A stretch of DNA of 64,000 nt, taken from Streptomyces sp. NBC_01707. Lineage in GTDB: Bacteria; Actinomycetota; Actinomycetes; Streptomycetales; Streptomycetaceae. The position numbers and the translations under genes are program-made. The DNA is taken from the NCBI RefSeq assembly GCF_041438805.1, contig NZ_CP109190.1, forward strand, positions 1,302,001 through 1,366,000, in the 5' to 3' direction. Below the pieces are notes generated by a model that did not search any database, was not told the origin of the DNA, and worked only from the letters and a program-made list of their open reading frames with translations. This document shows, piece after piece, positions 1 through 64,000 of this stretch (positions within the stretch are counted from its first letter, which is position 1; the number at the start of each line of letters is the position of its first letter).

Positions 1-20
1 GTTCGGTGAAGGGGACGCGG

Positions 21-488
21 ATGAGCAGCGGGAACGACCACGACGCCGGATTCGAACCGGCCACAGGGGACGGCCCGTTGCCCTCGGGCCCTGCGGAGCG
101 GCGTGCCGCGTCGGTACGGGCGGCGTTCGAGGGGCTGCTGCAGATCCGGCGGCTCACCAATACCGGCCGGCAGGACCCGGAGGGCGTGCCGGCCGAGTGG
201 GAGCTCCGTCGGGCGGTACGGGCGGTGGCCCTGGCGCTGGAGGCGGACGGCCGCTCTCCCTCGGCCGTCGACGCGTCCGGGCAGCGGGTCGCGTCCGGGT
301 ATCGCGTGCAGGCGGGCGAGACGCCCGGCATCGTACGGGTGGAGTGGCTCGGCCCGCCGGGCAGCGGGGCCGCGCACGAGGAAGAGGCCGAGCTGACCCG
401 GTGTGCGGCCGCGCTGGAACGGCTGGGGTGGACGGCGCTGCTGTACCGGGGGCCGCGGCGCCGCAGGTTCCTGGAGGTCGAGTCATGA
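21..488 (+). CDS. Hypothetical protein, 155 aa
   Basis: No family was recognised. The start is placed at the ATG at 21 because a purine-rich GAAGGGGAC lies 6-14 bases upstream; an in-frame ATG at 6 has no visible ribosome site. The protein begins with a hydrophilic, disordered-looking segment (about residues 1-30). It then becomes an Arg/Glu-rich alpha-beta sequence ending in LLYRGPRRRRFLEVES. There is no signal peptide, membrane segment or cysteine cluster. Codon bias supports a real gene. Upstream context lies outside the window, and the next gene starts 187 bases downstream, so this may be the last gene of an operon. Confidence 0.7.
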   Translation: MSSGNDHDAGFEPATGDGPLPSGPAERRAASVRAAFEGLLQIRRLTNTGRQDPEGVPAEWELRRAVRAVALALEADGRSPSAVDASGQRVASGYRVQAGETPGIVRVEWLGPPGSGAAHEEEAELTRCAAALERLGWTALLYRGPRRRRFLEVES

Positions 489-576
489 CAGCGGCGTTCA
501 AGTCCTGAACACGTCGGTGGTGCGGTCCGTCAACAGAAGGTCCGTACCAGCTCCTTGACGCCCTCTCGTGCCAACA

Positions 577-599
577 CTTAAATCAAGAAATGAATTAAG
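577..599. promoter_or_regulatory. AT-rich inverted repeat upstream of the GH16 gene
   Basis: CTTAAATCA, five bases, then TGAATTAAG: the arms match at 8 of 9 positions. Such an AT-rich palindrome stands out in this GC-rich sequence. It lies about 75 bases upstream of the GH16 start, where a repressor or activator operator would be expected. It does not look like the DasR-type site known from Streptomyces chitinase promoters. The regulator is unknown. Confidence 0.4.
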
Positions 600-674
600 C
601 GTCGGGACCGAACGTCACCCGGGCGCCGGTTCACCGTGCAATCTGTCATGAGCATGCCCCCACCGTGAAGTGAT

Positions 675-1955
675 GTGATGACTGTGCGAACCCCCAGACG
701 GCGTCGGACGGCGCTGTACCTCGTTGCCCTGCTGTGCTGTTCCGGCGCGGTGACCGCCGCCGCCCCCGCGGGCGCCGCCCCTCTACCCGAACCGCGCGTC
801 GCCGCCGCGGCCGCCGCGACAACGTTCTCCGACGACTTCAACGGTCCGGCCGGATCGGCGGTCGACGGCAGCAAGTGGCAGACGGAGACCGGCGACAACG
901 TCAACAACCACGAGCGGCAGTACTACACGGCGGGCAACAGCAACGCCGCCCTCGACGGCCAGGGCAATCTCGTCATCACCGCCCGCAAGGACAACCCCGG
1001 CAACTACCAGTGCTGGTACGGCCGGTGCGAGTACACCTCCGCCCGGCTGAACACGGCCGGCAAGTTCACCTCGACGTATGGGCACGTCGAGACGAGGATG
1101 AAGATCCCGCGCGGTCAGGGCATGTGGCCCGCGTTCTGGATGCTCGGCGACGACCTCGGCAGCGTCGGCTGGCCCAACAGCGGCGAGATCGACATCATGG
1201 AGAACGTCGGCTTCGAGCCGGGCACTGTGCACGGCACCATCCACGGCCCCGGGTACTCCGGCTCCGGCGGCATCGGGGCCGGCTACTCCCTCCCCGGCGG
1301 CCAGGCGTTCGCCGACGCGTTCCACACCTTCGCGGTGGACTGGGCCCCCGACTCCATCACCTGGTCCGTGGACGGCAATGTCTACCAGCGGCGTACGCCG
1401 GCCGACCTCGGTGGCAAGAGCTGGGTGTTCAACAAGCCGTTCTTCATCATCATGAACCTCGCGGTCGGCGGCTACTGGCCCGGCGACCCCGACGGCAGCA
1501 CCGCCTTCCCGCAACAGCTCGTCGTCGACTACGTGCACGTCACCACCAGTGACAGCGGATCCGGCGGTACGGGCGGCACCATCACGGGGCTGGGCGGCAA
1601 GTGCGTCGACGTGGCAGGTGCCTCCGCCGCCAACGGAACAGCGGTCCAGCTCTACGACTGCAACGGAACCGCCGCCCAGAAGTGGACCGTCGGCACCGAC
1701 GGTACGATCCGCGCGCTCGGCAAGTGCCTCGACGTCAAGGACAACAGCACGGCCGACGGCGCCCAGCTTCAGCTCTGGGACTGCAACGGCGGAGCCAATC
1801 AGCGATGGGGGGTGTCCGGCGCCCGGGACATCGTGAATGTCCAGGCCGACAAGTGCATGGACGCCACCGGCAACTCCTCCGCCAACGGTACCCGGCTCCA
1901 GATCTGGACCTGCGCCGGAACCGCCAACCAGAAGTGGACGGTGAACGCCGCATGA
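675..1955 (+). CDS. Secreted GH16 beta-glucanase with C-terminal ricin-type (CBM13) domain
   Basis: Predicted secreted endo-beta-glucanase (beta-1,3- or mixed-linkage glucan) of 426 aa. Residues 1-36 form a signal peptide with an Arg-rich start, hydrophobic core and Ala-rich cleavage region. Residues about 48-292 are the GH16 domain. The family signature EIDIME is visible, with nucleophile E171 and acid/base E176. A Ser/Gly linker follows, then a beta-trefoil lectin domain (about 303-426) with three QxW repeats (QKW, QRW, QKW). ATG at 678 is an alternative start. The stop overlaps the next ATG (ATGA at 1952-1955), so it is translationally coupled to a second hydrolase carrying the same lectin domain. 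The exact substrate cannot be told from sequence. Confidence 0.92.
   Translation: MMTVRTPRRRRTALYLVALLCCSGAVTAAAPAGAAPLPEPRVAAAAAATTFSDDFNGPAGSAVDGSKWQTETGDNVNNHERQYYTAGNSNAALDGQGNLVITARKDNPGNYQCWYGRCEYTSARLNTAGKFTSTYGHVETRMKIPRGQGMWPAFWMLGDDLGSVGWPNSGEIDIMENVGFEPGTVHGTIHGPGYSGSGGIGAGYSLPGGQAFADAFHTFAVDWAPDSITWSVDGNVYQRRTPADLGGKSWVFNKPFFIIMNLAVGGYWPGDPDGSTAFPQQLVVDYVHVTTSDSGSGGTGGTITGLGGKCVDVAGASAANGTAVQLYDCNGTAAQKWTVGTDGTIRALGKCLDVKDNSTADGAQLQLWDCNGGANQRWGVSGARDIVNVQADKCMDATGNSSANGTRLQIWTCAGTANQKWTVNAA
1581..1940 (+). repeat. Copy 1 of a 360-bp ricin-B (CBM13) repeat
   Basis: This segment encodes the C-terminal lectin domain of the GH16 enzyme. It matches 2084-2443 almost base for base over long runs, including silent positions, and is an exact 503-bp offset copy without indels. 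The first ~150 bases are nearly identical; the middle third carries most of the substitutions. This points to recent duplication or gene conversion. Confidence 0.9.
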
Positions 1956-3346
1956 GCCCCACCCCCGGCTCGCGCCGCCGCCTCGGCCCGCTCGCCCTCC
2001 CGGCAGCTCTCCTCCTGGCCGCCGGAGCCTCGCTCGTCACCCTGCCCGCCACGGCCAGTGCCGCGGCCACCGCCACCGGCGCTATCACCGGGCTGGGCGG
2101 CAAGTGCGTCGACGTGGCAGGTGCCTCCGCCGCCAACGGAACAGCGGTCCAGCTCTACGACTGCAACGGAACCGCCGCCCAGCAGTGGACCGTCGGCACC
2201 GACGGTACGATCCGCGCACTCGGCAAGTGCCTCGACGCCAAGGACAACGGCACCGCCAACGGCACGCAGCTCCAACTGTGGGACTGCGGCGGAGGAGCCA
2301 ACCAGAAGTGGTCCGTCTCCGCGGCCCACGACATCGTGAACGCCCAGGCCGACAAGTGCATGGACGCCACCGGCAACTCCTCCGCCAACGGCACCCGGCT
2401 CCAGATCTGGACCTGCTCCGGAACCGCCAACCAGAAGTGGACCGCGCCTTCGGACGGCGGCACCCCCACGCCCGGTGGAACGATGGCCGTGGCACCGTAC
2501 CTGTACAACGGCTGGGGCAGCCCGCCCAGCCCGACGACCGTCATGAACGCCACCGGCGTGAAGTGGTTCACCCTGGCGTTCGTGCTCAGCAACGGCTACT
2601 GCAACCCGCAGTGGGACGGCGGACGGCCCCTGACGGGTGGCGTCGACCAGCAGACCATCAACACCGTGCGCGGCGCCGGCGGGGACGTCATCCCGTCCTT
2701 CGGCGGCTGGAGCGGCAACAAGCTGGAGAGCTCCTGCTCCAGCGCGGGTGAGCTCGCCGCCGCGTATCAGAAGGTCATCAACGCGTACGGTCTCAAGGCG
2801 ATCGACATCGACATCGAGGCGGACGCCTACAGCAACGCCACGGTCCAGCAACGCACGGTCGACGCGCTGAAGACCATCAAGGCCAACAACCCGGGCATCA
2901 AGGTGTACGTCACCTTCGGTACCGGCCAGAGCGGCCCCGACACCAGCCTGATCAACAGGGCCGCCTCCGCGGGGCTGACCGTCGACAGCTGGACGATAAT
3001 GCCCTTCGACTTCGGCGGCGCCGGACAGAACATGGGCACGCTCACCACACGTGCCGCCGAGGGGCTGAAGAACGCGGTCAAGAGCGCGTACGGATACAGC
3101 GACGACCAGACGTACCGGTCGATCGGCATCTCGTCGATGAACGGCATCACCGACGACAACGAGACGGTGACGGTCGACGACTTCCGCACCATCCTCACCT
3201 ACGCCCAGCAGCACCACCTGGCGCGGCTCACCTTCTGGTCGGTGAACCGTGACCGGCCCTGCACGGGCGGCGGAGCCGACACCTGTTCCGGCGTGAGCCA
3301 GCAGGCGTGGGACTACACGCGGGTGTTCGCCCAGTACACGGGATGA
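1952..3346 (+). CDS. Secreted GH18 chitinase-like protein with N-terminal ricin-type (CBM13) domain
   Basis: Predicted secreted chitinase-like hydrolase, 464 aa. The start is the ATG overlapping the upstream stop (ATGA). It opens a clear signal peptide with a basic start, leucine/alanine core and ATASAAA cleavage area (about residues 1-37). The CBM13 lectin domain (about 44-164) precedes a Ser/Thr/Gly/Pro linker and a GH18 domain (about 178-464). The catalytic signature reads AIDIDIEAD, with E289 as the acid. The domain order is the reverse of its GH16 neighbour, where the lectin is C-terminal. The two enzymes are likely co-secreted for attack on fungal-type walls (glucan plus chitin); that joint role is inference. 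Confidence 0.9.
   Translation: MSPTPGSRRRLGPLALPAALLLAAGASLVTLPATASAAATATGAITGLGGKCVDVAGASAANGTAVQLYDCNGTAAQQWTVGTDGTIRALGKCLDAKDNGTANGTQLQLWDCGGGANQKWSVSAAHDIVNAQADKCMDATGNSSANGTRLQIWTCSGTANQKWTAPSDGGTPTPGGTMAVAPYLYNGWGSPPSPTTVMNATGVKWFTLAFVLSNGYCNPQWDGGRPLTGGVDQQTINTVRGAGGDVIPSFGGWSGNKLESSCSSAGELAAAYQKVINAYGLKAIDIDIEADAYSNATVQQRTVDALKTIKANNPGIKVYVTFGTGQSGPDTSLINRAASAGLTVDSWTIMPFDFGGAGQNMGTLTTRAAEGLKNAVKSAYGYSDDQTYRSIGISSMNGITDDNETVTVDDFRTILTYAQQHHLARLTFWSVNRDRPCTGGGADTCSGVSQQAWDYTRVFAQYTG
2084..2443 (+). repeat. Copy 2 of the 360-bp ricin-B (CBM13) repeat
   Basis: This encodes the N-terminal lectin domain of the GH18 protein and is nearly identical to 1581-1940. Both copies keep the same three QxW repeats and the cysteines of KCVDV, YDCNG and KCMDA. 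Direct orientation with about 140 bp between copies makes it a potential recombination hot spot. Confidence 0.9.
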
Positions 3347-3357
3347 CGTGACGCGGA

Positions 3358-3391
3358 GCGCAGGGGGCTGCCGGCCGGTCGCCCCCTGCGC
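3358..3391 (+). terminator. Hairpin terminator after the GH16-GH18 pair
   Basis: Perfect 11-bp stem GCGCAGGGGGC / GCCCCCTGCGC with a 12-base loop, starting 12 bases after the GH18 stop. No U-tract follows, as is usual in Streptomyces. Confidence 0.75.
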
Positions 3392-3544
3392 TTCGGAGGC
3401 GACGTGGACCGTCCGCTCGACGCCGGTGCGAACCACCGGGCCGGGCGGGCGGTTCCGTGACTCCCCGCAACAGGCTGGGGTGCGCCCCGCCCGCCCTGAC
3501 GAATATCCGTCGCCGCCGGGCCGGTCAGGGCCTACGCTCCCCGC

Positions 3545-3874
3545 ATGTCCCACGCGAAGACCTCGTACGTCTGTCTGCCCTGCCGAGCCTCGTACAAGCA
3601 GCGCCGCACGGGAGACCACGACCGGATCTGCCCGCGTTGCACACAGCCGTTGATCCATGTCGGCTCGGCCTTCGCCGCACCCCGGCGTCGGGACACGGAC
3701 GCCTGGCGCACTCTCTCGGTCCTGTTGCATGCGGGCATCCGCTTCCACAAGAGCTGCTGCGGCGGTCCCGGCTACCGTCCGCGCACCATGAGCGAGGTGC
3801 GCGAACGGATGGCGTACGCCCGCACCACCGGGGAATCGTTCGCCCGAGCACTGGTGCGTCGCAGCCTTCCATAG
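3545..3874 (+). CDS. Small zinc-ribbon protein of unknown function
   Basis: 109 aa. It has an N-terminal CxxC pair (CLPC, residues 11-14) and a second pair (CPRC, about 30-33), which form a likely zinc ribbon. A basic helical region follows, with AAPRRRDTDAWRTLSVLL and a conserved-looking SCCGGPGYRPRT motif. Proteins of this kind are widespread in Streptomyces and are sometimes mislabelled as deoxyxylulose-phosphate synthase; nothing here resembles that enzyme. The gene stands alone between a terminator and the MarR gene. The role is unknown; nucleic-acid binding is possible from the zinc ribbon. Confidence 0.75.
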   Translation: MSHAKTSYVCLPCRASYKQRRTGDHDRICPRCTQPLIHVGSAFAAPRRRDTDAWRTLSVLLHAGIRFHKSCCGGPGYRPRTMSEVRERMAYARTTGESFARALVRRSLP

Positions 3875-3963
3875 CCTGCCCGTGCCGTCGGCGGGGCCGG
3901 CCACCGGATAGGCCTGCTGCCGGATAATCCACCACGGACCGAATCGCGATTACCCTGGGCGGC

Positions 3964-4449
3964 ATGACTGCCATGGCACCCGCCCGGACCGAACCGGACC
4001 TCTCCTTCCTGCTGGATCACACCAGCCATGTTCTGCGGACCCAGATGGCCGCGGCGCTCGCCGAGATCGGGCTCACGGCGCGCATGCACTGCGTCCTTGT
4101 CCACGCCTTGGAGGAGGAGCGGACCCAGATCCAGCTCGCCGAGATCGGCGACATGGACAAGACCACGATGGTCGTGACGGTCGACGCTCTGGAGAAGGCC
4201 GGCCTCGCCGAGCGCCGCCCGTCCAGCAGGGACCGCCGCGCACGGATCATCGCGGTGACCGAGAAGGGGGCACAGGTCGCCGAGGCCAGCCAGAGGCTTG
4301 TCGACGGGGTGCACGAGCGGGCACTCGGCTCTCTCCCCCAGGACGAGCGTGAGGTGCTGCTGCAAGCGATGAAGCGCCTGGTGGACGGGCATCTGGCCAC
4401 TCCCTCCGAGAGCCCGCAGACGGTTCGCCGGGCTCGTCAGCGCGGGTAG
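3964..4449 (+). CDS. MarR-family transcriptional regulator
   Basis: 161 aa with the MarR winged-helix layout. An N-terminal dimerisation helix comes first, then a recognition region with DMDKTTMVVTVDALEKAGL (about residues 58-76). The wing carries the family's D-R-R pattern (SRDRRARIIAVT, about 83-94), and a C-terminal helix closes the fold. It lies 89 bp upstream of a DHA2 multidrug exporter in the same direction, the classic pairing in which MarR represses the exporter until a ligand binds. The intergenic AT-rich stretch 4470-4503 is a plausible operator. The ligand is unknown. Confidence 0.9.
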   Translation: MTAMAPARTEPDLSFLLDHTSHVLRTQMAAALAEIGLTARMHCVLVHALEEERTQIQLAEIGDMDKTTMVVTVDALEKAGLAERRPSSRDRRARIIAVTEKGAQVAEASQRLVDGVHERALGSLPQDEREVLLQAMKRLVDGHLATPSESPQTVRRARQRG

Positions 4450-4503
4450 CGGCCAGCAGATCGACCCGAAACAAATAGTCTGCAACAAAACCATCTGCTA
4501 ACT

Positions 4504-4534
4504 TCTCTCCTGTCACCTCACCCGACAGGAGAGA
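4504..4534 (+). promoter_or_regulatory. Hairpin enclosing the ribosome-binding site of the DHA2 exporter
   Basis: Perfect 11-bp inverted repeat TCTCTCCTGTC / GACAGGAGAGA with a 9-base loop, ending 4 bases before the exporter's ATG. The right arm contains the Shine-Dalgarno AGGAGAG. In RNA the hairpin would mask the site; as DNA it could be a dimer operator. Either reading implies tight control of the transporter. Confidence 0.6.
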
Positions 4535-4538
4535 TCGC

Positions 4539-6026
4539 ATGCACGCTCCTTCTGCTCGCCCCGCACCGACCCCTTCGTCCACGAGACCCGCCCTCACGAC
4601 CCGCTCCCGCCGGTTGGCCCTCGGGGTGATCGCTACGGGGATGCTCATGATCATCCTCGACGGCTCCATCGTCACCGTGGCCATGCCGGCCATCCAGAAC
4701 GATCTGGGGTTCACCCCGGCCGGACTGAGCTGGGTCGTCAACGCCTACCTGATCGCGTTCGGCAGCCTGCTGCTGCTCGCAGGACGGCTCGGCGACCTGC
4801 TCGGCCGCAAGCGCATGTTCCTGGCCGGCACCGCGGCGTTCACCGTCGCATCACTGCTGGCGGGCCTCGCCACCACGCCCGCGCTGCTCATCGCCGCCCG
4901 GTTCCTGCAGGGCATCGGCGGCGCGATGGCGTCCGCCGTCGGCCTGGGCATCCTCGTGACACTCTTCACCGAGCCCCGGGAACGCGCCCGCGCAATAGCC
5001 GTGTTCAGCTTCACCGGTGCGGCCGGTGCGTCGATCGGTCAAGTACTCGGCGGGGTCCTCACCGACGCCCTCAGCTGGCACTGGATCTTCTTCATCAACC
5101 TGCCGATCGGGCTCGCGGCTCTCGCCGTCGCCGTGGCCGTGCTGCCCACCGACCGCGGTCTCGGCCTCCGCGCCGGAGCCGACGTCATCGGGGCGGTCCT
5201 CGTCACCGCGGGGTTGATGCTGGCGATCTACACCGTCGTCAAGGTCGAGGACCACGGCTGGGCATCGGCTCATACGCTCGGTCTGGGCGCGGCGGCCGCC
5301 GTCCTGCTCGGCGCGTTCATCGCCCGCCAGGCCGGCGCCGGAACCCCGCTCCTCCCTCTGCGGATCCTGCGGTCGCGCACAGTCGCCGGTGCCAACCTGG
5401 TCCAACTCCTCATGGTCGCCGCACTGTTCTCGTTCCAGATTCTGGTCGCCCTCTATCTGCAGAAGGTCCTCGGTTACGGCTCGGCGCGGACCGGACTCGC
5501 CATGCTTCCCGCAGCCGCCGTCATCGGCATGGTGTCCCTGGGCATCTCGGCCCGCCTCAATGCGCGATTCGGCGAGCGACGCGTACTGCTGGCGGGACTC
5601 GTGCTGCTGGTCGGGGTGCTGGGGCTGCTGGCGCGCGTACCCGTCCATGCCCACTACCTCACCGATCTGCTTCCGGTGATGCTGCTCGCGGCCGGCTTCG
5701 GTCTCGCGCTCCCGGCGTTGACCTCGCTCGGCATGTCCGACGCGAAGGCCGATGACGCCGGGCTCGCGTCCGGGCTGTTCAACACCACCCAGCAGATCGG
5801 GATGGCCGTGGGCATCGCACTGCTGTCCACGCTGGCGGCCTCCCGGACCGACGAGCTGCTCGCGGAAGGACAGAGCGGGGCCGCAGCACTGACGGGCGGC
5901 TACCACCTGGCGTTCATGGTCGGCGCCGGCTTCCTCGTCGCCGCCTTCCTCGTCGCCCTCGCGGTACTGCGCCCGCAGCGTCCGAAGCCCCTCACCACCC
6001 CGGAGAGAGACGCGGCGACTGTCTGA
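4539..6026 (+). CDS. MFS multidrug exporter, DHA2 (14-TM) family
   Basis: 495 aa inner-membrane proton antiporter of the EmrB/QacA type. Hydrophobic segments run from about residue 29 to 475, enough for 14 helices. Family motifs are visible: GRLGDLLGRKRM (motif A, after TM2) and a motif C-like stretch with GASIGQVLGGVL. The start ATG lies 4-5 bases after an AGGAGAG ribosome site that is buried in a hairpin. It is probably controlled by the MarR protein encoded immediately upstream. The substrate cannot be inferred. A C5T tandem repeat begins 5 bases after its stop. Confidence 0.92.
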   Translation: MHAPSARPAPTPSSTRPALTTRSRRLALGVIATGMLMIILDGSIVTVAMPAIQNDLGFTPAGLSWVVNAYLIAFGSLLLLAGRLGDLLGRKRMFLAGTAAFTVASLLAGLATTPALLIAARFLQGIGGAMASAVGLGILVTLFTEPRERARAIAVFSFTGAAGASIGQVLGGVLTDALSWHWIFFINLPIGLAALAVAVAVLPTDRGLGLRAGADVIGAVLVTAGLMLAIYTVVKVEDHGWASAHTLGLGAAAAVLLGAFIARQAGAGTPLLPLRILRSRTVAGANLVQLLMVAALFSFQILVALYLQKVLGYGSARTGLAMLPAAAVIGMVSLGISARLNARFGERRVLLAGLVLLVGVLGLLARVPVHAHYLTDLLPVMLLAAGFGLALPALTSLGMSDAKADDAGLASGLFNTTQQIGMAVGIALLSTLAASRTDELLAEGQSGAAALTGGYHLAFMVGAGFLVAAFLVALAVLRPQRPKPLTTPERDAATV

Positions 6027-6030
6027 CCCA

Positions 6031-6070
6031 CCCCTCCCCCTCCCCCTCCCCCTCCCCCTCCCCCTCCCCT
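6031..6070 (+). repeat. CCCCCT hexanucleotide tandem repeat
   Basis: Five perfect CCCCCT units flanked on each side by CCCCT, inside a pure pyrimidine run that continues to about 6077. It sits between the exporter stop (6026) and the start of the PPOX gene (6104). The complementary strand is (AGGGGG)n, which can form G-quadruplex or triplex DNA and is prone to slippage. It may affect transcription of the downstream gene. Confidence 0.95.
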
Positions 6071-6103
6071 TCCTCCCGACCGCCACCGACGAAAGGTCGC
6101 CTC

Positions 6104-6613
6104 ATGAACGCGAACACCGACGAAACAGCGAAGGACGAGCAGCAGCCGGGCGCCGGGCCGGCACCGCGCGCGCTCACCGATGACGAGCTGTCACGAATTC
6201 TGCGCGATCAGCGGTTCGGAGTGCTCTCCTTCGTCAGGCGCAGCGGCCACCCACATCTGTCCACGGTGCTGTACGACTGGGATCCCGAGGAGCGCGTGAT
6301 ACGCATCTCCGCCACGGCCGACCGCCTGAAGGTGCGCCGGCTGCGAACCGCACCGCGGGCCGCCCTGCATGTACAGGGGCCGGATGCCTTCTCGTTCGCC
6401 GTCGCCGAAGGCGATGCGGAGGTCTCGGCGGCGACAGCCGTTCCCGGTGACGCGACCGGTCGTGAACTGCTCGCCATGACACCGGGGTTCGATGACACGG
6501 GGGAAGAATCCGCGTTCCTGGAACAGGTCGTGACTGACCGCCGCGTGGTGATCCGCATTCGGGTCTCCCGTCTCTACGGAACGGCCCTGGACGTCCCCGC
6601 AGCGCACTCCTGA
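6104..6613 (+). CDS. PPOX-class, probably F420-dependent, oxidoreductase
   Basis: 169 aa split-barrel flavin/F420-binding protein. After a disordered N-terminus (about 1-25) it shows the family core: SRILRDQRFGVLSFV, the strand HPHLSTVLYDWDPEERVIRIS, and TADRLKVRRLRTAPRAALHV, in which the basic residues commonly contact the cofactor phosphate. GAAAGG about 9 bases upstream of the ATG supports the start. The substrate is unknown. It may share a transcript with the DHA2 exporter across the C5T repeat, which would suggest a joint detoxification role (inference). Confidence 0.85.
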   Translation: MNANTDETAKDEQQPGAGPAPRALTDDELSRILRDQRFGVLSFVRRSGHPHLSTVLYDWDPEERVIRISATADRLKVRRLRTAPRAALHVQGPDAFSFAVAEGDAEVSAATAVPGDATGRELLAMTPGFDDTGEESAFLEQVVTDRRVVIRIRVSRLYGTALDVPAAHS

Positions 6614-6677
6614 ACCGCGTTGTCAGACCCATGAGAGATGCTTGATGGTCCGACACCTCTGACCAGGAGATGCTGAA

Positions 6678-6905
6678 ATGCACGATGACGAGCTCGCTGC
6701 GGCCCAGGCGTACGTCCGGTTACTGGAAGCGACTCGGGCAGCTCTCGCGGACCAGGACCAGGCGCCGCTGTACCTGTCGCTGCTCGCCTCCCCGATGGCC
6801 GAGGCCGACGGCGCGTTGCGGCGTGCGGGGCTCTGCGGGAACGAGGCCAGACTCTTCGATCTCGTACGGTCCCTTCAGCCGAGCATGTCCGGCAGCGGTC
6901 ACTGA
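6678..6905 (+). CDS. Small hypothetical protein, 75 aa
   Basis: A short, mainly helical acidic protein (MHDDELAAAQAYVRLLEA...) with an AGGAG site correctly spaced before the ATG. It has no cysteine pair, membrane segment or recognised domain. Codon bias supports expression. It stands between the PPOX gene and the convergent enoyl-CoA hydratase gene. No function can be assigned. Confidence 0.65.
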   Translation: MHDDELAAAQAYVRLLEATRAALADQDQAPLYLSLLASPMAEADGALRRAGLCGNEARLFDLVRSLQPSMSGSGH

Positions 6906-7145
6906 CCGCCACGAGGGGCAGGCAGGCCGACGGAGGCGGTGCCGCGGCGAACGGTTCGCCCGCCGACGTCGACAGACGGATGCCTGACGAAGGTCCGCGG
7001 GACCAGGAAGCCACGCACACCGGTCTGCACATTCTGCGACGCCGGTGTGGCTGCGGTCTTCGTGCGCCGACCATGGCCGCGGCTTCACGGCACGAGCCGA
7101 TGCCCTCACGACGTGAGCCCGTGCCCTCGCCGCCCGCCTCGTGCT

Positions 7146-8219
7146 TCAGCCCGTGGGCGACGCGTCGCGGGCGAGGCCGAGTTCACGGTCTCCCAGCGGC
7201 TCGAAGAAGCCCGCCACGTCCGCCGAGGAGACTTGGGCGAGCCGGGCCGGGCTCCACTGCGGGTTGCGGTCCTTGTCGATGATCTGGGCGCGCACGCCCT
7301 CCACCAGATCGGGCCGGGTGAAGGCGGCGCAGGAGACGCGGAACTCCTGGTCGAGCACCGCCTCCAGACTCCCCAGACGCCGTGCACCGCGTACCGAGGC
7401 GAGGGTCACCTTGAGTGCTGTGGGCGACTTGCTGAGAATCGTTTCGGCGGTCTCCTTCGCAGCGGGTACGCCGCAGGTCTGGAGACGGTCGACGATCTCC
7501 TCGACCGAGTCCGCCGCGTAGCAGGCGTCGATCCAGTCGCGGTGCGCGGCCAGTGCACCGACGGGCGGCGCCGTGGCATATCGCCGCACCGTCGCCACGA
7601 TCTCGGCAGACGTCGTGCACCCGGCGAGATCCCGGGTGAGGTCCACCAGGTGCTCGGACGGGACGAAGTGGTCGGCAAGGCCGCACAGCAGCGCATCGCC
7701 CGCGCCGACCGCGTCCCCGGTGAGCGCCAGGTGGGTGCCCAGCTCGCCGGGTGCGGAGGCGAGGAGGTGGGTTCCACCGACGTCGGGCACAAAGCCGATG
7801 CCGGTCTCCGGCATGGCGACGCGTGAGCGTTCCGTGACGATACGGATGCTGCCGTGGGCGGATACCCCGACGCCGCCGCCCATCACGATGCCGTCCATGA
7901 GTGCGACGTACGGCTTGGGGAAGCGGGCGATACGGGCGTTGAGCCGGTACTCGTCGCGCCAGAAGCCCACCGATGTGCTGCCGCCCGCTCGGGCGTCCTC
8001 GTAGATGGCGCGAATATCACCCCCGGCGCACAGACCGCGCTCCCCTGCCCCACTCAGCAGCACTGCGGTGACCGAGTCGTCGCGTTCCGCCGCGGCGAGG
8101 GCTTCGTCGATGCGGAGCACCATGGTGTGGGTCAGCGCGTTGATCGCCCGGGGCCGGTTGAGCGTGATGTGCCGGATGTGGCCCTCGGTGTGCACCAGGA
8201 CGGGGTCTTCGTTGTTCAT
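7146..8219 (-). CDS. Enoyl-CoA hydratase/isomerase family protein (3-hydroxyisobutyryl-CoA hydrolase-like)
   Basis: 357 aa crotonase-fold enzyme. The ATG at 8219 opens NNEDPVLVHTEGHIRHITLN. The oxyanion-hole regions are visible as GLCAGGDIRAIYEDA and MDGIVMGGGVGVSAHG, and ETGIGFVPDVGGTHLLA follows. Length and these motifs fit 3-hydroxyisobutyryl-CoA hydrolase of valine degradation better than the roughly 260-aa enoyl-CoA hydratases. It is a single gene on this strand with no catabolic partners nearby, so the precise acyl-CoA substrate is uncertain. Confidence 0.85.
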   Translation of the reverse strand: MNNEDPVLVHTEGHIRHITLNRPRAINALTHTMVLRIDEALAAAERDDSVTAVLLSGAGERGLCAGGDIRAIYEDARAGGSTSVGFWRDEYRLNARIARFPKPYVALMDGIVMGGGVGVSAHGSIRIVTERSRVAMPETGIGFVPDVGGTHLLASAPGELGTHLALTGDAVGAGDALLCGLADHFVPSEHLVDLTRDLAGCTTSAEIVATVRRYATAPPVGALAAHRDWIDACYAADSVEEIVDRLQTCGVPAAKETAETILSKSPTALKVTLASVRGARRLGSLEAVLDQEFRVSCAAFTRPDLVEGVRAQIIDKDRNPQWSPARLAQVSSADVAGFFEPLGDRELGLARDASPTG

Positions 8220-8477
8220 GAGCGCGCTCCGGTCAGCCCCTGTGCCGTACCGCCCGCCGGTCACGGACGATCTTCCGCTGTTCATTGTGCGTGGTGGGCG
8301 GTGGGGCGGGGCAGCAGGGGGTGCCGGGGGCAGGGGGCGGTAAGGAGCGTCCGAGGCGCCGGGGCTGTCGTCCGCTGTGGCAGTCATCTGGAACCGGTTC
8401 GACAATTGAGGCGTATACGAGCACCGCACACAGGCCGCACTGCCCGCCAGTCCCGCCGGACGATCTCCGGAGCAGGA

Positions 8478-10682
8478 ATGACCGACAATGACCGGAAGCC
8501 AGAATCCGACGACTCCCCCCGCGTGCAGCTCGACCGGCGCCACGACAGCGAGAGCGGGACGGCGGAGCGGCTCGCGCTGAACCGCACGGGCAGCTTCGAG
8601 TGGGATCTGGACTCGCGGACGCTGGACATCGACGTCGCCGGCCTGCTGGTCTTCGGAGTGGACCCGGACACCTTCACCCCTCGCCCGGGGGCCCTGCTGG
8701 AGCGTCTCGAACCGGTGGAGCGGACACGGCTGGAACTCGCGGCCGACGAGGCCATCCACGGCAGCCGCAACTCGTACAGCATCCACTTTCAGGTCCCGCT
8801 CGACGACGGCACGCACCAGTGGACCCATATCCAGGCCCGGGTCCTGCGCAGCGACGACGGACAGGCGCACCGGATCATCGGAGTCGTACGGGATGCGACC
8901 GCGGAGATCACCCATTCGGCGTTCGTGCTGGACCTGGAGAAACGCCGCCAGCGCCAGACCAGCATCGTTGAACGCACAACAAGTGCTATGTCGCGCGCGG
9001 TGACCGTGGACGATGTCACCGCCGCGCTCACCGGCCCGGGCGGACTCGCCAGGCTCGGCGCCGACGGGCTCGCACTCGCGCTGGTGGAGGGCAACGCGCT
9101 CAACGTCATCGCACTGAGCGGCGACGCTCCTGAGGCGATAACCGAGGTCGCCGCCAGAGATCTCGACCCTCGATTCCCGCTGGCCGACACCATCCTCAAA
9201 GGTCGCCCACGGTTCGCGACCTCGATCGGGGCACTCACCCGGCGCTACCCGGCGCTGGAGCCGTACGTGGACCGGTTGAGGTTCCGCGCCGCAGCGTATC
9301 TACCACTGGTCGCCCAGGCACGTACGCTGGGCGGGCTTGCGCTCTTCTACCAGGAGCGCACGGCCTTCAACGCCGACGAGCGCAATCTGTGTCTGGGGCT
9401 CGCGGCCATCGTTGCCCAGTCGCTGCAACGTGCGACCCTCTTCGACGAGGAGCGCGAATTCGCCACAGGGCTGCAGTCGGCGATGCTTCCCCGGGAGATC
9501 CAGGAGATCAAGGGCGGCGAGATCGCCGTGCGCTACCACGCCGCGTGGAGCGGGCGGCAGGTCGGCGGCGACTGGTATGACGTGATCCCCCTGCCCAAGA
9601 ACCGGTTCGGCATCGTGGTGGGCGACGTCGAGGGCCACGACACCCACGCCGCCGCCATCATGGGCCAGCTACGGATCGCCCTGCGCGCGTACGCCGCCGA
9701 GGGGCACCCGCCGGCCACGGTGCTGGCTCGGGCCTCGCGGTTCCTCGCCGAACTGGACACGGATCGCTTCGCCACCTGTACGTACGCGCAGGTCGATCTC
9801 TCCTCGGGGACCGTGCGCATGGTCCGCGCAGGACACTTCGGTCCGCTGATCCGTCACACGGACGGACGGATCGGCCTTCCACAGGTGCGGGGCGGGCTGC
9901 CGTTGGGGATCTCCACCGCCTTCGAGGACGAGGAGTACCCGGAGACCCGTCTCGACCTGGTGCCCGGCGAAACGCTCGTCCTGTACACCGACGGCCTCGT
10001 GGAGGAGCCCGGAGCCGACATCGACGCGGGCGTCCGAGCGCTGGTCCACGAGGTGCGCGCCGGTCCCACTCGCGCGCAGGCCCTGGCCGACCATCTGTCC
10101 GACCGGCTCTGGGAGCGCTGGGGCGCGGGGGACGATGTCGCACTACTGGTGCTGCGGCGCAGTCCGGACCCGGGCTCGCCTCGAGCGCCGAGATTGCACC
10201 AGTACATCCACCAGGCGGATCCCGAGGGGCTCTCCGAAGCCCGGGCGATGGTGCGTCAGGCCCTGGAGGACTGGAACCTGGCCGAATTCGCCGACGACGC
10301 CGAACTGATCACCGGTGAACTGCTGGTGAATGTGCTGCTGCACACGGACGGCGGGGCAGTACTCACGCTGGAGGTTCTTCCGAAATCCGTCCGGCGGGTG
10401 CGGCTGTCGGTGCAGGACCGTTCCAGTGCCTGGCCGAGGCGGCGAACTCCTGGCGAAACGGCAACATCGGGACGCGGCCTGTTGCTCCTCGATGCCATCG
10501 CTGTCCGCTGGGGAATCGAGTCGCGCGGCGAAGGGAAGGCCGTCTGGTGCGAGATCGGACCATCGGCACCATCCGCCTCCACTGCCAGGGCCCGGAAGCC
10601 GACCCGGCCTGCGGGACCCGGTGCGGCTGTGAAGCCGCCCGACCCCGAGGAGTCCGCGGACCCTTCTGAGGGCCCGAGTTGA
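8478..10682 (+). CDS. PAS-GAF-PP2C (SpoIIE) phosphatase with C-terminal ATPase domain
   Basis: 734 aa cytoplasmic signalling protein. Domain order: PAS (about 33-150), GAF (about 170-315), SpoIIE-type PP2C phosphatase (about 330-555) and a HATPase_c anti-sigma-kinase-like domain (about 580-710). Metal-binding phosphatase motifs are seen in GGDWYD, GDVEGHD, YTDGLVE and GDDVALL. The ATPase has ELLVNVLLHTDG as N-box and a SGRGLLLLDA G-box. The ATG at 8478 follows GGAGCAGGA. Such proteins set the phosphorylation state of anti-anti-sigma factors. No partner sigma gene is adjacent, so it acts in trans. A hairpin terminator overlaps its stop. Confidence 0.92.
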   Translation: MTDNDRKPESDDSPRVQLDRRHDSESGTAERLALNRTGSFEWDLDSRTLDIDVAGLLVFGVDPDTFTPRPGALLERLEPVERTRLELAADEAIHGSRNSYSIHFQVPLDDGTHQWTHIQARVLRSDDGQAHRIIGVVRDATAEITHSAFVLDLEKRRQRQTSIVERTTSAMSRAVTVDDVTAALTGPGGLARLGADGLALALVEGNALNVIALSGDAPEAITEVAARDLDPRFPLADTILKGRPRFATSIGALTRRYPALEPYVDRLRFRAAAYLPLVAQARTLGGLALFYQERTAFNADERNLCLGLAAIVAQSLQRATLFDEEREFATGLQSAMLPREIQEIKGGEIAVRYHAAWSGRQVGGDWYDVIPLPKNRFGIVVGDVEGHDTHAAAIMGQLRIALRAYAAEGHPPATVLARASRFLAELDTDRFATCTYAQVDLSSGTVRMVRAGHFGPLIRHTDGRIGLPQVRGGLPLGISTAFEDEEYPETRLDLVPGETLVLYTDGLVEEPGADIDAGVRALVHEVRAGPTRAQALADHLSDRLWERWGAGDDVALLVLRRSPDPGSPRAPRLHQYIHQADPEGLSEARAMVRQALEDWNLAEFADDAELITGELLVNVLLHTDGGAVLTLEVLPKSVRRVRLSVQDRSSAWPRRRTPGETATSGRGLLLLDAIAVRWGIESRGEGKAVWCEIGPSAPSASTARARKPTRPAGPGAAVKPPDPEESADPSEGPS

Positions 10683-10723
10683 GGGGCACGCCGCCACGCG
10701 CGGCGTGATGCGGCACGCCCCTC
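10681..10723. terminator. Bidirectional hairpin between the phosphatase and LAETG genes
   Basis: Outer arms GAGGGGC / GCCCCTC enclose a second inner pair ACGCCGC / GCGGCGT. It begins at the stop codon of the phosphatase gene and precedes the convergent LAETG gene, so it can serve both directions. Confidence 0.7.
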
Positions 10724-10779
10724 GCCCCATGGTCCGTGGCGCGGTCCCGCGCTACGGACCAGCGGACCACTGAGCTACG

Positions 10780-11406
10780 TCAGTGCTGTGCGGTGCGACG
10801 CTTGCGCACGGACCACATGATGCCGCCACCGGCCAGCAGCACGGCGACAGCCGCACCACCGATGACGGGGGTGGCCGACGACGAACCCGTCTCGGCCAGG
10901 TCGGGCGAGCTGGGGCTCGGCGAGGCCGCGGCGGGCGCGGTCTCCGGGGAGCTCTCGCTCGGGGTGGCGCTCGGGGTGGGCGCCGCCGTGGTCGGCTCCT
11001 CGGCCGGCTTCGACTCGGACACCGTCGGCGTCGGCTTCGGGGTGTTGTCCGCGCACACCGGCGCCGTCTTGGTCTCGTCCTTCGAGAACCGGTCGCCGTC
11101 ACCGGCCTTGACGACCAGGTGGACCGTCAGTTCCTTGTCGTGCTGAGGCAGCTCGAGCTTCTTGTGGAACTCCTTGCCGAACGTCTCGGTGGGCAGGAGG
11201 TCCTTTCCGTCGACGGTGACGGTCACCTGGTTGGTGACGCCACCGTTGTAGGCGGTCAGGTCAAGGCTCACATCAGTACAGGTCACGGCCCAGGTGGGGG
11301 TGTGAGCTGCGGCCGGTCCGGCGCAGAGGACCGCGCCGGTCAGGCCGGCAACCGCAACGGCCGCGTACGTTCCCGCGGCACGCCACGATCTCCTGGGTAT
11401 GGTCAT
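10780..11406 (-). CDS. LAETG-motif sortase-anchored cell-wall protein
   Basis: 208 aa exported protein. Residues 1-32 are a signal peptide. A small beta domain (about 35-125) with two cysteines (VTCTD, PVCAD) follows. A Pro/Thr/Ser/Glu-rich wall-spanning stretch leads to LAETG (about 174-178), the sortase E signal used in Streptomyces. A membrane helix and the basic tail SVRKRRTAQH complete the sorting signal. GGAGGAAG precedes the ATG at 11406. No sortase gene is in the window. The size and layout resemble small Streptomyces LAETG surface proteins of unknown function. Confidence 0.9.
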   Translation of the reverse strand: MTIPRRSWRAAGTYAAVAVAGLTGAVLCAGPAAAHTPTWAVTCTDVSLDLTAYNGGVTNQVTVTVDGKDLLPTETFGKEFHKKLELPQHDKELTVHLVVKAGDGDRFSKDETKTAPVCADNTPKPTPTVSESKPAEEPTTAAPTPSATPSESSPETAPAAASPSPSSPDLAETGSSSATPVIGGAAVAVLLAGGGIMWSVRKRRTAQH

Positions 11407-11663
11407 GGATTCTTCCTCCACATGTTTCATCGCCCGAATGGCGGTGGAGCGCACAGTACTGCCCCTCATAACTGTCCGCGCAACCGACCCATGCGCCACG
11501 CGAGGTCACAACTGTCACCACATCACCTCGGGTTGGTATATGCCGGACACTCCGCTGGTGCTGCGGCTCGTCGAGCGGTGGCGCGAAGTGAGCGTAGGGG
11601 CCGGTCCCGGAGCAGCCCGGGAAGCAGCAGCCCCGCCGACAGGCCGAAAAGCAGCCTCCCGAG

Positions 11664-12152
11664 TCAGAGCGCGCGATACATGATGTGCAGACCGACGAAC
11701 CCGTGCTTCGGGTGATTGAACCCTTCGGGCAGGGTCCCCAGGACCTCGAACCCGAGTGAGCGGTAGAGCCGCACCGCATAGTGGTTGGTCTCCACGACGG
11801 CGTTGAACTGCATCGCCCGGAACCCTGCCGAGCGCGCCCACTCCACTGTGTACACGCACAGCGCCCGGCCGACTCCCTGACCGGAGTGCTCGGGGTCGAC
11901 CATGTAGCTGGCGCTGGCGATATGCCCGCCGTTGCCCATATGGTTGTTGTTCATCTTCGCCGTACCGAGGACCGTCCCGTCGTCGTCGACCGCGACGACC
12001 GTACGGTTGGGCTCCTTCAGCAGCCACCAGTCCCGGGCGTCGTCCTCGCCCAGTTCGAGCGGATACGTGAACGTCTCCCCGGCGGCAACGATTTCGTGGA
12101 AGAACGGCCAGATGGCGGGCCAGTCCTCGGTGGTGGCTTCCCTGATCAGCAT
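11664..12152 (-). CDS. GNAT-family N-acetyltransferase
   Basis: 162 aa. It begins with MLIREATTEDWPAIWPFF and carries the acetyl-CoA pyrophosphate-binding loop SGQGVGRALC (motif A, about residues 85-94). ETNHYAVRLYRSLGFEVLG (motif B) follows. The family acylates amines of small molecules or proteins; the acceptor is unknown. It reads in the same direction as the maltose-acetyltransferase-like gene 39 bp upstream, so the two may be cotranscribed. Confidence 0.88.
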   Translation of the reverse strand: MLIREATTEDWPAIWPFFHEIVAAGETFTYPLELGEDDARDWWLLKEPNRTVVAVDDDGTVLGTAKMNNNHMGNGGHIASASYMVDPEHSGQGVGRALCVYTVEWARSAGFRAMQFNAVVETNHYAVRLYRSLGFEVLGTLPEGFNHPKHGFVGLHIMYRAL

Positions 12153-12191
12153 GAGGACACAATGCCGGTGCGGAGCGCCCTTCGCGAACCG

Positions 12192-12788
12192 TTATTCGTC
12201 ACGCCCGGCGGACGCTTGCTCCCCCTCTCCCGGGTCGAGAGTACGAATGACTCGGGCGGGGCTGCCGACCGCCAGCACTCCCGACGGCAGGTCCTTGGTC
12301 ACGACGGATCCCGCGCCGACGACGGTGTTCGCTCCGATGGTCACGCCGGGACAGACGATCACCCCGCCACCGAGCCATACGTTGTCCCCGATCGTCACGG
12401 GGTCCGCCTTCTCCCAGCCCGCACGGCGGCGCTCGGTGTCCAACTCATGGCTGGGGGTGAGAAGCTGCACGTTCGGGCCGATTTGTACGTCCGCACCGAT
12501 CGTGATGGGCCCCGCGTCGAGAAACACCGCCCCGAAGTTGATGAATGTACGGGGGCCGATGGTGATACGAGAGCCGTAGTCGCAGTGGAACGGCGCGCGA
12601 ATGTTGACATCCGCCCCTACCGCGCCGAGCAGCTCCCCCAGGATCTTGCGCCGTTCACCCGGCGTTGCCCGCGCCGCGGTGTTGTAGGCCTCGCAGAGTT
12701 CGATGCGCCGCTCGGTGTCCGCGCGCAGTTCGAGATCGTCCGCGATGTACCAGTCGCCGGCCAGCATTCGCCTCTTGTTCTCCCCCAC
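12192..12788 (-). CDS. Maltose/galactoside O-acetyltransferase-like protein (left-handed beta-helix)
   Basis: 198 aa. The N-terminal maltose-acetyltransferase segment has KRRMLAGDWYIADDLEL. Hexapeptide repeats ([LIV]-G-x4) then fill residues about 70-185, including ITIGPRTFINFG, PITIGADVQIGPNV, VTIGDNVWLGGGV and VTIGANTVVGAGSVV. The likely catalytic His sits in LLTPSHELD. GTG at 12788 is taken as start; the ATG seven codons later, behind GGGGGAG, is an alternative. It transfers acetyl from acetyl-CoA to a sugar hydroxyl; the acceptor sugar is not known. Confidence 0.9.
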   Translation of the reverse strand: MGENKRRMLAGDWYIADDLELRADTERRIELCEAYNTAARATPGERRKILGELLGAVGADVNIRAPFHCDYGSRITIGPRTFINFGAVFLDAGPITIGADVQIGPNVQLLTPSHELDTERRRAGWEKADPVTIGDNVWLGGGVIVCPGVTIGANTVVGAGSVVTKDLPSGVLAVGSPARVIRTLDPGEGEQASAGRDE

Positions 12789-12834
12789 GACTCACCTCTT
12801 TCCTTGCGTATCCATCGTGTCCGTCGTGTCCCGT

Positions 12835-13806
12835 TCATTCAACGGTCTTCGTCGGCACCCCGTTCCCCGTCGCCCTGCGCCCCGTGACCCGCCTTCGCAG
12901 ACCGAGTCGGGTGAGCAGTCCGGGGGCGGGACCGAGCAGGGACTCAGTACCGGGATCGGCGACGGGAACGGGAACGGACCGATGGTCGTCTCCCGGACGC
13001 GGAGCCTGTCGCGACGCCCGTGCGCCGTCCAGCTCCATGATCAGATTGATCCTCCGCCAGAGGATCTCGTCCGGATCGTCGGCCTGCATCAACTGTGCCA
13101 TGGCCTCACGAGCGGCGACGGAGCCGGGCGGCCCGAAGACCGGCTCGGGCCGGACCTTGGCGAGGTAGGCGCGCTCGTACGGATCGTCGACCACCTCCGC
13201 GAGCTGCACCGGATCCAGCACGCCGGCGAGCACTGCCGCGCGCCGCCAGGGATCCTCCGTCCGGCTCAGCAGCCGCTCGATCCGTTGTGCGCGCCAGTTG
13301 CGCGCCCGCCAGTCGGTGCCTGCATCCAGCCGGGCCCTCATCCAGGTCGGGCTGTTCCCGTTCAGCAATTGAGGGGCCCGGGCCGCGAAGTCAAGGACTT
13401 CCTGGGCGAGATAGAGCCAGACAACCGCTCGATACCGATTCAGATAGAACGTGACCGGCGTGATGCATCCAGCCCGGGCCAGTCTGGTGAACCGGACGGG
13501 ACTGATACCGAGCAGGCGTGCCCCTTCGGCCGTGCCCACCGTACGAACCCGATCGCGCACCGCGTCCGGGAAGCCTGACTCCGGCCGGAGCCGGTCGATC
13601 TCCTCACGCCTCACCCTGGGCCTGCCGCCGGTCTGCTCCGCCGTGGTGCGCACGATGCCCAGGTGCACCGCGAGTTCGAATTCACCCCGCTTCAGACCCA
13701 GTTCCTGCGCCGCTCGTCCCGCAGCAGCCGTCCCGCCAGTGGTGTCGGCGGCAGCGGCCGCCTCGGCGCACAGCACCTCTGTACGCGCTGCTTCCGTAAC
13801 AGCCAT
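12835..13806 (-). CDS. DUF6397-like Streptomyces protein with helix-turn-helix character
   Basis: 323 aa. The ATG at 13806 is preceded by GGGGGAGG, which decides the start. The first half reads like two small DNA-binding modules: AAQELGLKRGEFELAVHLG and GTAEGARLLGISPVRFTRLA. The second half is Trp/Arg-rich and ends in a basic, disordered tail. I recall such proteins as DUF6397 in Streptomyces, but the family name is from memory. The gene lies just downstream of the D-B conservon-type pair on the same strand, with 137 bp between. Function is unknown; a regulatory role is inference. Confidence 0.65.
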   Translation of the reverse strand: MAVTEAARTEVLCAEAAAAADTTGGTAAAGRAAQELGLKRGEFELAVHLGIVRTTAEQTGGRPRVRREEIDRLRPESGFPDAVRDRVRTVGTAEGARLLGISPVRFTRLARAGCITPVTFYLNRYRAVVWLYLAQEVLDFAARAPQLLNGNSPTWMRARLDAGTDWRARNWRAQRIERLLSRTEDPWRRAAVLAGVLDPVQLAEVVDDPYERAYLAKVRPEPVFGPPGSVAAREAMAQLMQADDPDEILWRRINLIMELDGARASRQAPRPGDDHRSVPVPVADPGTESLLGPAPGLLTRLGLRRRVTGRRATGNGVPTKTVE

Positions 13807-13943
13807 GGTCGTCCTCCCCCGTGAGGTTCCGCGAGTTCCGTAACGCTCTGTGATCACGGTATCTCGGAAGGAAGACTTTCGCCCGGCCTGTGGACAACCC
13901 TCACGGCCGGGCGAAAAGTGCAGGTCGGACGGGCTCCGTAAGG

Positions 13944-14357
13944 TCAGATACGGTTGACTCCTCCGTGACCGCCCTGTCGTGCGGTGACACCGAGATGTTC
14001 TCCGACCTTGTTCACCAGCAGCGTCATCTCGTACGCGACCTGACCGACGTCGGCCTCGGCCGCGGTCAGCACGCACAGACAGCTACCGTCTCCTGCGGCA
14101 GTCACGAAGAGGAGCGCCTCGTCGAACTCCACCATCGTCTGCCTCGCCTTGCCGGCCCGGAAGTGCCGTCCCGAGCCACGGGCGAGGCTGTGCAGCCCCG
14201 ACGAAACCGCGGCGAGATGCTCGGCGTCCTCCCGCGCCAGCCCCGTACTCGCTCCCGTCACCAGGCCGTCGTTCGAAAGCACCAGGGCGTGCCGTATGTG
14301 CTCGACGCGGCCGGTGAGATCGTCAAGGAGCCAGTCAAGTCCCCTGTCCAGCGCCAT
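13944..14357 (-). CDS. Roadblock/LC7-domain protein (CvnB-like)
   Basis: 137 aa dynein-light-chain roadblock fold, the CvnB component of Streptomyces conservons. It works with a CvnD GTPase, perhaps as its activator. Diagnostic segments are GLDWLLDDLTGRVEHIRHALVLSNDG, REDAEHLAAVSSGLHSLARG and a beta strand with FVTAAGDGSCLCVL. GGGGAGGAG lies upstream of the ATG. It follows the CvnD-like gene after 125 bp on the same strand. A paralogue of similar length with many shared blocks lies at 18851-19288. This D-B pair has no adjacent kinase or DUF742 partner. Confidence 0.9.
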   Translation of the reverse strand: MALDRGLDWLLDDLTGRVEHIRHALVLSNDGLVTGASTGLAREDAEHLAAVSSGLHSLARGSGRHFRAGKARQTMVEFDEALLFVTAAGDGSCLCVLTAAEADVGQVAYEMTLLVNKVGEHLGVTARQGGHGGVNRI

Positions 14358-14482
14358 TTCCCCGCTCCTCCCCGCTCATGCGTTCCCCGTACGTGTCCGC
14401 GTTCCCACGTTGCGCGTAAGCCTTGCGTACAGCTCACGTACGAGCAAGCGCCCTCCTCCATCCGCGAGTCGCACAGGAAGAT

Positions 14483-15121
14483 TCAGCCCACCGAGTCGAG
14501 AAGCCGCGCCGTGTGCATCCGGCCGGCGTACTCGACCATGCGGATGAGGACCTCCTTGCCCGAGTCGCGGTCGCGTGCGTCGCACAGCACGACCGGTGTC
14601 CCCAGGTCGAGATCGAGGGCGCGGGACACTTCGCGCTCGCCGTAGGCGCGAGCTCCCGCGAAACAGTTGACGGCCACGACGAACGGGATCCTGCGATGCT
14701 CGAAGTAGTCGACGGCCGGGAAACAGTCTTCGAGCCTCCTGGTGTCGGCGAGCACGACCGCGCCGAGGGCCCCTTGGGAGAGTTCGTCCCAAAGGAACCA
14801 GAACCGGTCCTGCCCCGGTGTGCCGAAGAGGTACAGCGAGAGGCCGGACCGGATGGTGATGCGCCCGAAATCCATGGCCACGGTCGTGGTGGTCTTCTGA
14901 TCCACCCCGTCCGTGTCGTCGACCGACTGTCCGGCCTCGCTGAGGAGTTCCTCCGTGCGCAGCGGCCGGATCTCACTGACCGCGCCGACGAGTGTCGTCT
15001 TGCCGACCCCGAAGCCTCCGGCGACCAATATCTTCAGCGCGAGAGCGTCGGTCTCCGCGGCTTGTGCAGCCGATCCCTGGACCGTCTCTCCGCCCGTTCT
15101 GTCAGCGTCCTCGGAAGACAT
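14483..15121 (-). CDS. CvnD-like small GTPase (ATP/GTP-binding protein)
   Basis: 212 aa Ras-like GTPase of the conservon type. The P-loop is GGFGVGKTT (about residues 35-43). Switch II is GTPGQDRFWFLWDEL, the DxxG-like region. The base-specificity segment reads VVAVNCF rather than the NKxD of classical GTPases, which is common in this family. In conservons the protein acts with a kinase-like CvnA, roadblock CvnB and DUF742 CvnC. Here only a roadblock gene follows directly. The A-B-C block at 18.4-21.9 kb lacks its own D, so this protein could serve that block. Confidence 0.9.
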   Translation of the reverse strand: MSSEDADRTGGETVQGSAAQAAETDALALKILVAGGFGVGKTTLVGAVSEIRPLRTEELLSEAGQSVDDTDGVDQKTTTTVAMDFGRITIRSGLSLYLFGTPGQDRFWFLWDELSQGALGAVVLADTRRLEDCFPAVDYFEHRRIPFVVAVNCFAGARAYGEREVSRALDLDLGTPVVLCDARDRDSGKEVLIRMVEYAGRMHTARLLDSVG

Positions 15122-15805
15122 CGATCACTTCTCTCACCCGTGAGCCTCAATATGGAAAAGTGCAGATCAGAGCCATCTTGACGGGCTCGGTTCGGTATCT
15201 GTGGGCTGCGGTACGGGTGACAGCATGGCAAGCGGTGGCCCCACCCCGAGCAACGTGATCGGATTTTGACCGGAGTGGCCGGACAGAGACCACTCGGTGT
15301 TCGTATGAGATCACTGTTTGAGCCGAATTGGAGCCGGGTTCCAGCCAGACCTGAACCCGGCGTGGTTGTGCGGTCGGGTGCGGGGCCTTCCCGTGGCACC
15401 TTGCCGTCGGCGAGCCGGCATCTGACGAAACCGAATTCCGCCGGTCTCGCGCGATCGCGGTGCGAGGGCTGCGTCCGGTGTATGTGGTGGCCGATCCCGA
15501 CGTGGTGACGGTCGTACGCCTCATGGTCCGCCAGCTCGCAGCACGGGTCGGAAACGCAGCCGTGCAGCGCGTGCGCTCCGTGACCTCGGTGCCGGAAAGC
15601 AGCGCAACCGCAGGATCCTGCCGCACCGGCCCGGGGTGACTCCGCTTCTTCGGCGCAGGGGCGATTCGTTCGTGGGGCCAGTGGGCGCAACTATCGGTGT
15701 CCTGCTGGCGTCGCTCGAATTCCTGTTGTCTGCCATGGTGCTCGAGCTGTACGCGTATGAGCAGAGAGCGGCCCGTAACCGCCGGCCGCAGAACAGGAGA
15801 TGTTC
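15122..15805. other. 684-bp gap without a supported gene
   Basis: This lies between the divergently read CvnD-like and GNAT genes. Several short open frames exist on both strands, but none combines a ribosome site, codon bias and a recognisable domain. A plus-strand frame at about 15460-15640 contains RPVYVVADPDVVTVV, faintly like a cytochrome P450 N-terminus, but it stops after about 55 codons. The stretch 15150-15320 is comparatively AT-rich and probably carries the promoters. Confidence 0.5.
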
Positions 15806-16300
15806 ATGAGCCTGCAGCACATCGACGTGTGCGTGCGTCGCGCGACCCTCGACGATGTGCCCGCTCTGGTGCGGATGCGAGCGCTGATGCTGTCGGACAT
15901 GGGAATGCAGACCGGCGACGCCGACGCGCCATGGCGTGCGGCATCGGCGCTGTGGTTCTCCGAGCGCCTGCGGCTGCCGGACGAGTTCGCCGCGTTCCTG
16001 GTCGTCGATCCCGAGATCGGCGTCGTCGCGAGTGCGGTTGGTGCGTGCGATGCGCACGCGCCCAGCCCGGCCAATCCCAGCGGACTGCACGGTCACATCT
16101 CCAATGTCAGTACCGATCCACGCCGTCGACGCCGCGGGTACGCCCGGGCGTGCCTCGACGCGTTGCTCACCTGGTTCCGTGAGGAGACCCCGGTCACGGT
16201 CGTCGATCTCAATGCCACCGGCGACGGCGCCGGTCTGTACGAGTCGTTCGGCTTCGCGGCGCCGCGACACCCTGCGCTGCAGCTCCGTACGAGGGCGTGA
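15806..16300 (+). CDS. GNAT-family N-acetyltransferase
   Basis: 164 aa. The start at 15806 is favoured because AGGAG lies 6 bases upstream; the ATG at 15800 abuts the ribosome site. The N-terminal part VCVRRATLDDVPALVRMRALML is typical of GNATs. The acetyl-CoA loop is RRRRRGYARACLDALLTW (Q/RxxGxA type), followed by NATGDGAGLYESFGF. The acceptor is unknown. It is the only plus-strand gene between two minus-strand conservon-type blocks and converges on the LCP gene with a 38-bp gap. Confidence 0.88.
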   Translation: MSLQHIDVCVRRATLDDVPALVRMRALMLSDMGMQTGDADAPWRAASALWFSERLRLPDEFAAFLVVDPEIGVVASAVGACDAHAPSPANPSGLHGHISNVSTDPRRRRRGYARACLDALLTWFREETPVTVVDLNATGDGAGLYESFGFAAPRHPALQLRTRA

Positions 16301-16338
16301 CGCCCGCAGTTCCGCAAGGGTCGAGGGAGCCGGGCCGG

Positions 16339-17829
16339 TCAGCCGTAGGAGAGGTCGGCGCACAGGTCTTCGTCGGCTGACCTGACTCCGCCGCCGGTGG
16401 ACGGAGCGGCACCGGGCGTCGTGGTCGCGGCGGGCGACGGATTCTGTGCGTACGAGCTGCCGAGGATCACTCGGATGCCCGGGGAGTCCGACGCCGTGAT
16501 CCGCGCTCCGGTGAAGAGCCGCGCGGTGGTCTCCGCCCCACTCCGGAGGCCCGGCCCGTATTCGACGACGGTCGACGTGTGGTCCTGGGTGCTCGCGGTC
16601 GCCGTAAGGGTGACGGTGAAGCCGTGGACGCGCAGGAGTTCGGCAGCGCGGGCCGCGAGTCCGGTGACGGTGGTGCCGTTGTAGACGGCCAGGCTGATGC
16701 CCGTGCCGGAGACCGCGGCCGGGGCGGCGGTAGTCGGTGACGCCTCAACCGGCCCCGTGCCGTCACGGCCGCTCCTGCCCTTGCCGCCGGCGCCTTGGCC
16801 GTCGATCGCCCGGTCGGCCTTGAGCGCCGCCCACAGCGCGTCGGCCTCCGGCTCGACGATCGCGACGCGCGCACCCTCGTAGCGCCAAGGGACCGTGACG
16901 AACTTGGTGTTGCGCAGATCGATGTTCTTCATCGACATGGCGAACGACAGCAGCCGGTCGGCCGATCCGAGGCCGGGGTCGACGGTCATCGCGTCGGTGG
17001 CCGCGTTGGCGAGCGGCAGCAGGGTGGTGGGGTTCATGCCCCGGGACTTGACCTTCTTGATGAGGGAGCCGATGAAGGCCTGCTGGCGTTTGATCCGTCC
17101 GATGTCGGAGCCGTCGCCGATGCCGTGCCGGATCCGGACGTAGTCGAGCGCACGCTGCCCGGAGACGGTCTGCGGGCCCTTGGCGAAGACCAGGGTTCCT
17201 CGTGTGGGCCGGTTCGGGCTGAGGTCGCGCTCGTAGATGTCCTGCGGCAGACAGACCGGGACTCCGCCGACAGCCGACGTCAGGGCGGCGAATCCGGAGA
17301 AGTCCACCACGATGGTGTGGTCGACGCGCAGGCCTGTGAGCTGTTCCACGGTGTTCTGGGTGCAGGCCGGGTTGCCCTCAGCGGTGTCGCCCACCGAGAA
17401 CGCCCCGTTGAACATGACGTGGTGCTGCGGTGCGGTCCAGTCGCCGTCGGGCGTCTTGCACGCGGGGATGTCGACGAGGGAGTCACGAGGAATGGACACG
17501 GCGACCGCGTGCCGGCGATCGCCGTACACATGGAGCAGGAAGGCGGTGTCGGAGCGGCCCACGGTGCCCTTGCCGCCGCCCAGCTTCCTGTTGGCGCCGG
17601 AGCGTGAATCCGATCCGATGACGAGGACGTTCTGCCCGTTCGCCGAGGAGGGTGGCCGGTCGTCGGAGATCCCGTCCGCGCTGAAGGTGTCGATCTGGCC
17701 GGTCAGCTTGAGGTAGCCCCAGCCGACGCCGGCGACGAGCAGGATGAGGATCGACATCCCCATGGTCGCGGTGCGTCGCAGCCGACTGCCCTGTCGTAAG
17801 CCTGCCGCCACCTTGTGGCTGCCCGTCAT
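16339..17829 (-). CDS. LCP-family (LytR-CpsA-Psr) protein with LytR_C domain
   Basis: 496 aa, anchored by one N-terminal helix (about 24-44) with the enzyme domain outside the cell. LCP proteins transfer lipid-linked polymers such as teichoic or teichuronic acids onto peptidoglycan. Key blocks are VLVIGSDSRSG (about 68-78), VSIPRDSLVDIP with the conserved Arg-Asp, GVPVCLPQDIYE and RALDYVRIRHG. A LytR_C domain follows at about 372-465, with SLAVYNGTTVTGLAARAAELL, and then a Pro/Thr-rich tail. Two consecutive cysteines near the substrate cleft (ACK, ACTQN) are likely disulfide-bonded. It is monocistronic here. Confidence 0.92.
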   Translation of the reverse strand: MTGSHKVAAGLRQGSRLRRTATMGMSILILLVAGVGWGYLKLTGQIDTFSADGISDDRPPSSANGQNVLVIGSDSRSGANRKLGGGKGTVGRSDTAFLLHVYGDRRHAVAVSIPRDSLVDIPACKTPDGDWTAPQHHVMFNGAFSVGDTAEGNPACTQNTVEQLTGLRVDHTIVVDFSGFAALTSAVGGVPVCLPQDIYERDLSPNRPTRGTLVFAKGPQTVSGQRALDYVRIRHGIGDGSDIGRIKRQQAFIGSLIKKVKSRGMNPTTLLPLANAATDAMTVDPGLGSADRLLSFAMSMKNIDLRNTKFVTVPWRYEGARVAIVEPEADALWAALKADRAIDGQGAGGKGRSGRDGTGPVEASPTTAAPAAVSGTGISLAVYNGTTVTGLAARAAELLRVHGFTVTLTATASTQDHTSTVVEYGPGLRSGAETTARLFTGARITASDSPGIRVILGSSYAQNPSPAATTTPGAAPSTGGGVRSADEDLCADLSYG

Positions 17830-18007
17830 CGGTCACCTCGTCCGTCCGGCGTTCCGCCTTCCACGGAGGAAGACGTACGCCCCCGCCCCAACGTTGCACA
17901 GTTGCGCAATCCGACAAGTGTCGCTGTGCAAGTGGATCAGCGGATCCGCCCACAGCCGTCCGGATCCACCGACTCCGGAACATCGGACGGAAGGGGGAAC
18001 GGAGGAG

Positions 18008-18157
18008 CTGCGCAACGGCCTTGAACCCTGGCACCTCTTGATTGTCGCGGTTGCACTCGTCGCGCTGCCCGGATCGGAGAAACTGCCGGACTCGGCCAGG
18101 ATTCGCGGCATGCCCATGCGGATCCCAAAAAGGTCAGGCAAAGGCCTTGAACGATGA
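18008..18157 (+). pseudogene. Decayed tatA-like fragment
   Basis: The 49 sense codons from 18008 read LRNGLEPWHLLIVAVALVAL, then PGSEKLPDSARIRG and a basic tail, ending at TGA 18157. This closely follows the Streptomyces TatA N-terminus (a ~20-residue membrane helix, the FGxKKLPD hinge and an amphipathic start). However, ATG is replaced by GAG before the CTG, the hinge Phe is Pro, and the helix pattern after the hinge is lost. Only a CTG could start it. I call it a pseudogene; a divergent CTG-started membrane peptide is the alternative. Confidence 0.7.
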
Positions 18158-18393
18158 TGAATCCTAGTGAACCGGGCACGGAGTGCCGTGCCCGGGCTGA
18201 CCGTGGTGACGGTCGGGACGGACTGGGACGTGTGGACGACGGGTGAGGGCGAAGTCTTCGGAGAACTGTGCGGGCGCGGGGCGGAGTGGCGGTTCCCCGC
18301 GGTGGGCCAGGGCTGCGCACAAGGCCCTGCCGGTGTCCCGTCCGGAACCGGCGTCCATGTCGGGCCTCTCGGGCCGCCGGCCGGAGCGGTGGT

Positions 18394-18828
18394 TCAGAGC
18401 GCCCGCAGTCCGTTGATCACCTCGCGAAGGATCCGCTCGTCGGGCAGTTGTGCGGGCGGTACGGGTCGGCTGACCCGCACATAGCCGGCTTCGAGCAGAT
18501 CCCCGAGGAGTACGCGGACGACACCGACGGGGAGATCGGCGTCGGCCGAGAGTTCCGCGACGGACTGGGTCTCGGAGCGGCACAGGGCGAGCAGGGCGCG
18601 GTGTTCGGGGCCCAGCAGGCACTCCTCGGAGCTGTCCGGCGCGCTGTCGGCGACGGCGACGAGTGCGATCAGATCGAAGTGCGCCCCGTTGGGACCCGGT
18701 TCGGTCCGTCCGCCCGTCATGGCGTACGGGCGGACCAGGGGCCCGGCTTCGGCGTCGTACCACTGGCTGCCCGGCATTTCGGGCGGGTCCGGGAGGCGCT
18801 GGGAGCCTCCCGGACCCTTGCTGGTCAT
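18394..18828 (-). CDS. DUF742 protein (CvnC-like)
   Basis: 144 aa conservon component. The ATG at 18828, behind GGAGACAG, opens TSKGPGGSQRLPDPPEMPGS. The DUF742 core follows: LVRPYAMTGGRTEP, AHFDLIALV and a winged-helix-like segment, SETQSVAELSADADLPVGVV then RVLLGDLLEAGYVRV. Such proteins are DNA-binding-like adaptors in the CvnA-B-C-D relay. It follows the CvnB-like gene after 22 bp. Normally a CvnD GTPase gene comes next, but here 236 bp and a tatA remnant follow instead. Confidence 0.9.
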   Translation of the reverse strand: MTSKGPGGSQRLPDPPEMPGSQWYDAEAGPLVRPYAMTGGRTEPGPNGAHFDLIALVAVADSAPDSSEECLLGPEHRALLALCRSETQSVAELSADADLPVGVVRVLLGDLLEAGYVRVSRPVPPAQLPDERILREVINGLRAL

Positions 18829-18850
18829 GTCCACTGCTGTCTCCGCCCTT

Positions 18851-19288
18851 TCAGCCGGCCGGGGACGGGGGTGCGGTGAGCCGCGGCGGGGTACGCAGGT
18901 GCTCGCCGACCCGTTTGACGAGGCGGGCCATCTCATAGGCGACCAGGCCGATATCGGCGAAGGCCGTGCTCAGTACGGCGAGGCAGGAGCCGTCGCCCGC
19001 GGCCGCGACGAACAGGAAGCCCTCATCCATCTCCACCATCGTCTGGCGGACGTCCCCGGCCTGGAAGTGCCGCCCGGCGCCCTTCGCAAGGCTGTGGAAG
19101 CCGGAGGCCACCGCCGCGAGGTGCTCGGCGTCCTCGCGGCTGAGCGCGCTGGAGGCGCCCACCGCCAGACCGTCGTTGGAAAGCACCACGGCGTGCCGGA
19201 CTTCGCCGACCCGGGCCACCAGATCGTCGAGCAGCCAGTCGAGTTCGCCCGAGCGCCGGTGCACCTCGGTCCTCTCGTTCGCGATCAT
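18851..19288 (-). CDS. Roadblock/LC7-domain protein (CvnB-like)
   Basis: 145 aa roadblock-fold partner of a conservon. The core reads ELDWLLDDLVARVGEVRHAV, then SREDAEHLAAVASGFHSLA and FVAAAGDGSCLAVLSTAFAD. Its start codon overlaps the kinase stop (ATGA at 19285-19288), so it is translationally coupled. It is paralogous to the roadblock protein at 13944-14357, differing mainly in the termini. It presumably binds the kinase-like protein or a CvnD GTPase at the membrane. Confidence 0.92.
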   Translation of the reverse strand: MIANERTEVHRRSGELDWLLDDLVARVGEVRHAVVLSNDGLAVGASSALSREDAEHLAAVASGFHSLAKGAGRHFQAGDVRQTMVEMDEGFLFVAAAGDGSCLAVLSTAFADIGLVAYEMARLVKRVGEHLRTPPRLTAPPSPAG

Positions 19289-21942
19289 GCGTGGTCTCCT
19301 TCGTTGCCGGGGCGGGGGCGGGGTTCGGTGATGTTCCGGCGGGGTGCTGGTGTGCCGGGGGCGGTGCCGCCGCCGCGTACCCAGCCGTTGCGGTAGGCGG
19401 TCATCCGGTCCCGCGCCTGCTCCGGGGTGCGCTCCACCGGAGCGTCCGCGCCACTCCCGTCCTCGCGTCCGACCGGTTCGGGACGGGGCTCCTCGCGCAG
19501 TTGCGGCACGAGGCTGGCCTGCCGGACTCGACGGGGCAGTGTGCCGTCAACGTCCGCACCGCCGCTCTCACTCCGGGGCGTCGGCCTTACCTGGCTCCTG
19601 CCCTCTGCCCCGTCCTCGTCCGTTCTGCGGGCACGCGGGCGCAGCGAGGTGACTCCGGCCGGGTGTGTCGTCCGGGATTCGAGGGCGTGCACCGGGGCCG
19701 GGGCTGGGAACGCCGTGGCCTGGGGGCGCACCGCACGCGGGCCCGGCCCGGTTGCGAACGGCACGCCGTCAGCGTCGCCGTCGCCGTCGTGTCGGCGCTC
19801 TACCGTCGGCTTCTCCGGTGCGGCCGCCGCCTCGCCCGCCGGAAGCGCGCCCTGCAGCAATGCGGTCGGCAGCAGGACCACCGCGGTCGTACCGCCGTAC
19901 GGGGAGGTGCGCAGCTTGACCTTGATGTGGTGCCGGACCGAGAGCCTGCTGACGACGAAGAGGCCGAGCCGGTCGCTGTCGAAGAGGTCGAGGGCCTCCG
20001 CCTGCTCGATGCGCCGGTTGGCCTCGCCGAGGAGCTCGTTGCCCATGCCGAGTCCACGGTCCTCGATCTCCAGGGCGTAGCCGTTGCCGACGGGCTCGCC
20101 GCTGATCCGCACCTTGGTGTGCGGCGGTGAGAACTGCGCTGCGTTCTCCACGAGTTCGGCGAGGAGGTGGGTGAGGTCGGCGACCGCGGTGCCCTTGACC
20201 GCGGCGTCGGGCAGTTGCCGTACCTCCACCCGGGCGTAGTCCTCGATCTCGGACACGGCCGCGCGTACGACGTTGGTCAGCGGTACGGGCATCCGCCATG
20301 CCCGGCCGGGGGCCGCGCCGGACAGGATGATCAGGCTCTCCGCATGCCGCCGCATCCGGGTGGTGAGGTGGTCGAGGCGGAACAGGTTGCTCAGTTCGTC
20401 GGGGTCGTCGGCGCGGCGCTCCATGCTGTCGAGGAGGGTGAGCTGGCGGTGGACCAGCACCTGGCTGCGGCGGGCGAGGTTGACGAAGACGCCGGAGATG
20501 CCGTCGGCCAGTTCGGCTCGTTCGACGGCGGCGCTGAGGGCGGCCCGGTGCACGGTGCCGAGGGCCTCGCCGACCTGTCCGATCTCGTCGTGGGAGGCCA
20601 GGCCGGGTGGCGCTTCGGCCTGGATGTCGAGGGTCTCGCCGGCCCGGAGTCGCTGCATGGCGCGGGGCAGTTTGCGGCGGGCGATCTCCAGTGCGCTGTT
20701 ACGGAGACTGACGAGCTCCACGACGAGCGCGCGGCCGATGCGTACGGAGATGACCAGCGAGGCGGCCACGGCGACGCAGCCGAAGAGGACCGCCGCTCCG
20801 GACGGGCTGAACAGGCCGCGGGTCAGTGGGTCGGTGCGGTCCGCGGCCCGTTCCGTGGCGCGGGTGTCGATGGTGTGCAGCTCGCTCCGTACGCTCGTGG
20901 CGGCCGTTTCCCAGTCGGCGGTGTTCACCGCCCCTGCGGCTTCCTCGCCGGGCGATGCCGCCACCACCTGGTCCTCGGCCGCCTCGATCAGACGGTAGGC
21001 GGGCCGGTCCGTGAACTTCTGCCAGGTGCGACGTTCGGCGGCCGGCAGATCGGCGCCCGCGGTCTCGATGAGGTTCCTGCGGGTCTCCATCGCTCCGGTG
21101 AACTGCACCAGTTGCCGGCCGTCGAGGCTCTCGGTGAGGCCTGCGGTGGCGAGCAGGGCGTCCTCGCGGGCCAGCATCTCGTCGGCGCGGGCCAGTTCGA
21201 GCAGGACCCGTGCGTCGGATCCGAGCGCGTCGTCCTGGATTCCGGTCACGGCGCCGGAGACGGCGAATCCCGCGGTGACGGCCCGGGTGTACCGCTCGAA
21301 CACCGCGTTCTCGTCGCGCTCCTGCTTCCCGTCCCGGTCCCGGTCGCCCGCCGTGCGCAGTTCGTGGGTGCGGTCGAGGAACCGGTCGAGCCGGTCGGCG
21401 ACGCCCGTCGGAAGGCTGCCCGTGTCGGCGATGGTGTGCTGTTTGTCGAGTCGCAGGGCGGCGAGGGCGGTGTCGGTGCGGCCGGCCCGCTGCTCCAGGG
21501 CCGCGGCGCGGGCGCTGCTGGGGGCAGCGGTCTGGAGCAGGGCCGCGCGGCGTTCGGCCTGGAGTGCGGCGACAGCGGTCGATATCGGGGCCCGGACCTC
21601 TTTGTCGATCTGCTGCGACTGCCGTAGCTGCGCCACGTCCTGGGCGGTGTTGACCGTGGCGAAGCCCCACAGGGCGAGAAGGGAGACGACGGGCACCATC
21701 AGAAGCGAGATGATCTTCGCGCGTACGGTCCTCGGGCGCAGTGTCCAGCGTCCGCGTGGCCCGGATGTGTCCTGCGTCAGCAGCAGCCGCACGTCGTGTT
21801 CGGCGCTCTCGTCGGCCGGCGGTCCCGCGTGCGCGCGTCGTCCGCGCGCCGCGGGTGGGGGCGAGGAGTCGGGCGATTGCTGGGCGCTGGGCCGTGCGGC
21901 GGCCGTCGCGCCGGGGTCCGGGGTCGTGCGGGGTGGGCGCAT
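19285..21942 (-). CDS. Conservon sensor histidine-kinase-like protein (CvnA-like, nitrate/nitrite-sensing domain)
   Basis: 885 aa membrane protein. The ATG at 21942 follows GAGGAGG. A disordered Pro/Ala-rich N-terminus leads to TM1 (about 77-97). An extracellular NIT-type helical sensor (about 100-365), TM2 (about 372-395) and a HAMP-like linker follow. The ATPase domain has LLAELVENAAQFSPPHTKV (N-box) and IEDRGLGMG (G1). The canonical phospho-accepting H-box is weak, as usual for CvnA. The last ~200 residues are disordered, Pro/Arg-rich. The upstream MHYT gene ends 61 bp before the start, and downstream CvnB overlaps it. The sensed signal is unknown. Confidence 0.9.
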   Translation of the reverse strand: MRPPRTTPDPGATAAARPSAQQSPDSSPPPAARGRRAHAGPPADESAEHDVRLLLTQDTSGPRGRWTLRPRTVRAKIISLLMVPVVSLLALWGFATVNTAQDVAQLRQSQQIDKEVRAPISTAVAALQAERRAALLQTAAPSSARAAALEQRAGRTDTALAALRLDKQHTIADTGSLPTGVADRLDRFLDRTHELRTAGDRDRDGKQERDENAVFERYTRAVTAGFAVSGAVTGIQDDALGSDARVLLELARADEMLAREDALLATAGLTESLDGRQLVQFTGAMETRRNLIETAGADLPAAERRTWQKFTDRPAYRLIEAAEDQVVAASPGEEAAGAVNTADWETAATSVRSELHTIDTRATERAADRTDPLTRGLFSPSGAAVLFGCVAVAASLVISVRIGRALVVELVSLRNSALEIARRKLPRAMQRLRAGETLDIQAEAPPGLASHDEIGQVGEALGTVHRAALSAAVERAELADGISGVFVNLARRSQVLVHRQLTLLDSMERRADDPDELSNLFRLDHLTTRMRRHAESLIILSGAAPGRAWRMPVPLTNVVRAAVSEIEDYARVEVRQLPDAAVKGTAVADLTHLLAELVENAAQFSPPHTKVRISGEPVGNGYALEIEDRGLGMGNELLGEANRRIEQAEALDLFDSDRLGLFVVSRLSVRHHIKVKLRTSPYGGTTAVVLLPTALLQGALPAGEAAAAPEKPTVERRHDGDGDADGVPFATGPGPRAVRPQATAFPAPAPVHALESRTTHPAGVTSLRPRARRTDEDGAEGRSQVRPTPRSESGGADVDGTLPRRVRQASLVPQLREEPRPEPVGREDGSGADAPVERTPEQARDRMTAYRNGWVRGGGTAPGTPAPRRNITEPRPRPGNEGDHA

Positions 21943-22003
21943 GGCCTCCTCGTTCCGGGTGTGGAGCTGGGCAGGAGTGAAAGGGGCGCGAACGGCCGCG
22001 GCG

Positions 22004-22873
22004 TCAGGGCGTGGCGGCGGGCGACGGGTCCTGGCCGCGCGGGTCACGCCGGGTGTGGGGATCGCGTCCGCGCTGCACGGATCGCGCCGGGGCCATGGCA
22101 TCCACTTCGGCGGGTTCCGCACTGCGCCCGGCGGAGACGTACGCGGCACGCTCGCGGGCCGTCGGCGAGAGTGCGACGAACGCCGACGTCAGGAAGAGGT
22201 ACGAGCCGAGTCCGACGGCCAGGGGGAAGATGAACTGCATGGTCGATGCACCGGGGAGGTCCACGTCGGAGGCGGTCACGCGGACGCCGACGGCCATCAT
22301 GCCCGTGTAGTGCATGCTGCTGACCGCCGCGCCCATGACGAGCGAGGCGAGGGCGACGGCACGCGGTGACTTGATGTTCAGCGCCGCCCACAGGGCCGCT
22401 GTCGCGGCGACGACGGCGATGGCGACGGAGAGTGCGACCCGCAACGGGTCGTAGTGGATCGTGCCGTGCAGCCGCAGTGCCGCCATGCCCAGGTAATGCA
22501 TGCTGGCCACGCCGAGTCCGGTGCCGAATCCTCCGACGAGCAGTGCCCTGGTGCGGTCACGGCTGTAGCCGACAGCGAAAACCCCGCATCCGACCACCAC
22601 CATGGCGCCGAGCAGGCTGAGCAGGGTCAGCGGCACGTTGTAGCGGATATCGGTTCCGGTCACGCCGAAGCCGAGCATCGCGACGAAGTGCATCGTCCAG
22701 ATGCCGGTGCCGAGGGCGGATGCGGCCGCGATCAGCCAGTTGCGGCGCGAGCGGCCGCTCGTGTCGAGTGCGCGCACGGTGCAGCTCAGTCCGAGTGCCG
22801 AGCCAATCACTGCCATCGCGTACGACAGCGCAGGTGTCAGCCAGCCGAAGGTGGCGTGGTCCAGGTGTCCCAT
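22004..22873 (-). CDS. MHYT-domain integral membrane sensor
   Basis: 289 aa with about seven membrane helices. The family motif occurs three times at helix ends: MHFVAM, MHYLGM and MHYTGM. These His/Met residues are proposed to bind copper and sense O2, CO or NO. In other bacteria MHYT domains are fused to signalling output domains; here the protein is stand-alone with a ~50-residue disordered tail. It is the first gene of the MHYT-CvnA-B-C run and is probably cotranscribed with CvnA. A gas or redox input into the conservon is inference. Confidence 0.9.
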   Translation of the reverse strand: MGHLDHATFGWLTPALSYAMAVIGSALGLSCTVRALDTSGRSRRNWLIAAASALGTGIWTMHFVAMLGFGVTGTDIRYNVPLTLLSLLGAMVVVGCGVFAVGYSRDRTRALLVGGFGTGLGVASMHYLGMAALRLHGTIHYDPLRVALSVAIAVVAATAALWAALNIKSPRAVALASLVMGAAVSSMHYTGMMAVGVRVTASDVDLPGASTMQFIFPLAVGLGSYLFLTSAFVALSPTARERAAYVSAGRSAEPAEVDAMAPARSVQRGRDPHTRRDPRGQDPSPAATP

Positions 22874-23044
22874 GAATCGGGGACGCTAGTCGCGATGGGG
22901 GCGCACGCCTGGGGCGCATTTCGAAAGCTGCCGGAATATGACAGAGAGATGTCCCCGAACGATCGCACAGTGCTCGAACATGCACGCCGATTCACGTGGT
23001 TTCGCTCCATTTCGCTCCGACGGCCGCTGCGGGATCATGTCCGT

Positions 23045-23644
23045 ATGGCCGATCACCACACACATGTCCAGGAGTTCTTCACCGCCCGTGCCGCGGACTG
23101 GGACACCCGCTTCCCCGACGACGCTCCCGCCTATGCGGCCGCCGTCGCTGCACTCGGGTTGCGCCCCGGCGACGCCGTGATCGACGCGGGATGCGGTACG
23201 GGACGGGCCCTGCCTGCACTGCGCAGCGCCGTCGGACCACGGGGCACGGTTCTGGGTGCGGATCTCACCCCGGCAATGCTCCAGGCGGCGGTACGCGCCG
23301 GACGCGACCGGAGCGGTCGGCTGCTGCTCGCCGATGTGGCCCGACTGCCGCTGCGGAACGCCTCGCTCGACGCCGTGTTCGGCGCCGGGCTCATCTCTCA
23401 CCTGTCAGATCCTGGACCGGACCTGGCCGAGCTGGCCCGCGTCGTCCGGCCCGGCGGGCAGCTGGCCCTGTTCCACCCCATCGGCCGGGCCGCACTCGCG
23501 GCGCGCCACGGCCGCCGGATCACGGACGACGATCTTCGGGCCGAGCACAACCTCCGGCCGATGCTCGCACGTTCGGGCTGGCGGCTGGACTCGTACACCG
23601 ATGAGGACACCCGATTCCTCGCACTCGCCGTGCGAGCGGACTGA
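23045..23644 (+). CDS. SAM-dependent class I methyltransferase
   Basis: 199 aa. The SAM-binding glycine loop is VIDAGCGTGRALPAL (about 45-59). The acidic residue of motif II is in VLGADLTPAMLQAA, and LARVVRPGGQLALFHPIG matches motif III. The ATG at 23045 begins ADHHTHVQEFFTARAADWDT, the usual N-terminus of Methyltransf_11 proteins. The substrate is unknown. It is divergent from the MHYT gene and convergent with the DUF2236 gene, so it appears monocistronic. Confidence 0.88.
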   Translation: MADHHTHVQEFFTARAADWDTRFPDDAPAYAAAVAALGLRPGDAVIDAGCGTGRALPALRSAVGPRGTVLGADLTPAMLQAAVRAGRDRSGRLLLADVARLPLRNASLDAVFGAGLISHLSDPGPDLAELARVVRPGGQLALFHPIGRAALAARHGRRITDDDLRAEHNLRPMLARSGWRLDSYTDEDTRFLALAVRAD

Positions 23645-23680
23645 CCGGCGGGCGGGCCGAGAAGGCGCGGGCCTCCGGGT

Positions 23681-24583
23681 CTACTCGACCGGAGCGCCCG
23701 GCCGCCGGTTGTGCGGGACCGGGCAGCCGCCGGTGCCGGGGGTCGGGAACGTACCGAGCCCGCCGATCTCGTAGCCGTCCGGGTAGCCCTTGATCTCCGG
23801 GTTCTGGCGCGCGTAGTGCGCGGTGGAGCGGGGCGGCAGGAGTCGCACGGCACGCGCCCGCAGACGCAGCGCACCGCGCGTGAGACCACGGGCGACAGGG
23901 CCGGGGCGTTCGTAGCGGAACGCCCGTAGCAGCGCATCGTCGAGGAGTGCCAGGCTCGCCTTGCGCAGGACGGGTGCCAGCGGGCCCGGATACCAGGAGG
24001 CCATCAGCGCCAGTGTGGCGTCGGAGACCTTGCGCGCGCCCTCGTCCCAGCCGAAGTGCTCGTCCTCGTACACGTCGAGGGTGCGTTCGAACTCCTCGAA
24101 CGTCCGAGGCACGCCCTTGATACCCATGTGGTCGCCTAGGGTGCGGTAGTAGACGGCGAACGCCTGCAGCTCGTGGTCGGAGAGCCGGCGCCAGCCGTAC
24201 GTGTCGATCCAGCGCTTCGGGACGACGACGAACGTACAGAGCACGTAGCGCATGTCGTCGTTGCTGATGTCGTAGCTGCGGTGCATCTGGTTGATCCGAC
24301 GGATCGCCGTGCGCCCCTGATCGCTGTCGAAACCGTGCTCCACGACGGCGTCGAGAAGGAGCGCCGTGTCGTCGTACCTCTTCTGGGAACGTCCCGTCAG
24401 CTCTGCCGTCTCGGCGAGGAGTCGGCCGATGCCGGGGACGGCATATGTACGATAGAGGGCCAGTTCGAGGGCCCGGGTGATGTCCCAGGGGAACTCGTAG
24501 GTGGCCGTGAGCCGGTAGATCTCCAGGAAGTCCCGTTCCGGATCGAGACGCTGGATCTCCTTCAGCCGGTCGAATCGCTTCAC
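23681..24583 (-). CDS. Oxygenase MpaB family protein (DUF2236)
   Basis: 300 aa. The GTG at 24583, with GAGGAAC upstream, gives KRFDRLKEIQRLDPERDFLE as N-terminus; frames further upstream would run through the divergent gene's promoter. Motifs of the family are the arginine-rich AIRRINQMHRSYDISNDDMRYVL stretch, DTYGWRRLSDHE and GIKGVPRTFEEF. Family members are haem or metal oxygenases such as fungal MpaB and latex-clearing-protein relatives. The substrate is unknown. No redox partner is encoded next to it. Confidence 0.82.
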   Translation of the reverse strand: MKRFDRLKEIQRLDPERDFLEIYRLTATYEFPWDITRALELALYRTYAVPGIGRLLAETAELTGRSQKRYDDTALLLDAVVEHGFDSDQGRTAIRRINQMHRSYDISNDDMRYVLCTFVVVPKRWIDTYGWRRLSDHELQAFAVYYRTLGDHMGIKGVPRTFEEFERTLDVYEDEHFGWDEGARKVSDATLALMASWYPGPLAPVLRKASLALLDDALLRAFRYERPGPVARGLTRGALRLRARAVRLLPPRSTAHYARQNPEIKGYPDGYEIGGLGTFPTPGTGGCPVPHNRRPGAPVE

Positions 24584-24662
24584 CGCGCGGTCCCCGTTCC
24601 TCGGTCGGTGGTCCAACTCTACGTCGACGGGGAAGACCGTAGATACGTACGAAGGCAGCTCG

Positions 24663-24684
24663 CGTGCACGGCTCCCCGTGCACG
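24663..24684 (+). promoter_or_regulatory. Leader hairpin upstream of a small conserved gene
   Basis: Perfect 9-bp stem CGTGCACGG / CCGTGCACG with a CTCC loop, ending 22 bases before the ATG at 24707 in the divergent promoter region. It could be an operator palindrome or an RNA leader structure. Confidence 0.45.
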
Positions 24685-24706
24685 ACTCCCCGGGAAGGCG
24701 GTCTCC

Positions 24707-25015
24707 ATGATCGACATGTTCAGCAGTCTCCGGAAGGTGGTCTCTCCCAGCCGCAAGGGCGGGCTGTCGGCGCCACCGCGCGAGGAACACCGACGCAAGC
24801 AGCACAATCTGTTCGAGGCGGCCGCCACCTATGTCTCGGCGTGCGCGGAGGACGACCAGGACCGGATGGACGAGGTGAGCGGATGGGTGTCGCCCGGAGC
24901 GCTGTCCTTCGGGATCAATGAGCTGGCCTGCAGAGCCGTCGTCGCGCTGGCGCGCGAGCGCGGTCGGTCGCCGCAGTCCGTGGCCCGCGACCTGCTGGGG
25001 CTGCCCGCCGACTGA
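24707..25015 (+). CDS. Small hypothetical protein, 102 aa
   Basis: A compact, probably all-helical protein: IDMFSSLRKVVSPSRKGG, then a basic segment and LFEAAATYVSACAEDDQDRM, ending in SPQSVARDLLGLPAD. GGAAGG lies about 7 bases before the ATG. No domain was recognised, though the length and composition resemble conserved Streptomyces hypothetical proteins. It is divergent from the DUF2236 gene and may be expressed alone. Confidence 0.7.
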   Translation: MIDMFSSLRKVVSPSRKGGLSAPPREEHRRKQHNLFEAAATYVSACAEDDQDRMDEVSGWVSPGALSFGINELACRAVVALARERGRSPQSVARDLLGLPAD

Positions 25016-25131
25016 ACGCCACCGTCCGCTCGACCACGCACGAGGGGTCTTCCCTTGTCAGGGCCTCGACGACCGCGTTACCCACTGGTTAAGGTGCGCC
25101 GACGGAAACCATGAGGGACGAGGAGAGTGCT

Positions 25132-26103
25132 GTGGCCGGGACGGACGACGCGGTCGCCGAGGACGACGCACTGTATGTGCTGACCGCGGTGCTGCTCACA
25201 CCCGCGCAGTTCCCGAGCGTGCTCGGTGACGACTACCCGGCTGCCTGCGGGGCACTCGGCCTCGAGCCCTACGCCGAAGGCTATGGACTCGTCCTCGGCC
25301 AGGACGGCGACGGTGCCCGGTGGACCGTCGTCGTCGACGACGTGTCACTGGTCGCCGTCGCCATCGCCTCGTGGGACTGCGGCATGGAGTACGACCTCTC
25401 CCCCGACGACCGCTCGGTGGTCTGCGCGCTCCCTGGCTGGCCCCTCGCACTGGCGGTGGCCGCACCTGGGGTGCCCGCCCCCCACGACCCGCCGCCGGAC
25501 CCCGAGGCCGAGGGCACCGATCTGCCTCCGCTGACCCCGCCCGACACCGAGACGTGGGGGCCCGCCCAGCGGCGGCTGGGCGCGGACGAGATCGCGTTGC
25601 AGTGGGCCGCGTGGCGCGACCAGATCGACGACGAGACGACGTTCGCGGGGTCGAACGGCCCGGATGTCGCGGACGGCACGGATGGCGGAAACACAGGTGG
25701 TGGCACCGACGAACTGAGTGGCACCGACGGTCCGGACGACGCCAAGGAGTCGGATGCCGGCGCCGCAGTGGACGCGGACTCGGCCGCCGAATCGGCCGAG
25801 GAGAGCTCAGCAGGCTCCCCCGCGCTGTCCGGAACCCATCCGGGTGTGCGACGCGCTCTCGCGGAGGCTCATGCGTACGTGGACGACCCGCCGCCGCCCG
25901 GACGCATCCGGTCCTCCTTCGCCCCGGGCGATGCCCGGACCCTGCGCGCCGACGGACCCGGATGGTCCCTGGTCGCGAGGACCGACGACATCGCGTTCGT
26001 CCTGCTGGACGAGGAACCCGGCGAAGTTCTGCCCGTGGGACGCGGGGCGGCGCTGCCCGGCCTGTTGAAGGCACTCGACGCGCTCGCGGTGCGGCCTGCC
26101 TGA
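25132..26103 (+). CDS. Conserved hypothetical acidic protein, 323 aa
   Basis: The GTG at 25132 is preferred because GAGGAG ends 6 bases upstream; the in-frame ATG at 25111 has no ribosome site. The N-terminal ~120 residues form an alpha-beta domain (LYVLTAVLLTPAQFPSVL, then WTVVVDDVSLVAVAIASWDC). A long Asp/Gly/Ser/Glu-rich, probably disordered linker follows (about 125-240). A second alpha-beta region, with HPGVRRALAEAHAYVDD and WSLVARTDDIAFVLLDEEPG, closes it. No known enzyme motif is present. It is followed by a strong bidirectional terminator. I do not recognise a function. Confidence 0.75.
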   Translation: MAGTDDAVAEDDALYVLTAVLLTPAQFPSVLGDDYPAACGALGLEPYAEGYGLVLGQDGDGARWTVVVDDVSLVAVAIASWDCGMEYDLSPDDRSVVCALPGWPLALAVAAPGVPAPHDPPPDPEAEGTDLPPLTPPDTETWGPAQRRLGADEIALQWAAWRDQIDDETTFAGSNGPDVADGTDGGNTGGGTDELSGTDGPDDAKESDAGAAVDADSAAESAEESSAGSPALSGTHPGVRRALAEAHAYVDDPPPPGRIRSSFAPGDARTLRADGPGWSLVARTDDIAFVLLDEEPGEVLPVGRGAALPGLLKALDALAVRPA

Positions 26104-26126
26104 GCCGCCGCCGGGAGACTCTGTCG

Positions 26127-26164
26127 CGTCCGGCCGGTGGCGAGAAACTCGCGCCGGCCGGACG
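26127..26164. terminator. Bidirectional hairpin between convergent genes
   Basis: Arms CGTCCGGCCGG / CCGGCCGGACG are perfect (11 bp), with a further inner pairing around GGCGAG / CTCGC. It lies between the stop of the acidic hypothetical protein (26103) and the stop of the MOSC gene (26206). Confidence 0.75.
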
Positions 26165-26205
26165 GTGACGGGCGCCCGCACGGGACCACCGGCGTGGCTC
26201 CCCCG

Positions 26206-26748
26206 CTACACGCGGTCCAGCCGCCGGTGCGGCTCGGCGGGCAGCTCCACCTTGACCGGATCGCCCGGCCGGACCCTTCCACCGGACGCGACGACGCCCA
26301 TGATCCCCGCCTTGCGCACGATGTCGCCCGCCGCGTCCCGGCCGACGACCTGCTTCAGCAGGCCGCCCTGGAAATTGTCGATCTGCAGGCACGGGTTGCG
26401 CAGGCCGGTGACCTCGACGACGGCTTCGTCACCGAGGTGCAACAGCGTGCCGACGGGGAGGCCGAGGAGATCGATGCCGCGCGTGGTGACGTTCTCCCCG
26501 AGATCCCCGGGAGCTACCTCGAAGCCCGCCTCCCGCAGCTCCTCGAACAGCTCCTCGTGGATCAGATGGACCTGGCGCAGATTCGGCTGGGTGGGGTCCT
26601 GCGCAACACGGGAACGGTGCTTGACCGTGACTCCGGCATGCACGTCCCCCTCCACACCGAGCCCGGCCAGCAGGGTCACGCTGTCCCTGTTCGGCTTGGT
26701 GAAGCTGTAGGTGCCGTTGCTGCTCACCACGGTGACTGTGCCGCTCAT
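26206..26748 (-). CDS. MOSC-domain protein
   Basis: 180 aa, the size of single-domain MOSC (molybdenum cofactor sulfurase C-terminal) proteins such as YiiM. It shows the conserved HAGVTVKHRSRVAQDPTQPN strip, RQVHLIHEELFEEL and the GDLGENVTTRGIDLLGLPVG motif. The usual sulfur-carrying cysteine is probably that of GLRNPCLQIDNF. The family mobilises sulfur or acts with the molybdenum cofactor. It lies upstream of no moco genes here; a small membrane-protein gene precedes it on the same strand. Confidence 0.88.
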   Translation of the reverse strand: MSGTVTVVSSNGTYSFTKPNRDSVTLLAGLGVEGDVHAGVTVKHRSRVAQDPTQPNLRQVHLIHEELFEELREAGFEVAPGDLGENVTTRGIDLLGLPVGTLLHLGDEAVVEVTGLRNPCLQIDNFQGGLLKQVVGRDAAGDIVRKAGIMGVVASGGRVRPGDPVKVELPAEPHRRLDRV

Positions 26749-26782
26749 CTACGAATGCCCCCCATCCCGGTCACCTGTCTGC

Positions 26783-26965
26783 TCAGCGACCGATTTCCTT
26801 GCGAGTGATCCTGCGGAGCCTGCGCCGCTGCGAGGGATCCAGCATCAGATAGGCCACCGCAGGCACTCCGATGAGCACCAACAGCGACAGCCAGAATCCG
26901 ATGAACGGCATCAGGACGACTGCCACGACCACTCCCCCGATGGCGATCTTTGCGCTGTTCGACAT
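26783..26965 (-). CDS. Small two-helix membrane protein, 60 aa
   Basis: The ATG at 26965 follows GAGGAGTGGAC. The sequence has two hydrophobic segments (IAIGGVVVAVVLMPFIGFWL and SLLVLIGVPAVAYLML) and the strongly basic tail RRRLRRITRKEIGR, which keeps the C-terminus inside. No family was recognised. It may be cotranscribed with the MOSC gene, which begins 34 bp downstream. Confidence 0.7.
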   Translation of the reverse strand: MSNSAKIAIGGVVVAVVLMPFIGFWLSLLVLIGVPAVAYLMLDPSQRRRLRRITRKEIGR

Positions 26966-27118
26966 CGTCCACTCCTCCTTCGCGGCGCGAGCCGCTTCTG
27001 CTGTGACAACGCCTGTGCGGGCCTGTCGGTTCCAGCTTGCACCAGCGGGCGCCTTCATGGGTCGCCCCAGTGCGTTGCCCGGGTCGGCCGCCCCGAGCGG
27101 GCTACTCGCCGAGCTGTC

Positions 27119-28234
27119 TCAGCGAGCCGTCTCGGCGGGTTGCCTCAACGGTTCACCGACCTCATGCATGTGCTGCAGCGCCTGCCGGTAGGACTCGACC
27201 AGGCCGGTCTCCGCGTACGGCATGCCCAGCGACTCGCAGTGGGCTCGTACCAAGTGCTGCGCCCGCCGAAGGTGGGGGCGGGGCATGCTCGGGAACAGAT
27301 GGTGCTCGATCTGGTAGTTGAGCCCGCCGAGGAACCAGTCGGTGAGGACGGCGCCGCGTACGTTGCGCGAGGTGAGGACCTGTCGCTGGAGATGCCCCCA
27401 GCGGTCGCCGTCGGGGTCGGGCATCTCCATGCCTTTGTGGTTCGGCGCGAAGGCCATGCCCAGGTGGAGTCCGAACAGCGCGTGGTGCACGAGCGCGAAG
27501 ACGACGGCCTTGCCGGGGGACATGACGGTGAGCAGCAGCGTCGCGTAGAGCCCGAGATGGGTGACGAGGAGCAGTGCGGACACGACACGCTCGCGGGCGG
27601 GTTGCTGCCGCAGGTACTGGAAGCCGGAGATCTTGAGGGCGATGCCTTCGAGGAGCAGCATCGGGAAGAACAGCCGGGCCTGGTTACGGGTGAGCCAGCG
27701 GGCGAAACCTTCGCGCTGGGCCGCCTGCTTCTGCGTCCAGACGAGGGCGCCGACGCCGACGTCCGGGTCCTTGTCGATGTGGTTGGGGTTGGCGTGGTGG
27801 CGTACGTGCTTGTCGTTCCACCAGGCCTCGTTCATGCCGAGGAGCAGGTTGGCGTGGACCAGACCGATGAGCCGGCTCGCCCGGCGGTCGCCGGTTATCT
27901 GGGCGTGTCCGGCGTCGTGGCCGACGAATGCGGTACGGGACCAGAGGATCGCCAACGGCAGCGCGAGGAGCAGGGTCCACCAGGTGTTTCCGATGAGTAC
28001 CAGGCCGGTGAGCACGCCACCCAGGGCGAGGAGGTTGGAGGCGATCACGGCCGCGTACCATCCGGTGCGCCGCTCCAGGAGCCCTTGCGCCTTCACGGCC
28101 CGCAGGAGCGGCGCGAAGTCACTGCCGCCGACGTCGGCCGCGCGTTGCCCGACGCCCGTGCTCCTGTCGGCGCTGTCCGTACTTCCGGCACGGTCGCGGG
28201 GGCGGTCCGCGACGGTGGATACGGCCTGGGGCAT
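27119..28234 (-). CDS. Membrane fatty-acid (acyl-lipid/acyl-CoA) desaturase
   Basis: 371 aa di-iron membrane desaturase. The ATG at 28234 follows GGAG by five bases. The three histidine clusters that hold the iron pair are present: HDAGH (106-110), HVRHH (143-147) and QIEHH near residue 320. The Gln in the third box is typical of front-end or delta-6-like desaturases. Hydrophobic helices lie at about 60-100 and 215-260. It introduces double bonds into fatty acyl chains using ferredoxin or flavodoxin. The position of the double bond cannot be read from sequence. Confidence 0.92.
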   Translation of the reverse strand: MPQAVSTVADRPRDRAGSTDSADRSTGVGQRAADVGGSDFAPLLRAVKAQGLLERRTGWYAAVIASNLLALGGVLTGLVLIGNTWWTLLLALPLAILWSRTAFVGHDAGHAQITGDRRASRLIGLVHANLLLGMNEAWWNDKHVRHHANPNHIDKDPDVGVGALVWTQKQAAQREGFARWLTRNQARLFFPMLLLEGIALKISGFQYLRQQPARERVVSALLLVTHLGLYATLLLTVMSPGKAVVFALVHHALFGLHLGMAFAPNHKGMEMPDPDGDRWGHLQRQVLTSRNVRGAVLTDWFLGGLNYQIEHHLFPSMPRPHLRRAQHLVRAHCESLGMPYAETGLVESYRQALQHMHEVGEPLRQPAETAR

Positions 28235-28343
28235 GTTGACTCCGGTCTCTGGGAGGCACGGGAAGCTGCTCTGACCTGTTGAAACGTACGGGCTGGGGTC
28301 CTGCGGCAACCATGGCGCCACCACCCGGAGTCTCGGGGGGTAG

Positions 28344-28361
28344 CCCCCTCCTGGGAGGGGG
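28344..28361. promoter_or_regulatory. G/C hairpin in the desaturase-helicase divergent region
   Basis: CCCCCTC, four bases, GAGGGGG, flanked by GTAGC and GCTAC that can extend pairing imperfectly. It is positioned about 110 bp upstream of the desaturase start and 140 bp before the SNF2 start. It may be a leader attenuator or operator for either gene. Confidence 0.35.
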
Positions 28362-28503
28362 GTGCTGGCTACACCGGGCAGCCCGCAGTCGCCAGTGAAG
28401 TGAGCCGGATCACGGCGATTCCGCTCCCGGACGGCCTCACCGGTGGAGTACCCTCGGCGACCTTGGGCCCCCACTAGTCAAATTTGAGGAATTCGACATC
28501 GCT

Positions 28504-31419
28504 GTGCACAGGCTCCCTGCGGCAACCCTCGCCGAGATCTCCGCACTCTCCCGCTGCTCCGTCGTCTTCCTTCCCGCGGATCCCTCCCGTACCGGCCGGG
28601 TCGCCTTCTGGCATCCGGACGGCAGCAGCCCGCCCGATGCACCTGGGACCGTCGGGGAACTGACCGTCGTCGGAGCCGACATCCGCCCGTACGATGTGCC
28701 GGCACTGCTGTTGCCGGTGCGGGACGCCCTGCCCGTACTGACCCGCGCGCGGGCCGCGGCGCAGGCCTCGCCCTCGGCTGCGTTCTGGGGCGCGGCCGCC
28801 CTCCTCGCCCTGCAACTCGCCGCCCGTGGACTGCTGCTGCCGGGGCTGAGCGCCTCCGACCACGACGCGTGGCGGGCGGGTCCGCTGGCCGCCGCCGACC
28901 TCGACCGGATCCGTGACCTCGCGGCTTCCATGCCGCCCACCGCCCATGCCGTACCGCTGGACGACGCCGTGGAGCCCGTGCTGCTGCCGGAGCCGGAGCG
29001 GCTGCTGCGCGCGTTCCTGGACGCGGTGGCCGACGGTCTGCCGCGCACGCCCGCCGCGGTGTTCGCCACCGGAAGCCCGGCCTTCGCCGCCGCCGCGCCG
29101 CAGCGCCTGCCCGAGCACCGGGCCTGGGCCGCCGATGTCGCGGCCGGGCACGACGCGGGTGTGCGGCTCTCGCTGCGCGTCGAGGTCACCGGTCTGACTC
29201 CTGCTCACGAGGACGCCGGGCAAGGTGCCGGGCCGTCCTTCCGTGCCGTCCTGCAGATCCACAGCGTCAGCGATCCGACAGTGGTCGCCGACGCCGCGGA
29301 CGTCTGGGCGGGCACCGCGCCCACCGCTGCGGGGTTCGGTCCGCGCGCCCGGATGGACGCCCTCCTCGCCCTGCGCCGCGCCGCCCGCGCCTGGCCACCG
29401 CTGACGCCGCTGCTGTCGGCCGCCGTACCGGACTTCGTCGAGCCGGCCGACGAGGAGATCGCCGAACTGCTCGGCTCGGCCGCACGGTCGCTCGCCGCGA
29501 CCGGGGTCCAGGTGCACTGGCCCAAGGAGCTCGCCCGCACCCTCACCGCACGCGCGGTGATCGGCCCGCCGGACCACGGGGAAGCCGGGGACACCGGCGA
29601 CAGCGGAAGCGACCACGGCGGCGAGTCCTCGGACAGACAGTCCGCGTCCGACGTCCCGTCGTTCCTGTCGGCCGACGCACTGCTGGCGTTCAACTGGTGG
29701 TTCGCACTCGGCGACCAGCAGCTCAGCCGCGCCGAACTGGACCGGTTGGCCGAAGCCGGCAGACCGATCGTCCGGCTGCGCAACCAGTGGGTGCTCATCG
29801 ACCCGGAGGAGGCACGCCGAGCCCGCGAGACGCAGGACCGCAAGGTCACGCCGATCGCTGCGCTCGGGGCCGCTCTGACCGGTTCCACCGAGATCGACGG
29901 CCGCCCGGTCGACGTGCAGGCGACCGGCTGGCTGGAGCGACTGCGGGCGCGGGTCGCCGATCCGGAGTCCGGTGCGCAGCAGACGGTCGGTCAGCCCTCC
30001 GCGCTCAGCGCGACGCTCCGCGACTATCAGCTGCGCGGTCTGAACTGGCTCCACACCATGACCTCGCTCGGCCTCGGCGGCTGTCTCGCCGACGACATGG
30101 GCCTCGGCAAGACCATCACCCTCATCGCGCTGCATCTGCACCGTCAGAGCTTCGAGGAGGCCGCCGGACCGACCCTGGTGGTCTGCCCGACCTCACTGAT
30201 GGGCAACTGGCAGCGGGAGATCGAGAGGTTCGCACCCGGCACACCGGTACGGCGCTTCCACGGCGCGGCCCGGAGCCTGGAGGACCTGGTGGACGGCGAG
30301 TTCGTCCTCACCACGTACGGCACGATGCGGCTCGACGCGGCGAAGCTCGCCGGGGCCGGTTGGTCCATGGTGGTCGCCGACGAGGCGCAGCACGTGAAGA
30401 ACCCGTACTCGGCGACCGCGCAGCAGCTGCGGACGATCGGTGCGCGGGCGCGGGTGGCGCTCACCGGTACCCCCGTGGAGAACAACCTGTCCGAGCTGTG
30501 GGCCATCCTCGACTGGACGACGCCCGGGCTTCTCGGCCGTCTCGGCACGTTCCGTACCCGGTACGCGCGGGCCGTGGAAGGCGGCAACGACCCGGCGGCG
30601 GCCGAGCGACTCGCTGCCCTGGTGCGGCCGTTCCTGCTGAGGCGGCGCAAGTCCGATCCGGGGATCGCCCCGGAGCTGCCGCCGAAGACGGAGACCGACC
30701 GCACGGTCTCGCTGACGGCGGAGCAGACCGGTCTGTACGAGGCGGTGGTACGGGAGACCCTGGCCGAGATCTCCGGCGCCGACGGATTCGCCCGGCGCGG
30801 CCTCGTGATGAAGCTGCTGACGGCGTTGAAGCAGATCTGCAACCACCCTGCGCAGTACCTCAAGGAGGAGCGGCCGCGGATCGCTGACCGTTCGGGAAAG
30901 CTGGAGCTCCTCGACGAGCTGCTCGACACCATTCTCGCGGAGGACGCGAGCGTGCTCGTGTTCACCCAGTACGTACAGATGGCACGGCTGCTCGAACAGC
31001 ATCTGGCGGCGCGCGGCGTAGGCACCCAGTTTCTGCACGGCGGTACGCCGATCGCCGAGCGCGAGGCCATGGTGGACCGGTTCCAGGCGGGCGAGTCCCC
31101 GGTCTTCCTGCTGTCGCTGAAGGCGGCCGGTACGGGCCTCAACCTCACCCGGGCGGGCCACGTGGTGCACTTCGACCGCTGGTGGAACCCCGCGGTCGAG
31201 GCACAGGCCACCGACCGTGCGTACCGCATCGGGCAGACCCAGCCGGTGCAGGTGCACCGGCTGATCACCGAGGGAACCATCGAGGACCGGATCGCCGACA
31301 TGCTGGCCCGCAAGCAGGGCCTTGCGGATGCCGTGCTGGGTTCCGGTGAGACGGCGCTGACCGAACTCACCGACGCGGAACTTGCCGATCTGGTGCAGCT
31401 GCGAGGGGGCGCGCGATGA
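28504..31419 (+). CDS. SNF2-family DEAD/DEAH helicase
   Basis: 971 aa. The N-terminal half is the SNF2 helicase-associated region found in bacterial homologues. The ATPase core has the Q-like LRDYQLRGLNWLHTM, Walker A DDMGLGKTITL, motif II DEAQ (VVADEAQHVKN) and motif III LTGTPVENNLSELW. Helicase C carries VLVFTQYVQMARLLEQH, LSLKAAGTGLNLTRA and DRAYRIGQTQPVQVHR (motif VI). A GTG at 28504 is the start. It overlaps the SWIM gene by 4 bp, a pairing seen widely in actinobacteria; the two proteins probably act together on DNA. Confidence 0.93.
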   Translation: MHRLPAATLAEISALSRCSVVFLPADPSRTGRVAFWHPDGSSPPDAPGTVGELTVVGADIRPYDVPALLLPVRDALPVLTRARAAAQASPSAAFWGAAALLALQLAARGLLLPGLSASDHDAWRAGPLAAADLDRIRDLAASMPPTAHAVPLDDAVEPVLLPEPERLLRAFLDAVADGLPRTPAAVFATGSPAFAAAAPQRLPEHRAWAADVAAGHDAGVRLSLRVEVTGLTPAHEDAGQGAGPSFRAVLQIHSVSDPTVVADAADVWAGTAPTAAGFGPRARMDALLALRRAARAWPPLTPLLSAAVPDFVEPADEEIAELLGSAARSLAATGVQVHWPKELARTLTARAVIGPPDHGEAGDTGDSGSDHGGESSDRQSASDVPSFLSADALLAFNWWFALGDQQLSRAELDRLAEAGRPIVRLRNQWVLIDPEEARRARETQDRKVTPIAALGAALTGSTEIDGRPVDVQATGWLERLRARVADPESGAQQTVGQPSALSATLRDYQLRGLNWLHTMTSLGLGGCLADDMGLGKTITLIALHLHRQSFEEAAGPTLVVCPTSLMGNWQREIERFAPGTPVRRFHGAARSLEDLVDGEFVLTTYGTMRLDAAKLAGAGWSMVVADEAQHVKNPYSATAQQLRTIGARARVALTGTPVENNLSELWAILDWTTPGLLGRLGTFRTRYARAVEGGNDPAAAERLAALVRPFLLRRRKSDPGIAPELPPKTETDRTVSLTAEQTGLYEAVVRETLAEISGADGFARRGLVMKLLTALKQICNHPAQYLKEERPRIADRSGKLELLDELLDTILAEDASVLVFTQYVQMARLLEQHLAARGVGTQFLHGGTPIAEREAMVDRFQAGESPVFLLSLKAAGTGLNLTRAGHVVHFDRWWNPAVEAQATDRAYRIGQTQPVQVHRLITEGTIEDRIADMLARKQGLADAVLGSGETALTELTDAELADLVQLRGGAR

Positions 31420-32807
31420 GCGACACGTACGGGACCGACGGATACCCGAACCCTGGATACCAGGGCGAGGAGTACGACGACGAATACGAGGCGGAGGACA
31501 GCGACCCCGCATCCCGCGGAGCCGAGGTGTCGGCGCCGGGGCAGGAACGTACCTTTGCTGCTCTGCCGCCCGCACGAGGCCGTGGCTTCGCCGAGTCCTG
31601 GTGGGGCCGTGCCTGGCTGAAGGCCCTGGAGGACACCGCGCTCGACGGCCAACAGGTCAAGAAGGGGCGCCGGCTCGCCGGCGAGGGAAGGGTCGGCGCG
31701 GTCTCCGTACGCCCGGGTCGGATCACCGCAGTCGTCCAGGACCGGGACTCGACCCCGTACCGCAGTGACGTCCTGCTCCAGCAGCTGAGCGAGGAGGAGT
31801 GGGACCGCTTCCTGGACATGGCGGTCGACCGGGCCGGGCACATCGCCGCACTCCTCGACCGGGAGATGCCGCCGCATCTGGTGGAGGACGCGGCGGCGGC
31901 CGGGGTGGATCTGCTGCCGGGGATCGGCGATCTGGATCCGGAGTGCACCTGCGAGGCGTGGGACCACTGTCCGCACTCCGCCGCCCTCTGCTACCAAGTG
32001 GCACGGCTGCTGGACCAGGACCCCTTCGTCCTGCTGCTGATGCGGGGGCGCGGCGAGCGGCGGGTGCTCGACGATCTCCAGGCACGGATCACGGCCCGGA
32101 CCGCGGAGCGGCAACCGGCGGAGTCCTCCCGCGCGGAGGACCGGCGGGCGCGTGGCGTACGCGCGGACGAGGCATTCGCCGCGCAGGAGATCCTGCCTCC
32201 GCTGCCCGCGCCACCCCCGCTGCCCGCCGAGCCCGGCCCCCCGCCGTCGCTGGACACGGAGACCGGACCGGAGCCCGGTCTCGAGCCGGCCGCGCTGGAA
32301 GTGCTGGCGACCGACAGCGCCGTCCGGGCCTACCGGATGCTGGCCGAAGCCCTGTCCCCGGACCACGGACAGCAGCCCGTGCAGGCCGGGTTGACGCCGG
32401 AGCAGGATGCCGTACGGCTGGCCGCCGACGCCCGTCCCGAGCCCTGGCTCATGACACGGCTCGCCACCGGATCGGGGCGGCAGCGGGCCGAGCTCGACGC
32501 CGCTGTGCGGGCCTGGGGTTACGGCGGGACGGCAGCGCTCACCGTGTTCGACGAGGAGTGGGCACCGGATCCGGCGTCCCACGCCCGGGCACTCACCCGG
32601 CTCGCCGCGGCGTGGGAGGACGGCGAGCGTCCGCAGCTGCGGGCGGTGCGCAACCGGTGGACCGTGGCAGGCGGTGACGCACAGCTGCGCTACGGGCGGG
32701 ACGGGCGCTGGTGGCCGTACCGCAAGGAGCGTGGGCGCTGGATTCCGGCGGGCCCGTCGGACGACGACCCGGCGGCGGCGCTGTCGGAAGCACTCGGCGT
32801 GGGGTAA
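31416..32807 (+). CDS. SWIM zinc-finger protein
   Basis: 463 aa, start overlapping the SNF2 stop (ATGA). The SWIM finger reads CTCEAWDHCPH (about residues 175-185, CxCx6CxH), which would bind zinc and nucleic acid. Before it is a conserved N-terminal block with FAESWWGRAWLKALED. After it comes a Pro-rich linker and a C-terminal region with several Trp residues (WWPYRKERGRW). Coupling to the helicase strongly suggests a joint DNA-transaction role; no biochemical function is known to me. Confidence 0.9.
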   Translation: MSDTYGTDGYPNPGYQGEEYDDEYEAEDSDPASRGAEVSAPGQERTFAALPPARGRGFAESWWGRAWLKALEDTALDGQQVKKGRRLAGEGRVGAVSVRPGRITAVVQDRDSTPYRSDVLLQQLSEEEWDRFLDMAVDRAGHIAALLDREMPPHLVEDAAAAGVDLLPGIGDLDPECTCEAWDHCPHSAALCYQVARLLDQDPFVLLLMRGRGERRVLDDLQARITARTAERQPAESSRAEDRRARGVRADEAFAAQEILPPLPAPPPLPAEPGPPPSLDTETGPEPGLEPAALEVLATDSAVRAYRMLAEALSPDHGQQPVQAGLTPEQDAVRLAADARPEPWLMTRLATGSGRQRAELDAAVRAWGYGGTAALTVFDEEWAPDPASHARALTRLAAAWEDGERPQLRAVRNRWTVAGGDAQLRYGRDGRWWPYRKERGRWIPAGPSDDDPAAALSEALGVG

Positions 32808-32994
32808 CCCGCCTTCCGGTGGACCTCGTCTCACCGGGCTGCCGCGCCCCTCCCTCAACTCCCTTGCTCCCTACCGATTTTCGGCCGCCTGCCATCTTCC
32901 GCCATCCGCGCCACGGCCGTACGGTGGGGCGCGCGAGACGCTCGGCCGTACATCGGACAACGCATTCCGGTCAACGGACAGAGGGAGTCACGGA

Positions 32995-34482
32995 GTGTCG
33001 GGGGAATCGGAAACCACACTGCTGCGCGATGCCGTCGGGCTGCGCGAAGTTCTCTTCCAGAGCATCACGGCGATGGCGCCCGCCGCTGCCATCGCCGCGT
33101 CCATCCCGTCCGGGGCCGCGTTCGCCGGCGGCAGTCTGCCGCTCTCCGTGCTGGTGGCGCTGGTGGCCTGTCTGTTCACCGCGTCGTGCGTCGCGGAGCT
33201 GGCCCGTCACCTGCCGGCGGCGGGTTCGGTAGCCACGTACTCCGCACAGGGCCTGCATCCGGCCGTCGGCTTCCTGGTGGGCTGGGGCTATGTCTTCGTC
33301 GAGGCGCTGGTGCCCGCGTTGCTGCTGCTCCAGCTCGGGTTCACGACAGCGGGCACCCTGCACCAGGAGTGGTCGTCGTACCCGGCGGACCTGTGGTGGC
33401 CGTGGTCGCTTCTGGGTGCGGTCGTCATCGCGCTCGCCGGCTACTTCGGCGTCCGGGCCTCCGCCCGCTTCGGGACCGTGCTCGGCATCTTCGAGGTGCT
33501 GGTCTTCGTCGCCTTCGCGGTGCTGCTGATCGGACAGGCCGGCTCGGACAACACCCTGTCGGTGTTCGGTACGTCGCACACCGCGGACGGCTTCGACGGC
33601 ATCAGCGGGATCTTCGCGGGCTCCGTCTACACCGTGCTGGCGTTCGCGGGCTTCGAGGCGGCGGCGCCACTCGCCGAGGAGACGAAGAACCCGCGGCGCA
33701 CGATGCGCCGGGCGGTGCTCGGCGCCGCGCTGTCGATCGGCCTGGTGTACGTCCTCACCACATACGCGATGTCCGTCTACTTCGGGCCGGACAAATTCTC
33801 CGGATTCGGCGCTTCGGGGGCGGCGTCGTGGGAAGGCGTGGCCCGTGCCTCGTTCGGGTTGTTCTGGGTGCTGCTCTTCCTCGCCGTCGTCAACTCGACC
33901 GTGGCCAACGCCAACGCGTGCGCGAACGTGTCGACGCGTACGGCCTTCGCCCTGGGGCGCATCGGAGTGTTCCCGCAGGCGTTCGCCAGGCTCCATCCAC
34001 GCCGCCGCTCCCCCGTCACCGGGGTGGCCGCGCAGTTCGTGATCGCGGTCGGCGCGACGCTCGGGCTCGGCTTCGGCTACGACCCGGTGACCGCGTTCGT
34101 GCTGCTGGCCACCATCATCGTGACCGTGATCATCGGTGTGTACATCGTCGTCAACCTCGCCTGCGCCGGGTACTTCCTGCGCCGGCGTCGCGACGCGTTC
34201 AACCCGGTACTCCATCTTCTCTTCCCGGTGCTGGGCATCGCGGCGTTCGTACCGGCGCTGCTGACGGCCGCCGGAATCCCGGTCTTCGATTTCGTCTCGG
34301 AGCTCAGCGCCCCCGTCTCGTACGCCGGCCCGGTGGTCGGCATCTGGATGCTCATCGGTATCGGTGTGCTGGTGGTGCTGGTGCGCAGGCATCCGGAGCG
34401 GGTGGCACAGACTGGTCGGATCCATCTGGACGAGGCCCCGGAGGCCGTCGTCGACGTCGAGGCAGGAGCAGAACAGCGATGA
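32995..34482 (+). CDS. APC-superfamily amino-acid/amide permease
   Basis: 495 aa with about 12 membrane helices. The GTG at 32995 follows AGGGAG. The N-terminus LREVLFQSITAMAPAAAIA is the APC signature in TM1. TM6 has LAFAGFEAAAPLAEETKNPRRT, the substrate-binding hinge and the conserved loop after it. It overlaps the acetamidase/formamidase gene by 4 bp (ATGA), so it probably imports the amide, or the amino acid related to it, that the neighbouring hydrolase cleaves. Confidence 0.9.
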   Translation: MSGESETTLLRDAVGLREVLFQSITAMAPAAAIAASIPSGAAFAGGSLPLSVLVALVACLFTASCVAELARHLPAAGSVATYSAQGLHPAVGFLVGWGYVFVEALVPALLLLQLGFTTAGTLHQEWSSYPADLWWPWSLLGAVVIALAGYFGVRASARFGTVLGIFEVLVFVAFAVLLIGQAGSDNTLSVFGTSHTADGFDGISGIFAGSVYTVLAFAGFEAAAPLAEETKNPRRTMRRAVLGAALSIGLVYVLTTYAMSVYFGPDKFSGFGASGAASWEGVARASFGLFWVLLFLAVVNSTVANANACANVSTRTAFALGRIGVFPQAFARLHPRRRSPVTGVAAQFVIAVGATLGLGFGYDPVTAFVLLATIIVTVIIGVYIVVNLACAGYFLRRRRDAFNPVLHLLFPVLGIAAFVPALLTAAGIPVFDFVSELSAPVSYAGPVVGIWMLIGIGVLVVLVRRHPERVAQTGRIHLDEAPEAVVDVEAGAEQR

Positions 34483-35495
34483 GCGACCCGCGGATCCTGA
34501 CGGTGCGCCCCAAGGAGGACGAGTACGCATGGACCTTCGGCGGTGCGGCGCCGGTGGCCCGGATCGAGCCCGGCACCTTCCTCGACGTGTACACGGAGGA
34601 CTGCTTCGCGGGCCGGGTGCGCTCCGAGAAGGACCTGGTCTCCGCCGTCTGCGAGTTCCCGTTCCTCAACCCGCAGACCGGTCCTTTCCATGTCGTGGGG
34701 GCGGAGCCGGGCGATACCGTCGCGGTGCACTTCGTGTCGATCGAACCGGCCAGGGACTGGGCGGCGTCCACGACCGTGCCGCTGTTCGGCGCCCTCACCT
34801 CCACCCATACGACGGCTTCGTTGCAGGCCCCGCTGCCGGAGGTGGTGTGGATGTGGCAGCTCGACCGGGCCCGCCGCACCTGTCTCTTCAGCGCCCGCGA
34901 CAGCGACATCCAGGTGGAGCTGCCGATGGATCCGATGCACGGGACGGTCGGGGTGGCTCCGGCCAATCTGGAGGTGCGTTCCGCGCTGGTGCCGGACGCG
35001 CACGGCGGAAACATGGACACGCCCGAGATGCGGGCCGGGGTCACCTGCTATCTGGGGGTCAATGTCGAAGGTGCGCTGTTGAGTCTGGGTGATGGCCATG
35101 CCCGGCAGGGTGAGGGCGAGACCTGTGGGGTCGCGGTTGAGTGCGCGATGAACACGGTGGTGCTGGTCGAGCTGCTGAAGGGTGTCGCGACGCCGTGGCC
35201 GCGGATCGAGTCGGACACCCATCTGATCTCGACCGGTTCTGCCCGCCCTCTCGAAGACGCCTTCCGCGTATCGCAGTTGGACCTGGTGCAGTGGCTGGCA
35301 CGCGACTACGGGCTCTCCGAGCTCGATGCGTACCAGCTGATCAGCCAGGCCGGTGAAGCTCCGTTGGCGAATGTCTGCGACACCAACTACACCTGTGTGG
35401 CGAAGATCCGCAAGAATTGGCTGCCTGCGGGTGATCCTCATGGTGGGCTGCACCGTCATCTGCGGGAGACCGCCGCACTGCTTCCCAGCCCCTGA
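34479..35495 (+). CDS. Acetamidase/formamidase family protein
   Basis: 338 aa FmdA/AmdA-family amidohydrolase that releases ammonia from formamide, acetamide or a similar short amide. Family blocks visible are PGTFLDVYTEDCFAGRV, NPQTGPFHVVGAEPGDTVAV and LPMDPMHGTVGVAP. HGGNMDTPEMRAG and LSLGDGHARQGEGETCG follow. Start at 34479 inside the permease stop. The permease-hydrolase coupling suggests a nitrogen-scavenging unit. The exact amide is unknown. Confidence 0.9.
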   Translation: MSDPRILTVRPKEDEYAWTFGGAAPVARIEPGTFLDVYTEDCFAGRVRSEKDLVSAVCEFPFLNPQTGPFHVVGAEPGDTVAVHFVSIEPARDWAASTTVPLFGALTSTHTTASLQAPLPEVVWMWQLDRARRTCLFSARDSDIQVELPMDPMHGTVGVAPANLEVRSALVPDAHGGNMDTPEMRAGVTCYLGVNVEGALLSLGDGHARQGEGETCGVAVECAMNTVVLVELLKGVATPWPRIESDTHLISTGSARPLEDAFRVSQLDLVQWLARDYGLSELDAYQLISQAGEAPLANVCDTNYTCVAKIRKNWLPAGDPHGGLHRHLRETAALLPSP

Positions 35496-35528
35496 TCCTG
35501 GAACCTCCCTCCCCGCACAGGAGCATTC

Positions 35529-36122
35529 ATGCACCGCAGAAGGATCCTTCAGGGCGCCGCGGCGACGGCGGCCGCCGCTCTGCTCCCGGCCTCCACCCGC
35601 GCGATGGCCTCTTCCACGGCGGGCTCCACCGACTATCCGCTCGCGCACTGGATTCCGGCCTCCACCGCCAACTACACCGCCTCGACGCGCCCTTCGGCGT
35701 ATCCGGTGGAGTACGTGATCATCCATGTCACGCAGGAGCTGTTCTCGGACGCGATCGGGATCTTCCAGAATCCGGCGAAGCAGGTATCCGCCCACTATGT
35801 GGTGCGTTCGGCCGACGGGTACATCGCGCAGTGCGTCCGGGAACAGGACATCGCCTGGCACGCGGGAAATTGGGACTACAACACGCGCAGTGTCGGCATC
35901 GAGCACGAGGGCTGGGTGGACCGGCCGGCGTACTTCACCGACGCCCTGTACGAGCAGTCGGCGCTGCTGACCGCTTCGGTCTGCGACCGCTACGGCATCC
36001 CCAAGGACCGTGCACACATTCTCGGACACGTCGAGGTACCGGGCACCGATCACACCGATCCCGGACCCAGCTGGGACTGGGTGCGCTACATCCGCCTCGT
36101 CAACCTCTTCAGCGCCGGCTGA
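35529..36122 (+). CDS. Secreted N-acetylmuramoyl-L-alanine amidase (PGRP/Amidase_2)
   Basis: 197 aa. The N-terminus MHRRRILQGAAATAAAALL has an arginine pair and a mild hydrophobic core, suggesting a Tat signal cleaved after about residue 27. The amidase fold shows VEYVIIHVTQ (first zinc His), QVSAHYVVRSADG, IAWHAGNWDYNTRSVGIEHEG and ILGHVEVPGTDHTDPG (His and the final zinc ligands). It cleaves the peptide from the glycan in peptidoglycan. AGGAG lies upstream of the ATG. It follows the acetamidase gene after 33 bp, possibly on the same transcript. Confidence 0.9.
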   Translation: MHRRRILQGAAATAAAALLPASTRAMASSTAGSTDYPLAHWIPASTANYTASTRPSAYPVEYVIIHVTQELFSDAIGIFQNPAKQVSAHYVVRSADGYIAQCVREQDIAWHAGNWDYNTRSVGIEHEGWVDRPAYFTDALYEQSALLTASVCDRYGIPKDRAHILGHVEVPGTDHTDPGPSWDWVRYIRLVNLFSAG

Positions 36123-36221
36123 ACCGCAGCCTCGTGTGACTGCTCTCCGCACCGAGGTTGTCGCAGAGCCCTGCTGCGACGACGATGGGGTTGCACGACA
36201 CCCCTTGGACGGGAGGGCGAG

Positions 36222-37472
36222 TTGACGGACCCCTGGGTAGCCCTGACCGCCGATACGGACCTCGTCGAACGGCTCGGCGAACTGCGTCACGCACACGAGG
36301 TGTTCACCACCGCGGGCCGGCTGGAGCTGCCGGTACGATCCGTGGTCGGCGAGTCGTGGCGGCGCTCGGCCCGGGCCCGGGTCAGTCCGGACGGCGCGGC
36401 CCAGGTCGAACTGGGCGCGGACGAGCTCGGACCGTACCGGGAGGGACATCCGCTGGCCCGTGCCATGCCGGTGATCCGTGAACTGATGAGTGCGTACGCC
36501 ACGGACGGAGAGCACCTCCTCGCGGTGTGCGACGCGTACGGCAGGCTGCTCTGGGTCGAAGGACACGAGACGACACGGCGGCGCGCGGGACGGATGAACT
36601 TCGTGGAGGGTGCCCGCTGGTCCGAGTCCGTGGCGGGGACGAACGCGCCGGGGACCGCGATCGCCGTGGACCGGCCGGTGCAGGTGTTCGCCGCCGAGCA
36701 CTTCCTGCGTCCGGTGCAGCAGTGGACCTGCGCCGCGGCGCCCCTTCACGATCCGCGCACAGGGCGGGTACTGGGCGCCGTCGACATCACCGGCGGGAAC
36801 CGGCTCGCGCACCCGCACAGTCTGGCGTTCGTCCAGGCGGTGGCGCGCGCGGCGGAGTCCCAGCTCGCTCTGCTCGCACCCTCGCCCGCCGAGGAGTCCG
36901 TACAGCTCAGCGCGCTCGGCCGGGACGAGGCACTGCTCGTCGCGGGCGGCCGCAAGATCCGGCTCAGCAGACGGCACAGCGAGATACTGGTGACACTGGC
37001 CCGCCATCCGGAAGGCCTGGGCGGCGACGAACTTCTCATCGAACTGTACGAGGACGAGTCGGTGACCCCGGTGACGCTACGGGCCGAACTCTCGCGGCTG
37101 CGAAGGCTCCTCGGCCCCGAACTCCTGCTCTCCCGCCCGTACCGGTTCGCCGCCCCGGTCGACGCCGACTTCGACACCGTGGCGCGCAGGCTCGCGTCCG
37201 GTGCGGTGGCGGCGGCGCTCAGCGCGTACGCGGGGCCACTGCTGCCCGGATCGCAGGCACCGTCCGTCGCCCGGCTGAGGCGCCGGCTCGACGATCAACT
37301 GCGGGCCTCGCTGATCGCGCGCGGTGACCCGGGGCTGCTGGCGGACTGGGCGTACAGCCCGTGGGGCGAGGAAGACCTCCCGGTGTGGCAGGCGCTGGCC
37401 GCCGCGGCGCCGCCCGGGCAGCGGGCGGCGCCGCTGGCCAGGGCGCGCGAGCTCGACGCCGAACAGCGCTGA
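36222..37472 (+). CDS. GAF-domain regulator with SARP-like winged-helix/BTAD output
   Basis: 416 aa, TTG start behind GGGAGGGCGAG. The N-terminal 230 residues resemble the sensor half of AcoR-type activators, with [18 protein letters not shown] and the GAF domain ([21 protein letters not shown]). The AAA+ sigma-54 ATPase that normally follows is absent. Instead there is a winged-helix segment ([18 protein letters not shown] then [17 protein letters not shown]). A region like a short bacterial transcriptional activator domain (about 320-400) ends it. It lies upstream of, and probably controls, the aldehyde dehydrogenase gene. Confidence 0.82.
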
Positions 37473-37473
37473 G

Positions 37474-37631
37474 GGCTGTCCCGTCATCCCTGGCGGGCAG
37501 ACAGCGACAGCTACGGCACCTCGCCACGTTGTCGGGACGCCCGCATGCGCCGAGTACGATCACGCCCCTCCGCCTTGCGATGCACCGCATCCGACACCAC
37601 GCGCTGATCCATCAGGAATCACGGGACAGCC
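37474..37631. mobile_element. MITE-like element with 18-bp terminal inverted repeats
   Basis: The left end GGCTGTCCCGTCATCCCT and right end AGGAATCACGGGACAGCC are inverted repeats matching at 16 of 18 positions, 158 bp outside to outside. The element starts right after the stop of the GAF regulator (37472) and encodes nothing convincing. GGGCTGTCCCGT-type ends resemble those of Streptomyces IS5-family elements (from memory). About 110 bp of its left part recurs at 45547-45665. Confidence 0.65.
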
Positions 37632-37771
37632 TTGGGGCTGTCCGGCCGATCGAAGCCGGGGCCGCGACGCCCAGCACGACCGCGCGCAACGGGCTTGCAA
37701 CGTTGCGCTGCCTAGCCTCGCGCCGAGGGCCGTCCAACGGCGGGCGGCACCGGATCCGGGAGGCCACAGAG

Positions 37772-39295
37772 ATGACCCGTTACGCTGCGCCGGGCACCGA
37801 GGGCGCCATCGTCTCGTACGAGTCCCGCTACGACCACTGGATCGGCGGCGAGTACGTCCCGCCGGTCCGCGGTCAGTACTTCGAGAACCCGAGCCCCGTC
37901 AACGGCCGCCCGTTCACCGAGATCGCCCGCGGCACCGCCGAGGACATCGAACGCGCCCTGGACGCGGCGCACGCCGCCGCCCCTGCCTGGGGAGCCACGG
38001 CCGCCGGGGAGCGCGCGTCGGTCCTCAACCGGATAGCCGACCGGATGGAGGCGCACCTGGAGGAGCTGGCCGTCGCCGAGAGCTGGGACAACGGCAAGCC
38101 TGTGCGGGAGACACTGGCCGCCGACATCCCGCTCGCCATCGACCACTTCCGGTACTTCGCGGGTGCGCTGCGGGCCCAGGAGGGTTCGCTCAGCGAGATC
38201 GACGACGACACCGTTGCGTACCACTTCCACGAACCGCTCGGCGTGGTCGCTCAGATCATCCCGTGGAACTTCCCGATCCTGATGGCGACCTGGAAGCTGG
38301 CCCCGGCGCTCGCCGCAGGCAACGCGGTCGTCCTGAAGCCGGCCGAGCAGACCCCGGCCTCCATCCATGTGTGGCTGAGCCTGGTCGCCGATCTGCTGCC
38401 GCCGGGTGTCGTCAACATCGTCAACGGCTTCGGCGCGGAGGCCGGCAAGCCGCTCGCCTCCAGCCCGCGCGTCGCGAAGATCGCCTTCACCGGCGAGACC
38501 ACGACCGGGCGGCTGATCATGCAGTACGCCTCCGAGAACATCAAGCCGGTGACGCTGGAGCTGGGTGGCAAGTCACCGAACATCTTCTTCGACGACGTCT
38601 GGTCGGCGAACGACGACTTCCGCGACAAGGCCCTCGAAGGGTTCACGATGTTCGCCCTCAACCAGGGCGAGGTGTGCACCTGTCCGTCACGTGCGCTGAT
38701 CCAGCGCGGCCACTACAGCGAGTTCCTTGAAGCGGGGATCGCCCGTACCGAGCAGATCGTGCCGGGCCACCCGCTGGACACGGACACCATGATCGGCGCG
38801 CAGGCCTCCAACGACCAGCTGCAGAAGATCCTTTCCTATCTGGACATCGGCCAGCAGGAGGGCGCAAAGGTCCTGTCGGGTGGTCAGAAGATCGACTACG
38901 ACGGCGAGCTGGCGGGCGGCTACTACGTCCAGCCGACCATCTTCGAGGGCGACAACCGGATGCGGGTCTTCCAGGAGGAGATCTTCGGCCCGGTCGTCGC
39001 GGTGACGTCATTCTCGGACTTCGACGACGCGATCAGGACGGCGAACGACACGCTGTACGGCCTCGGTGCGGGCGTCTGGACCCGCGACGTCAACACCGCG
39101 TACCGGGCGGGCCGCGCGATCCAGGCGGGCCGGGTGTGGACGAACTGCTACCACGCCTACCCCGCGCATGCGGCCTTCGGCGGCTACAAGCAGTCAGGGA
39201 TCGGCAGGGAGAACCACAAGATGATGCTGGAGCACTACCAGCAGACGAAGAATCTGCTGGTGTCGTACTCGCCGAAGAAGCTGGGCTTCTTCTAG
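37772..39295 (+). CDS. Aldehyde dehydrogenase, ExaC/acetaldehyde dehydrogenase II type
   Basis: 507 aa NAD(P)-dependent aldehyde dehydrogenase. The ATG at 37772 opens [20 protein letters not shown]. Conserved features are [19 protein letters not shown] (cofactor site), [19 protein letters not shown], and the catalytic pair: Glu in [11 protein letters not shown] and Cys in [11 protein letters not shown]. Two cysteines at the active site are typical of this subgroup. It oxidises acetaldehyde or related aldehydes to acids. The GAF regulator upstream is its likely activator, with a MITE-like element between them. A hairpin terminator follows. Confidence 0.93.
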
Positions 39296-39306
39296 GGCAT
39301 GAGAAA

Positions 39307-39342
39307 AGGTGCCTGACCTAGGCTTTCACCGGTCAGGCACCT
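39307..39342 (+). terminator. Hairpin terminator after aldehyde dehydrogenase
   Basis: Perfect 12-bp stem AGGTGCCTGACC / GGTCAGGCACCT with a 12-base loop, beginning 11 bases after the stop codon. Confidence 0.8.
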
Positions 39343-39566
39343 GCCGCTCGGCGCCAGGTCGATCACGGGCGTCCCTCAACGGCGTCGAGATCGGTGGCCA
39401 AGAGGTCTCGACCTTCGGCGCCGGCAATCATCGGGCCCCCGGGACTCATGCCAGGCGAAGCTCTTGGACTCGCCCTTGAGGCCACGGTGGACGTGCAGCC
39501 GGTAGAAGAAGTGCGGCCGGCTGACCGGCCCACAACTGGCAGTTGGCGGGAAGTCGTCGTGAGTTA

Positions 39567-40847
39567 CTAGCGGCGGCTCTCCGCGTCCAGGGCCGGGTCC
39601 GGCACCGTGGCGCCCGCCCTCGTGGGTGCCCAAAGGGTCGCCGCGGAGAGCAGGGTCACGGCCGCCGCGCCCATGAGCATGGGTGCGTTGCCGAGCCAGG
39701 CGGCCAGCGCGCCCCCCGCAAGGGCTCCGACCGGCACCGTCGTGAGCAGTACCGCCTGCACGAGTCCCGCGGCGCGGCCCTGCATGCCGTCAGGGGTGAC
39801 CAGTTGCTGCGTGGTCGTCATGGAGATCATCCATACGGTACCGGAGAGGCCGTAGCAGACCTGGTACGCGACCAACACGGGGAAGGCGAGGCCCAGCGAC
39901 GCGGCCGGGATCAGGAACACGGCAGCGCCTGCTGCAAGTCCGAAGATCTGCGTGGCCCGCCACAACCCCGAGGTCCTGGCGAAGCGTCCGGCGAGCAGGG
40001 CGCCCGCCAGGGCGGCCGCGCTGTAGGCCGCGTACGTCGTACCCAACTGCCAGGCGGGCAGGGCAAGATCACGGGTCGCGTAGAAGACGTAGAGGGCGGC
40101 CGCCGCACCGCTGCCGAGGTTGAGTCCAGCGCCCGCCAGGACCATGCGGCGCAGCCGGCGCTCGGCGCGCACCACCGCGAGTCCCGTACGCAGCGAGCCG
40201 ACCAGGGACTTCGCGCGGGCGGGCTCCCGCGAGCCTGTCAGCGCATCCAGCGCGGCGGGCAGCGCGAACAGGATGAACGCCTCGATCGCGTAGGCCGCAC
40301 TGCCCGCGAGGAGCGCCGCGTCGGCTCCGAGGAGCCCGACCACGACACCGCCGAGCGCGGGCCCGCCGACCTGTCCGCTCGTACGGGCCGCGGTCAGGCC
40401 CGAGTTGGCGGCGAGGAGCCGCTCCGGTCCGACGACGCGCGGCAGCGCTGCCTGGAGCGCGACGGAGAGCGTGAAGGTCAAGGTGCCCGAGACGCCTGCG
40501 ACCACGTACAGGTGCGCCAGGGTGACATGCCCCACCGCGCCGGCCAACGGTATCGAGCCGACGACCAGGGTCTGCAGGGTGGTCAACCACACGAGGAGGC
40601 GGCGCAGCCTGATCCGGTCGACGATCGCTCCGGCCAGCGGGCTCAGCACGGCGCCGGGCAGATAGGTCAGCGCCAGCAGCGCGGCCGCCCCGAACGCCCC
40701 CGCGCCGAGGTCCGTCACGGCCAGCAGGGGCAGTGCGAGAGCGGTGATCTGCCGCCCGACGGAGCTGGCGACCTGCTCGCCGCACAGCAGCACGAAGGGA
40801 CGGTGGCGACGCAGGGGGACGGTCCCGTCGGCCAGTGACGCGCCCAA
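39567..40847 (-). CDS. MFS exporter of the radical SAM operon
   Basis: 426 aa with about 12 membrane helices, MFS_3/enterobactin-exporter-like: RRHRPFVLLCGEQVASSVGR, then LTYLPGAVLSPLAGAIVDRIRLRRLL. A TTG at 40847 is the likely start, only 3 bases after the stop of the DUF5825-like gene, so expression is coupled. Transporters of this class often export specialised metabolites. In this operon it is the natural candidate to export the modified peptide, although self-protection or an unrelated substrate cannot be excluded. Confidence 0.88.
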   Translation of the reverse strand: MGASLADGTVPLRRHRPFVLLCGEQVASSVGRQITALALPLLAVTDLGAGAFGAAALLALTYLPGAVLSPLAGAIVDRIRLRRLLVWLTTLQTLVVGSIPLAGAVGHVTLAHLYVVAGVSGTLTFTLSVALQAALPRVVGPERLLAANSGLTAARTSGQVGGPALGGVVVGLLGADAALLAGSAAYAIEAFILFALPAALDALTGSREPARAKSLVGSLRTGLAVVRAERRLRRMVLAGAGLNLGSGAAAALYVFYATRDLALPAWQLGTTYAAYSAAALAGALLAGRFARTSGLWRATQIFGLAAGAAVFLIPAASLGLAFPVLVAYQVCYGLSGTVWMISMTTTQQLVTPDGMQGRAAGLVQAVLLTTVPVGALAGGALAAWLGNAPMLMGAAAVTLLSAATLWAPTRAGATVPDPALDAESRR

Positions 40848-40850
40848 CCC

Positions 40851-41435
40851 TCAGATACCCGTGCAGGGAACGGGCCAGCGGTGCAGCCGCGGCGGCAGGG
40901 CCACCGCCCAACCGTCGGCGACGAGAGCGAGCCGCTCAGCCGCGAGCAGGTCGACGGCCTCCCGCTGCACGGCGTCGAGTTCACCGAGCGCCGTAGGCTC
41001 CTGGACCGTGGCGAAGGTGGCGAGCAGGTCCGGGTGGTCGAGGGTGAACCTCGCCGAGGCGGGCCGCTCTCTGCGGTCCATGACGGTGATGAAGTCCGGG
41101 CCGCGGCGGTGGTAGAGCATGCCGGCGGGGAAGGCGGCGTACGAGGTGCGCCAGTCCCTCAACTCATCTGGTTCGTCGGCTCGTTGGACGGGTGGTGGGA
41201 GGTGGTGCAGCATCCGCACGTACGAGGCTTCATACGTGTCAAGCGGGTCGTCGTCTCGCGCCCGGCCTTCGTAGGCGATCTCCCAGTGCGTACGGAACCG
41301 TTGGCTCTGGCACTCGCGCAGGAACTGGACCGCCACCGCCGTCTCACGCGCCGCCCCGCCCAGGCACAGCGGCACGTCCACGTGGACCTGTCGGCCGATC
41401 ACGCGGTGGGGGACGGCCACGGGAAGCCTGTTCAT
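40851..41435 (-). CDS. DUF5825-like protein of the radical SAM operon
   Basis: 194 aa. The ATG at 41435 overlaps the radical SAM stop (4 bp). Features: VIGRQVHVDVPLCLGGAARETAV, then FLRECQSQRFRTHWEIAYEG, then PAGMLYHRRGPDFITVMDRR and a C-terminal helix (ALGELDAVQREAVDLLAAERLAL). I recall this family, DUF5825, as a regular neighbour of RiPP-maturation radical SAM methyltransferases. The fold and function are unknown. It might be a recognition or partner protein for the radical SAM enzyme (inference). Confidence 0.75.
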   Translation of the reverse strand: MNRLPVAVPHRVIGRQVHVDVPLCLGGAARETAVAVQFLRECQSQRFRTHWEIAYEGRARDDDPLDTYEASYVRMLHHLPPPVQRADEPDELRDWRTSYAAFPAGMLYHRRGPDFITVMDRRERPASARFTLDHPDLLATFATVQEPTALGELDAVQREAVDLLAAERLALVADGWAVALPPRLHRWPVPCTGI

Positions 41436-43381
41436 TCGGCCACATCCTGACGGTCCGCGGGTAGCGGAGCCGGGTCGGGGTCGATCCGGTCCGGCACGTC
41501 CCACGTGGGCAGGGACACGTACGTCCGCCCGTCGCGGAACACCAGCCCCGTCGCCTGAGCCTGCTGGATCCACCCGCAAAGCCCCTCGGCCGGGATGTCG
41601 TGTCCGTCTCCGGTCAGCAGCCGGTGCAGCGCGGGCTCCGTCCGCCCGTCCTCGAGGCGGCGCAGCGCCTGCGCCCGCCAGCCGGTCAGCCGGTGGGTGC
41701 GGCGGGGCCAGCCGTGGCGCCGGTCGTGTACGAGCAGTACGTCCACGCCGTCCTCCGGCTCCGCTTCCTCCATCACCAGGCTCGATCCGTGGTGTCCGTC
41801 GCGCCATGCCGCGACGGCCCGCTTGAGTCGGCTCTCGGTCTCTCCGCCGATGCCCGCGTCGTCCGTCGCGAACAGGTAGACAAGGTCGGTGAGTTCGGAC
41901 TCGGGCAGCTCGTAGACATGGTGGTACATCTCGGCTGGGCGCCGCTTGCCGAAGCCGAACCCCGGGTCCGTGAAGTTCGGGCTGAACCGCTCCAGTTGGA
42001 TGCGGTGGGCGCCGCCCGGGGGCTGCAGGTGGACGAGCGCGGGCAACTGGTCGATGACCGGGGCGTAGTCCTCGACGGTCTCGCCCGGGAAGCCGTACAG
42101 GTAGTTCCAGGTGACGGTCAGCGCGTGGTTCTCGCACTCACGGAGTGTGCGGACGTTGCGGGCGCCGCTGACGCCCTTGTCCATGAGGTCGAGGACCCGG
42201 TTGCTCAGGCTTTCGATGCCGGGCTGAATGAGCACGGCTCCGGCCCGCCCGAGGAGTGCGATCTGTTCACGGTTGAGGTTGGACTTGACCTCGTAGTGCA
42301 TCCGCAGGTCCCAGCCGCTCTCGGCGGCGAGGGGCAGGAAGTCCTTGAAGTACGCCATGTCGATGATGTTGTCGACGGTGACGACGTCGAGGATGCGGTG
42401 CCGTCGTACGAGGCGGTCGATCTCGCTCCACAGCTGCTCGCCCGATTTGGCGCGGAACGTCATGGAGGAGCCGTTGAGCCCGCAGAAGGTGCAGTGGTGC
42501 TTCTCGCCCCACCAGCAGCCGCGTGCCCCCTCGACCACCAGCTTCGGGTAGACGTATTCGAGGACGGGGGATGCGTCGAGGGCTGCCTGCCACTGGTCGT
42601 AGTCGGGCGCAGGGATGTCGGAGGGCGCCACGGTGCGCCGGGACTCGGTGTTCGCCCGCGAGACCCGGCCGTCCGTCTGCCCTTCCCACCAGCACAGGCC
42701 CGGTACGTCGGCGGGTGGCGTGGCGGCGTCCAGGTGACGCAGGAGCGCCGGGAAGGCGTACTCGCCCTCGCCGCGCACCACGTGGTCGACGAAGGGATGG
42801 TTGCGGTGCAGGGCGTGCCCCATCGGGCCGTCGCAGTTGCTGCCGCCGAAGACGACGGTGAGCCCCGGACGGCGGCGCTTGAGCTCCCTGGCCAGCGCGA
42901 GCGAGGGCACGTTCTGCATGAACGTGCTGGTGAACCCGACGACGTCCGGTTCCTGGGCGAGCACTTCCGTCGCGCACTCGGCGATGAACTCGGCCGCGTG
43001 GACCCGCATGTCGGAGGCGGTGTCGATACAGAGGCCGCGACGCGCGGCGTACTCCTTCAGCCGGGCGACGCCCCAGCTCTCGTCCTCGTACAGCACACCC
43101 GAGAAGACCCAGTCACCGAGGCCGTCGAAGATCGAATCGCTGCCGATCGCCTCGTAGTCACCGGGGCGCAGCCGCCCGTCGGACCGCTCGAGGAGGAACT
43201 CCGCCCAGCGCAGCGAGCCGTGGAACTCACGCACATCGTCGTCCGGGCGGACCTGCCGCAACAGCCGGTGCAGCAAGCCCACTTGAAGAGAGGGCAGATC
43301 GATCGGGTGCCACGGCATGGTCACCAGCTGTACGCGCACACCACTCTCCCCCGTCACCGCCCCCTCGACATCCCCGCTCAC
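41432..43381 (-). CDS. Cobalamin-binding radical SAM protein, RiPP-maturation C-methyltransferase type
   Basis: 649 aa, GTG start at 43381. The N-terminal ~230 residues are a B12-binding-like domain (VRVQLVTMPWHPIDLPSLQVG, then VVGFTSTFMQNVPSLALAR and FGGSNCDGPMG). The radical SAM domain binds the 4Fe-4S cluster through C289, C297 and C300 in GCWWGEKHHCTFCGLNG. This Cx7Cx2C spacing is the hallmark I know from ribosomal-peptide-maturation radical SAM protein 1 (TIGR03975). A C-terminal domain of ~180 residues follows. Such enzymes methylate or rearrange unactivated carbons in a ribosomal peptide. It is coupled to a DUF5825-like gene and an exporter. Candidate substrate: the 41-aa ORF upstream. 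Confidence 0.9.
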   Translation of the reverse strand: MSGDVEGAVTGESGVRVQLVTMPWHPIDLPSLQVGLLHRLLRQVRPDDDVREFHGSLRWAEFLLERSDGRLRPGDYEAIGSDSIFDGLGDWVFSGVLYEDESWGVARLKEYAARRGLCIDTASDMRVHAAEFIAECATEVLAQEPDVVGFTSTFMQNVPSLALARELKRRRPGLTVVFGGSNCDGPMGHALHRNHPFVDHVVRGEGEYAFPALLRHLDAATPPADVPGLCWWEGQTDGRVSRANTESRRTVAPSDIPAPDYDQWQAALDASPVLEYVYPKLVVEGARGCWWGEKHHCTFCGLNGSSMTFRAKSGEQLWSEIDRLVRRHRILDVVTVDNIIDMAYFKDFLPLAAESGWDLRMHYEVKSNLNREQIALLGRAGAVLIQPGIESLSNRVLDLMDKGVSGARNVRTLRECENHALTVTWNYLYGFPGETVEDYAPVIDQLPALVHLQPPGGAHRIQLERFSPNFTDPGFGFGKRRPAEMYHHVYELPESELTDLVYLFATDDAGIGGETESRLKRAVAAWRDGHHGSSLVMEEAEPEDGVDVLLVHDRRHGWPRRTHRLTGWRAQALRRLEDGRTEPALHRLLTGDGHDIPAEGLCGWIQQAQATGLVFRDGRTYVSLPTWDVPDRIDPDPAPLPADRQDVAE

Positions 43382-43393
43382 GTTCCCGCCCGG

Positions 43394-43519
43394 TCAGCGG
43401 GTCGGCGGGCGCTTCTCCATGACGGCGGGCTTGCGGTTCGTGCGCTCCTCTTCGCGGATCACTACCTTTTTGATCTCCACGACTCTCCCCTGGTCGACGA
43501 CCTCGAACTCACGTGCCAC
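43394..43519 (-). CDS. 41-aa ORF, candidate precursor peptide of the radical SAM operon
   Basis: GTG at 43519 to TGA at 43394, ending 12 bp before the radical SAM GTG. The peptide begins MAREFEVVDQGRVVEIKK, continues VVIREEERTNRKPAV and ends MEKRPPTR. It is highly charged, with Val/Ile-rich strand-like stretches, no Cys and one Met near the end. AAGGTGA lies about 10 bases before the start. Position and size suit a RiPP precursor; V/I residues are plausible C-methylation sites. I know no homologue. It could instead be a small accessory protein or chance ORF. Confidence 0.5.
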   Translation of the reverse strand: MAREFEVVDQGRVVEIKKVVIREEERTNRKPAVMEKRPPTR

Positions 43520-43651
43520 ATAAAGCAGTTCACCTTACAGAGCGACACATGCGCCCCACAAGAACCCCGACGGCGGAGCGGGCCGCCCGTCAGTGGCCGT
43601 GCAGCACGGGATCACCGAAAGCGACTTTGGGGTATCGGGGTCGCCCTGCTC

Positions 43652-43829
43652 ATGGCCCTCGACGTGAGGGGGACAACGACCCGCTCGACCGCCCTGTTCC
43701 AACTCGCCACCGAGCTGCCCGCCGCCGTCCTCGCCCGAACCCTCGGCGTCCACATCACCGTCGCCGTCAAGTGGCAAGCCGCCTCCGGGGACTGGCCCGC
43801 CTATGTCGCCGATGTCAGCAACGGAAACC
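43652..43829 (+). pseudogene. Remnant of a site-specific integrase/recombinase C-terminus
   Basis: The frame reads RSTALFQLATELPAAVLARTL, then GVHITVAVKWQAASGDWPAYVA. This follows the C-terminus of a degenerate Streptomyces tyrosine-recombinase-like family, in which ALRQL...APAPVxAxALGxH...AxAGGxWxxY is typical. The N-terminal three quarters and the catalytic residues are missing. The frame runs without a stop into the next gene (43910). It marks an old integration near the RiPP-like operon. Confidence 0.5.
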
Positions 43830-43909
43830 TGCAGCGCCCTGGTCGAGAGGCCAAGCCAACGATCGCGCCGCACTGGCAACGCGCAACGCTTGACCACCAG
43901 AATCACGCC

Positions 43910-44533
43910 ATGGACGCAGGACTCGCAGGACTCCTCGGTGGCATCATCGGCGCGGCAGTCGGGGCACTCGGCGCTACGGCATCCGCGTGGATCACGGGAA
44001 GGAAAGCAGAGCAACAGGCCCAGATCCAGTCTGAGGCTCAGCTGGGGCAAGCCCGCCTTCAGATCGATGCCGAACGGACTCGTGCTCTTCGCGAATCGCG
44101 CAAGAGCGCCTACTTGGCCTTCGCTGAAAGCTGGCACCTCGTATATGGAACGCTGAGCGAAGCAGGCATCAAGCTCGGCGGCATCGAAGCAAGCGACCCT
44201 CCCGAGGAGCGCGAAGAGCGGCGCCGAGCAGCCCGCCACCTCTGGAACGAAGCACGTGCTCTCAACCGCTCACTCGACCGCCTTCAGCACGTCGTTTACG
44301 TGGAAGGCCCCCACCAGATGGGGGGCGCAGCGCAAGCGGCGACTGGCGCCTTGGTTCCGTACTTCCGCGCAGTCCTGGACTGGCTGCACTCGGTCGACCA
44401 TGGAACAGAAACACCGCAGCAGAGGTCCGACCAGGGCAGAGCCGGCAGCGATGCCTACGGCAAACTCCTGGAGTTTCTCTACGCCTCATCAGACGCCGTC
44501 AGTCCGGATATATCAGGCATCACAGACCCGTGA
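43910..44533 (+). CDS. Hypothetical membrane-anchored coiled-coil protein
   Basis: 207 aa. The ATG at 43910 opens DAGLAGLLGGIIGAAVGALGA, a Gly/Ala-rich membrane helix (about 3-26). A charged, Gln/Glu/Ala-rich helical region follows (GRKAEQQAQIQSEAQLGQAR, about 30-75), then a mainly helical domain to the end. No enzyme motif is present. It resembles short Streptomyces proteins found in mobile or accessory regions. The same frame is open upstream through the integrase remnant, so a longer fusion is formally possible. Confidence 0.7.
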   Translation: MDAGLAGLLGGIIGAAVGALGATASAWITGRKAEQQAQIQSEAQLGQARLQIDAERTRALRESRKSAYLAFAESWHLVYGTLSEAGIKLGGIEASDPPEEREERRRAARHLWNEARALNRSLDRLQHVVYVEGPHQMGGAAQAATGALVPYFRAVLDWLHSVDHGTETPQQRSDQGRAGSDAYGKLLEFLYASSDAVSPDISGITDP

Positions 44534-44711
44534 ACCTGGGAATTCAGGCAGCCTCAATACCCGACTCCACCATCAGGACGATTTCCGTAAGTAATTCCCA
44601 GGTGTGGCGTGAAATTAGCGCGTAGTGCGAAGACGGAGGTATCACACTACAATTGATGCAGGGCGAAATGTGTGGCCGATGCCCTCCCGGCATGGGAAAG
44701 AGCGCATACTC

Positions 44712-45386
44712 ATGGACGACTTCACGGCGGAGCCCGTCCTGGCAACGGGACGCGTGGGCCGAAACGACGGCGTCGTGCGCAGTGCCTTCGCTCTCATACG
44801 GGTCCTCGTCCAGGCCCAGCGTCCGGTGGGCGTCACGAAGCTCGCGTCGGCGGTGGGCCTGCCCAAGACGACCGCACACAGGATTCTGGAACAGTTGGCC
44901 CGCGAGGGTGTCGTGAAACGCCGCGACCACGAATGGGCACTGGGAACAGGGCTGGGCGACCTGTCGCAGGCCCCCTACCGAGCCGACCTGGCAGGTGTGG
45001 CGCAACTGCGCATGCATGCCCTGACCCGCGCCACAGGGGCGACTCTCTTCCTGTACGTACATTCCCCAGGACAACCGCTCAACGCTCTCTCCCGGTCCTA
45101 CGGGGCACGAACAGGCAGCGCCGTGACCGCCGGCGAGCAACGACGAGCCGGCGAGAATCCGGCTTCCGCCGTCTGGCGCGCTCTGGAACTCGGGCAACTG
45201 GCGGCCGAGTACGGGGAGGCGCACCCAGAGGTCGACTGCATCGCCACGCCCATGACCGTTCCCGCCGGTGACACCGCGATCCTCACCCTGGCCGAGCCCA
45301 GGGGCGTGAACCTGGAGCCCTTCAAACGCCCCCTGGACCGGACCATCGCTCTGATCCTTTCCGACCTGCGCCGCCTGGAACCCTGA
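44712..45386 (+). CDS. IclR-family-like transcriptional regulator
   Basis: 224 aa. The ATG at 44712 follows GGGAAAGAG. The N-terminal winged helix is clear: SAFALIRVLVQAQRPVGVTK, then LASAVGLPKTTAHRILEQLA (recognition helix) and REGVVKRR. The C-terminal effector domain (about 90-224) is shorter than the usual IclR domain. It lacks much of its first half, so the ligand pocket may be reduced. It lies upstream of a GMC oxidoreductase and truncated aldehyde dehydrogenase gene, its likely targets. A 17-bp palindrome precedes the oxidoreductase gene. Confidence 0.82.
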   Translation: MDDFTAEPVLATGRVGRNDGVVRSAFALIRVLVQAQRPVGVTKLASAVGLPKTTAHRILEQLAREGVVKRRDHEWALGTGLGDLSQAPYRADLAGVAQLRMHALTRATGATLFLYVHSPGQPLNALSRSYGARTGSAVTAGEQRRAGENPASAVWRALELGQLAAEYGEAHPEVDCIATPMTVPAGDTAILTLAEPRGVNLEPFKRPLDRTIALILSDLRRLEP

Positions 45387-45546
45387 CGAAAATGCCGCGC
45401 TCGCCATGATCGCGCGCGAATGAGGGACTGCAACGAGATCCGGCGGCTATTCACCACCTTGGTTGTCCGGCCCGTTCGTGAGGTGGCCCGCCGCCTCACC
45501 TGGTCCGCCTGGCGGCGCCACGTCCCGCCCGAGCCCGGAACTACCC

Positions 45547-45665
45547 GTAATCCCCCGCGGGCGCACGACGACAGCTACGGCACCTCGCCGCGTTGTCGGA
45601 TCACCCGAATGCGCCCGGCATGAGGACGGTCCTCCGCCTCGCGATGCACGGCATCTAGCGACGCG
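45547..45665 (+). repeat. Second, degenerate copy of the MITE-type sequence
   Basis: Aligns without large gaps to 37483-37600 and shares the block GACAGCTACGGCACCTCGCC exactly. CGTTGTCGGA and CTCCGCCT.GCGATGCAC are shared as well. Roughly four of five bases agree. The terminal inverted repeats are decayed here (left end ACTACCCGTAATCC), so this is an old fragment. Confidence 0.7.
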
Positions 45666-45974
45666 CACGAAGAAGAGGCGCCCGATCGCCGCGCCGCACA
45701 GGTTCCGCGCCTCATCGGTCCAACTGTACTTTCGTCCATTCCCTTGTGGAGCGACGGTTCCGTGATTTCGCCTGAGTAATTCATGGATCGCGCAACCCGT
45801 TGACCGGAAAACCCAGGAACGAGCCGTTCTGCAGGATCCGATCGGCCGCGTCCTGCGATTCCGGACGTGATCGGCGTCTCCGTGCGGACTCTCGCCGTCC
45901 CGTTTCGCTGAGTGGAACGAAAGACCTGCTCCGAACTCTTTCGCGCTACCCCTGTAGTAGCGCACGTGAGTGCC

Positions 45975-45991
45975 CCGACAGTCACTGTCGG
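45975..45991. promoter_or_regulatory. 17-bp perfect palindrome upstream of the GMC oxidoreductase gene
   Basis: CCGACAGT, C, ACTGTCGG: perfect arms of 8 bp around one base, 26 bases before the ATG at 46018. Size and symmetry fit an IclR-family operator, and an IclR-like gene lies directly upstream. That it is the regulator is inference. Confidence 0.55.
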
Positions 45992-46017
45992 ACGATTTCG
46001 ACTTGTTTGGAGAGGCC

Positions 46018-47541
46018 ATGCCATCTATGACCGAAAGCTTCGATTACATCGTTGTCGGCGGCGGGACGGCCGGCTGTGTGATCGCCGCCCGGTTGTCCGA
46101 GGACGACGGCTCGCGGGTCCTTCTGGTGGAGGCGGGCATGGCGCGGACCTCGGCGTCCAAGGCCGCGCCTCCGGCTTGGCCGACGCTGCTGCATACGTCC
46201 GCGAACTGGGGAGACGTGACCGTCCCGCAACGTGCCACCGGCACCAGAATCCCCATCGCGAATGGGCGGGCACTCGGCGGTGGGTCGGCCATCAACGCGA
46301 TGAATTACGTTCGTGGTCATCGAACCAGCTATGACACGTGGGCGAAGACCGGCCTCACGGCATGGGGCTTCGAGGGCCTACTGCCCTATTTCATGCGCAG
46401 CGAGAGCACCGTCGGACGGGATCCGGCCCTACGCGGCACTGGTGGCCCCTTGAGGGTAGGTCCCCCTTGTTCTCCACACCCGGTCGTGGCGGTCATGCTG
46501 GAGGCGGCGGCGGAGTCCGGATATCCGCTGGCGGTCGACATCAGTGGTGGAGCGGAGGAGGGGTTCGGCTGGTCCGATCTGAACATCGTCGACGGAAAGC
46601 GGCAGAGTGCGGCTGATGCCTATTTGGCCCCTGCGATGGCGCGGCGCAATCTGACAGTGGTGACCGAGGCACTGGTACACCGGCTGAGGATCAGCGGCGG
46701 CCGGTGCACGGGAGTGGAATACAGCACCGGGAACGGCACGGTCTCGGTCGGCTGTACGGGCGAGGTGGTCCTTGCGGCAGGCAGCATCGGGTCGCCACAG
46801 CTGCTGATGCTTTCCGGTGTCGGCCCGACAAGGCATCTTCGGCAGACGGGCGTCGACGTTGTGGTGGACCTTCCGGGTGTCGGGGAGAACCTGCACGACC
46901 ACCCGATGTCCGACGTGGTGTATCGGGCGACACGTCGAGTCCCGGCGGGGCTGAACAATCACGGCGAGGCGTTCGGGCTGGTGCGCAGCCGGCCCGGGCT
47001 CGACGGTCCCGACCTGCAAATCCTCTTCCTCGATGTTCCCGGCCACATCCCGGATGCCGACACGCCCGAGACGGGACGGGGTTACACCATTGCCGTTGCC
47101 CCGATGCTGCCGCGGAGCCGGGGCACCGTCCGTCTGGCGAGCGCGGATCCGGGCGTCCGGCCGCTGGTCGACCCCAATTACTTCAGTGACGACCGGGACT
47201 TGGAGGCTGTCGTCCGGGGACTGCGTCTGGCGCGGGAGATCGGCGAGGCGCATGCGCTCGGCGGATGGCGCGAGAGCGAGGCGCAGCCGGGGCCGAAAGT
47301 GACAAGCGACGCCGAGCTACGGCAGTACGTGCTCAAAACCCTGACCACCTACAACCATCCGGTCGGCACCTGCCGGATGGGTGTCGATCCTCACGCCGTC
47401 GTCGACGACAAACTGCGCGTGCGGGGCGTCGAGGGTCTACGGGTCGCTGACGCTTCGGTCATCCCGTCCATCCCCTCGGCCAACACCAACGCGACCGTCT
47501 GCGCCATCGCGGAGCGGGCCGCCGAGCTGCTGCAGCACTGA
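46018..47541 (+). CDS. GMC-family FAD oxidoreductase (choline/alcohol dehydrogenase-like)
   Basis: 507 aa. The FAD-binding Rossmann motif is FDYIVVGGGTAGCVIAARLS (about 8-27). GMC signature 1 is GRALGGGSAINAMNYVRGH, and the second signature region is LAAGSIGSPQLLMLSGVGP. The catalytic C-terminal part has TYNHPVGTCRMG and PSIPSANTNATVCAIAERAA. Start at 46018 has GGAG five bases upstream; ATG at 46027 is an alternative. It oxidises an alcohol to an aldehyde. An aldehyde dehydrogenase gene once followed directly but is now only a stub. This resembles a betA-betB or alcohol-oxidation operon; choline is not proven. Confidence 0.88.
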   Translation: MPSMTESFDYIVVGGGTAGCVIAARLSEDDGSRVLLVEAGMARTSASKAAPPAWPTLLHTSANWGDVTVPQRATGTRIPIANGRALGGGSAINAMNYVRGHRTSYDTWAKTGLTAWGFEGLLPYFMRSESTVGRDPALRGTGGPLRVGPPCSPHPVVAVMLEAAAESGYPLAVDISGGAEEGFGWSDLNIVDGKRQSAADAYLAPAMARRNLTVVTEALVHRLRISGGRCTGVEYSTGNGTVSVGCTGEVVLAAGSIGSPQLLMLSGVGPTRHLRQTGVDVVVDLPGVGENLHDHPMSDVVYRATRRVPAGLNNHGEAFGLVRSRPGLDGPDLQILFLDVPGHIPDADTPETGRGYTIAVAPMLPRSRGTVRLASADPGVRPLVDPNYFSDDRDLEAVVRGLRLAREIGEAHALGGWRESEAQPGPKVTSDAELRQYVLKTLTTYNHPVGTCRMGVDPHAVVDDKLRVRGVEGLRVADASVIPSIPSANTNATVCAIAERAAELLQH

Positions 47542-47689
47542 CAGGCTCCGGCCGGTGAGTGACCGAACAGGTCGGTAGGCAGCGCGCCGACTCGACCGTC
47601 GACGCCCTTCGACCGAAGGCAACCCGCGCCCCCTTCGGGTGGCGAGGTCCAACCGGGGCACGACGCCCCCTGAGCAAGGAGAATCTCCC

Positions 47690-47953
47690 ATGACACTCAC
47701 CGCCGAGAACACCTTCCAGAATCTGCTGATCGACAGCACCTGGCAGCACGCTGCCAACGCGCGTACCTGCACGGCACAAGACCCGTTCCTGCTGGAGGAA
47801 TGGGCCTACCTGCGGCCCTACACCACAAACACCGAGCGCACCGCGGCCCTGGCAGACTTCCTCCACACCTACAACCACCACCGCTGCCACACCGCACTCG
47901 ACGGCAAACCACCGATCAGCCGAGTCAACAACGCTACGGGGCAATACACCTAG
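47690..47953 (+). pseudogene. Aldehyde dehydrogenase start fused to an IS481 transposase tail
   Basis: An 87-codon frame with a good AAGGAG site. Residues 1-33 (NLLIDSTWQHAANARTCTAQ...) match the N-terminus of an aldehyde dehydrogenase. From about 47789 the frame continues as LLEEWAYLRPYTTNTERTAA, then LADFLHTYNHHRCHTALDGK and PPISRVNNATGQYT, the C-terminus of IS481-family transposases. The rest of the dehydrogenase (about 450 codons) and most of the IS are gone. The junction is in frame, so a chimeric 87-aa peptide could be made, but with no likely function. Confidence 0.85.
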
Positions 47954-48395
47954 TGCCTCATCGGGCAGCGCTCGTCGATCGGCTGTTGGAGCCACTACTC
48001 CCGATCACCAGGCCAGACCGACATGCCGACGACCAGTACCTACGCGCCATGGCCAACAGGCAAACGTTGCCTGATACGGCATTAGGAAGCGAGATCGGCA
48101 ATGCCGCCCGCTGTGAGCACCACAGCGGTGGACAGGAGAAACCCGAAGTCGCTCGGCTGCGCGAGCACACGCAGGCACCCCGGCCCGTCCGTCGCCAGGC
48201 AGTCGTTCAGCCTGATGTCCGTGTCATGCTGATCCACTTTTGACAGCGCCGTTCCTCGGTACGCCGGGATGCCCTGGCTCCCGGCCGGGAATTCAGGGCG
48301 GCGGATGGACCTTCCCGTGCCGGGCCACCGCCAATCTCGCGGCAGTTCACGTCGCAGCGATCTATCTCGGGGTACGAACCCGACGGCATGGCCGG
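47954..48395. other. 442-bp stretch without a confident gene
   Basis: Follows the IS481 tail. It contains a minus-strand 51-codon ORF (48082-48237), described separately, and otherwise only short frames. A plus-strand stretch near 47960-48060 (LVDRLLEPLLP) faintly recalls the start of IS5-type transposases but is too short to call. Confidence 0.5.
48082..48237 (-). CDS. 51-aa ORF with hydrophobic C-terminus (possible small membrane peptide)
   Basis: GTG at 48237 to TAA at 48082. It has an acidic N-terminal half (DQHDTDIRLNDCLATDGPG) and then CLRVLAQPSD followed by the hydrophobic FGFLLSTAVVLTAGGIADLA. It could be a single-helix peptide or a small leader-plus-core-like peptide. The only purine-rich site (GAGGAA) is about 17 bases upstream, which is poor, and no modification enzyme is adjacent. 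Low confidence. Confidence 0.25.
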   Translation of the reverse strand: MDQHDTDIRLNDCLATDGPGCLRVLAQPSDFGFLLSTAVVLTAGGIADLAS

Positions 48396-48688
48396 TCACC
48401 TCCGCCAGGGAAGGTCGTCAACTGATGTGATGTCACCTGCCGCCAGCAGTCCGAAGAGCTGGAGAATCTCCTCGCGGGAGACATCGCGCATCTCTCCCGG
48501 GGCCATCGAGTCGTCAACCGGGTTCTCCCAGACCACCAGATCGCCGCCGAAGGCGCTGAGGCACCACCCGCTCTCATGGGCGAGCGACACGTCGGGGTGC
48601 TCGTCATCGGCCTGCGCCAGACCGTCGAGGACTCGCTCACCATCTCTGGATCGGGCTCGTCGACCGTCCTGCCCACGACGTCGTACAT
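48396..48688 (-). pseudogene. Frameshifted small gene of unknown function
   Basis: From ATG 48688 one frame reads MYDVVGRTVDEPDPEMVSE. In the neighbouring frame the sequence resumes as RVLDGLAQADDEHPDVSLAH and continues ESGWCLSAFGGDLVVWENPV to a stop at 48396 (ending ITSVDDLPWRR). The two halves join well near 48630 if one or two bases are restored. The intact protein would be about 97 aa. It resembles small accessory or immunity-like proteins of Streptomyces, but I cannot name the family. Confidence 0.6.
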
Positions 48689-48782
48689 GAAGCAGCTCAT
48701 GGAGCAATACCTCATGCGTAATCCGCAGGACACTGCCTAAGGACTTGCCGGGAAACAAGTCGTGGCTTCCAGCTGTCGGACC

Positions 48783-48930
48783 CCGAACCCCGGCTGCGGC
48801 GGCGACGAGTCTGATCCCACCATGCCCCAGCGACAGCGCTTCTGCCCCTATGGCCAGCCGACGCTGACGCTCATCGAGATGCGGCAATAACACCTGGAAC
48901 CCCTCGACCTGCGCGGCGGTGACACCCTGA
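48783..48930 (-). mobile_element. ISAzo13-family transposase N-terminal remnant
   Basis: The minus frame reads VEGFQVLLPHLDERQRRLA, then IGAEALSLGHGGIRLVAAAAG. This is close to the N-terminal region of ISAzo13-type transposases (LLPHLDERxRRLxxGAEAxSLGHGGI). Homology stops after GVR. The start region is divergent and the rest is absent. The fragment lies between the frameshifted gene and the divergent VOC gene. Confidence 0.65.
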
Positions 48931-48969
48931 GGGGTTTCGCTGAGCAGCAGGCGCCAATACGGTGGCCCC

Positions 48970-49404
48970 ATGACGTCGATCAAGAAGTTCCAAGTCACCT
49001 TCGACTGCGCAGAACCTGAGCGCCTCGCTCGCTTCTGGTGCGAGGTGTTGGGGTACGTCGTACCGCCACCACCGGAGGGGTTTACCACTTGGGACGACTG
49101 CAACCGCTCGCTTCCACCTGAGCAGCAGGACGCATGGTTTGCCTGCAGTGATCCCTCAGGCGGGGGCCCGCGACTGTACTTCCAGCGCGTTCCCGAAGGG
49201 AAGGCCGCCAAGAACCGGCTGCATCTTGACGTGCGGGTTGGCACCGGACTCGTGGGTGAAGAGCGCCTCGCCGCACTTGAGGCCGAGTGCGCACGACTGG
49301 TCCCGCTCGGCGCGGTACACGTGCAAACGCTGTATGCCGATGACGACAACGAGTCGTGCATCCCGATGCAGGACATCGAGGGCAACGAGTTCTGTATCGA
49401 CTGA
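48970..49404 (+). CDS. VOC-family (glyoxalase/bleomycin-resistance fold) protein
   Basis: 144 aa. It begins MTSIKKFQVTFDCAEPERLA and continues RFWCEVLGYV, the typical VOC beta-alpha-beta start with the first metal-ligand region. The C-terminal half has KNRLHLDVRVG (second ligand His) and ends in MQDIEGNEFCID (the Glu ligand motif D-x-E-G-N-E-F). Function could be resistance, dioxygenase-like or isomerase-like; the substrate is unknown. It appears intact despite the surrounding remnants. Confidence 0.88.
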   Translation: MTSIKKFQVTFDCAEPERLARFWCEVLGYVVPPPPEGFTTWDDCNRSLPPEQQDAWFACSDPSGGGPRLYFQRVPEGKAAKNRLHLDVRVGTGLVGEERLAALEAECARLVPLGAVHVQTLYADDDNESCIPMQDIEGNEFCID

Positions 49405-49500
49405 GGGGCCGCGAACGTGTCCTCCCAGATCAACTGAGACGGCACCGGGCAGCCGTGCGTCCGGGAACAGGTCCACTGAGATTTCCGGCGTCACAGCGTC

Positions 49501-50058
49501 TCAGTTCTTCTGGTCGCTCTTCGGCCCGAAGCCTCTGATCCTGGCCGAAGTTCCCTCCGGGGTGAACGAGTGGTGGAAGGTGAAGGCGTGCGGCGCGGAG
49601 CCGTGGTCGTGGAGGTGTTCCAGCCTGGAAACCCCGTCCTGCCAGGTGGGTGTCACGCCCTCGGAGACCCACCAGATCACATGATTTGGGTGCCCAGCCC
49701 TCTCGAACCAGTCGTAACGCCTGTTCAGCGCCTCACGGTGCGGACCGGTGTAGACGGCGTCGAAGGCGGGGCGCAGGTCGGTCCAGAGTGAGAGGGTCGC
49801 GGCCAGGGCGGTGGTCTCCACCGTTCGGCCCTTGCCGTACCACGTCGGTACGACGAACTCTCCCCATGCACCCCAGTCCGCCTCGAAGAGCATGCCCCGG
49901 TCACCGTCTGCCACTTCAGCATGCGCGAGGTACCCGGGGTGCTGACTGATCTTCCGGTAGACGGCCTCACCACTGGCGTAGAACTCGCGCGTGAGAGGTG
50001 AGGGATCGACGAGAGGTGACTTCAGGACGCCGAATGTGTACAGCGCAAGATGGGGCAT
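49501..50058 (-). CDS. DUF3291-domain protein
   Basis: 185 aa, ATG behind AGGGAGAG. It starts PHLALYTFGVLKSPLVDP and carries the family blocks SQHPGYLAHAEVADGD, then TALAATLSLWTDLRPAFDAV and YDWFERAGHPNHVIWWVSEG. The fold is a dimeric alpha-beta (ferredoxin-like) barrel related to antibiotic-biosynthesis monooxygenase domains. Enzymatic activity is not established for this family. It is a single gene convergent with the VOC gene. Confidence 0.85.
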   Translation of the reverse strand: MPHLALYTFGVLKSPLVDPSPLTREFYASGEAVYRKISQHPGYLAHAEVADGDRGMLFEADWGAWGEFVVPTWYGKGRTVETTALAATLSLWTDLRPAFDAVYTGPHREALNRRYDWFERAGHPNHVIWWVSEGVTPTWQDGVSRLEHLHDHGSAPHAFTFHHSFTPEGTSARIRGFGPKSDQKN

Positions 50059-50709
50059 GCGTCTCTCCCTGGTTGGGGGTGCCTGGTGTGGACCCGGCTC
50101 GGTGGCTTACGCCTGGGGGCGAGGATGCGTGGGGCGTGACCAACTCATCCCGTCGCGGCCGCCCAGCCTGAGGGAAACCCTGTGCGACCGCCGAGGACCA
50201 GATGAAGGTAGCTGCCTCTGCGAGCCATGTCGAAGTTGCGATTTCCCTGTCCAAGTGGCCTCTTGCACGGGGTCTTTGCCGGAACTGGGGCGGTGGCGCT
50301 GCCTGCCTCCGTGGAAGTCCGCATCGGCCCGGCAAATGCCGAGAAGCAGCATCGACAACCCTGCTCAAGTCGGTGTGCCGGGGCGACGCGGCGGCGTTCT
50401 GGCGGCGTCGACTGGGTTGGATGACGGAGCGAAGCGTGTGCCTGCCGGTCACCGGTGGGGTTGGGGCGACGGTACTGCCGGCCTGCCGAGGAAAGCGCGG
50501 CATCCACCGTTCCGTCCCAGCACTCGAACGCGACATCCGGGCCTGGGTCGCGGACTGGAACGACCACCCACGACCGTCCACCTGGACCTGGACCGCCGAC
50601 GGGATCCTCGGCACGTTCGCGCCACCTATTCGATGAATCCCCGGCTCAGGTCACCAGGACGACCGGGTACAGTGCGCGCCGGCAGTGTGGTTACTTGAGG
50701 AGGGGAAGC
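50059..50709. other. 651-bp region: IS630 remnant, otherwise no gene
   Basis: Between the divergent DUF3291 and metallophosphoesterase genes. Apart from the IS630 tail at 50499-50636, open frames on both strands are short and lack ribosome sites or domain similarity. It is probably decayed mobile DNA plus the two promoters. Confidence 0.55.
50499..50636 (+). mobile_element. IS630-family transposase C-terminal remnant
   Basis: The frame reads GIHRSVPALERDIRAWVADW, then NDHPRPSTWTWTADGILGTF, with a stop at 50636. It matches the C-terminus of IS630 transposases (HRSVxxLExDIRAWIxxWNExPxPFxWTKTADEIL). The catalytic DDE domain is absent and the final residues have drifted, so the element is dead. 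Confidence 0.75.
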
Positions 50710-51936
50710 GTGACCGACACCAGCGAGGCCCGATCCGCGGACGGTGCAGCTCATGCGACCCAGCAGGGTCGACTGCGCCGCCTGATGCGCTACATCCCTT
50801 TGATCGCCCCCGTCCTGCTGTGGACTGTGCCCTGCTGGGTGCTGCTGCACGCCGGCCAGCACTGGCCGCTCCCCGTGGCGCTGGGCGGCACCGCCTTGTT
50901 CGTCCTCGGTCTGCTCGCCATGCCGCTGGCGATGGCGCGCGGCCACGGCCGGCAACAGCAGGACTGGGCGGCGATCGTCGGAGACACCCTCCTTGGGGCC
51001 AGCTGGGTACTGTTCACCTGGTCCGTCCTGCTCGGTGTCCTGCTGCGCCTCGCCCTGACCGTGGCCGGGGTAGGCAACGGTCAGAACCGGGCCCGGATCG
51101 TCAGTTGGGTGGTCCTCGGCGTAGCCGCCGGGCTGCTCGCCTGGGGGTACGCCGAGGCGCGCCGGGTGCCACGGGTGCGCGAGCTCGACGTACAAATCCC
51201 GCGGCTGGGAGCCGGGTTGGACGGCACCCGCGTCGTCCTCATCACCGACACCCACTACGGCCCGCTCGACCGCGCCCGCTGGTCGGCGCGGGTCTGCGCG
51301 AAGGTCAACACCCTGGAGGCCGACCTGGTCTGCCACACCGGCGACATCGCGGACGGCACGGCCCGACGCCGCCGCGCCCAGGCCGCTCCGCTCGGCACCG
51401 TGCGAGCCACCCGGGCCCGGGTCTACGTCACCGGAAACCACGAGTACTACAGCGAGGCCCAGGGCTGGGTCGATCTGATGGACGAGCTGGGCTGGGAGCC
51501 GCTGCGCAACCGTCATCTGCTGCTCGAACGCGGCGGCGACACCCTTGTGGTCGCCGGCGTGGATGACGTCACCGCCGAGTCCTCCGGCCTGGCCGGCCAC
51601 CGCGCCCACCTCGCCGGCGCCCTGGACGGCGCCGACCCCGACCTGCCCGTCCTGCTCCTGGCCCACCAGCCCAAGTTCGTCGACCAGGCCGCAGCGGGCG
51701 GCATCGACCTCCAACTCTCGGGCCATACCCACGGCGGCCAGATCTGGCCCTTCCACCACCTCGTCCGCATCGACCAGCCCGCCCTCGCCGGCCTCAGCCG
51801 CCACGGCACCCGCACCCTCCTGTACACCAGCCGCGGCACCGGTTTCTGGGGCCCGCCGTTCCGCGTCTTCGCCCCCAGCGAGATCACCCTGCTCGTACTC
51901 CGCTCCCCGCAGCCGCCTCCCACACAGCCCCTATGA
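50710..51936 (+). CDS. Membrane-anchored metallophosphoesterase (YkuE/YaeI-like)
   Basis: 408 aa, GTG at 50710 behind GAGGAGGGG. The N-terminal ~165 residues hold about four membrane helices. The calcineurin-type phosphoesterase domain shows all five metal-binding blocks: LITDTHYGPLD, CHTGDIADG, VTGNHEYYS, LLLAHQPKF and LSGHTHGGQIWP. Homologues hydrolyse lipid-linked or nucleotide phosphodiesters at the membrane; the physiological substrate is unknown. The gene is intact and flanked on both sides by remnants. Confidence 0.92.
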   Translation: MTDTSEARSADGAAHATQQGRLRRLMRYIPLIAPVLLWTVPCWVLLHAGQHWPLPVALGGTALFVLGLLAMPLAMARGHGRQQQDWAAIVGDTLLGASWVLFTWSVLLGVLLRLALTVAGVGNGQNRARIVSWVVLGVAAGLLAWGYAEARRVPRVRELDVQIPRLGAGLDGTRVVLITDTHYGPLDRARWSARVCAKVNTLEADLVCHTGDIADGTARRRRAQAAPLGTVRATRARVYVTGNHEYYSEAQGWVDLMDELGWEPLRNRHLLLERGGDTLVVAGVDDVTAESSGLAGHRAHLAGALDGADPDLPVLLLAHQPKFVDQAAAGGIDLQLSGHTHGGQIWPFHHLVRIDQPALAGLSRHGTRTLLYTSRGTGFWGPPFRVFAPSEITLLVLRSPQPPPTQPL

Positions 51937-52554
51937 GCGGCGTCCTGGCCGCAGCTGTCCGTGACCAGGTGGAAGATCTCTCGGGCCGCGTGGCGTTTGA
52001 CGCAACGGACGATTTCGCGGGCTTCCTCAATCGCGACGCCGACCACCGGAGAATGCAGCTGGAGTCGGTACGTGACATGGCCGCGGCTGTTCAGCGTGCT
52101 GTCCTGCCACACCCTCCGGACAGAATCGGTCCGCTGAACTCAAGCCGGCGATGCTGCGCGCCACGGCGGTCTCGGGGCAGCCCGAGGGCCCCGGACGGCA
52201 GCCAGGAACTGCATTCACCCGAGGCCGTGGTCGCCGGGCTCGGTAGCGAAACCGCCGGGCGGCCCCTTCTGCAGCTCCCCCTTATGCAGGTGGCGTACAT
52301 CGGTTGCCCGGCCACCAAGCGTCGGACGTACTCGTTGCTGCCTGTGCCCGAGCTGGCGGCCTGGATCGCGAGCCGCTCAGCCGCCGTAGTGGAACTACGC
52401 ACGCCGTCAGGGCCGGCCAACGGCCCGGCACAGGGACCTTGGAGAAGCCGGGCCGTGCTCGCCCTGACCCGCTGGCGTCACAGCCCGCGAAGATGAAATG
52501 GTCGCCACGGCCGAGGGACCATGTATTCCCTCCGGAACACGACAGGGAGAGACT
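51937..52554. other. 618-bp remnant region
   Basis: Contains a piece of a SpoIIE-type phosphatase (52014-52136) and no other identifiable gene. A minus-strand stretch near 52310-52420 (AAERLAIQAASSGTGSNEYVRR) has antitoxin-like composition, but it is too short and lacks a start. The last 60 bases carry the ribosome site (AGGGAG) of the 5'-nucleotidase gene. Confidence 0.5.
52014..52136 (+). pseudogene. Fragment of a PP2C/SpoIIE phosphatase
   Basis: The plus frame has FAGFLNRDADHRRMQLESVR, then DMAAAVQRAVLPHPPDRIGPL. This is the segment that precedes the first catalytic strand in Streptomyces SpoIIE-type phosphatases (xLESVRxVAEAAQRxVLPPLPxRxGxL). The metal-binding GGDxYD and later motifs are missing and the frame degenerates immediately afterwards. 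Confidence 0.6.
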
Positions 52555-53508
52555 GTGCCGCCCTACAGCCTCGAAAACCGGCTGGTCATTGGAATCGCCT
52601 CCAGCGCCCTCTTCGACCTGAAGGAATCCGATGCCGTTTTCCGGGAGAAGGGCGAGGAAAGCTACCGCTGTTATCAGCGGACCCAGTTGGACGAGACGTT
52701 GCAGCCGGGAGTCGCCTTCCCCTTCATCCGCAGGCTCCTGTCGCTGAATGATCTGAACCCTGATGGTGACCCACTGGTCGAAGTCATCATTCTCTCCCGC
52801 AACGACCCCGACACCGGGCTTCGGGTCATGCGATCCATCAGGTCTCACGGCCTGCCCATAACTCGCGCCATTTTCACGCAGGGACGCTCGCCGTACATGT
52901 TCATGCGCGCGCTGCGCATGTCGCTGTTTCTTTCCGCCGACGACGGCGACGTCCGCGAGGCCATGAGCGCTGGGCTGCCGGCAGGCCGTGTCCTTGGCTC
53001 TGCCGTCGCCGACGATCCTGACGACAAGGATCTGCGGATCGCCTTCGACTTCGACGGGGTTCTCGCCGGCGACGAGTCGGAGCGCGTGTTCCAACAGGAC
53101 GGCATGGAAAGCTTCCGTAATCATGAGACCCTGAACGTTGCCACGCCTCACGATGCGGGTCCGCTCCGGGAGTTCCTCCGGAAGGTGAACACGTTGCAGC
53201 GCCGAGAGGAGGAACGGCGCAAGAAAGACCCGGACTACGCGATCCGCGTCCACGTGTCCATCGTCACGGCCCGGAATGCGCCCACGCACGAGCGGGCCAT
53301 CATGAGCCTGAACCAATGGGGCGTGACGGTCAACGACGCCTTCTTCCTCGGCGGAATCGACAAAAGCGCGATCATGGAAGTGCTCAAGCCGCACATCTTC
53401 TTCGACGATCAGGAAAGCCATCTCCAAGGCACGTCGCAGACGACACCGAGCGTCCACATCCCGTTCGGGGTGGTGAACGAGGAAGCCCCGCAGGCTGCTG
53501 CCGAGTAG
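52555..53508 (+). CDS. 5'-nucleotidase (cytosolic 5'-nucleotidase 1A-like)
   Basis: 317 aa, GTG at 52555 with AGGGAG upstream. It belongs to the eukaryote-like cN-I family (Pfam 5-nucleotidase). Conserved parts are LVIGIASSALFDLKESDAVF, a VIILSRNDPDTGLRVMRSI block and FTQGRSPYMFM. The HAD-type nucleophile motif is AFDFDGVLAGDESE (DxD), and HIFFDDQESHL supplies the last acidic pair. It dephosphorylates nucleoside 5'-monophosphates such as AMP. Unlike its neighbours it lacks a clear operon partner. Confidence 0.9.
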   Translation: MPPYSLENRLVIGIASSALFDLKESDAVFREKGEESYRCYQRTQLDETLQPGVAFPFIRRLLSLNDLNPDGDPLVEVIILSRNDPDTGLRVMRSIRSHGLPITRAIFTQGRSPYMFMRALRMSLFLSADDGDVREAMSAGLPAGRVLGSAVADDPDDKDLRIAFDFDGVLAGDESERVFQQDGMESFRNHETLNVATPHDAGPLREFLRKVNTLQRREEERRKKDPDYAIRVHVSIVTARNAPTHERAIMSLNQWGVTVNDAFFLGGIDKSAIMEVLKPHIFFDDQESHLQGTSQTTPSVHIPFGVVNEEAPQAAAE

Positions 53509-53912
53509 CCTCCTCCCAACTGTCTGCCGCTGAGGGGGCGTCATCCCGGGTGGTGACGAGCGCCCAGGCCGGGGTACCCCCGCGTCTTGCTGCACGTACC
53601 GCCGTGCCTTGTGAAGCGACCGCATCACCCACCGGCCCGGCACCCGATACTCCGGCGCCGAAGCGTGTCCTGTGCTTCTCCACACGCTGCGGCTCGACGG
53701 CACGCCCCGCCCGCCGGAGGGGAACCCCGGCTCCCGACGTACCGTCCGTCCTCGGGTTGTTCACACACCGTTTCGGCGGCGGGGTGCTCCGCTGTCCCAC
53801 ATGGATTACCCGGTCGGCCAAGACCGTGGGGCCGCCGGTGGGGCATCGTCACAGATCCGGGTCCGGCGGTCCGAACGTACTGATGGCCTCGCAGAAGACG
53901 CGGCACCGGTGG
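53509..53912. other. 404-bp gap without a supported gene
   Basis: Lies between the convergent 5'-nucleotidase and NATD1-like acetyltransferase genes. Several arginine- and proline-rich frames are open on both strands, as expected from GC content alone. No ribosome site, domain or strong hairpin was found. Confidence 0.5.
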
Positions 53913-54254
53913 TCAGTGAGGCAGCACGGTGTCCAGCCATTGCAGGATCTCGGGGGTCACCGGGTCGGTGATGTCGGCGAACTCGTCATGCTTCTTGAGG
54001 AACTTCGCGACATAGGGGCAGACCGGCACGATGCGCTTCCCTGACGTGCGTACATCGCTCAACGCCTGCTGTACGAGTATCGCGGCCAGGCCCTGTCCCG
54101 CGAAGGCTTCGTAGACTTTGGTGTGGTAGAAAACGCGCTGGTCGTCGCGGTCGCGATACGCGGTGTGGCCTGCGGTTCTGCCGTCGACCAGGATTTCGTA
54201 ACGGTGCTTCGGGTCCACTCGCTGGACAGTCGGAGCGGCGGCGGGCTGGGTCAT
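53913..54254 (-). CDS. Small GNAT-like acetyltransferase (NATD1/YjdJ type)
   Basis: 113 aa single-domain GCN5-related protein. It has RYEILVDGRTAGHTAYRDRD, then VFYHTKVYEAFAGQGLAAIL (acetyl-CoA loop of the GxGxA type) and VPVCPYVAKFLKKHDEFADI, the C-P-Y signature of this minimal family. The substrate is unknown. It starts 10 bp after the stop of the pirin gene on the same strand, so the two form an operon. Confidence 0.88.
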   Translation of the reverse strand: MTQPAAAPTVQRVDPKHRYEILVDGRTAGHTAYRDRDDQRVFYHTKVYEAFAGQGLAAILVQQALSDVRTSGKRIVPVCPYVAKFLKKHDEFADITDPVTPEILQWLDTVLPH

Positions 54255-54264
54255 CGCATGCCTT

Positions 54265-55245
54265 TCAGTGACGCGTTGGGTTTTTGCGGGGTGCGATGGT
54301 GGCGTGGGGAAGGGTCGGCGCGGGAAGTCGGTCGCCGTCGTAGCCGTCGACCTTGCCGAAGCGGTCTGATGCGCTCTCCCACGCTTCCCTGGCTTCGACG
54401 ATGTCTTCGTGGCTCCGACCGATGAAGTTCCACCACATGACGATCTGTTCCTCGAACGGCGTCCCGCCGAGCAGGACTGCCCGCGCGACGTCGTCCGTCT
54501 CGTTCGCCAGCGTCAGTGTGTCGCTTCCCGTGCCGACGTATCCCAACTCCGTCGGGTGCAGGAGTGTTCCGGCGATGCGGACCTCTCCGTGGTCGACGAG
54601 AAGGCCGTGCTCGAATCCGGCGTCGATGGCGAGCGTGGTCGTCGAGTGCGGCTCAAGGATGAGCTCGGCACCGAGCAGGGGCGTGAACGTCCGCACCGGA
54701 GCGGTGTCACCTGCCAATGCCCCGAGGAACACTCTGACTTCGGCTCCGTCCACCCGGACCGGGCTCGGGACGTAATGCTGGAAGTCACGGCCGGTGTGCC
54801 GGTGTTCTTCGGGTAGCGCCAACCACAGCTGGACACCGTGCAAGATCGTGGTGCGGGCGGTGGAAACTTCGGAGTGGCTGATGCCGTGCCCACCCGTCAT
54901 GAGGTTCAACTCACCGGGCCGTACGAAGGCGTGGCTGCCCAGGCTGTCCCGGTGCTCGATCTCCCCGCTGAACAGCCAGCTCACCGTCTGCAGACCGGTG
55001 TGCGGATGGGGCGCGACGTCCATGCCGCCCGTGCCGGCAACGTCGTCGGGGCCGTAGTGGTCGATGAAACACCAGGCCCCGATCAGCGTCCGGGCCCGCT
55101 GCGGCAGCGTGCGCCGTACGGTCATCGACCTCGGACCGCCCAACGGGACGTCCCTCGCGGAGAGGACCTCGGCCTGCGGCACATGCACACCATGCTCCGA
55201 GGCTCCGCAGCGGAGCTCCACGGGTTCCCTCTCGGCATTACTCAT
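54265..55245 (-). CDS. Pirin-family protein (bicupin)
   Basis: 326 aa, ATG behind GAGAGGGG. The N-terminal cupin holds the metal ligands in HPHTGLQTVSWLFSGEIEHRD (two His, His, and a Glu nearby). RTFTPLLGAELILEPHSTTTL belongs to the second cupin. Pirins bind Fe(II) and in bacteria have quercetinase-like or redox-sensing roles; which applies here is unknown. It is divergent from an AhpD-like gene across a palindrome-rich promoter and followed by a small acetyltransferase. A ~30-residue C-terminal extension carries KVDGYDGDRLPAPTLPHATI. Confidence 0.9.
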   Translation of the reverse strand: MSNAEREPVELRCGASEHGVHVPQAEVLSARDVPLGGPRSMTVRRTLPQRARTLIGAWCFIDHYGPDDVAGTGGMDVAPHPHTGLQTVSWLFSGEIEHRDSLGSHAFVRPGELNLMTGGHGISHSEVSTARTTILHGVQLWLALPEEHRHTGRDFQHYVPSPVRVDGAEVRVFLGALAGDTAPVRTFTPLLGAELILEPHSTTTLAIDAGFEHGLLVDHGEVRIAGTLLHPTELGYVGTGSDTLTLANETDDVARAVLLGGTPFEEQIVMWWNFIGRSHEDIVEAREAWESASDRFGKVDGYDGDRLPAPTLPHATIAPRKNPTRH

Positions 55246-55281
55246 CGCACGCCCCTCTCACCCAAGGATGATTTTATGTTC

Positions 55282-55291
55282 AACAATTGTT
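55282..55291. promoter_or_regulatory. AACAATTGTT palindrome in the pirin/AhpD promoter
   Basis: A perfect 10-bp AT-rich palindrome, 37 bases upstream of the pirin ATG and 78 before the AhpD-like start. Likely part of a promoter or operator. Confidence 0.4.
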
Positions 55292-55308
55292 TCCGATGAT
55301 ACGAGGAT

Positions 55309-55332
55309 GCCCTGCCGTGCGCACGGCAGGGC
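55309..55332. promoter_or_regulatory. 24-bp perfect palindrome between pirin and AhpD-like genes
   Basis: GCCCTGCCGTGC followed directly by its exact reverse complement GCACGGCAGGGC, with no spacer. It sits 37 bases before the AhpD-like TTG start. A spacer-less 12-bp arm is typical of a dimeric regulator's operator. If transcribed it would form a leader hairpin. Confidence 0.6.
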
Positions 55333-55368
55333 CGGCAAGGGCCGGGAGCGGCCCACGAGGAGTCCAGG

Positions 55369-55857
55369 TTGAGTGACACGGCAGCAGGCCCCGCGAGCAG
55401 GCGGGTCTTCATCGACAAGCAGAGCCCGAAGGCGTACCACGCGCTGACCGAGACAGCCGAAGCAGTCCGCGCGGTCGCCGCCGAAGCCGGGCTGGACCGC
55501 ACGCTCGTGGAACTGATCAACCTCCGCGTGTCACAGGTCAACGGCTGCGCGTACTGCCTCGACGTGCACACCCGGGCCGCCCTCCGCGCAGGCGAGACCA
55601 CCCGGCGTCTGGGTGTACTGGCCGCCTGGCGCGACACCGAACTGTTCACGGCACGGGAGAGCGCGGCACTCGCCCTGGCGGAAGCGGCCACCGAACCCGC
55701 GAACGCCGCCGTCCAGGAGAGCGCCTACGAAGCAGCCCGCCAGGCCCTCACCGACGACGAGATCTCCGCAGCGATCTGGGTGGCGATCACCATCAACGCG
55801 TTCAACCGCGTCTCCATCATGAGCAAGCATCCCGTGCGCCCGATCCCGCGGCAGTGA
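55369..55857 (+). CDS. AhpD-like carboxymuconolactone decarboxylase family protein
   Basis: 162 aa all-helical alkylhydroperoxidase D-fold. The redox motif is NGCAYCLDVHTRAAL, with Cys-x-x-Cys and the His three residues on (about 59-66). The N-terminus has FIDKQSPKAYHALTETAEAV. TTG at 55369, with GAGGAG upstream, is the start. It is expected to reduce peroxides or act as a thiol-dependent peroxidase. Divergent transcription from pirin and proximity to WrbA suggest a shared oxidative- or quinone-stress response. Confidence 0.88.
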   Translation: MSDTAAGPASRRVFIDKQSPKAYHALTETAEAVRAVAAEAGLDRTLVELINLRVSQVNGCAYCLDVHTRAALRAGETTRRLGVLAAWRDTELFTARESAALALAEAATEPANAAVQESAYEAARQALTDDEISAAIWVAITINAFNRVSIMSKHPVRPIPRQ

Positions 55858-55931
55858 TTGCGGCTTCACCCCCTGCCGTGCGCCGAGACACGGTCGCGCA
55901 CACCACGGATTCAGGAAGAGTTAGTTGATTC

Positions 55932-55957
55932 TTAAACCATATCCGTTTATGGTTCAA
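55932..55957. promoter_or_regulatory. Inverted repeat (operator candidate) upstream of wrbA
   Basis: TTAAACCAT, eight bases, ATGGTTCAA: the arms match at 8 of 9 positions, with one more pairing base inside. It lies 90 bases upstream of the wrbA ATG in an AT-rich promoter patch. Size and spacing suit a MarR, HxlR or PadR-type redox regulator; none is encoded adjacent. Confidence 0.55.
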
Positions 55958-56046
55958 CGATGTAGGGCGTGCTCCACCGACGCGGCGACGCCGGCGGCCA
56001 GTGTCCGCCCACTGCCCATACGCACTTTTCAACGGAGAACAAAGAC

Positions 56047-56664
56047 ATGACCACAGCCGTCAAGCTTGCCGTCATCTACTACTCGTCCACCGGTTTCAGC
56101 GCCGAGATCGCCAAGGAGATATCCCAGGCCGCGGAGAAGGCCGGGGCCGAGGTCCGTCTCCTGAAGGCCGCCGAACTCGCCCCCGAGGCCGCCATCAGCT
56201 CCAACGAGGCATGGGCCGCACACGCCGCCGCCAGCGCGGGCATCCCGGTTGCCACCCCCGCGGACGTCGAGTGGGCCGACGCCGTGATCTTCGGCTCCCC
56301 GACCCGCTTCGGCAACATTTCCTCGCAGCTCAAGCAGTTCATCGACACCCTCGGTGGCCTGTGGGCCCAGGGCAAGCTGGCCAACAAGGTCTACAGCGGC
56401 TTCGTCACGACCGCCACCGCCCACGGCGGCCAGGAGTCCACCCTGCTCGCGCTGTACAACTCGATCCACCACTTCGGTGGCCTCGTCGTCTCCCCCGGTT
56501 ACACCGACCCGGTGAAGTTCGTCGACGGCAACCCCTACGGCACCTCGCACGTCGACGCCCAGGGCAACAACCCCATCGGCGACGAGACCCGCAACGCCGC
56601 CCGTCACCAGGCCGAGCGCGTCGTCCAGGTCGCGGGCGCCCTCAAGGCCGGCTTCGCCGCCTGA
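56047..56664 (+). CDS. wrbA: NAD(P)H:quinone oxidoreductase, WrbA type
   Basis: 205 aa flavodoxin-fold enzyme that reduces quinones by two electrons with NAD(P)H and FMN, avoiding semiquinones. FMN-phosphate loop: VIYYSSTGFSAEIAKEI (residues about 9-25). The GSPTRFGNISSQLKQFIDTL stretch and TATAHGGQESTLL contact the flavin and are WrbA hallmarks. The tail has NNPIGDETRNAARHQAERVV. A 9-bp inverted repeat lies in the promoter. Together with pirin and AhpD it makes a quinone/peroxide-stress neighbourhood (inference). Confidence 0.93.
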   Translation: MTTAVKLAVIYYSSTGFSAEIAKEISQAAEKAGAEVRLLKAAELAPEAAISSNEAWAAHAAASAGIPVATPADVEWADAVIFGSPTRFGNISSQLKQFIDTLGGLWAQGKLANKVYSGFVTTATAHGGQESTLLALYNSIHHFGGLVVSPGYTDPVKFVDGNPYGTSHVDAQGNNPIGDETRNAARHQAERVVQVAGALKAGFAA

Positions 56665-56686
56665 TCCCTCCCGGCCCGGTCCCTGC

Positions 56687-56811
56687 TCATCCGCGCCACA
56701 CCTCGGCCAGCAGTTCGTAGGACCGCACCCGGTCGGCGTCGCCGTGGGTGATGGTGGTGATGAGCCTCGCCGGTGTGTTGGGCGCAGTCGCGCCCGACAC
56801 ACCGGCCCCAC
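56687..56811 (-). pseudogene. Orphan C-terminal fragment, unidentified
   Basis: The minus frame ends NTPARLITTITHGDADRVRS then YELLAEVWRG and stop at 56687. It has excellent codon bias and reads like the natural C-terminus of a larger protein. Upstream it runs into low-complexity sequence without a start. I do not recognise the parent family. It may be a gene remnant cut by rearrangement, or a very small ORF. Confidence 0.35.
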
Positions 56812-56858
56812 GACGTGCGCGCTGCTCCGGACCGAGAGCGAGGTCCGTCCCCTGCGTT

Positions 56859-56907
56859 GCCGAAGAGGTTCCGGTCCGCCCCGAGGGCGGACCGGAACCT
56901 CTTCGGC
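56859..56907. terminator. Very strong bidirectional hairpin terminator
   Basis: A perfect 23-bp stem (56859-56881 with 56885-56907) closed by a CGA loop; the arms begin GCCGAAGAGGTTCCGG and end CCGGAACCTCTTCGGC. It separates the wrbA side from the convergent pentose-phosphate operon, whose last gene ends 20 bases away. Confidence 0.9.
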
Positions 56908-56926
56908 TTGTGCAGCACGGTAGAAA

Positions 56927-57532
56927 TCAGTGGACGGTCGCAGTAGCTCCCATGACGTTCCACTCAGCGATCACAGGTCGTCCGTGTTCGGTGGAGAGCC
57001 GACTGACCGTCCCGGTCGTGAGCTGGAACAGCCGCCCGTCCGCGGCGGGCAGCCCGAGGCGGCGCGCCGTGAGCACCCGCAGGAAGTGGGCGTGGGCCAC
57101 GAGTACCACGTCACCGCTGTCCAGGGCTGTCCCGATACGGCTCAACACGCGGTCGGCACGCTGCCCCACCTCTATCGGTGACTCACCCGGATGACCGGCC
57201 GGGCCCGGCGGCACTCCGTCGTTCCACAGGTACCAGTCGGGCCGGGTGCGATGTATCTCGATGGTGGTCACGCCTTCATACGCACCGTAGTCCCACTCGT
57301 GCAGATCGGGCTCGTGTACGGCGTCGTACAGGCCCGCGAGTTCCGCTGTCCGTTCGGCACGGCCCAGTGGGCTGGTGAGCGCGAGGGCGAAGGTCCGCCC
57401 GGCCAGCAGCGGGGCGAGGGATTTGGCCTGCTCTTCGCCACGCCGGGTGAGGGGCAGGTCGGTCCAGCTGGTGTGTCGGCCCGACAGGCTCCACTCGGTT
57501 TCGCCGTGTCGGACCAGCAGGAGGTCGCCCAT
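56927..57532 (-). CDS. Histidine phosphatase family protein (phosphoglycerate-mutase-like)
   Basis: 201 aa. The catalytic motif is LLLVRHGETEWSLSGRHTSW (His9, Arg nearby). SPLGRAERTAELAG and LHEWDYGAYEGVTTIEI supply the second Arg and Glu, and VVLVAHAHFLRVL the second His. The ATG at 57532 is 5 bases after the gnd stop, so it is the last gene of the pentose-phosphate operon. It may act on a sugar phosphate rather than as true glycolytic mutase; the context favours a sugar-phosphate substrate. Confidence 0.9.
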   Translation of the reverse strand: MGDLLLVRHGETEWSLSGRHTSWTDLPLTRRGEEQAKSLAPLLAGRTFALALTSPLGRAERTAELAGLYDAVHEPDLHEWDYGAYEGVTTIEIHRTRPDWYLWNDGVPPGPAGHPGESPIEVGQRADRVLSRIGTALDSGDVVLVAHAHFLRVLTARRLGLPAADGRLFQLTTGTVSRLSTEHGRPVIAEWNVMGATATVH

Positions 57533-57537
57533 GGCGG

Positions 57538-58425
57538 TTACTTCGCCGACTCGACGGCGTGGCCGCCGAACTGGTTGCGCAGCGCGGCGATCATCTTCAT
57601 CTGTGGGGAGTCGTCCTGACGCGAGGCGAATCGCGCGAAGAGCGACGCGGTGATCGCGGGCAGCGGCACCGCGTTGTCGATCGCGGCCTCCACCGTCCAC
57701 CGGCCCTCACCCGAGTCGGCGGCGAAGCCGCGCAGCTTGTCGAGGTGCTCGTCGTCGTCCAGCGCGTTGACCGCCAGGTCGAGCAGCCAGGAACGGATGA
57801 CCGTGCCCTCCTGCCAGGAGCGGAAGACCTCGCGCACATCGGTGACGGAGTCGACCTTCTCCAGTAGCTCCCAGCCCTCGGCGTAGGCCTGCATCATGGC
57901 GTACTCGATGCCGTTGTGGACCATCTTGGAGAAGTGGCCGGCGCCGACCTTGCCCGCGTGGACGAAGCCTGCGTCGCCCTCGGGCTTGAGTGCGTCGAAG
58001 ACGGGCTGGACCTTCGCTATGTGTTCGGCGTCGCCGCCCACCATCAGCGCGTAGCCGTTCCGGAGCCCCCAGACACCACCCGAGACACCTGCGTCGACGA
58101 AGCCGATGCCCTTGGCCGCCAGCTCCTCGGCATGCTTCTCGTCGTCCGTCCAGCGGGAGTTGCCGCCGTCGACGACGGTGTCGCCGGCTTCCAGGAGGTC
58201 ACCGAGCTCGTCGATGACGTGCTGGGTCGGGCCGCCGGCGGGCACCATTACCCACACCACGCGCGGGGCTTCGACCTTCTCGACCAGTTCGGCCAGGCTG
58301 CTTACGTCGGCGAGGTCCGGATTGCGGTCGTAGCCGATGACGGTGTGGCCTGCGCGGCGAATCCGCTCGCGCATGTTGCCGCCCATCTTGCCGAGTCCGA
58401 CGAGGCCCAATTGCATCGTTGTCAT
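57538..58425 (-). CDS. gnd: 6-phosphogluconate dehydrogenase, decarboxylating (short form)
   Basis: 295 aa, the short (YqeC/GndA-like) form rather than the ~470-aa enzyme; such forms often prefer NAD+. Cofactor loop: LGLVGLGKMGGNM. Substrate motifs: VVDGGNSRWTDDEKHAEELA and DAGVSGGVWGLRNG. The catalytic Lys and its partners lie in FSKMVHNGIEYAMMQAYAEG. It converts 6-phosphogluconate to ribulose 5-phosphate plus CO2. It starts 6 bp after the pgi stop. Together with zwf and opcA it completes the oxidative branch, apart from a lactonase not seen here. Confidence 0.93.
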   Translation of the reverse strand: MTTMQLGLVGLGKMGGNMRERIRRAGHTVIGYDRNPDLADVSSLAELVEKVEAPRVVWVMVPAGGPTQHVIDELGDLLEAGDTVVDGGNSRWTDDEKHAEELAAKGIGFVDAGVSGGVWGLRNGYALMVGGDAEHIAKVQPVFDALKPEGDAGFVHAGKVGAGHFSKMVHNGIEYAMMQAYAEGWELLEKVDSVTDVREVFRSWQEGTVIRSWLLDLAVNALDDDEHLDKLRGFAADSGEGRWTVEAAIDNAVPLPAITASLFARFASRQDDSPQMKMIAALRNQFGGHAVESAK

Positions 58426-58431
58426 GCTGTT

Positions 58432-60084
58432 TCACTTCTTCCGGAGAGCGCGGTACTCGGCCACGAGGGCGGCGGTTGAGGGATCGAGTCCGGGGGCGTC
58501 CGACCCGTCGGTGAGCGCCGGCTCCACGCGCTTGGCGAGGACCTTGCCGAGCTCGACGCCCCACTGGTCGAAGGAGTCGATGTTCCAGATCGCGCCTTGC
58601 ACGAACACCTTGTGCTCGTACAGCGCGATCAGCTGGCCGAGGACCGAGGGGGTCAACTCGCTTGCCAGGATCGTCGTCGTGGGGTGGTTGCCGCGGAACG
58701 TGCGGTGCGGCACCTGCTCCTGGGGCACGCCCTCGGCGCGCACCTCGTCGCTCGTCCTGCCGAAGGCGAGAGCCTGGCCCTGAGCGAACAGGTTGGCCAT
58801 CAACAGGTCGTGCTGGTGCTTGAGTTCGGGGCTCAGCTCGTCGACCGGGTTGACGAAACCGATCAGGTCGGCCGGGATGATCTTCGTGCCCTGGTGGAGC
58901 AACTGGTAATACGCGTGCTGCCCGTTGGTGCCGGGCGTGCCCCAGACCACCGGACCGGTCTGCCACTCCACCGGATGGCCGTCGCGATCCACCGACTTCC
59001 CGTTGGACTCCATGTCCAGCTGCTGCAAGTACGCAGTAAATTTCGACAGGTAGTGCGAGTAGGGCAGCACCGCGTGCGACTGGGCGCCGAGGAACGATCC
59101 GTACCAGACACCCAACAGGCCCAGCAGCAAAGGCGCGTTGACCGCCGCGGGCGCGGTGCGGAAGTGCTCGTCGACGAGGTGGAAGCCGTCGAGCATCTCG
59201 CGGAACCGGTCCGGGCCGATGGCGATCATCAGCGACAGACCGATAGCGGAGTCGTACGAGTAGCGACCGCCGACCCAGTCCCAGAACTCGAACATGTTGG
59301 CCGTGTCGATACCGAAGTCCGCGACCTTCTCGGCGTTCGTCGACAGCGCCACGAAGTGCTTCGCGACCACCTTCTCACCGCCGTCGTCGAGCCCGGAAAG
59401 GAGCCAGGACCGCGCCGACGTCGCGTTGGTGATCGTCTCGATGGTCGTGAAGGTCTTCGACGCGACGATGAACAGCGTCTCCGCCGGGTCCAGGTCCCGT
59501 AGGGCCTCGTGCAGGTCGGCGCCGTCCACGTTCGAGACGAACCGCACGGTCAACGAGCGGTCGGTGAAGGCGCGCAGTGCCTCGTACGCCATCGCAGGTC
59601 CGAGGTCCGACCCGCCGATACCGATGTTGACGACATTGCGGATCCGCTTTCCGGTATGCCCGGTCCACTCACCTGAGCGGACGCGCTCGGAGAAGTCGGC
59701 CATTTTATCGAGCACGACGTGCACCGCCGGGACGACGTCCTCGCCGTCGACCTCGACCACCGCGTCGCGCGGGGCGCGCAGCGCGGTGTGCAGGACGGCA
59801 CGCCGCTCGGTGACGTTGATCTTTTCGCCACGGAGCATGGCGTCCCGCAGCCCGAACACGTCGGTCGCGGTGGCGAGTTCCTGGAGCAGCGCGAGGGTCT
59901 CGTCCGTGATCAGGTGCTTGGAGTAATCGATGCGCAGGTCGCCGACGCTCACGGTGTAGCGCTCCGCGCGACCGGGGTCGGCGCCGAACAGGTCACGCAG
60001 CTGCAGGTGGCGCAGCTCCCCTGCCCGGTGGTCCTCAAGGGCCGTCCACTCCGGGCGGTGCGTGAGCTTGGGTCTGTCAGACAT
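58432..60084 (-). CDS. pgi: Glucose-6-phosphate isomerase
   Basis: 550 aa, full-length. It interconverts glucose 6-phosphate and fructose 6-phosphate. Signatures: [35 protein letters not shown] and [16 protein letters not shown]. The catalytic Glu region is [14 protein letters not shown], and the [16 protein letters not shown] motif is characteristic. The ATG at 60084 overlaps the opcA stop by 8 bp. Its presence in a pentose-phosphate operon would let fructose 6-phosphate be recycled into the oxidative branch. Confidence 0.95.
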
Positions 60085-61012
60085 GGCGTTGGTTCTCCTC
60101 GGAACCGTCCCCGCGCAGGGCGACGGCATACATTTCGTCCGCGTCGAGGCGGCGCAGTTCTTCGGCAATCAATTCGGAGGTGCTGCGCACCTTCAGGGCG
60201 AGGGTGCGTGAGGGCTGGCCCGGGAGGGAAAGCGTGGCCAGCGGGCCGTCGGGGCGGTCGATCACGATCTCGCCGCTGTCCGTTCCGAGCCGGACGGCCG
60301 TCACGACCGGCCCGGCGGTGACGACGCGCTCGACCGGGACCTCGAGCCGGGCCTCCAGCCAGCGGGCCAGCAGCTCGGCACTCGGGTTCTCGGCCTCACT
60401 CTCCACGACGGCCGACACAACCTTCTTACGGGCCTGGTCCAGCGCCGCGGCCAGCATCGAGCGCCACGGCGTCAGCCGGGTCCACGCCAGGTCGGTGTCG
60501 CCGGGCGCGTAAGAGGAGACGCGGGCCTCCAGGGCGACGAGCGGGGCCTCGACGGCGTACATGTCGGTGATCCGCCGCTGCGCCAGAGCACCCAACGGAT
60601 CCTTGGCCGGGACGTCGGGTGCGTCCACCGGCCACCAGACGACGACCGGCGCGTCCGGCAGCAGCAGCGGCAGGACCACCGAGTCGGCGTGGTCGGAGAC
60701 TTCGCCGTACGTCCGCAGGACGACCGTCTCGCCGGTGCCCGCGTCCGAGCCGACCCGCACCTCCGCGTCCAGGCGGGAGTTAGTGCGGTCGCGCGGAGTG
60801 CGTGCGACGCGTTTGATGACCACCAGGGTGCGCGAGGGATGCTCACGCGACGCCTCCTCGGCCGCCTTGATCGAGTCGTACGCGTTTTCCTCGTCGGTCA
60901 CGATGACCATCGTCAGGACCATGCCCATGGCGGGAGTACCGATGGCTCGGCGCCCCTGCACGAGCGCCTTGTTGATCTTGCTTGCCGTGGTGTCGGTCAG
61001 ATCGATCTTCAT
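60077..61012 (-). CDS. opcA: Glucose-6-phosphate dehydrogenase assembly protein OpcA
   Basis: 311 aa. It starts [20 protein letters not shown], the usual actinobacterial OpcA N-terminus, and has [20 protein letters not shown] and [20 protein letters not shown]. OpcA is a redox-responsive partner that assembles or activates Zwf in cyanobacteria and actinobacteria. Start overlaps the zwf stop by 4 bp and its end overlaps pgi, so it is translationally coupled on both sides. Confidence 0.93.
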
Positions 61013-62724
61013 GGCCTGCGCCAGCTCCGTCCGTCTCGTGCGAGCATCTCGTTGGCTTCTTCGGGACCCCAACTGCCCGACGTGTACGGCGCGGGCTTGC
61101 CGTGCGCTTCCCAGTACCCCTCGATCGGGTCGAGAATCTTCCAGGACTCCTCCACCTCCTGGTGACGGGGGAAGAGGTTGGCGTCGCCCAGCAGCACGTC
61201 CAGGATGAGGCGTTCGTACGCCTCCGGGCTGGACTCCGTGAAGGACTCGCCGTAGGCGAAGTCCATCGTGACGTCCCGAATCTCCATCGACGTACCCGGT
61301 ACCTTCGATCCGAAGCGCACCGTCATGCCCTCGTCCGGCTGGACACGGATGACGATCGCGTTCGCACCGAGTTCCTCGGTGGCGGTCGAGTCGAAGGGCG
61401 AGTGGGGCGCGCGCTGGAAGACCACCGCGATCTCGGTGACGCGGCGGCCGAGGCGCTTTCCGGTGCGCAGGTAGAAGGGCACGCCCGCCCAGCGTCGGTT
61501 GTCGACCTCCAGCTTGACGGCCGCGTAGGTGTCGGTCGTCGACCTGGGGTCGATGCCGTCCTCCTGCAGATAGCCGCGCACCATCTCGCCACCCTGCCAG
61601 CTCGCCGCATACTGCCCGCGCACGGTGTGCTCGCCCAGGTTCTCCGGCAGCTTCACCGCCTTGAGGACCTTCAGCTTCTCGGTGAGCAGCGATTCGGCGT
61701 CGAAGGCGGCCGGCTCCTCCATGGCGGTCAACGCCATCAGCTGGAGGAGGTGGTTCTGGATGACGTCACGGGCCGAGCCGATGCCGTCGTAGTAACCGGC
61801 TCGGCCGCCGATCCCGATGTCCTCGGCCATCGTGATCTGCACATGGTCGACGTAACTGCGGTTCCAGATCGGCTCGTACATCTGGTTGGTGAAGCGCAGC
61901 GCCAGGATGTTCTGGACCGTCTCCTTGCCGAGGTAGTGGTCGATACGGAACACCTGGTCCGGGTCGAACACCTCGTGCACGATCGCGTTCAGTTCGCGCG
62001 CACTGGCCAGGTCGCTGCCGAACGGCTTCTCGATGACCGCACGTCGCCAGGAACCTTCCGGCGCGTCCGCGAGACCGTGCTTCTTCAGCTGCTGGACGAC
62101 CTTCGGGAAGAACTTCGGCGGTACCGAGAGGTAGAACGCGTAGTTGCCACTGGTGCCCCGAGAGGCATCCAACTCATCAACGGCAGAGCGGAGTTGTTTG
62201 AACGCCTGGTCGTCGTCGAAGTCGCCCGATATGAACCGCATGCCCTCGGCCAGCTGCTGCCAGACCTCCTCGCGGAACTCCGTGCGGGCGTGCTCGCGCA
62301 CCGAGTCGTGCACCACCTGCGCGAAGTCCTGGTCCTCCCACTCGCGCCGGGCGAACCCGAGGAGCGAGAAGCCCGGCGGGAGCAGACCCCGATTCGCGAG
62401 GTCGTAGACGGCAGGCATCAGCTTCTTGCGGGAGAGGTCGCCGGTGACGCCGAAGATGACAAGGCCCGAGGGGCCCGCGACACGGGGGAGGCGCCGATCC
62501 CGTGGGTCACGGAGCGGGTTGTTCCAGTCGAGGGCCGGGGCGGCAGTGCTCCCGGCGCCCATCACGTCGCCGAGTACCGCCGCCGCGCCGCCGCCCCACT
62601 CCCGGGCGACGTCACCCGATCCGGCGGTCACGCCGCCCGGTTCCACGGCCGCGTCACCAGATCCGCCCGCCGCGGCGGGCGCGACCTGCGCGGCTCCACC
62701 GGGAGGCGTCTCGCGCTCACTCAT
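61009..62724 (-). CDS. zwf: Glucose-6-phosphate dehydrogenase with Ala/Gly-rich N-terminal extension
   Basis: 571 aa; the catalytic part is normal (about 505 aa). It oxidises glucose 6-phosphate to 6-phosphogluconolactone, making NADPH. The coenzyme loop is [20 protein letters not shown] (about 90-109). The active site is [14 protein letters not shown], with base His and substrate Lys. The first ~65 residues are Ala/Gly/Pro-rich and probably disordered. An ATG at codon 55 ([16 protein letters not shown]) would give the standard length. The ATG at 62724 overlaps the tal stop (4 bp), which supports the long start. Confidence 0.94.
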
Positions 62725-63848
62725 TCCCCCTCAACTCCCTTGCCGTTCAGCGACGTCGCGACCACACCCAGCAGGTCTTCCCAGGCCGCCTCGAACTTCG
62801 ACACTCCCTCGTCCTCCAATTGCTTCACGACCTCGTCGTACGAGATCCCGAGCCGCTCGACGGCCGCAAGATCGGAGCGGGCCTGGGCGTAGCCGCCGGT
62901 CACCGAGTCGCCGTGGATGTCACCGTGTTCGGCGGTGGCGTCGAGGGTCGCCTCCGGCATGGTGTTGACCGTGCCGGGCGCGACCAGTTCGTCGACGTAC
63001 AGGGTGTCCTTGTACGCGGCGTCCTTGACCCCCGTCGAGGCCCACAGAGGACGCTGCTTGTTGGCGTTCGCGGTGGCGAGCGCGGTCCAGCGGTCGGCGA
63101 CGAAGACGCCCTCGTACGCCTCGTATGCGAGACGGGCGTTGGCGAGCGCGGCCCTGCCCTTGAGTGCGAGCGCCTCGTCGGTGCCGACCTTCGCAAGGCG
63201 CTTGTCGATCTCGCTGTCGACGCGGGAGACGAAGAACGAGGCGACGGAGTGGACCGTGGCCAGGTCGATGCCCGCCGCCAGCGCCTTCTCCAGGCCCGCC
63301 AGGTACGCGTCCATGACCTCGCGGTAGCGCTCCAGCGAGAAGATCAGCGTGACGTTGACGCTGATACCGAGGCCGATGACCTCGGTGATCGCCGGGAGGC
63401 CGGCCTTCGTCGCCGGGATCTTGATCATCACGTTCGGACGGTCGACCAGCCATTCGAGCTGCTTGGCCTCGGCGACGGTCGCCGCGGTGTCGTGCGCGAG
63501 GCGCGGGTCGACCTCGATGGAGACCCGGCCGTCACGGCCGCGGGTCGCCTCGTACACGGGCCGCAGGATGTCGGCAGCGGAGCGGACGTCGGCGGTGGTC
63601 ATCATGCGGACGGCCTCGTCGACCGTGACGCCGCGAAGGGCGAGGTCGGCCAGCTGCTCCTCGTACCCCTCGCCGGAGCCGATGGCGGCCTGGAATATGG
63701 AAGGGTTGGTGGTGACGCCCACCACGTGCTTCCGCTCGATGAGTTCGGCGAGGTTGCCGGATGCGATCCGCTTGCGGGACAGATCGTCCAGCCAGATGGA
63801 AACGCCCTCCCGGGCGAGGGACTTGAGGGGTTCAGCGGTCTTGCTCAC
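62721..63848 (-). CDS. tal: Transaldolase
   Basis: 375 aa, GTG at 63848. It transfers a dihydroxyacetone unit between sedoheptulose 7-phosphate and glyceraldehyde 3-phosphate. The Schiff-base Lys lies in [33 protein letters not shown] is the conserved N-terminal motif with catalytic Thr/Asn, and [14 protein letters not shown] and [11 protein letters not shown] are typical of the actinobacterial/cyanobacterial subfamily. It begins 28 bp after the transketolase stop and overlaps zwf. Confidence 0.95.
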
Positions 63849-63876
63849 AGTGACTCTTCTCTTTCTGGCGGCCTGA

Positions 63877-64000
63877 TCAACCACGCGCGGCGGCGAGAGA
63901 TTCCCGCGCGGCGGAGGCGACGTTCTCGGCGGTGAAGCCGTACTCGGCGAACAGGGTCTTGGCGTCGGCGGAGGCGCCGAAGTGCTCCAGGGAAACGATG
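63877..64000 (-). CDS. tkt: Transketolase, C-terminal end (partial)
   Basis: The last 41 codons are in the window. The minus frame reads [20 protein letters not shown] then [23 protein letters not shown] sequence to a TGA at 63877. This is the typical transketolase C-terminus (hydrophobic [21 protein letters not shown]). The gene continues beyond position 64000. It is the upstream member of the tkt-tal-zwf-opcA-pgi-gnd operon seen here; the promoter is outside the window. Confidence 0.9.

Follow-up and report, generated by a model that had tools for sequence, protein, structure and literature searches.

The window, by which we mean the whole 64,000-nt stretch of DNA analysed (Streptomyces sp. 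NBC_01707, assembly GCF_041438805.1, contig NZ_CP109190.1, positions 1,302,001-1,366,000 of the forward strand), contains a four-gene set that we read, with a probability of roughly 0.7, as a self-contained cassette that extends from a promoter-like element to the stop codon of an MFS gene and whose product would be a C-methylated RiPP, of the type made with B12-radical-SAM/DUF5825 pairs (Table 1). The tight packing of these minus-strand genes, described in the original prediction, is borne out by the layout of the open reading frames, as is the 4-bp overlap of the enzyme and DUF5825 genes; the gap between the precursor and enzyme genes, previously given as 12 bp, is 54 bp because the start of the enzyme has moved to 43339. 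That the small ORF is the precursor gene of a minimal RiPP-type operon is well supported by its conservation beside homologous enzymes, and the precursor claim holds once the start of the ORF is corrected.

Table 1. Features of the cassette, in window coordinates
Feature	Position	Strand	Basis or remark
Weak terminator-like hairpin	39514..39527	-	End of unit; not above chance
MFS transporter, probable exporter, optional part	39567..40847	-	MFS_1 above cut-off
DUF5825 protein, 194 aa, homologous to C-terminal half of enzyme	40851..41435	-	PF19142
B12-binding radical SAM enzyme, 635 aa, TIGR03975, C-terminal PqqD/RRE-like domain	41432..43339	-	
Precursor peptide gene, most likely 28 aa, GTG start, VEIKKVVIREEERTNRKPAVMEKRPPTR	43394..43480	-	Conservation begins at start codon
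Probable ribosome-binding site AGGGGAG of precursor	43485..43491	-	Read from sequence
Promoter-like element CTTGTG-N19-TAAGGT	43532..43562	-	Upstream alignment

Relatives came from two collections: an even draw of 392 genomes of the same genus, 99 of which hold such an enzyme at E<=1e-60, and a public genome collection of which the best 80 of 517 loci were used. Seventeen of the 99 (the own genome counted in) hold a close relative with at least 73% identity. In a maximum-likelihood tree of 96 distinct enzymes, computed in quick mode without bootstrap and with long branches that make the placement of outliers unsure, the 45 peptide-bearing enzymes together with those of loci L038 and L042 form a single clade (clade C; SH-aLRT 99). 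A second clade (SH-aLRT 100; 38 rows) comprises 36 loci with precursors, such as MTMQKDVIHNNPLEDDEENRKPGVSITITVPIRNAEETEEI (L079) and VRKAVVHNDPLDLKNQSRANRPIIVIIVSS (L019), and two without a recognised one (L077 and L094). The own genome (three contigs) contains one such enzyme at E<=0.001; a possible second copy of the peptide there, a weak match at E 0.017 inside a 492-aa frame, was taken as chance.

The precursor claim had been made to depend on whether the small ORF is kept next to homologous enzymes; this was looked for and is the case. With the public loci represented by the best 80 of 517, the ORF adjoins 45 of the 47 distinct clade-C enzymes and occurs in 53 of 56 records whose enzyme is at least 70% identical; these records, the window and duplicates counted in, amount to 43 distinct DNA sequences and 33 distinct peptides. 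In the same-genus draw (392 genomes, the own genome counted in), all 17 clade-C loci carry it. Six residues (I3, K5, R16, K23, R24 and P26, in the numbering of the window) are identical in all 33 distinct peptides, position 20 is always Ile, Val or Thr, and the length of the middle changes by whole codons. Aromatic residues are absent from all 33, and Cys is found in one only, as the final residue (L059). Over 352 pairs of equal length, which are not independent of each other, pN/pS is 0.60 in frame and 1.23 and 1.07 in the two remaining frames, a sign of moderate selection only. Beside related enzymes other small ORFs occupy the same place, alike at the N-terminus and different at the C-terminus, which is a leader/core pattern.

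Further forms of small ORF were seen at individual loci. Upstream of the L018 enzyme (56%), at about 65-326 nt, lies a long precursor-like ORF that starts with MELKK and holds several VRVASSP-like repeats, possibly a multi-core precursor, and L095 has two tandem clavusporin-like precursor ORFs 102-402 nt upstream of its enzyme. The small ORFs beside the related enzymes of two Micromonospora loci differ again (L068, with MKIKKVAIKKVTHGSCKYHVVLKQQGK, and L070), another accompanies an Actinoplanes enzyme (L071, MKIKVENVKRPDETRTKKELPRSTGIIPIRSLENK), and one in Myxococcus (L072) has GG ahead of a TTPTITTVTVTVVF stretch.

The original prediction gave the small ORF 41 codons, from 43519; the precursor is most likely 28 aa long, from the GTG at 43480, where conservation starts. 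When the 41-aa ORF was compared by tblastn with 110 loci and the window, it was conserved mainly from residue 14 onward. In three loci with enzymes 86-90% identical (L003, L032 and L033) the first codons match in another frame only, as short weak hits (E 3.0-6.1), and the promoter-like element ends at 43532, 13 nt ahead of the 41-aa start, which would leave no room for a ribosome site there. Because of these weak, out-of-frame matches and the closeness of the element, the 41-aa form is less likely. What counts against the shorter form is that all 41 codons are open in the three closest relatives (L002, L031 and L058) and in five closely related database proteins, which by itself would permit the longer one. 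Many relatives have a purine-rich stretch before the precursor start at a distance similar to that of the probable ribosome-binding site. Most loci encode a peptide of 26-28 aa; in 4 of the 33 distinct peptides the EIKK is preceded by Pro and the frame opens further upstream, giving about 40-48 aa from the likely start in L014-L016, L056, L060 and L061.

The promoter-like element can also be read as TTGTGG-N18-TAAGGT, with the -35/-10 spacing of a vegetative sigma factor; a generic sigma-70 scan reported no site. Its pattern (CTTG...TAnnGT) occurs in 44 of 48 distinct upstream regions, 42 of the 45 with the peptide and 2 of the 3 without it (L038 and L042), a count that is not an independent test since the pattern was derived from the same alignment. 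Over whole loci its rate is about 0.007 per 200 nt, these sites counted in, and in shuffled sequences 0.0014. In the 42 peptide-bearing regions the element lies 67-140 nt before the EIKK start codon; in L042 it starts 42 nt before the matched start of the enzyme.

The boundaries of DNA homology give the cassette the character of a unit. In L032 and L033 homology with the window covers 39565-43563 and 39569-43562, respectively, at 84-87% identity, that is, everything from the promoter-like element through the stop of the MFS gene, and L058 and L031 have 39527-43678 in common with it at 96-97% identity. The flanks of these four loci contain no match longer than 150 nt at E<=1e-10, one separate block of L031 excepted (window 50654-52019). 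Going by these limits, the cassette is kept or moved as one unit. The hairpin listed in Table 1 coincides with the end of the L058/L031 homology at 39527; one hairpin was found, against a mean of 1.0 in shuffled sequences. Just upstream of the cassette is an open frame on the plus strand (43646-43900) which we take to resemble the end of a tyrosine recombinase; it has no Pfam match, and the DNA shared with L058 and L031 reaches into it. A regulatory RNA reading was rejected, as an Rfam scan of 38500-46000 gave nothing at the gathering threshold, and so was a defence system, with no PADLOC match at E<=0.01 for the enzyme, the DUF5825 protein or the ORF at 43538-44239.

The enzyme is, as first proposed, a cobalamin-binding radical SAM protein: it scores 548.8 bits against TIGR03975 (RiPP-maturation B12 radical SAM enzymes; cut-off 281.85), a model that bears the name of a C-methyltransferase family, has PF02310 (B12-binding) and PF04055 (Radical_SAM) both above cut-off, and shows the B12-radical-SAM fold. 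The predicted Cx7Cx2C triad (C289, C297 and C300, in the numbering of the 649-aa ORF) is present and invariant in an alignment of 57 rows. Its start has to be revised, from that of the 649-aa ORF to the GTG at 43339 (635 aa); a start codon stands at the equivalent position in all 44 loci, of 45 in clade C, in which the motif was found (33 ATG, 10 GTG, 1 TTG), and further upstream the frame lacks any start codon in L002, L031 and L058 (96-98% identical).

The adjoining gene was correctly called DUF5825-like (PF19142 69.2 bits, gathering cut-off 25). Aligned with the enzyme by hhalign, its product gives P 4.3e-12 and a score of 91.4, where 40 column shuffles stay at or below 18.5. Its predicted model (pLDDT 89) has nothing at E<=0.001 in a Foldseek comparison with the PDB, where a sequence search likewise found no convincing relative (best E 0.16). 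The gene lies downstream in 44 of 45 clade-C loci; at L064 the peptide, enzyme and MFS genes are there and DUF5825 was not found, which makes that locus a natural test of the need for it. In the second clade the tblastn search with the DUF5825 protein of the window missed 8 of 34 loci, in at least three of which (L107, L096 and L029) a DUF5825-like frame is visible. A metal site in DUF5825 was considered and dropped as not general: among clavusporin-like rows 12 of 22 have C-x-C, as against 0 of 31 from clade C and 1 of 12 from elsewhere.

The original prediction saw no gene for peptide recognition. As far as a named recognition family is concerned this stands; as a statement that every recognition part is lacking it does not. 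The enzyme carries a PqqD-like domain at about residues 535-623 (649-aa numbering), modelled as three strands followed by three helices, and in hhalign residues 530-628 of the enzyme match PqqD along 65 columns with P 9e-9; the score is 46.0, and 60 shuffles reach no more than 18.2. Controls gave P 0.0046 (IclR winged-helix) and P 0.012 or worse (six other segments of the enzyme). Together with the homology of DUF5825 to the C-terminal half of the enzyme, this domain suggests that a peptide-recognition part is probably present. Binding is a prediction from these homologies, and the arrangement differs from PqqD-type RREs in being fused to the C-terminus of a B12-radical-SAM enzyme; the accessible parts of two RRE papers (PMC12710340, PMC7470986) describe no such fusion.

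The last gene encodes an MFS protein as predicted (TIGR00900 151.7 bits, under its cut-off of 319.6). This probable exporter is not a fixed part; it follows directly in 24 of 45 clade-C loci. Neighbours were counted only in loci with enough flank and only where backed by Pfam or tblastn, as flank gene calls by GC3 are noisy. There is no leader protease among the four operon genes, and a prolyl oligopeptidase (tblastn with the L104 protein, E<=1e-10) is upstream in none of the 28 clade-C loci whose upstream sequence extends over 3.5 kb or more, whereas 23 of 24 loci of the second clade have it (in L104 Pfam confirms it as S9). We take the second clade to be that of the clavusporins because of this protease and the enzyme pair. 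Upstream of the peptide operon in 17 of the 28 clade-C loci is Pnkp (polynucleotide kinase-phosphatase/ligase, RNA repair), for example at L046:3063-5804, Pfam being checked in L046 only; it accompanies 13 of 13 loci without MFS and 4 of 15 with it.

Clavusporins (mpc) are reportedly hydrophobic surfactants that aid Streptomyces development, and their core is said to be hydrophobic and multiply C-methylated. The original prediction knew of no described product for the present layout; according to the available part of PMC12257519, however, a homologous B12-radical-SAM/DUF5825 pair C-methylates amino acids to make the clavusporins, a likeness to the window that is one of description. The presumed clavusporin clade also has a short precursor directly upstream of the enzyme. 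Clade C differs in its EIKK...EKRP precursor with a basic core, in its separate enzyme clade and in the MFS gene downstream when present; the core, AVMEKRPPTR, is charged and not hydrophobic, and the MpcP-like prolyl oligopeptidase, MpcP being the leader protease of the clavusporins (PMC12951456, in part), is missing from the 28 clade-C loci with enough upstream sequence.

Other known systems are more distant. Polytheonamide is the product of PoyB/PoyC. These enzymes, bottromycin BotRMT1-3 and TsrM are class B (B12) C-methyltransferases of RiPPs with cobalamin-binding and radical SAM domains that methylate carbon, as is proposed here, but their precursors and partners are different ones (the accessible text of PMC11285071 speaks of no DUF5825 partner), and CxxxCxxC is typical of that class as against the Cx7Cx2C of our enzyme (PMC11285071). 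Biphenomycin-like pathways (pbs/bip) resemble the window in combining a B12-radical-SAM enzyme with MFS, and relatives with YHxYxY precursors have a second such enzyme with DUF5825; their MNIO, arginase and TldD-type protease are absent from our four genes, and their chemistry, as far as the sections at hand describe it, is another (PMC12257519, PMC12707348). Among the titles and abstracts listed in literature searches none describes an EIKK...EKRP peptide family, although the main clavusporin study may do so. Clade C looks like a genuine, separate and so far undescribed branch of a recently discovered peptide family.

We propose that translation of the first gene on the transcript would yield the 28-aa precursor. 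Since the peptides of the different clades are alike at the N-terminus and differ at the C-terminus, the N-terminal half (VEIKKVVIREEE) would be the leader and the C-terminal part the core. The leader would be gripped by the RRE-like domain at the C-terminus of the enzyme and possibly by the related DUF5825 domain as well. By analogy with the clavusporins, the enzyme would use methylcobalamin and SAM to methylate an unactivated carbon in the core, V20 being the best candidate site and the residue after it the second choice. Cleavage of the product, if any, would fall after P18 and be due to a protease encoded elsewhere; the product may also stay uncut, as the prolyl oligopeptidase is missing from the 28 clade-C loci and the Pro before the core from 5 of 33 peptides (the NRER and KRDR subgroups). 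Where present, the MFS protein would export the product.

Several observations count against this reading, namely the lack of an operon leader protease, the moderate pN/pS, the failure to find DUF5825 at L064, a core that is basic and short, unlike clavusporin-like cores, and the two intact clade-C loci (L038 and L042) that have the enzyme, DUF5825 and the promoter-like element with no peptide beside them. Their genomes, searched with a clade-C peptide, yielded none (0 of 2 at E<=1); the third locus without a peptide, L066, is truncated and not in the tree. The same two loci are what would be expected if the small ORF were a regulatory upstream ORF (an attenuator leader peptide) or a small partner protein and the true substrate lay elsewhere or were a protein, and the shortness of the peptide and the five cases without Pro could be cited to the same effect. 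We nevertheless regard this as quite improbable, because both ends of the peptide are conserved while its middle changes by whole codons, a small ORF of another kind occupies the same place in related clades, and the Rfam scan of 38500-46000 gave no match at the gathering threshold.

If the small peptide is accepted as the substrate, its chemistry might still be a cross-link, an epimerisation or another radical reaction instead of C-methylation. PbsB and BipD, B12-radical-SAM enzymes of the biphenomycin pathways, make biaryl bonds according to the parts of PMC12257519 and PMC12707348 at our disposal; as the related PbsB cross-links and does not methylate, methylation here is not certain, and the clavusporin-like clade has cores rich in V/I/T, from which the conserved EKRP core differs. 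Such chemistry is nonetheless unlikely in our judgement: without aromatic residues, and with a single case of Cys, the peptides are missing the usual partners of a cross-link, the enzyme belongs to a family named for C-methylation, and the sole characterised B12-radical-SAM/DUF5825 pair that we found mentioned methylates carbon (PMC12257519, as far as available). At the other extreme, the same enzyme pair in the same order of precursor, enzyme and DUF5825 could denote an ordinary clavusporin operon with a hydrophobic, surfactant-like product; the separate enzyme clades, the charged core and the lack of the oligopeptidase in the 28 loci make this very improbable indeed. C-methylation of a short basic peptide is the reading that we retain.

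For the annotation of such loci the consequence is that this precursor family is missed or is started too early, databases holding versions of 41, 47 and 57 aa. The substrate range of B12-radical-SAM/DUF5825 pairs is probably widened from hydrophobic to basic cores, and both the origin and the role of DUF5825 become testable, as a relative of the C-terminal half of its partner enzyme and a probable peptide-holding subunit. With a 28-aa substrate, two modifying proteins and no protease, the cassette would offer a simple system for C-methylation at unactivated carbon. A bolder proposal, which we put forward as doubtful, is that clade C represents a distinct class of very short, basic, C-methylated peptides from a two-part radical enzyme. 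Its parts would be a catalytic B12-radical-SAM protein with its own recognition domain and DUF5825, descended from the C-terminal half of such an enzyme with loss of the cofactor-binding parts, so that a single substrate of 28 residues would be gripped by two related peptide-binding domains; as the operon encodes no protease, the modified peptide may act in uncut form, as a signal or a cofactor precursor.
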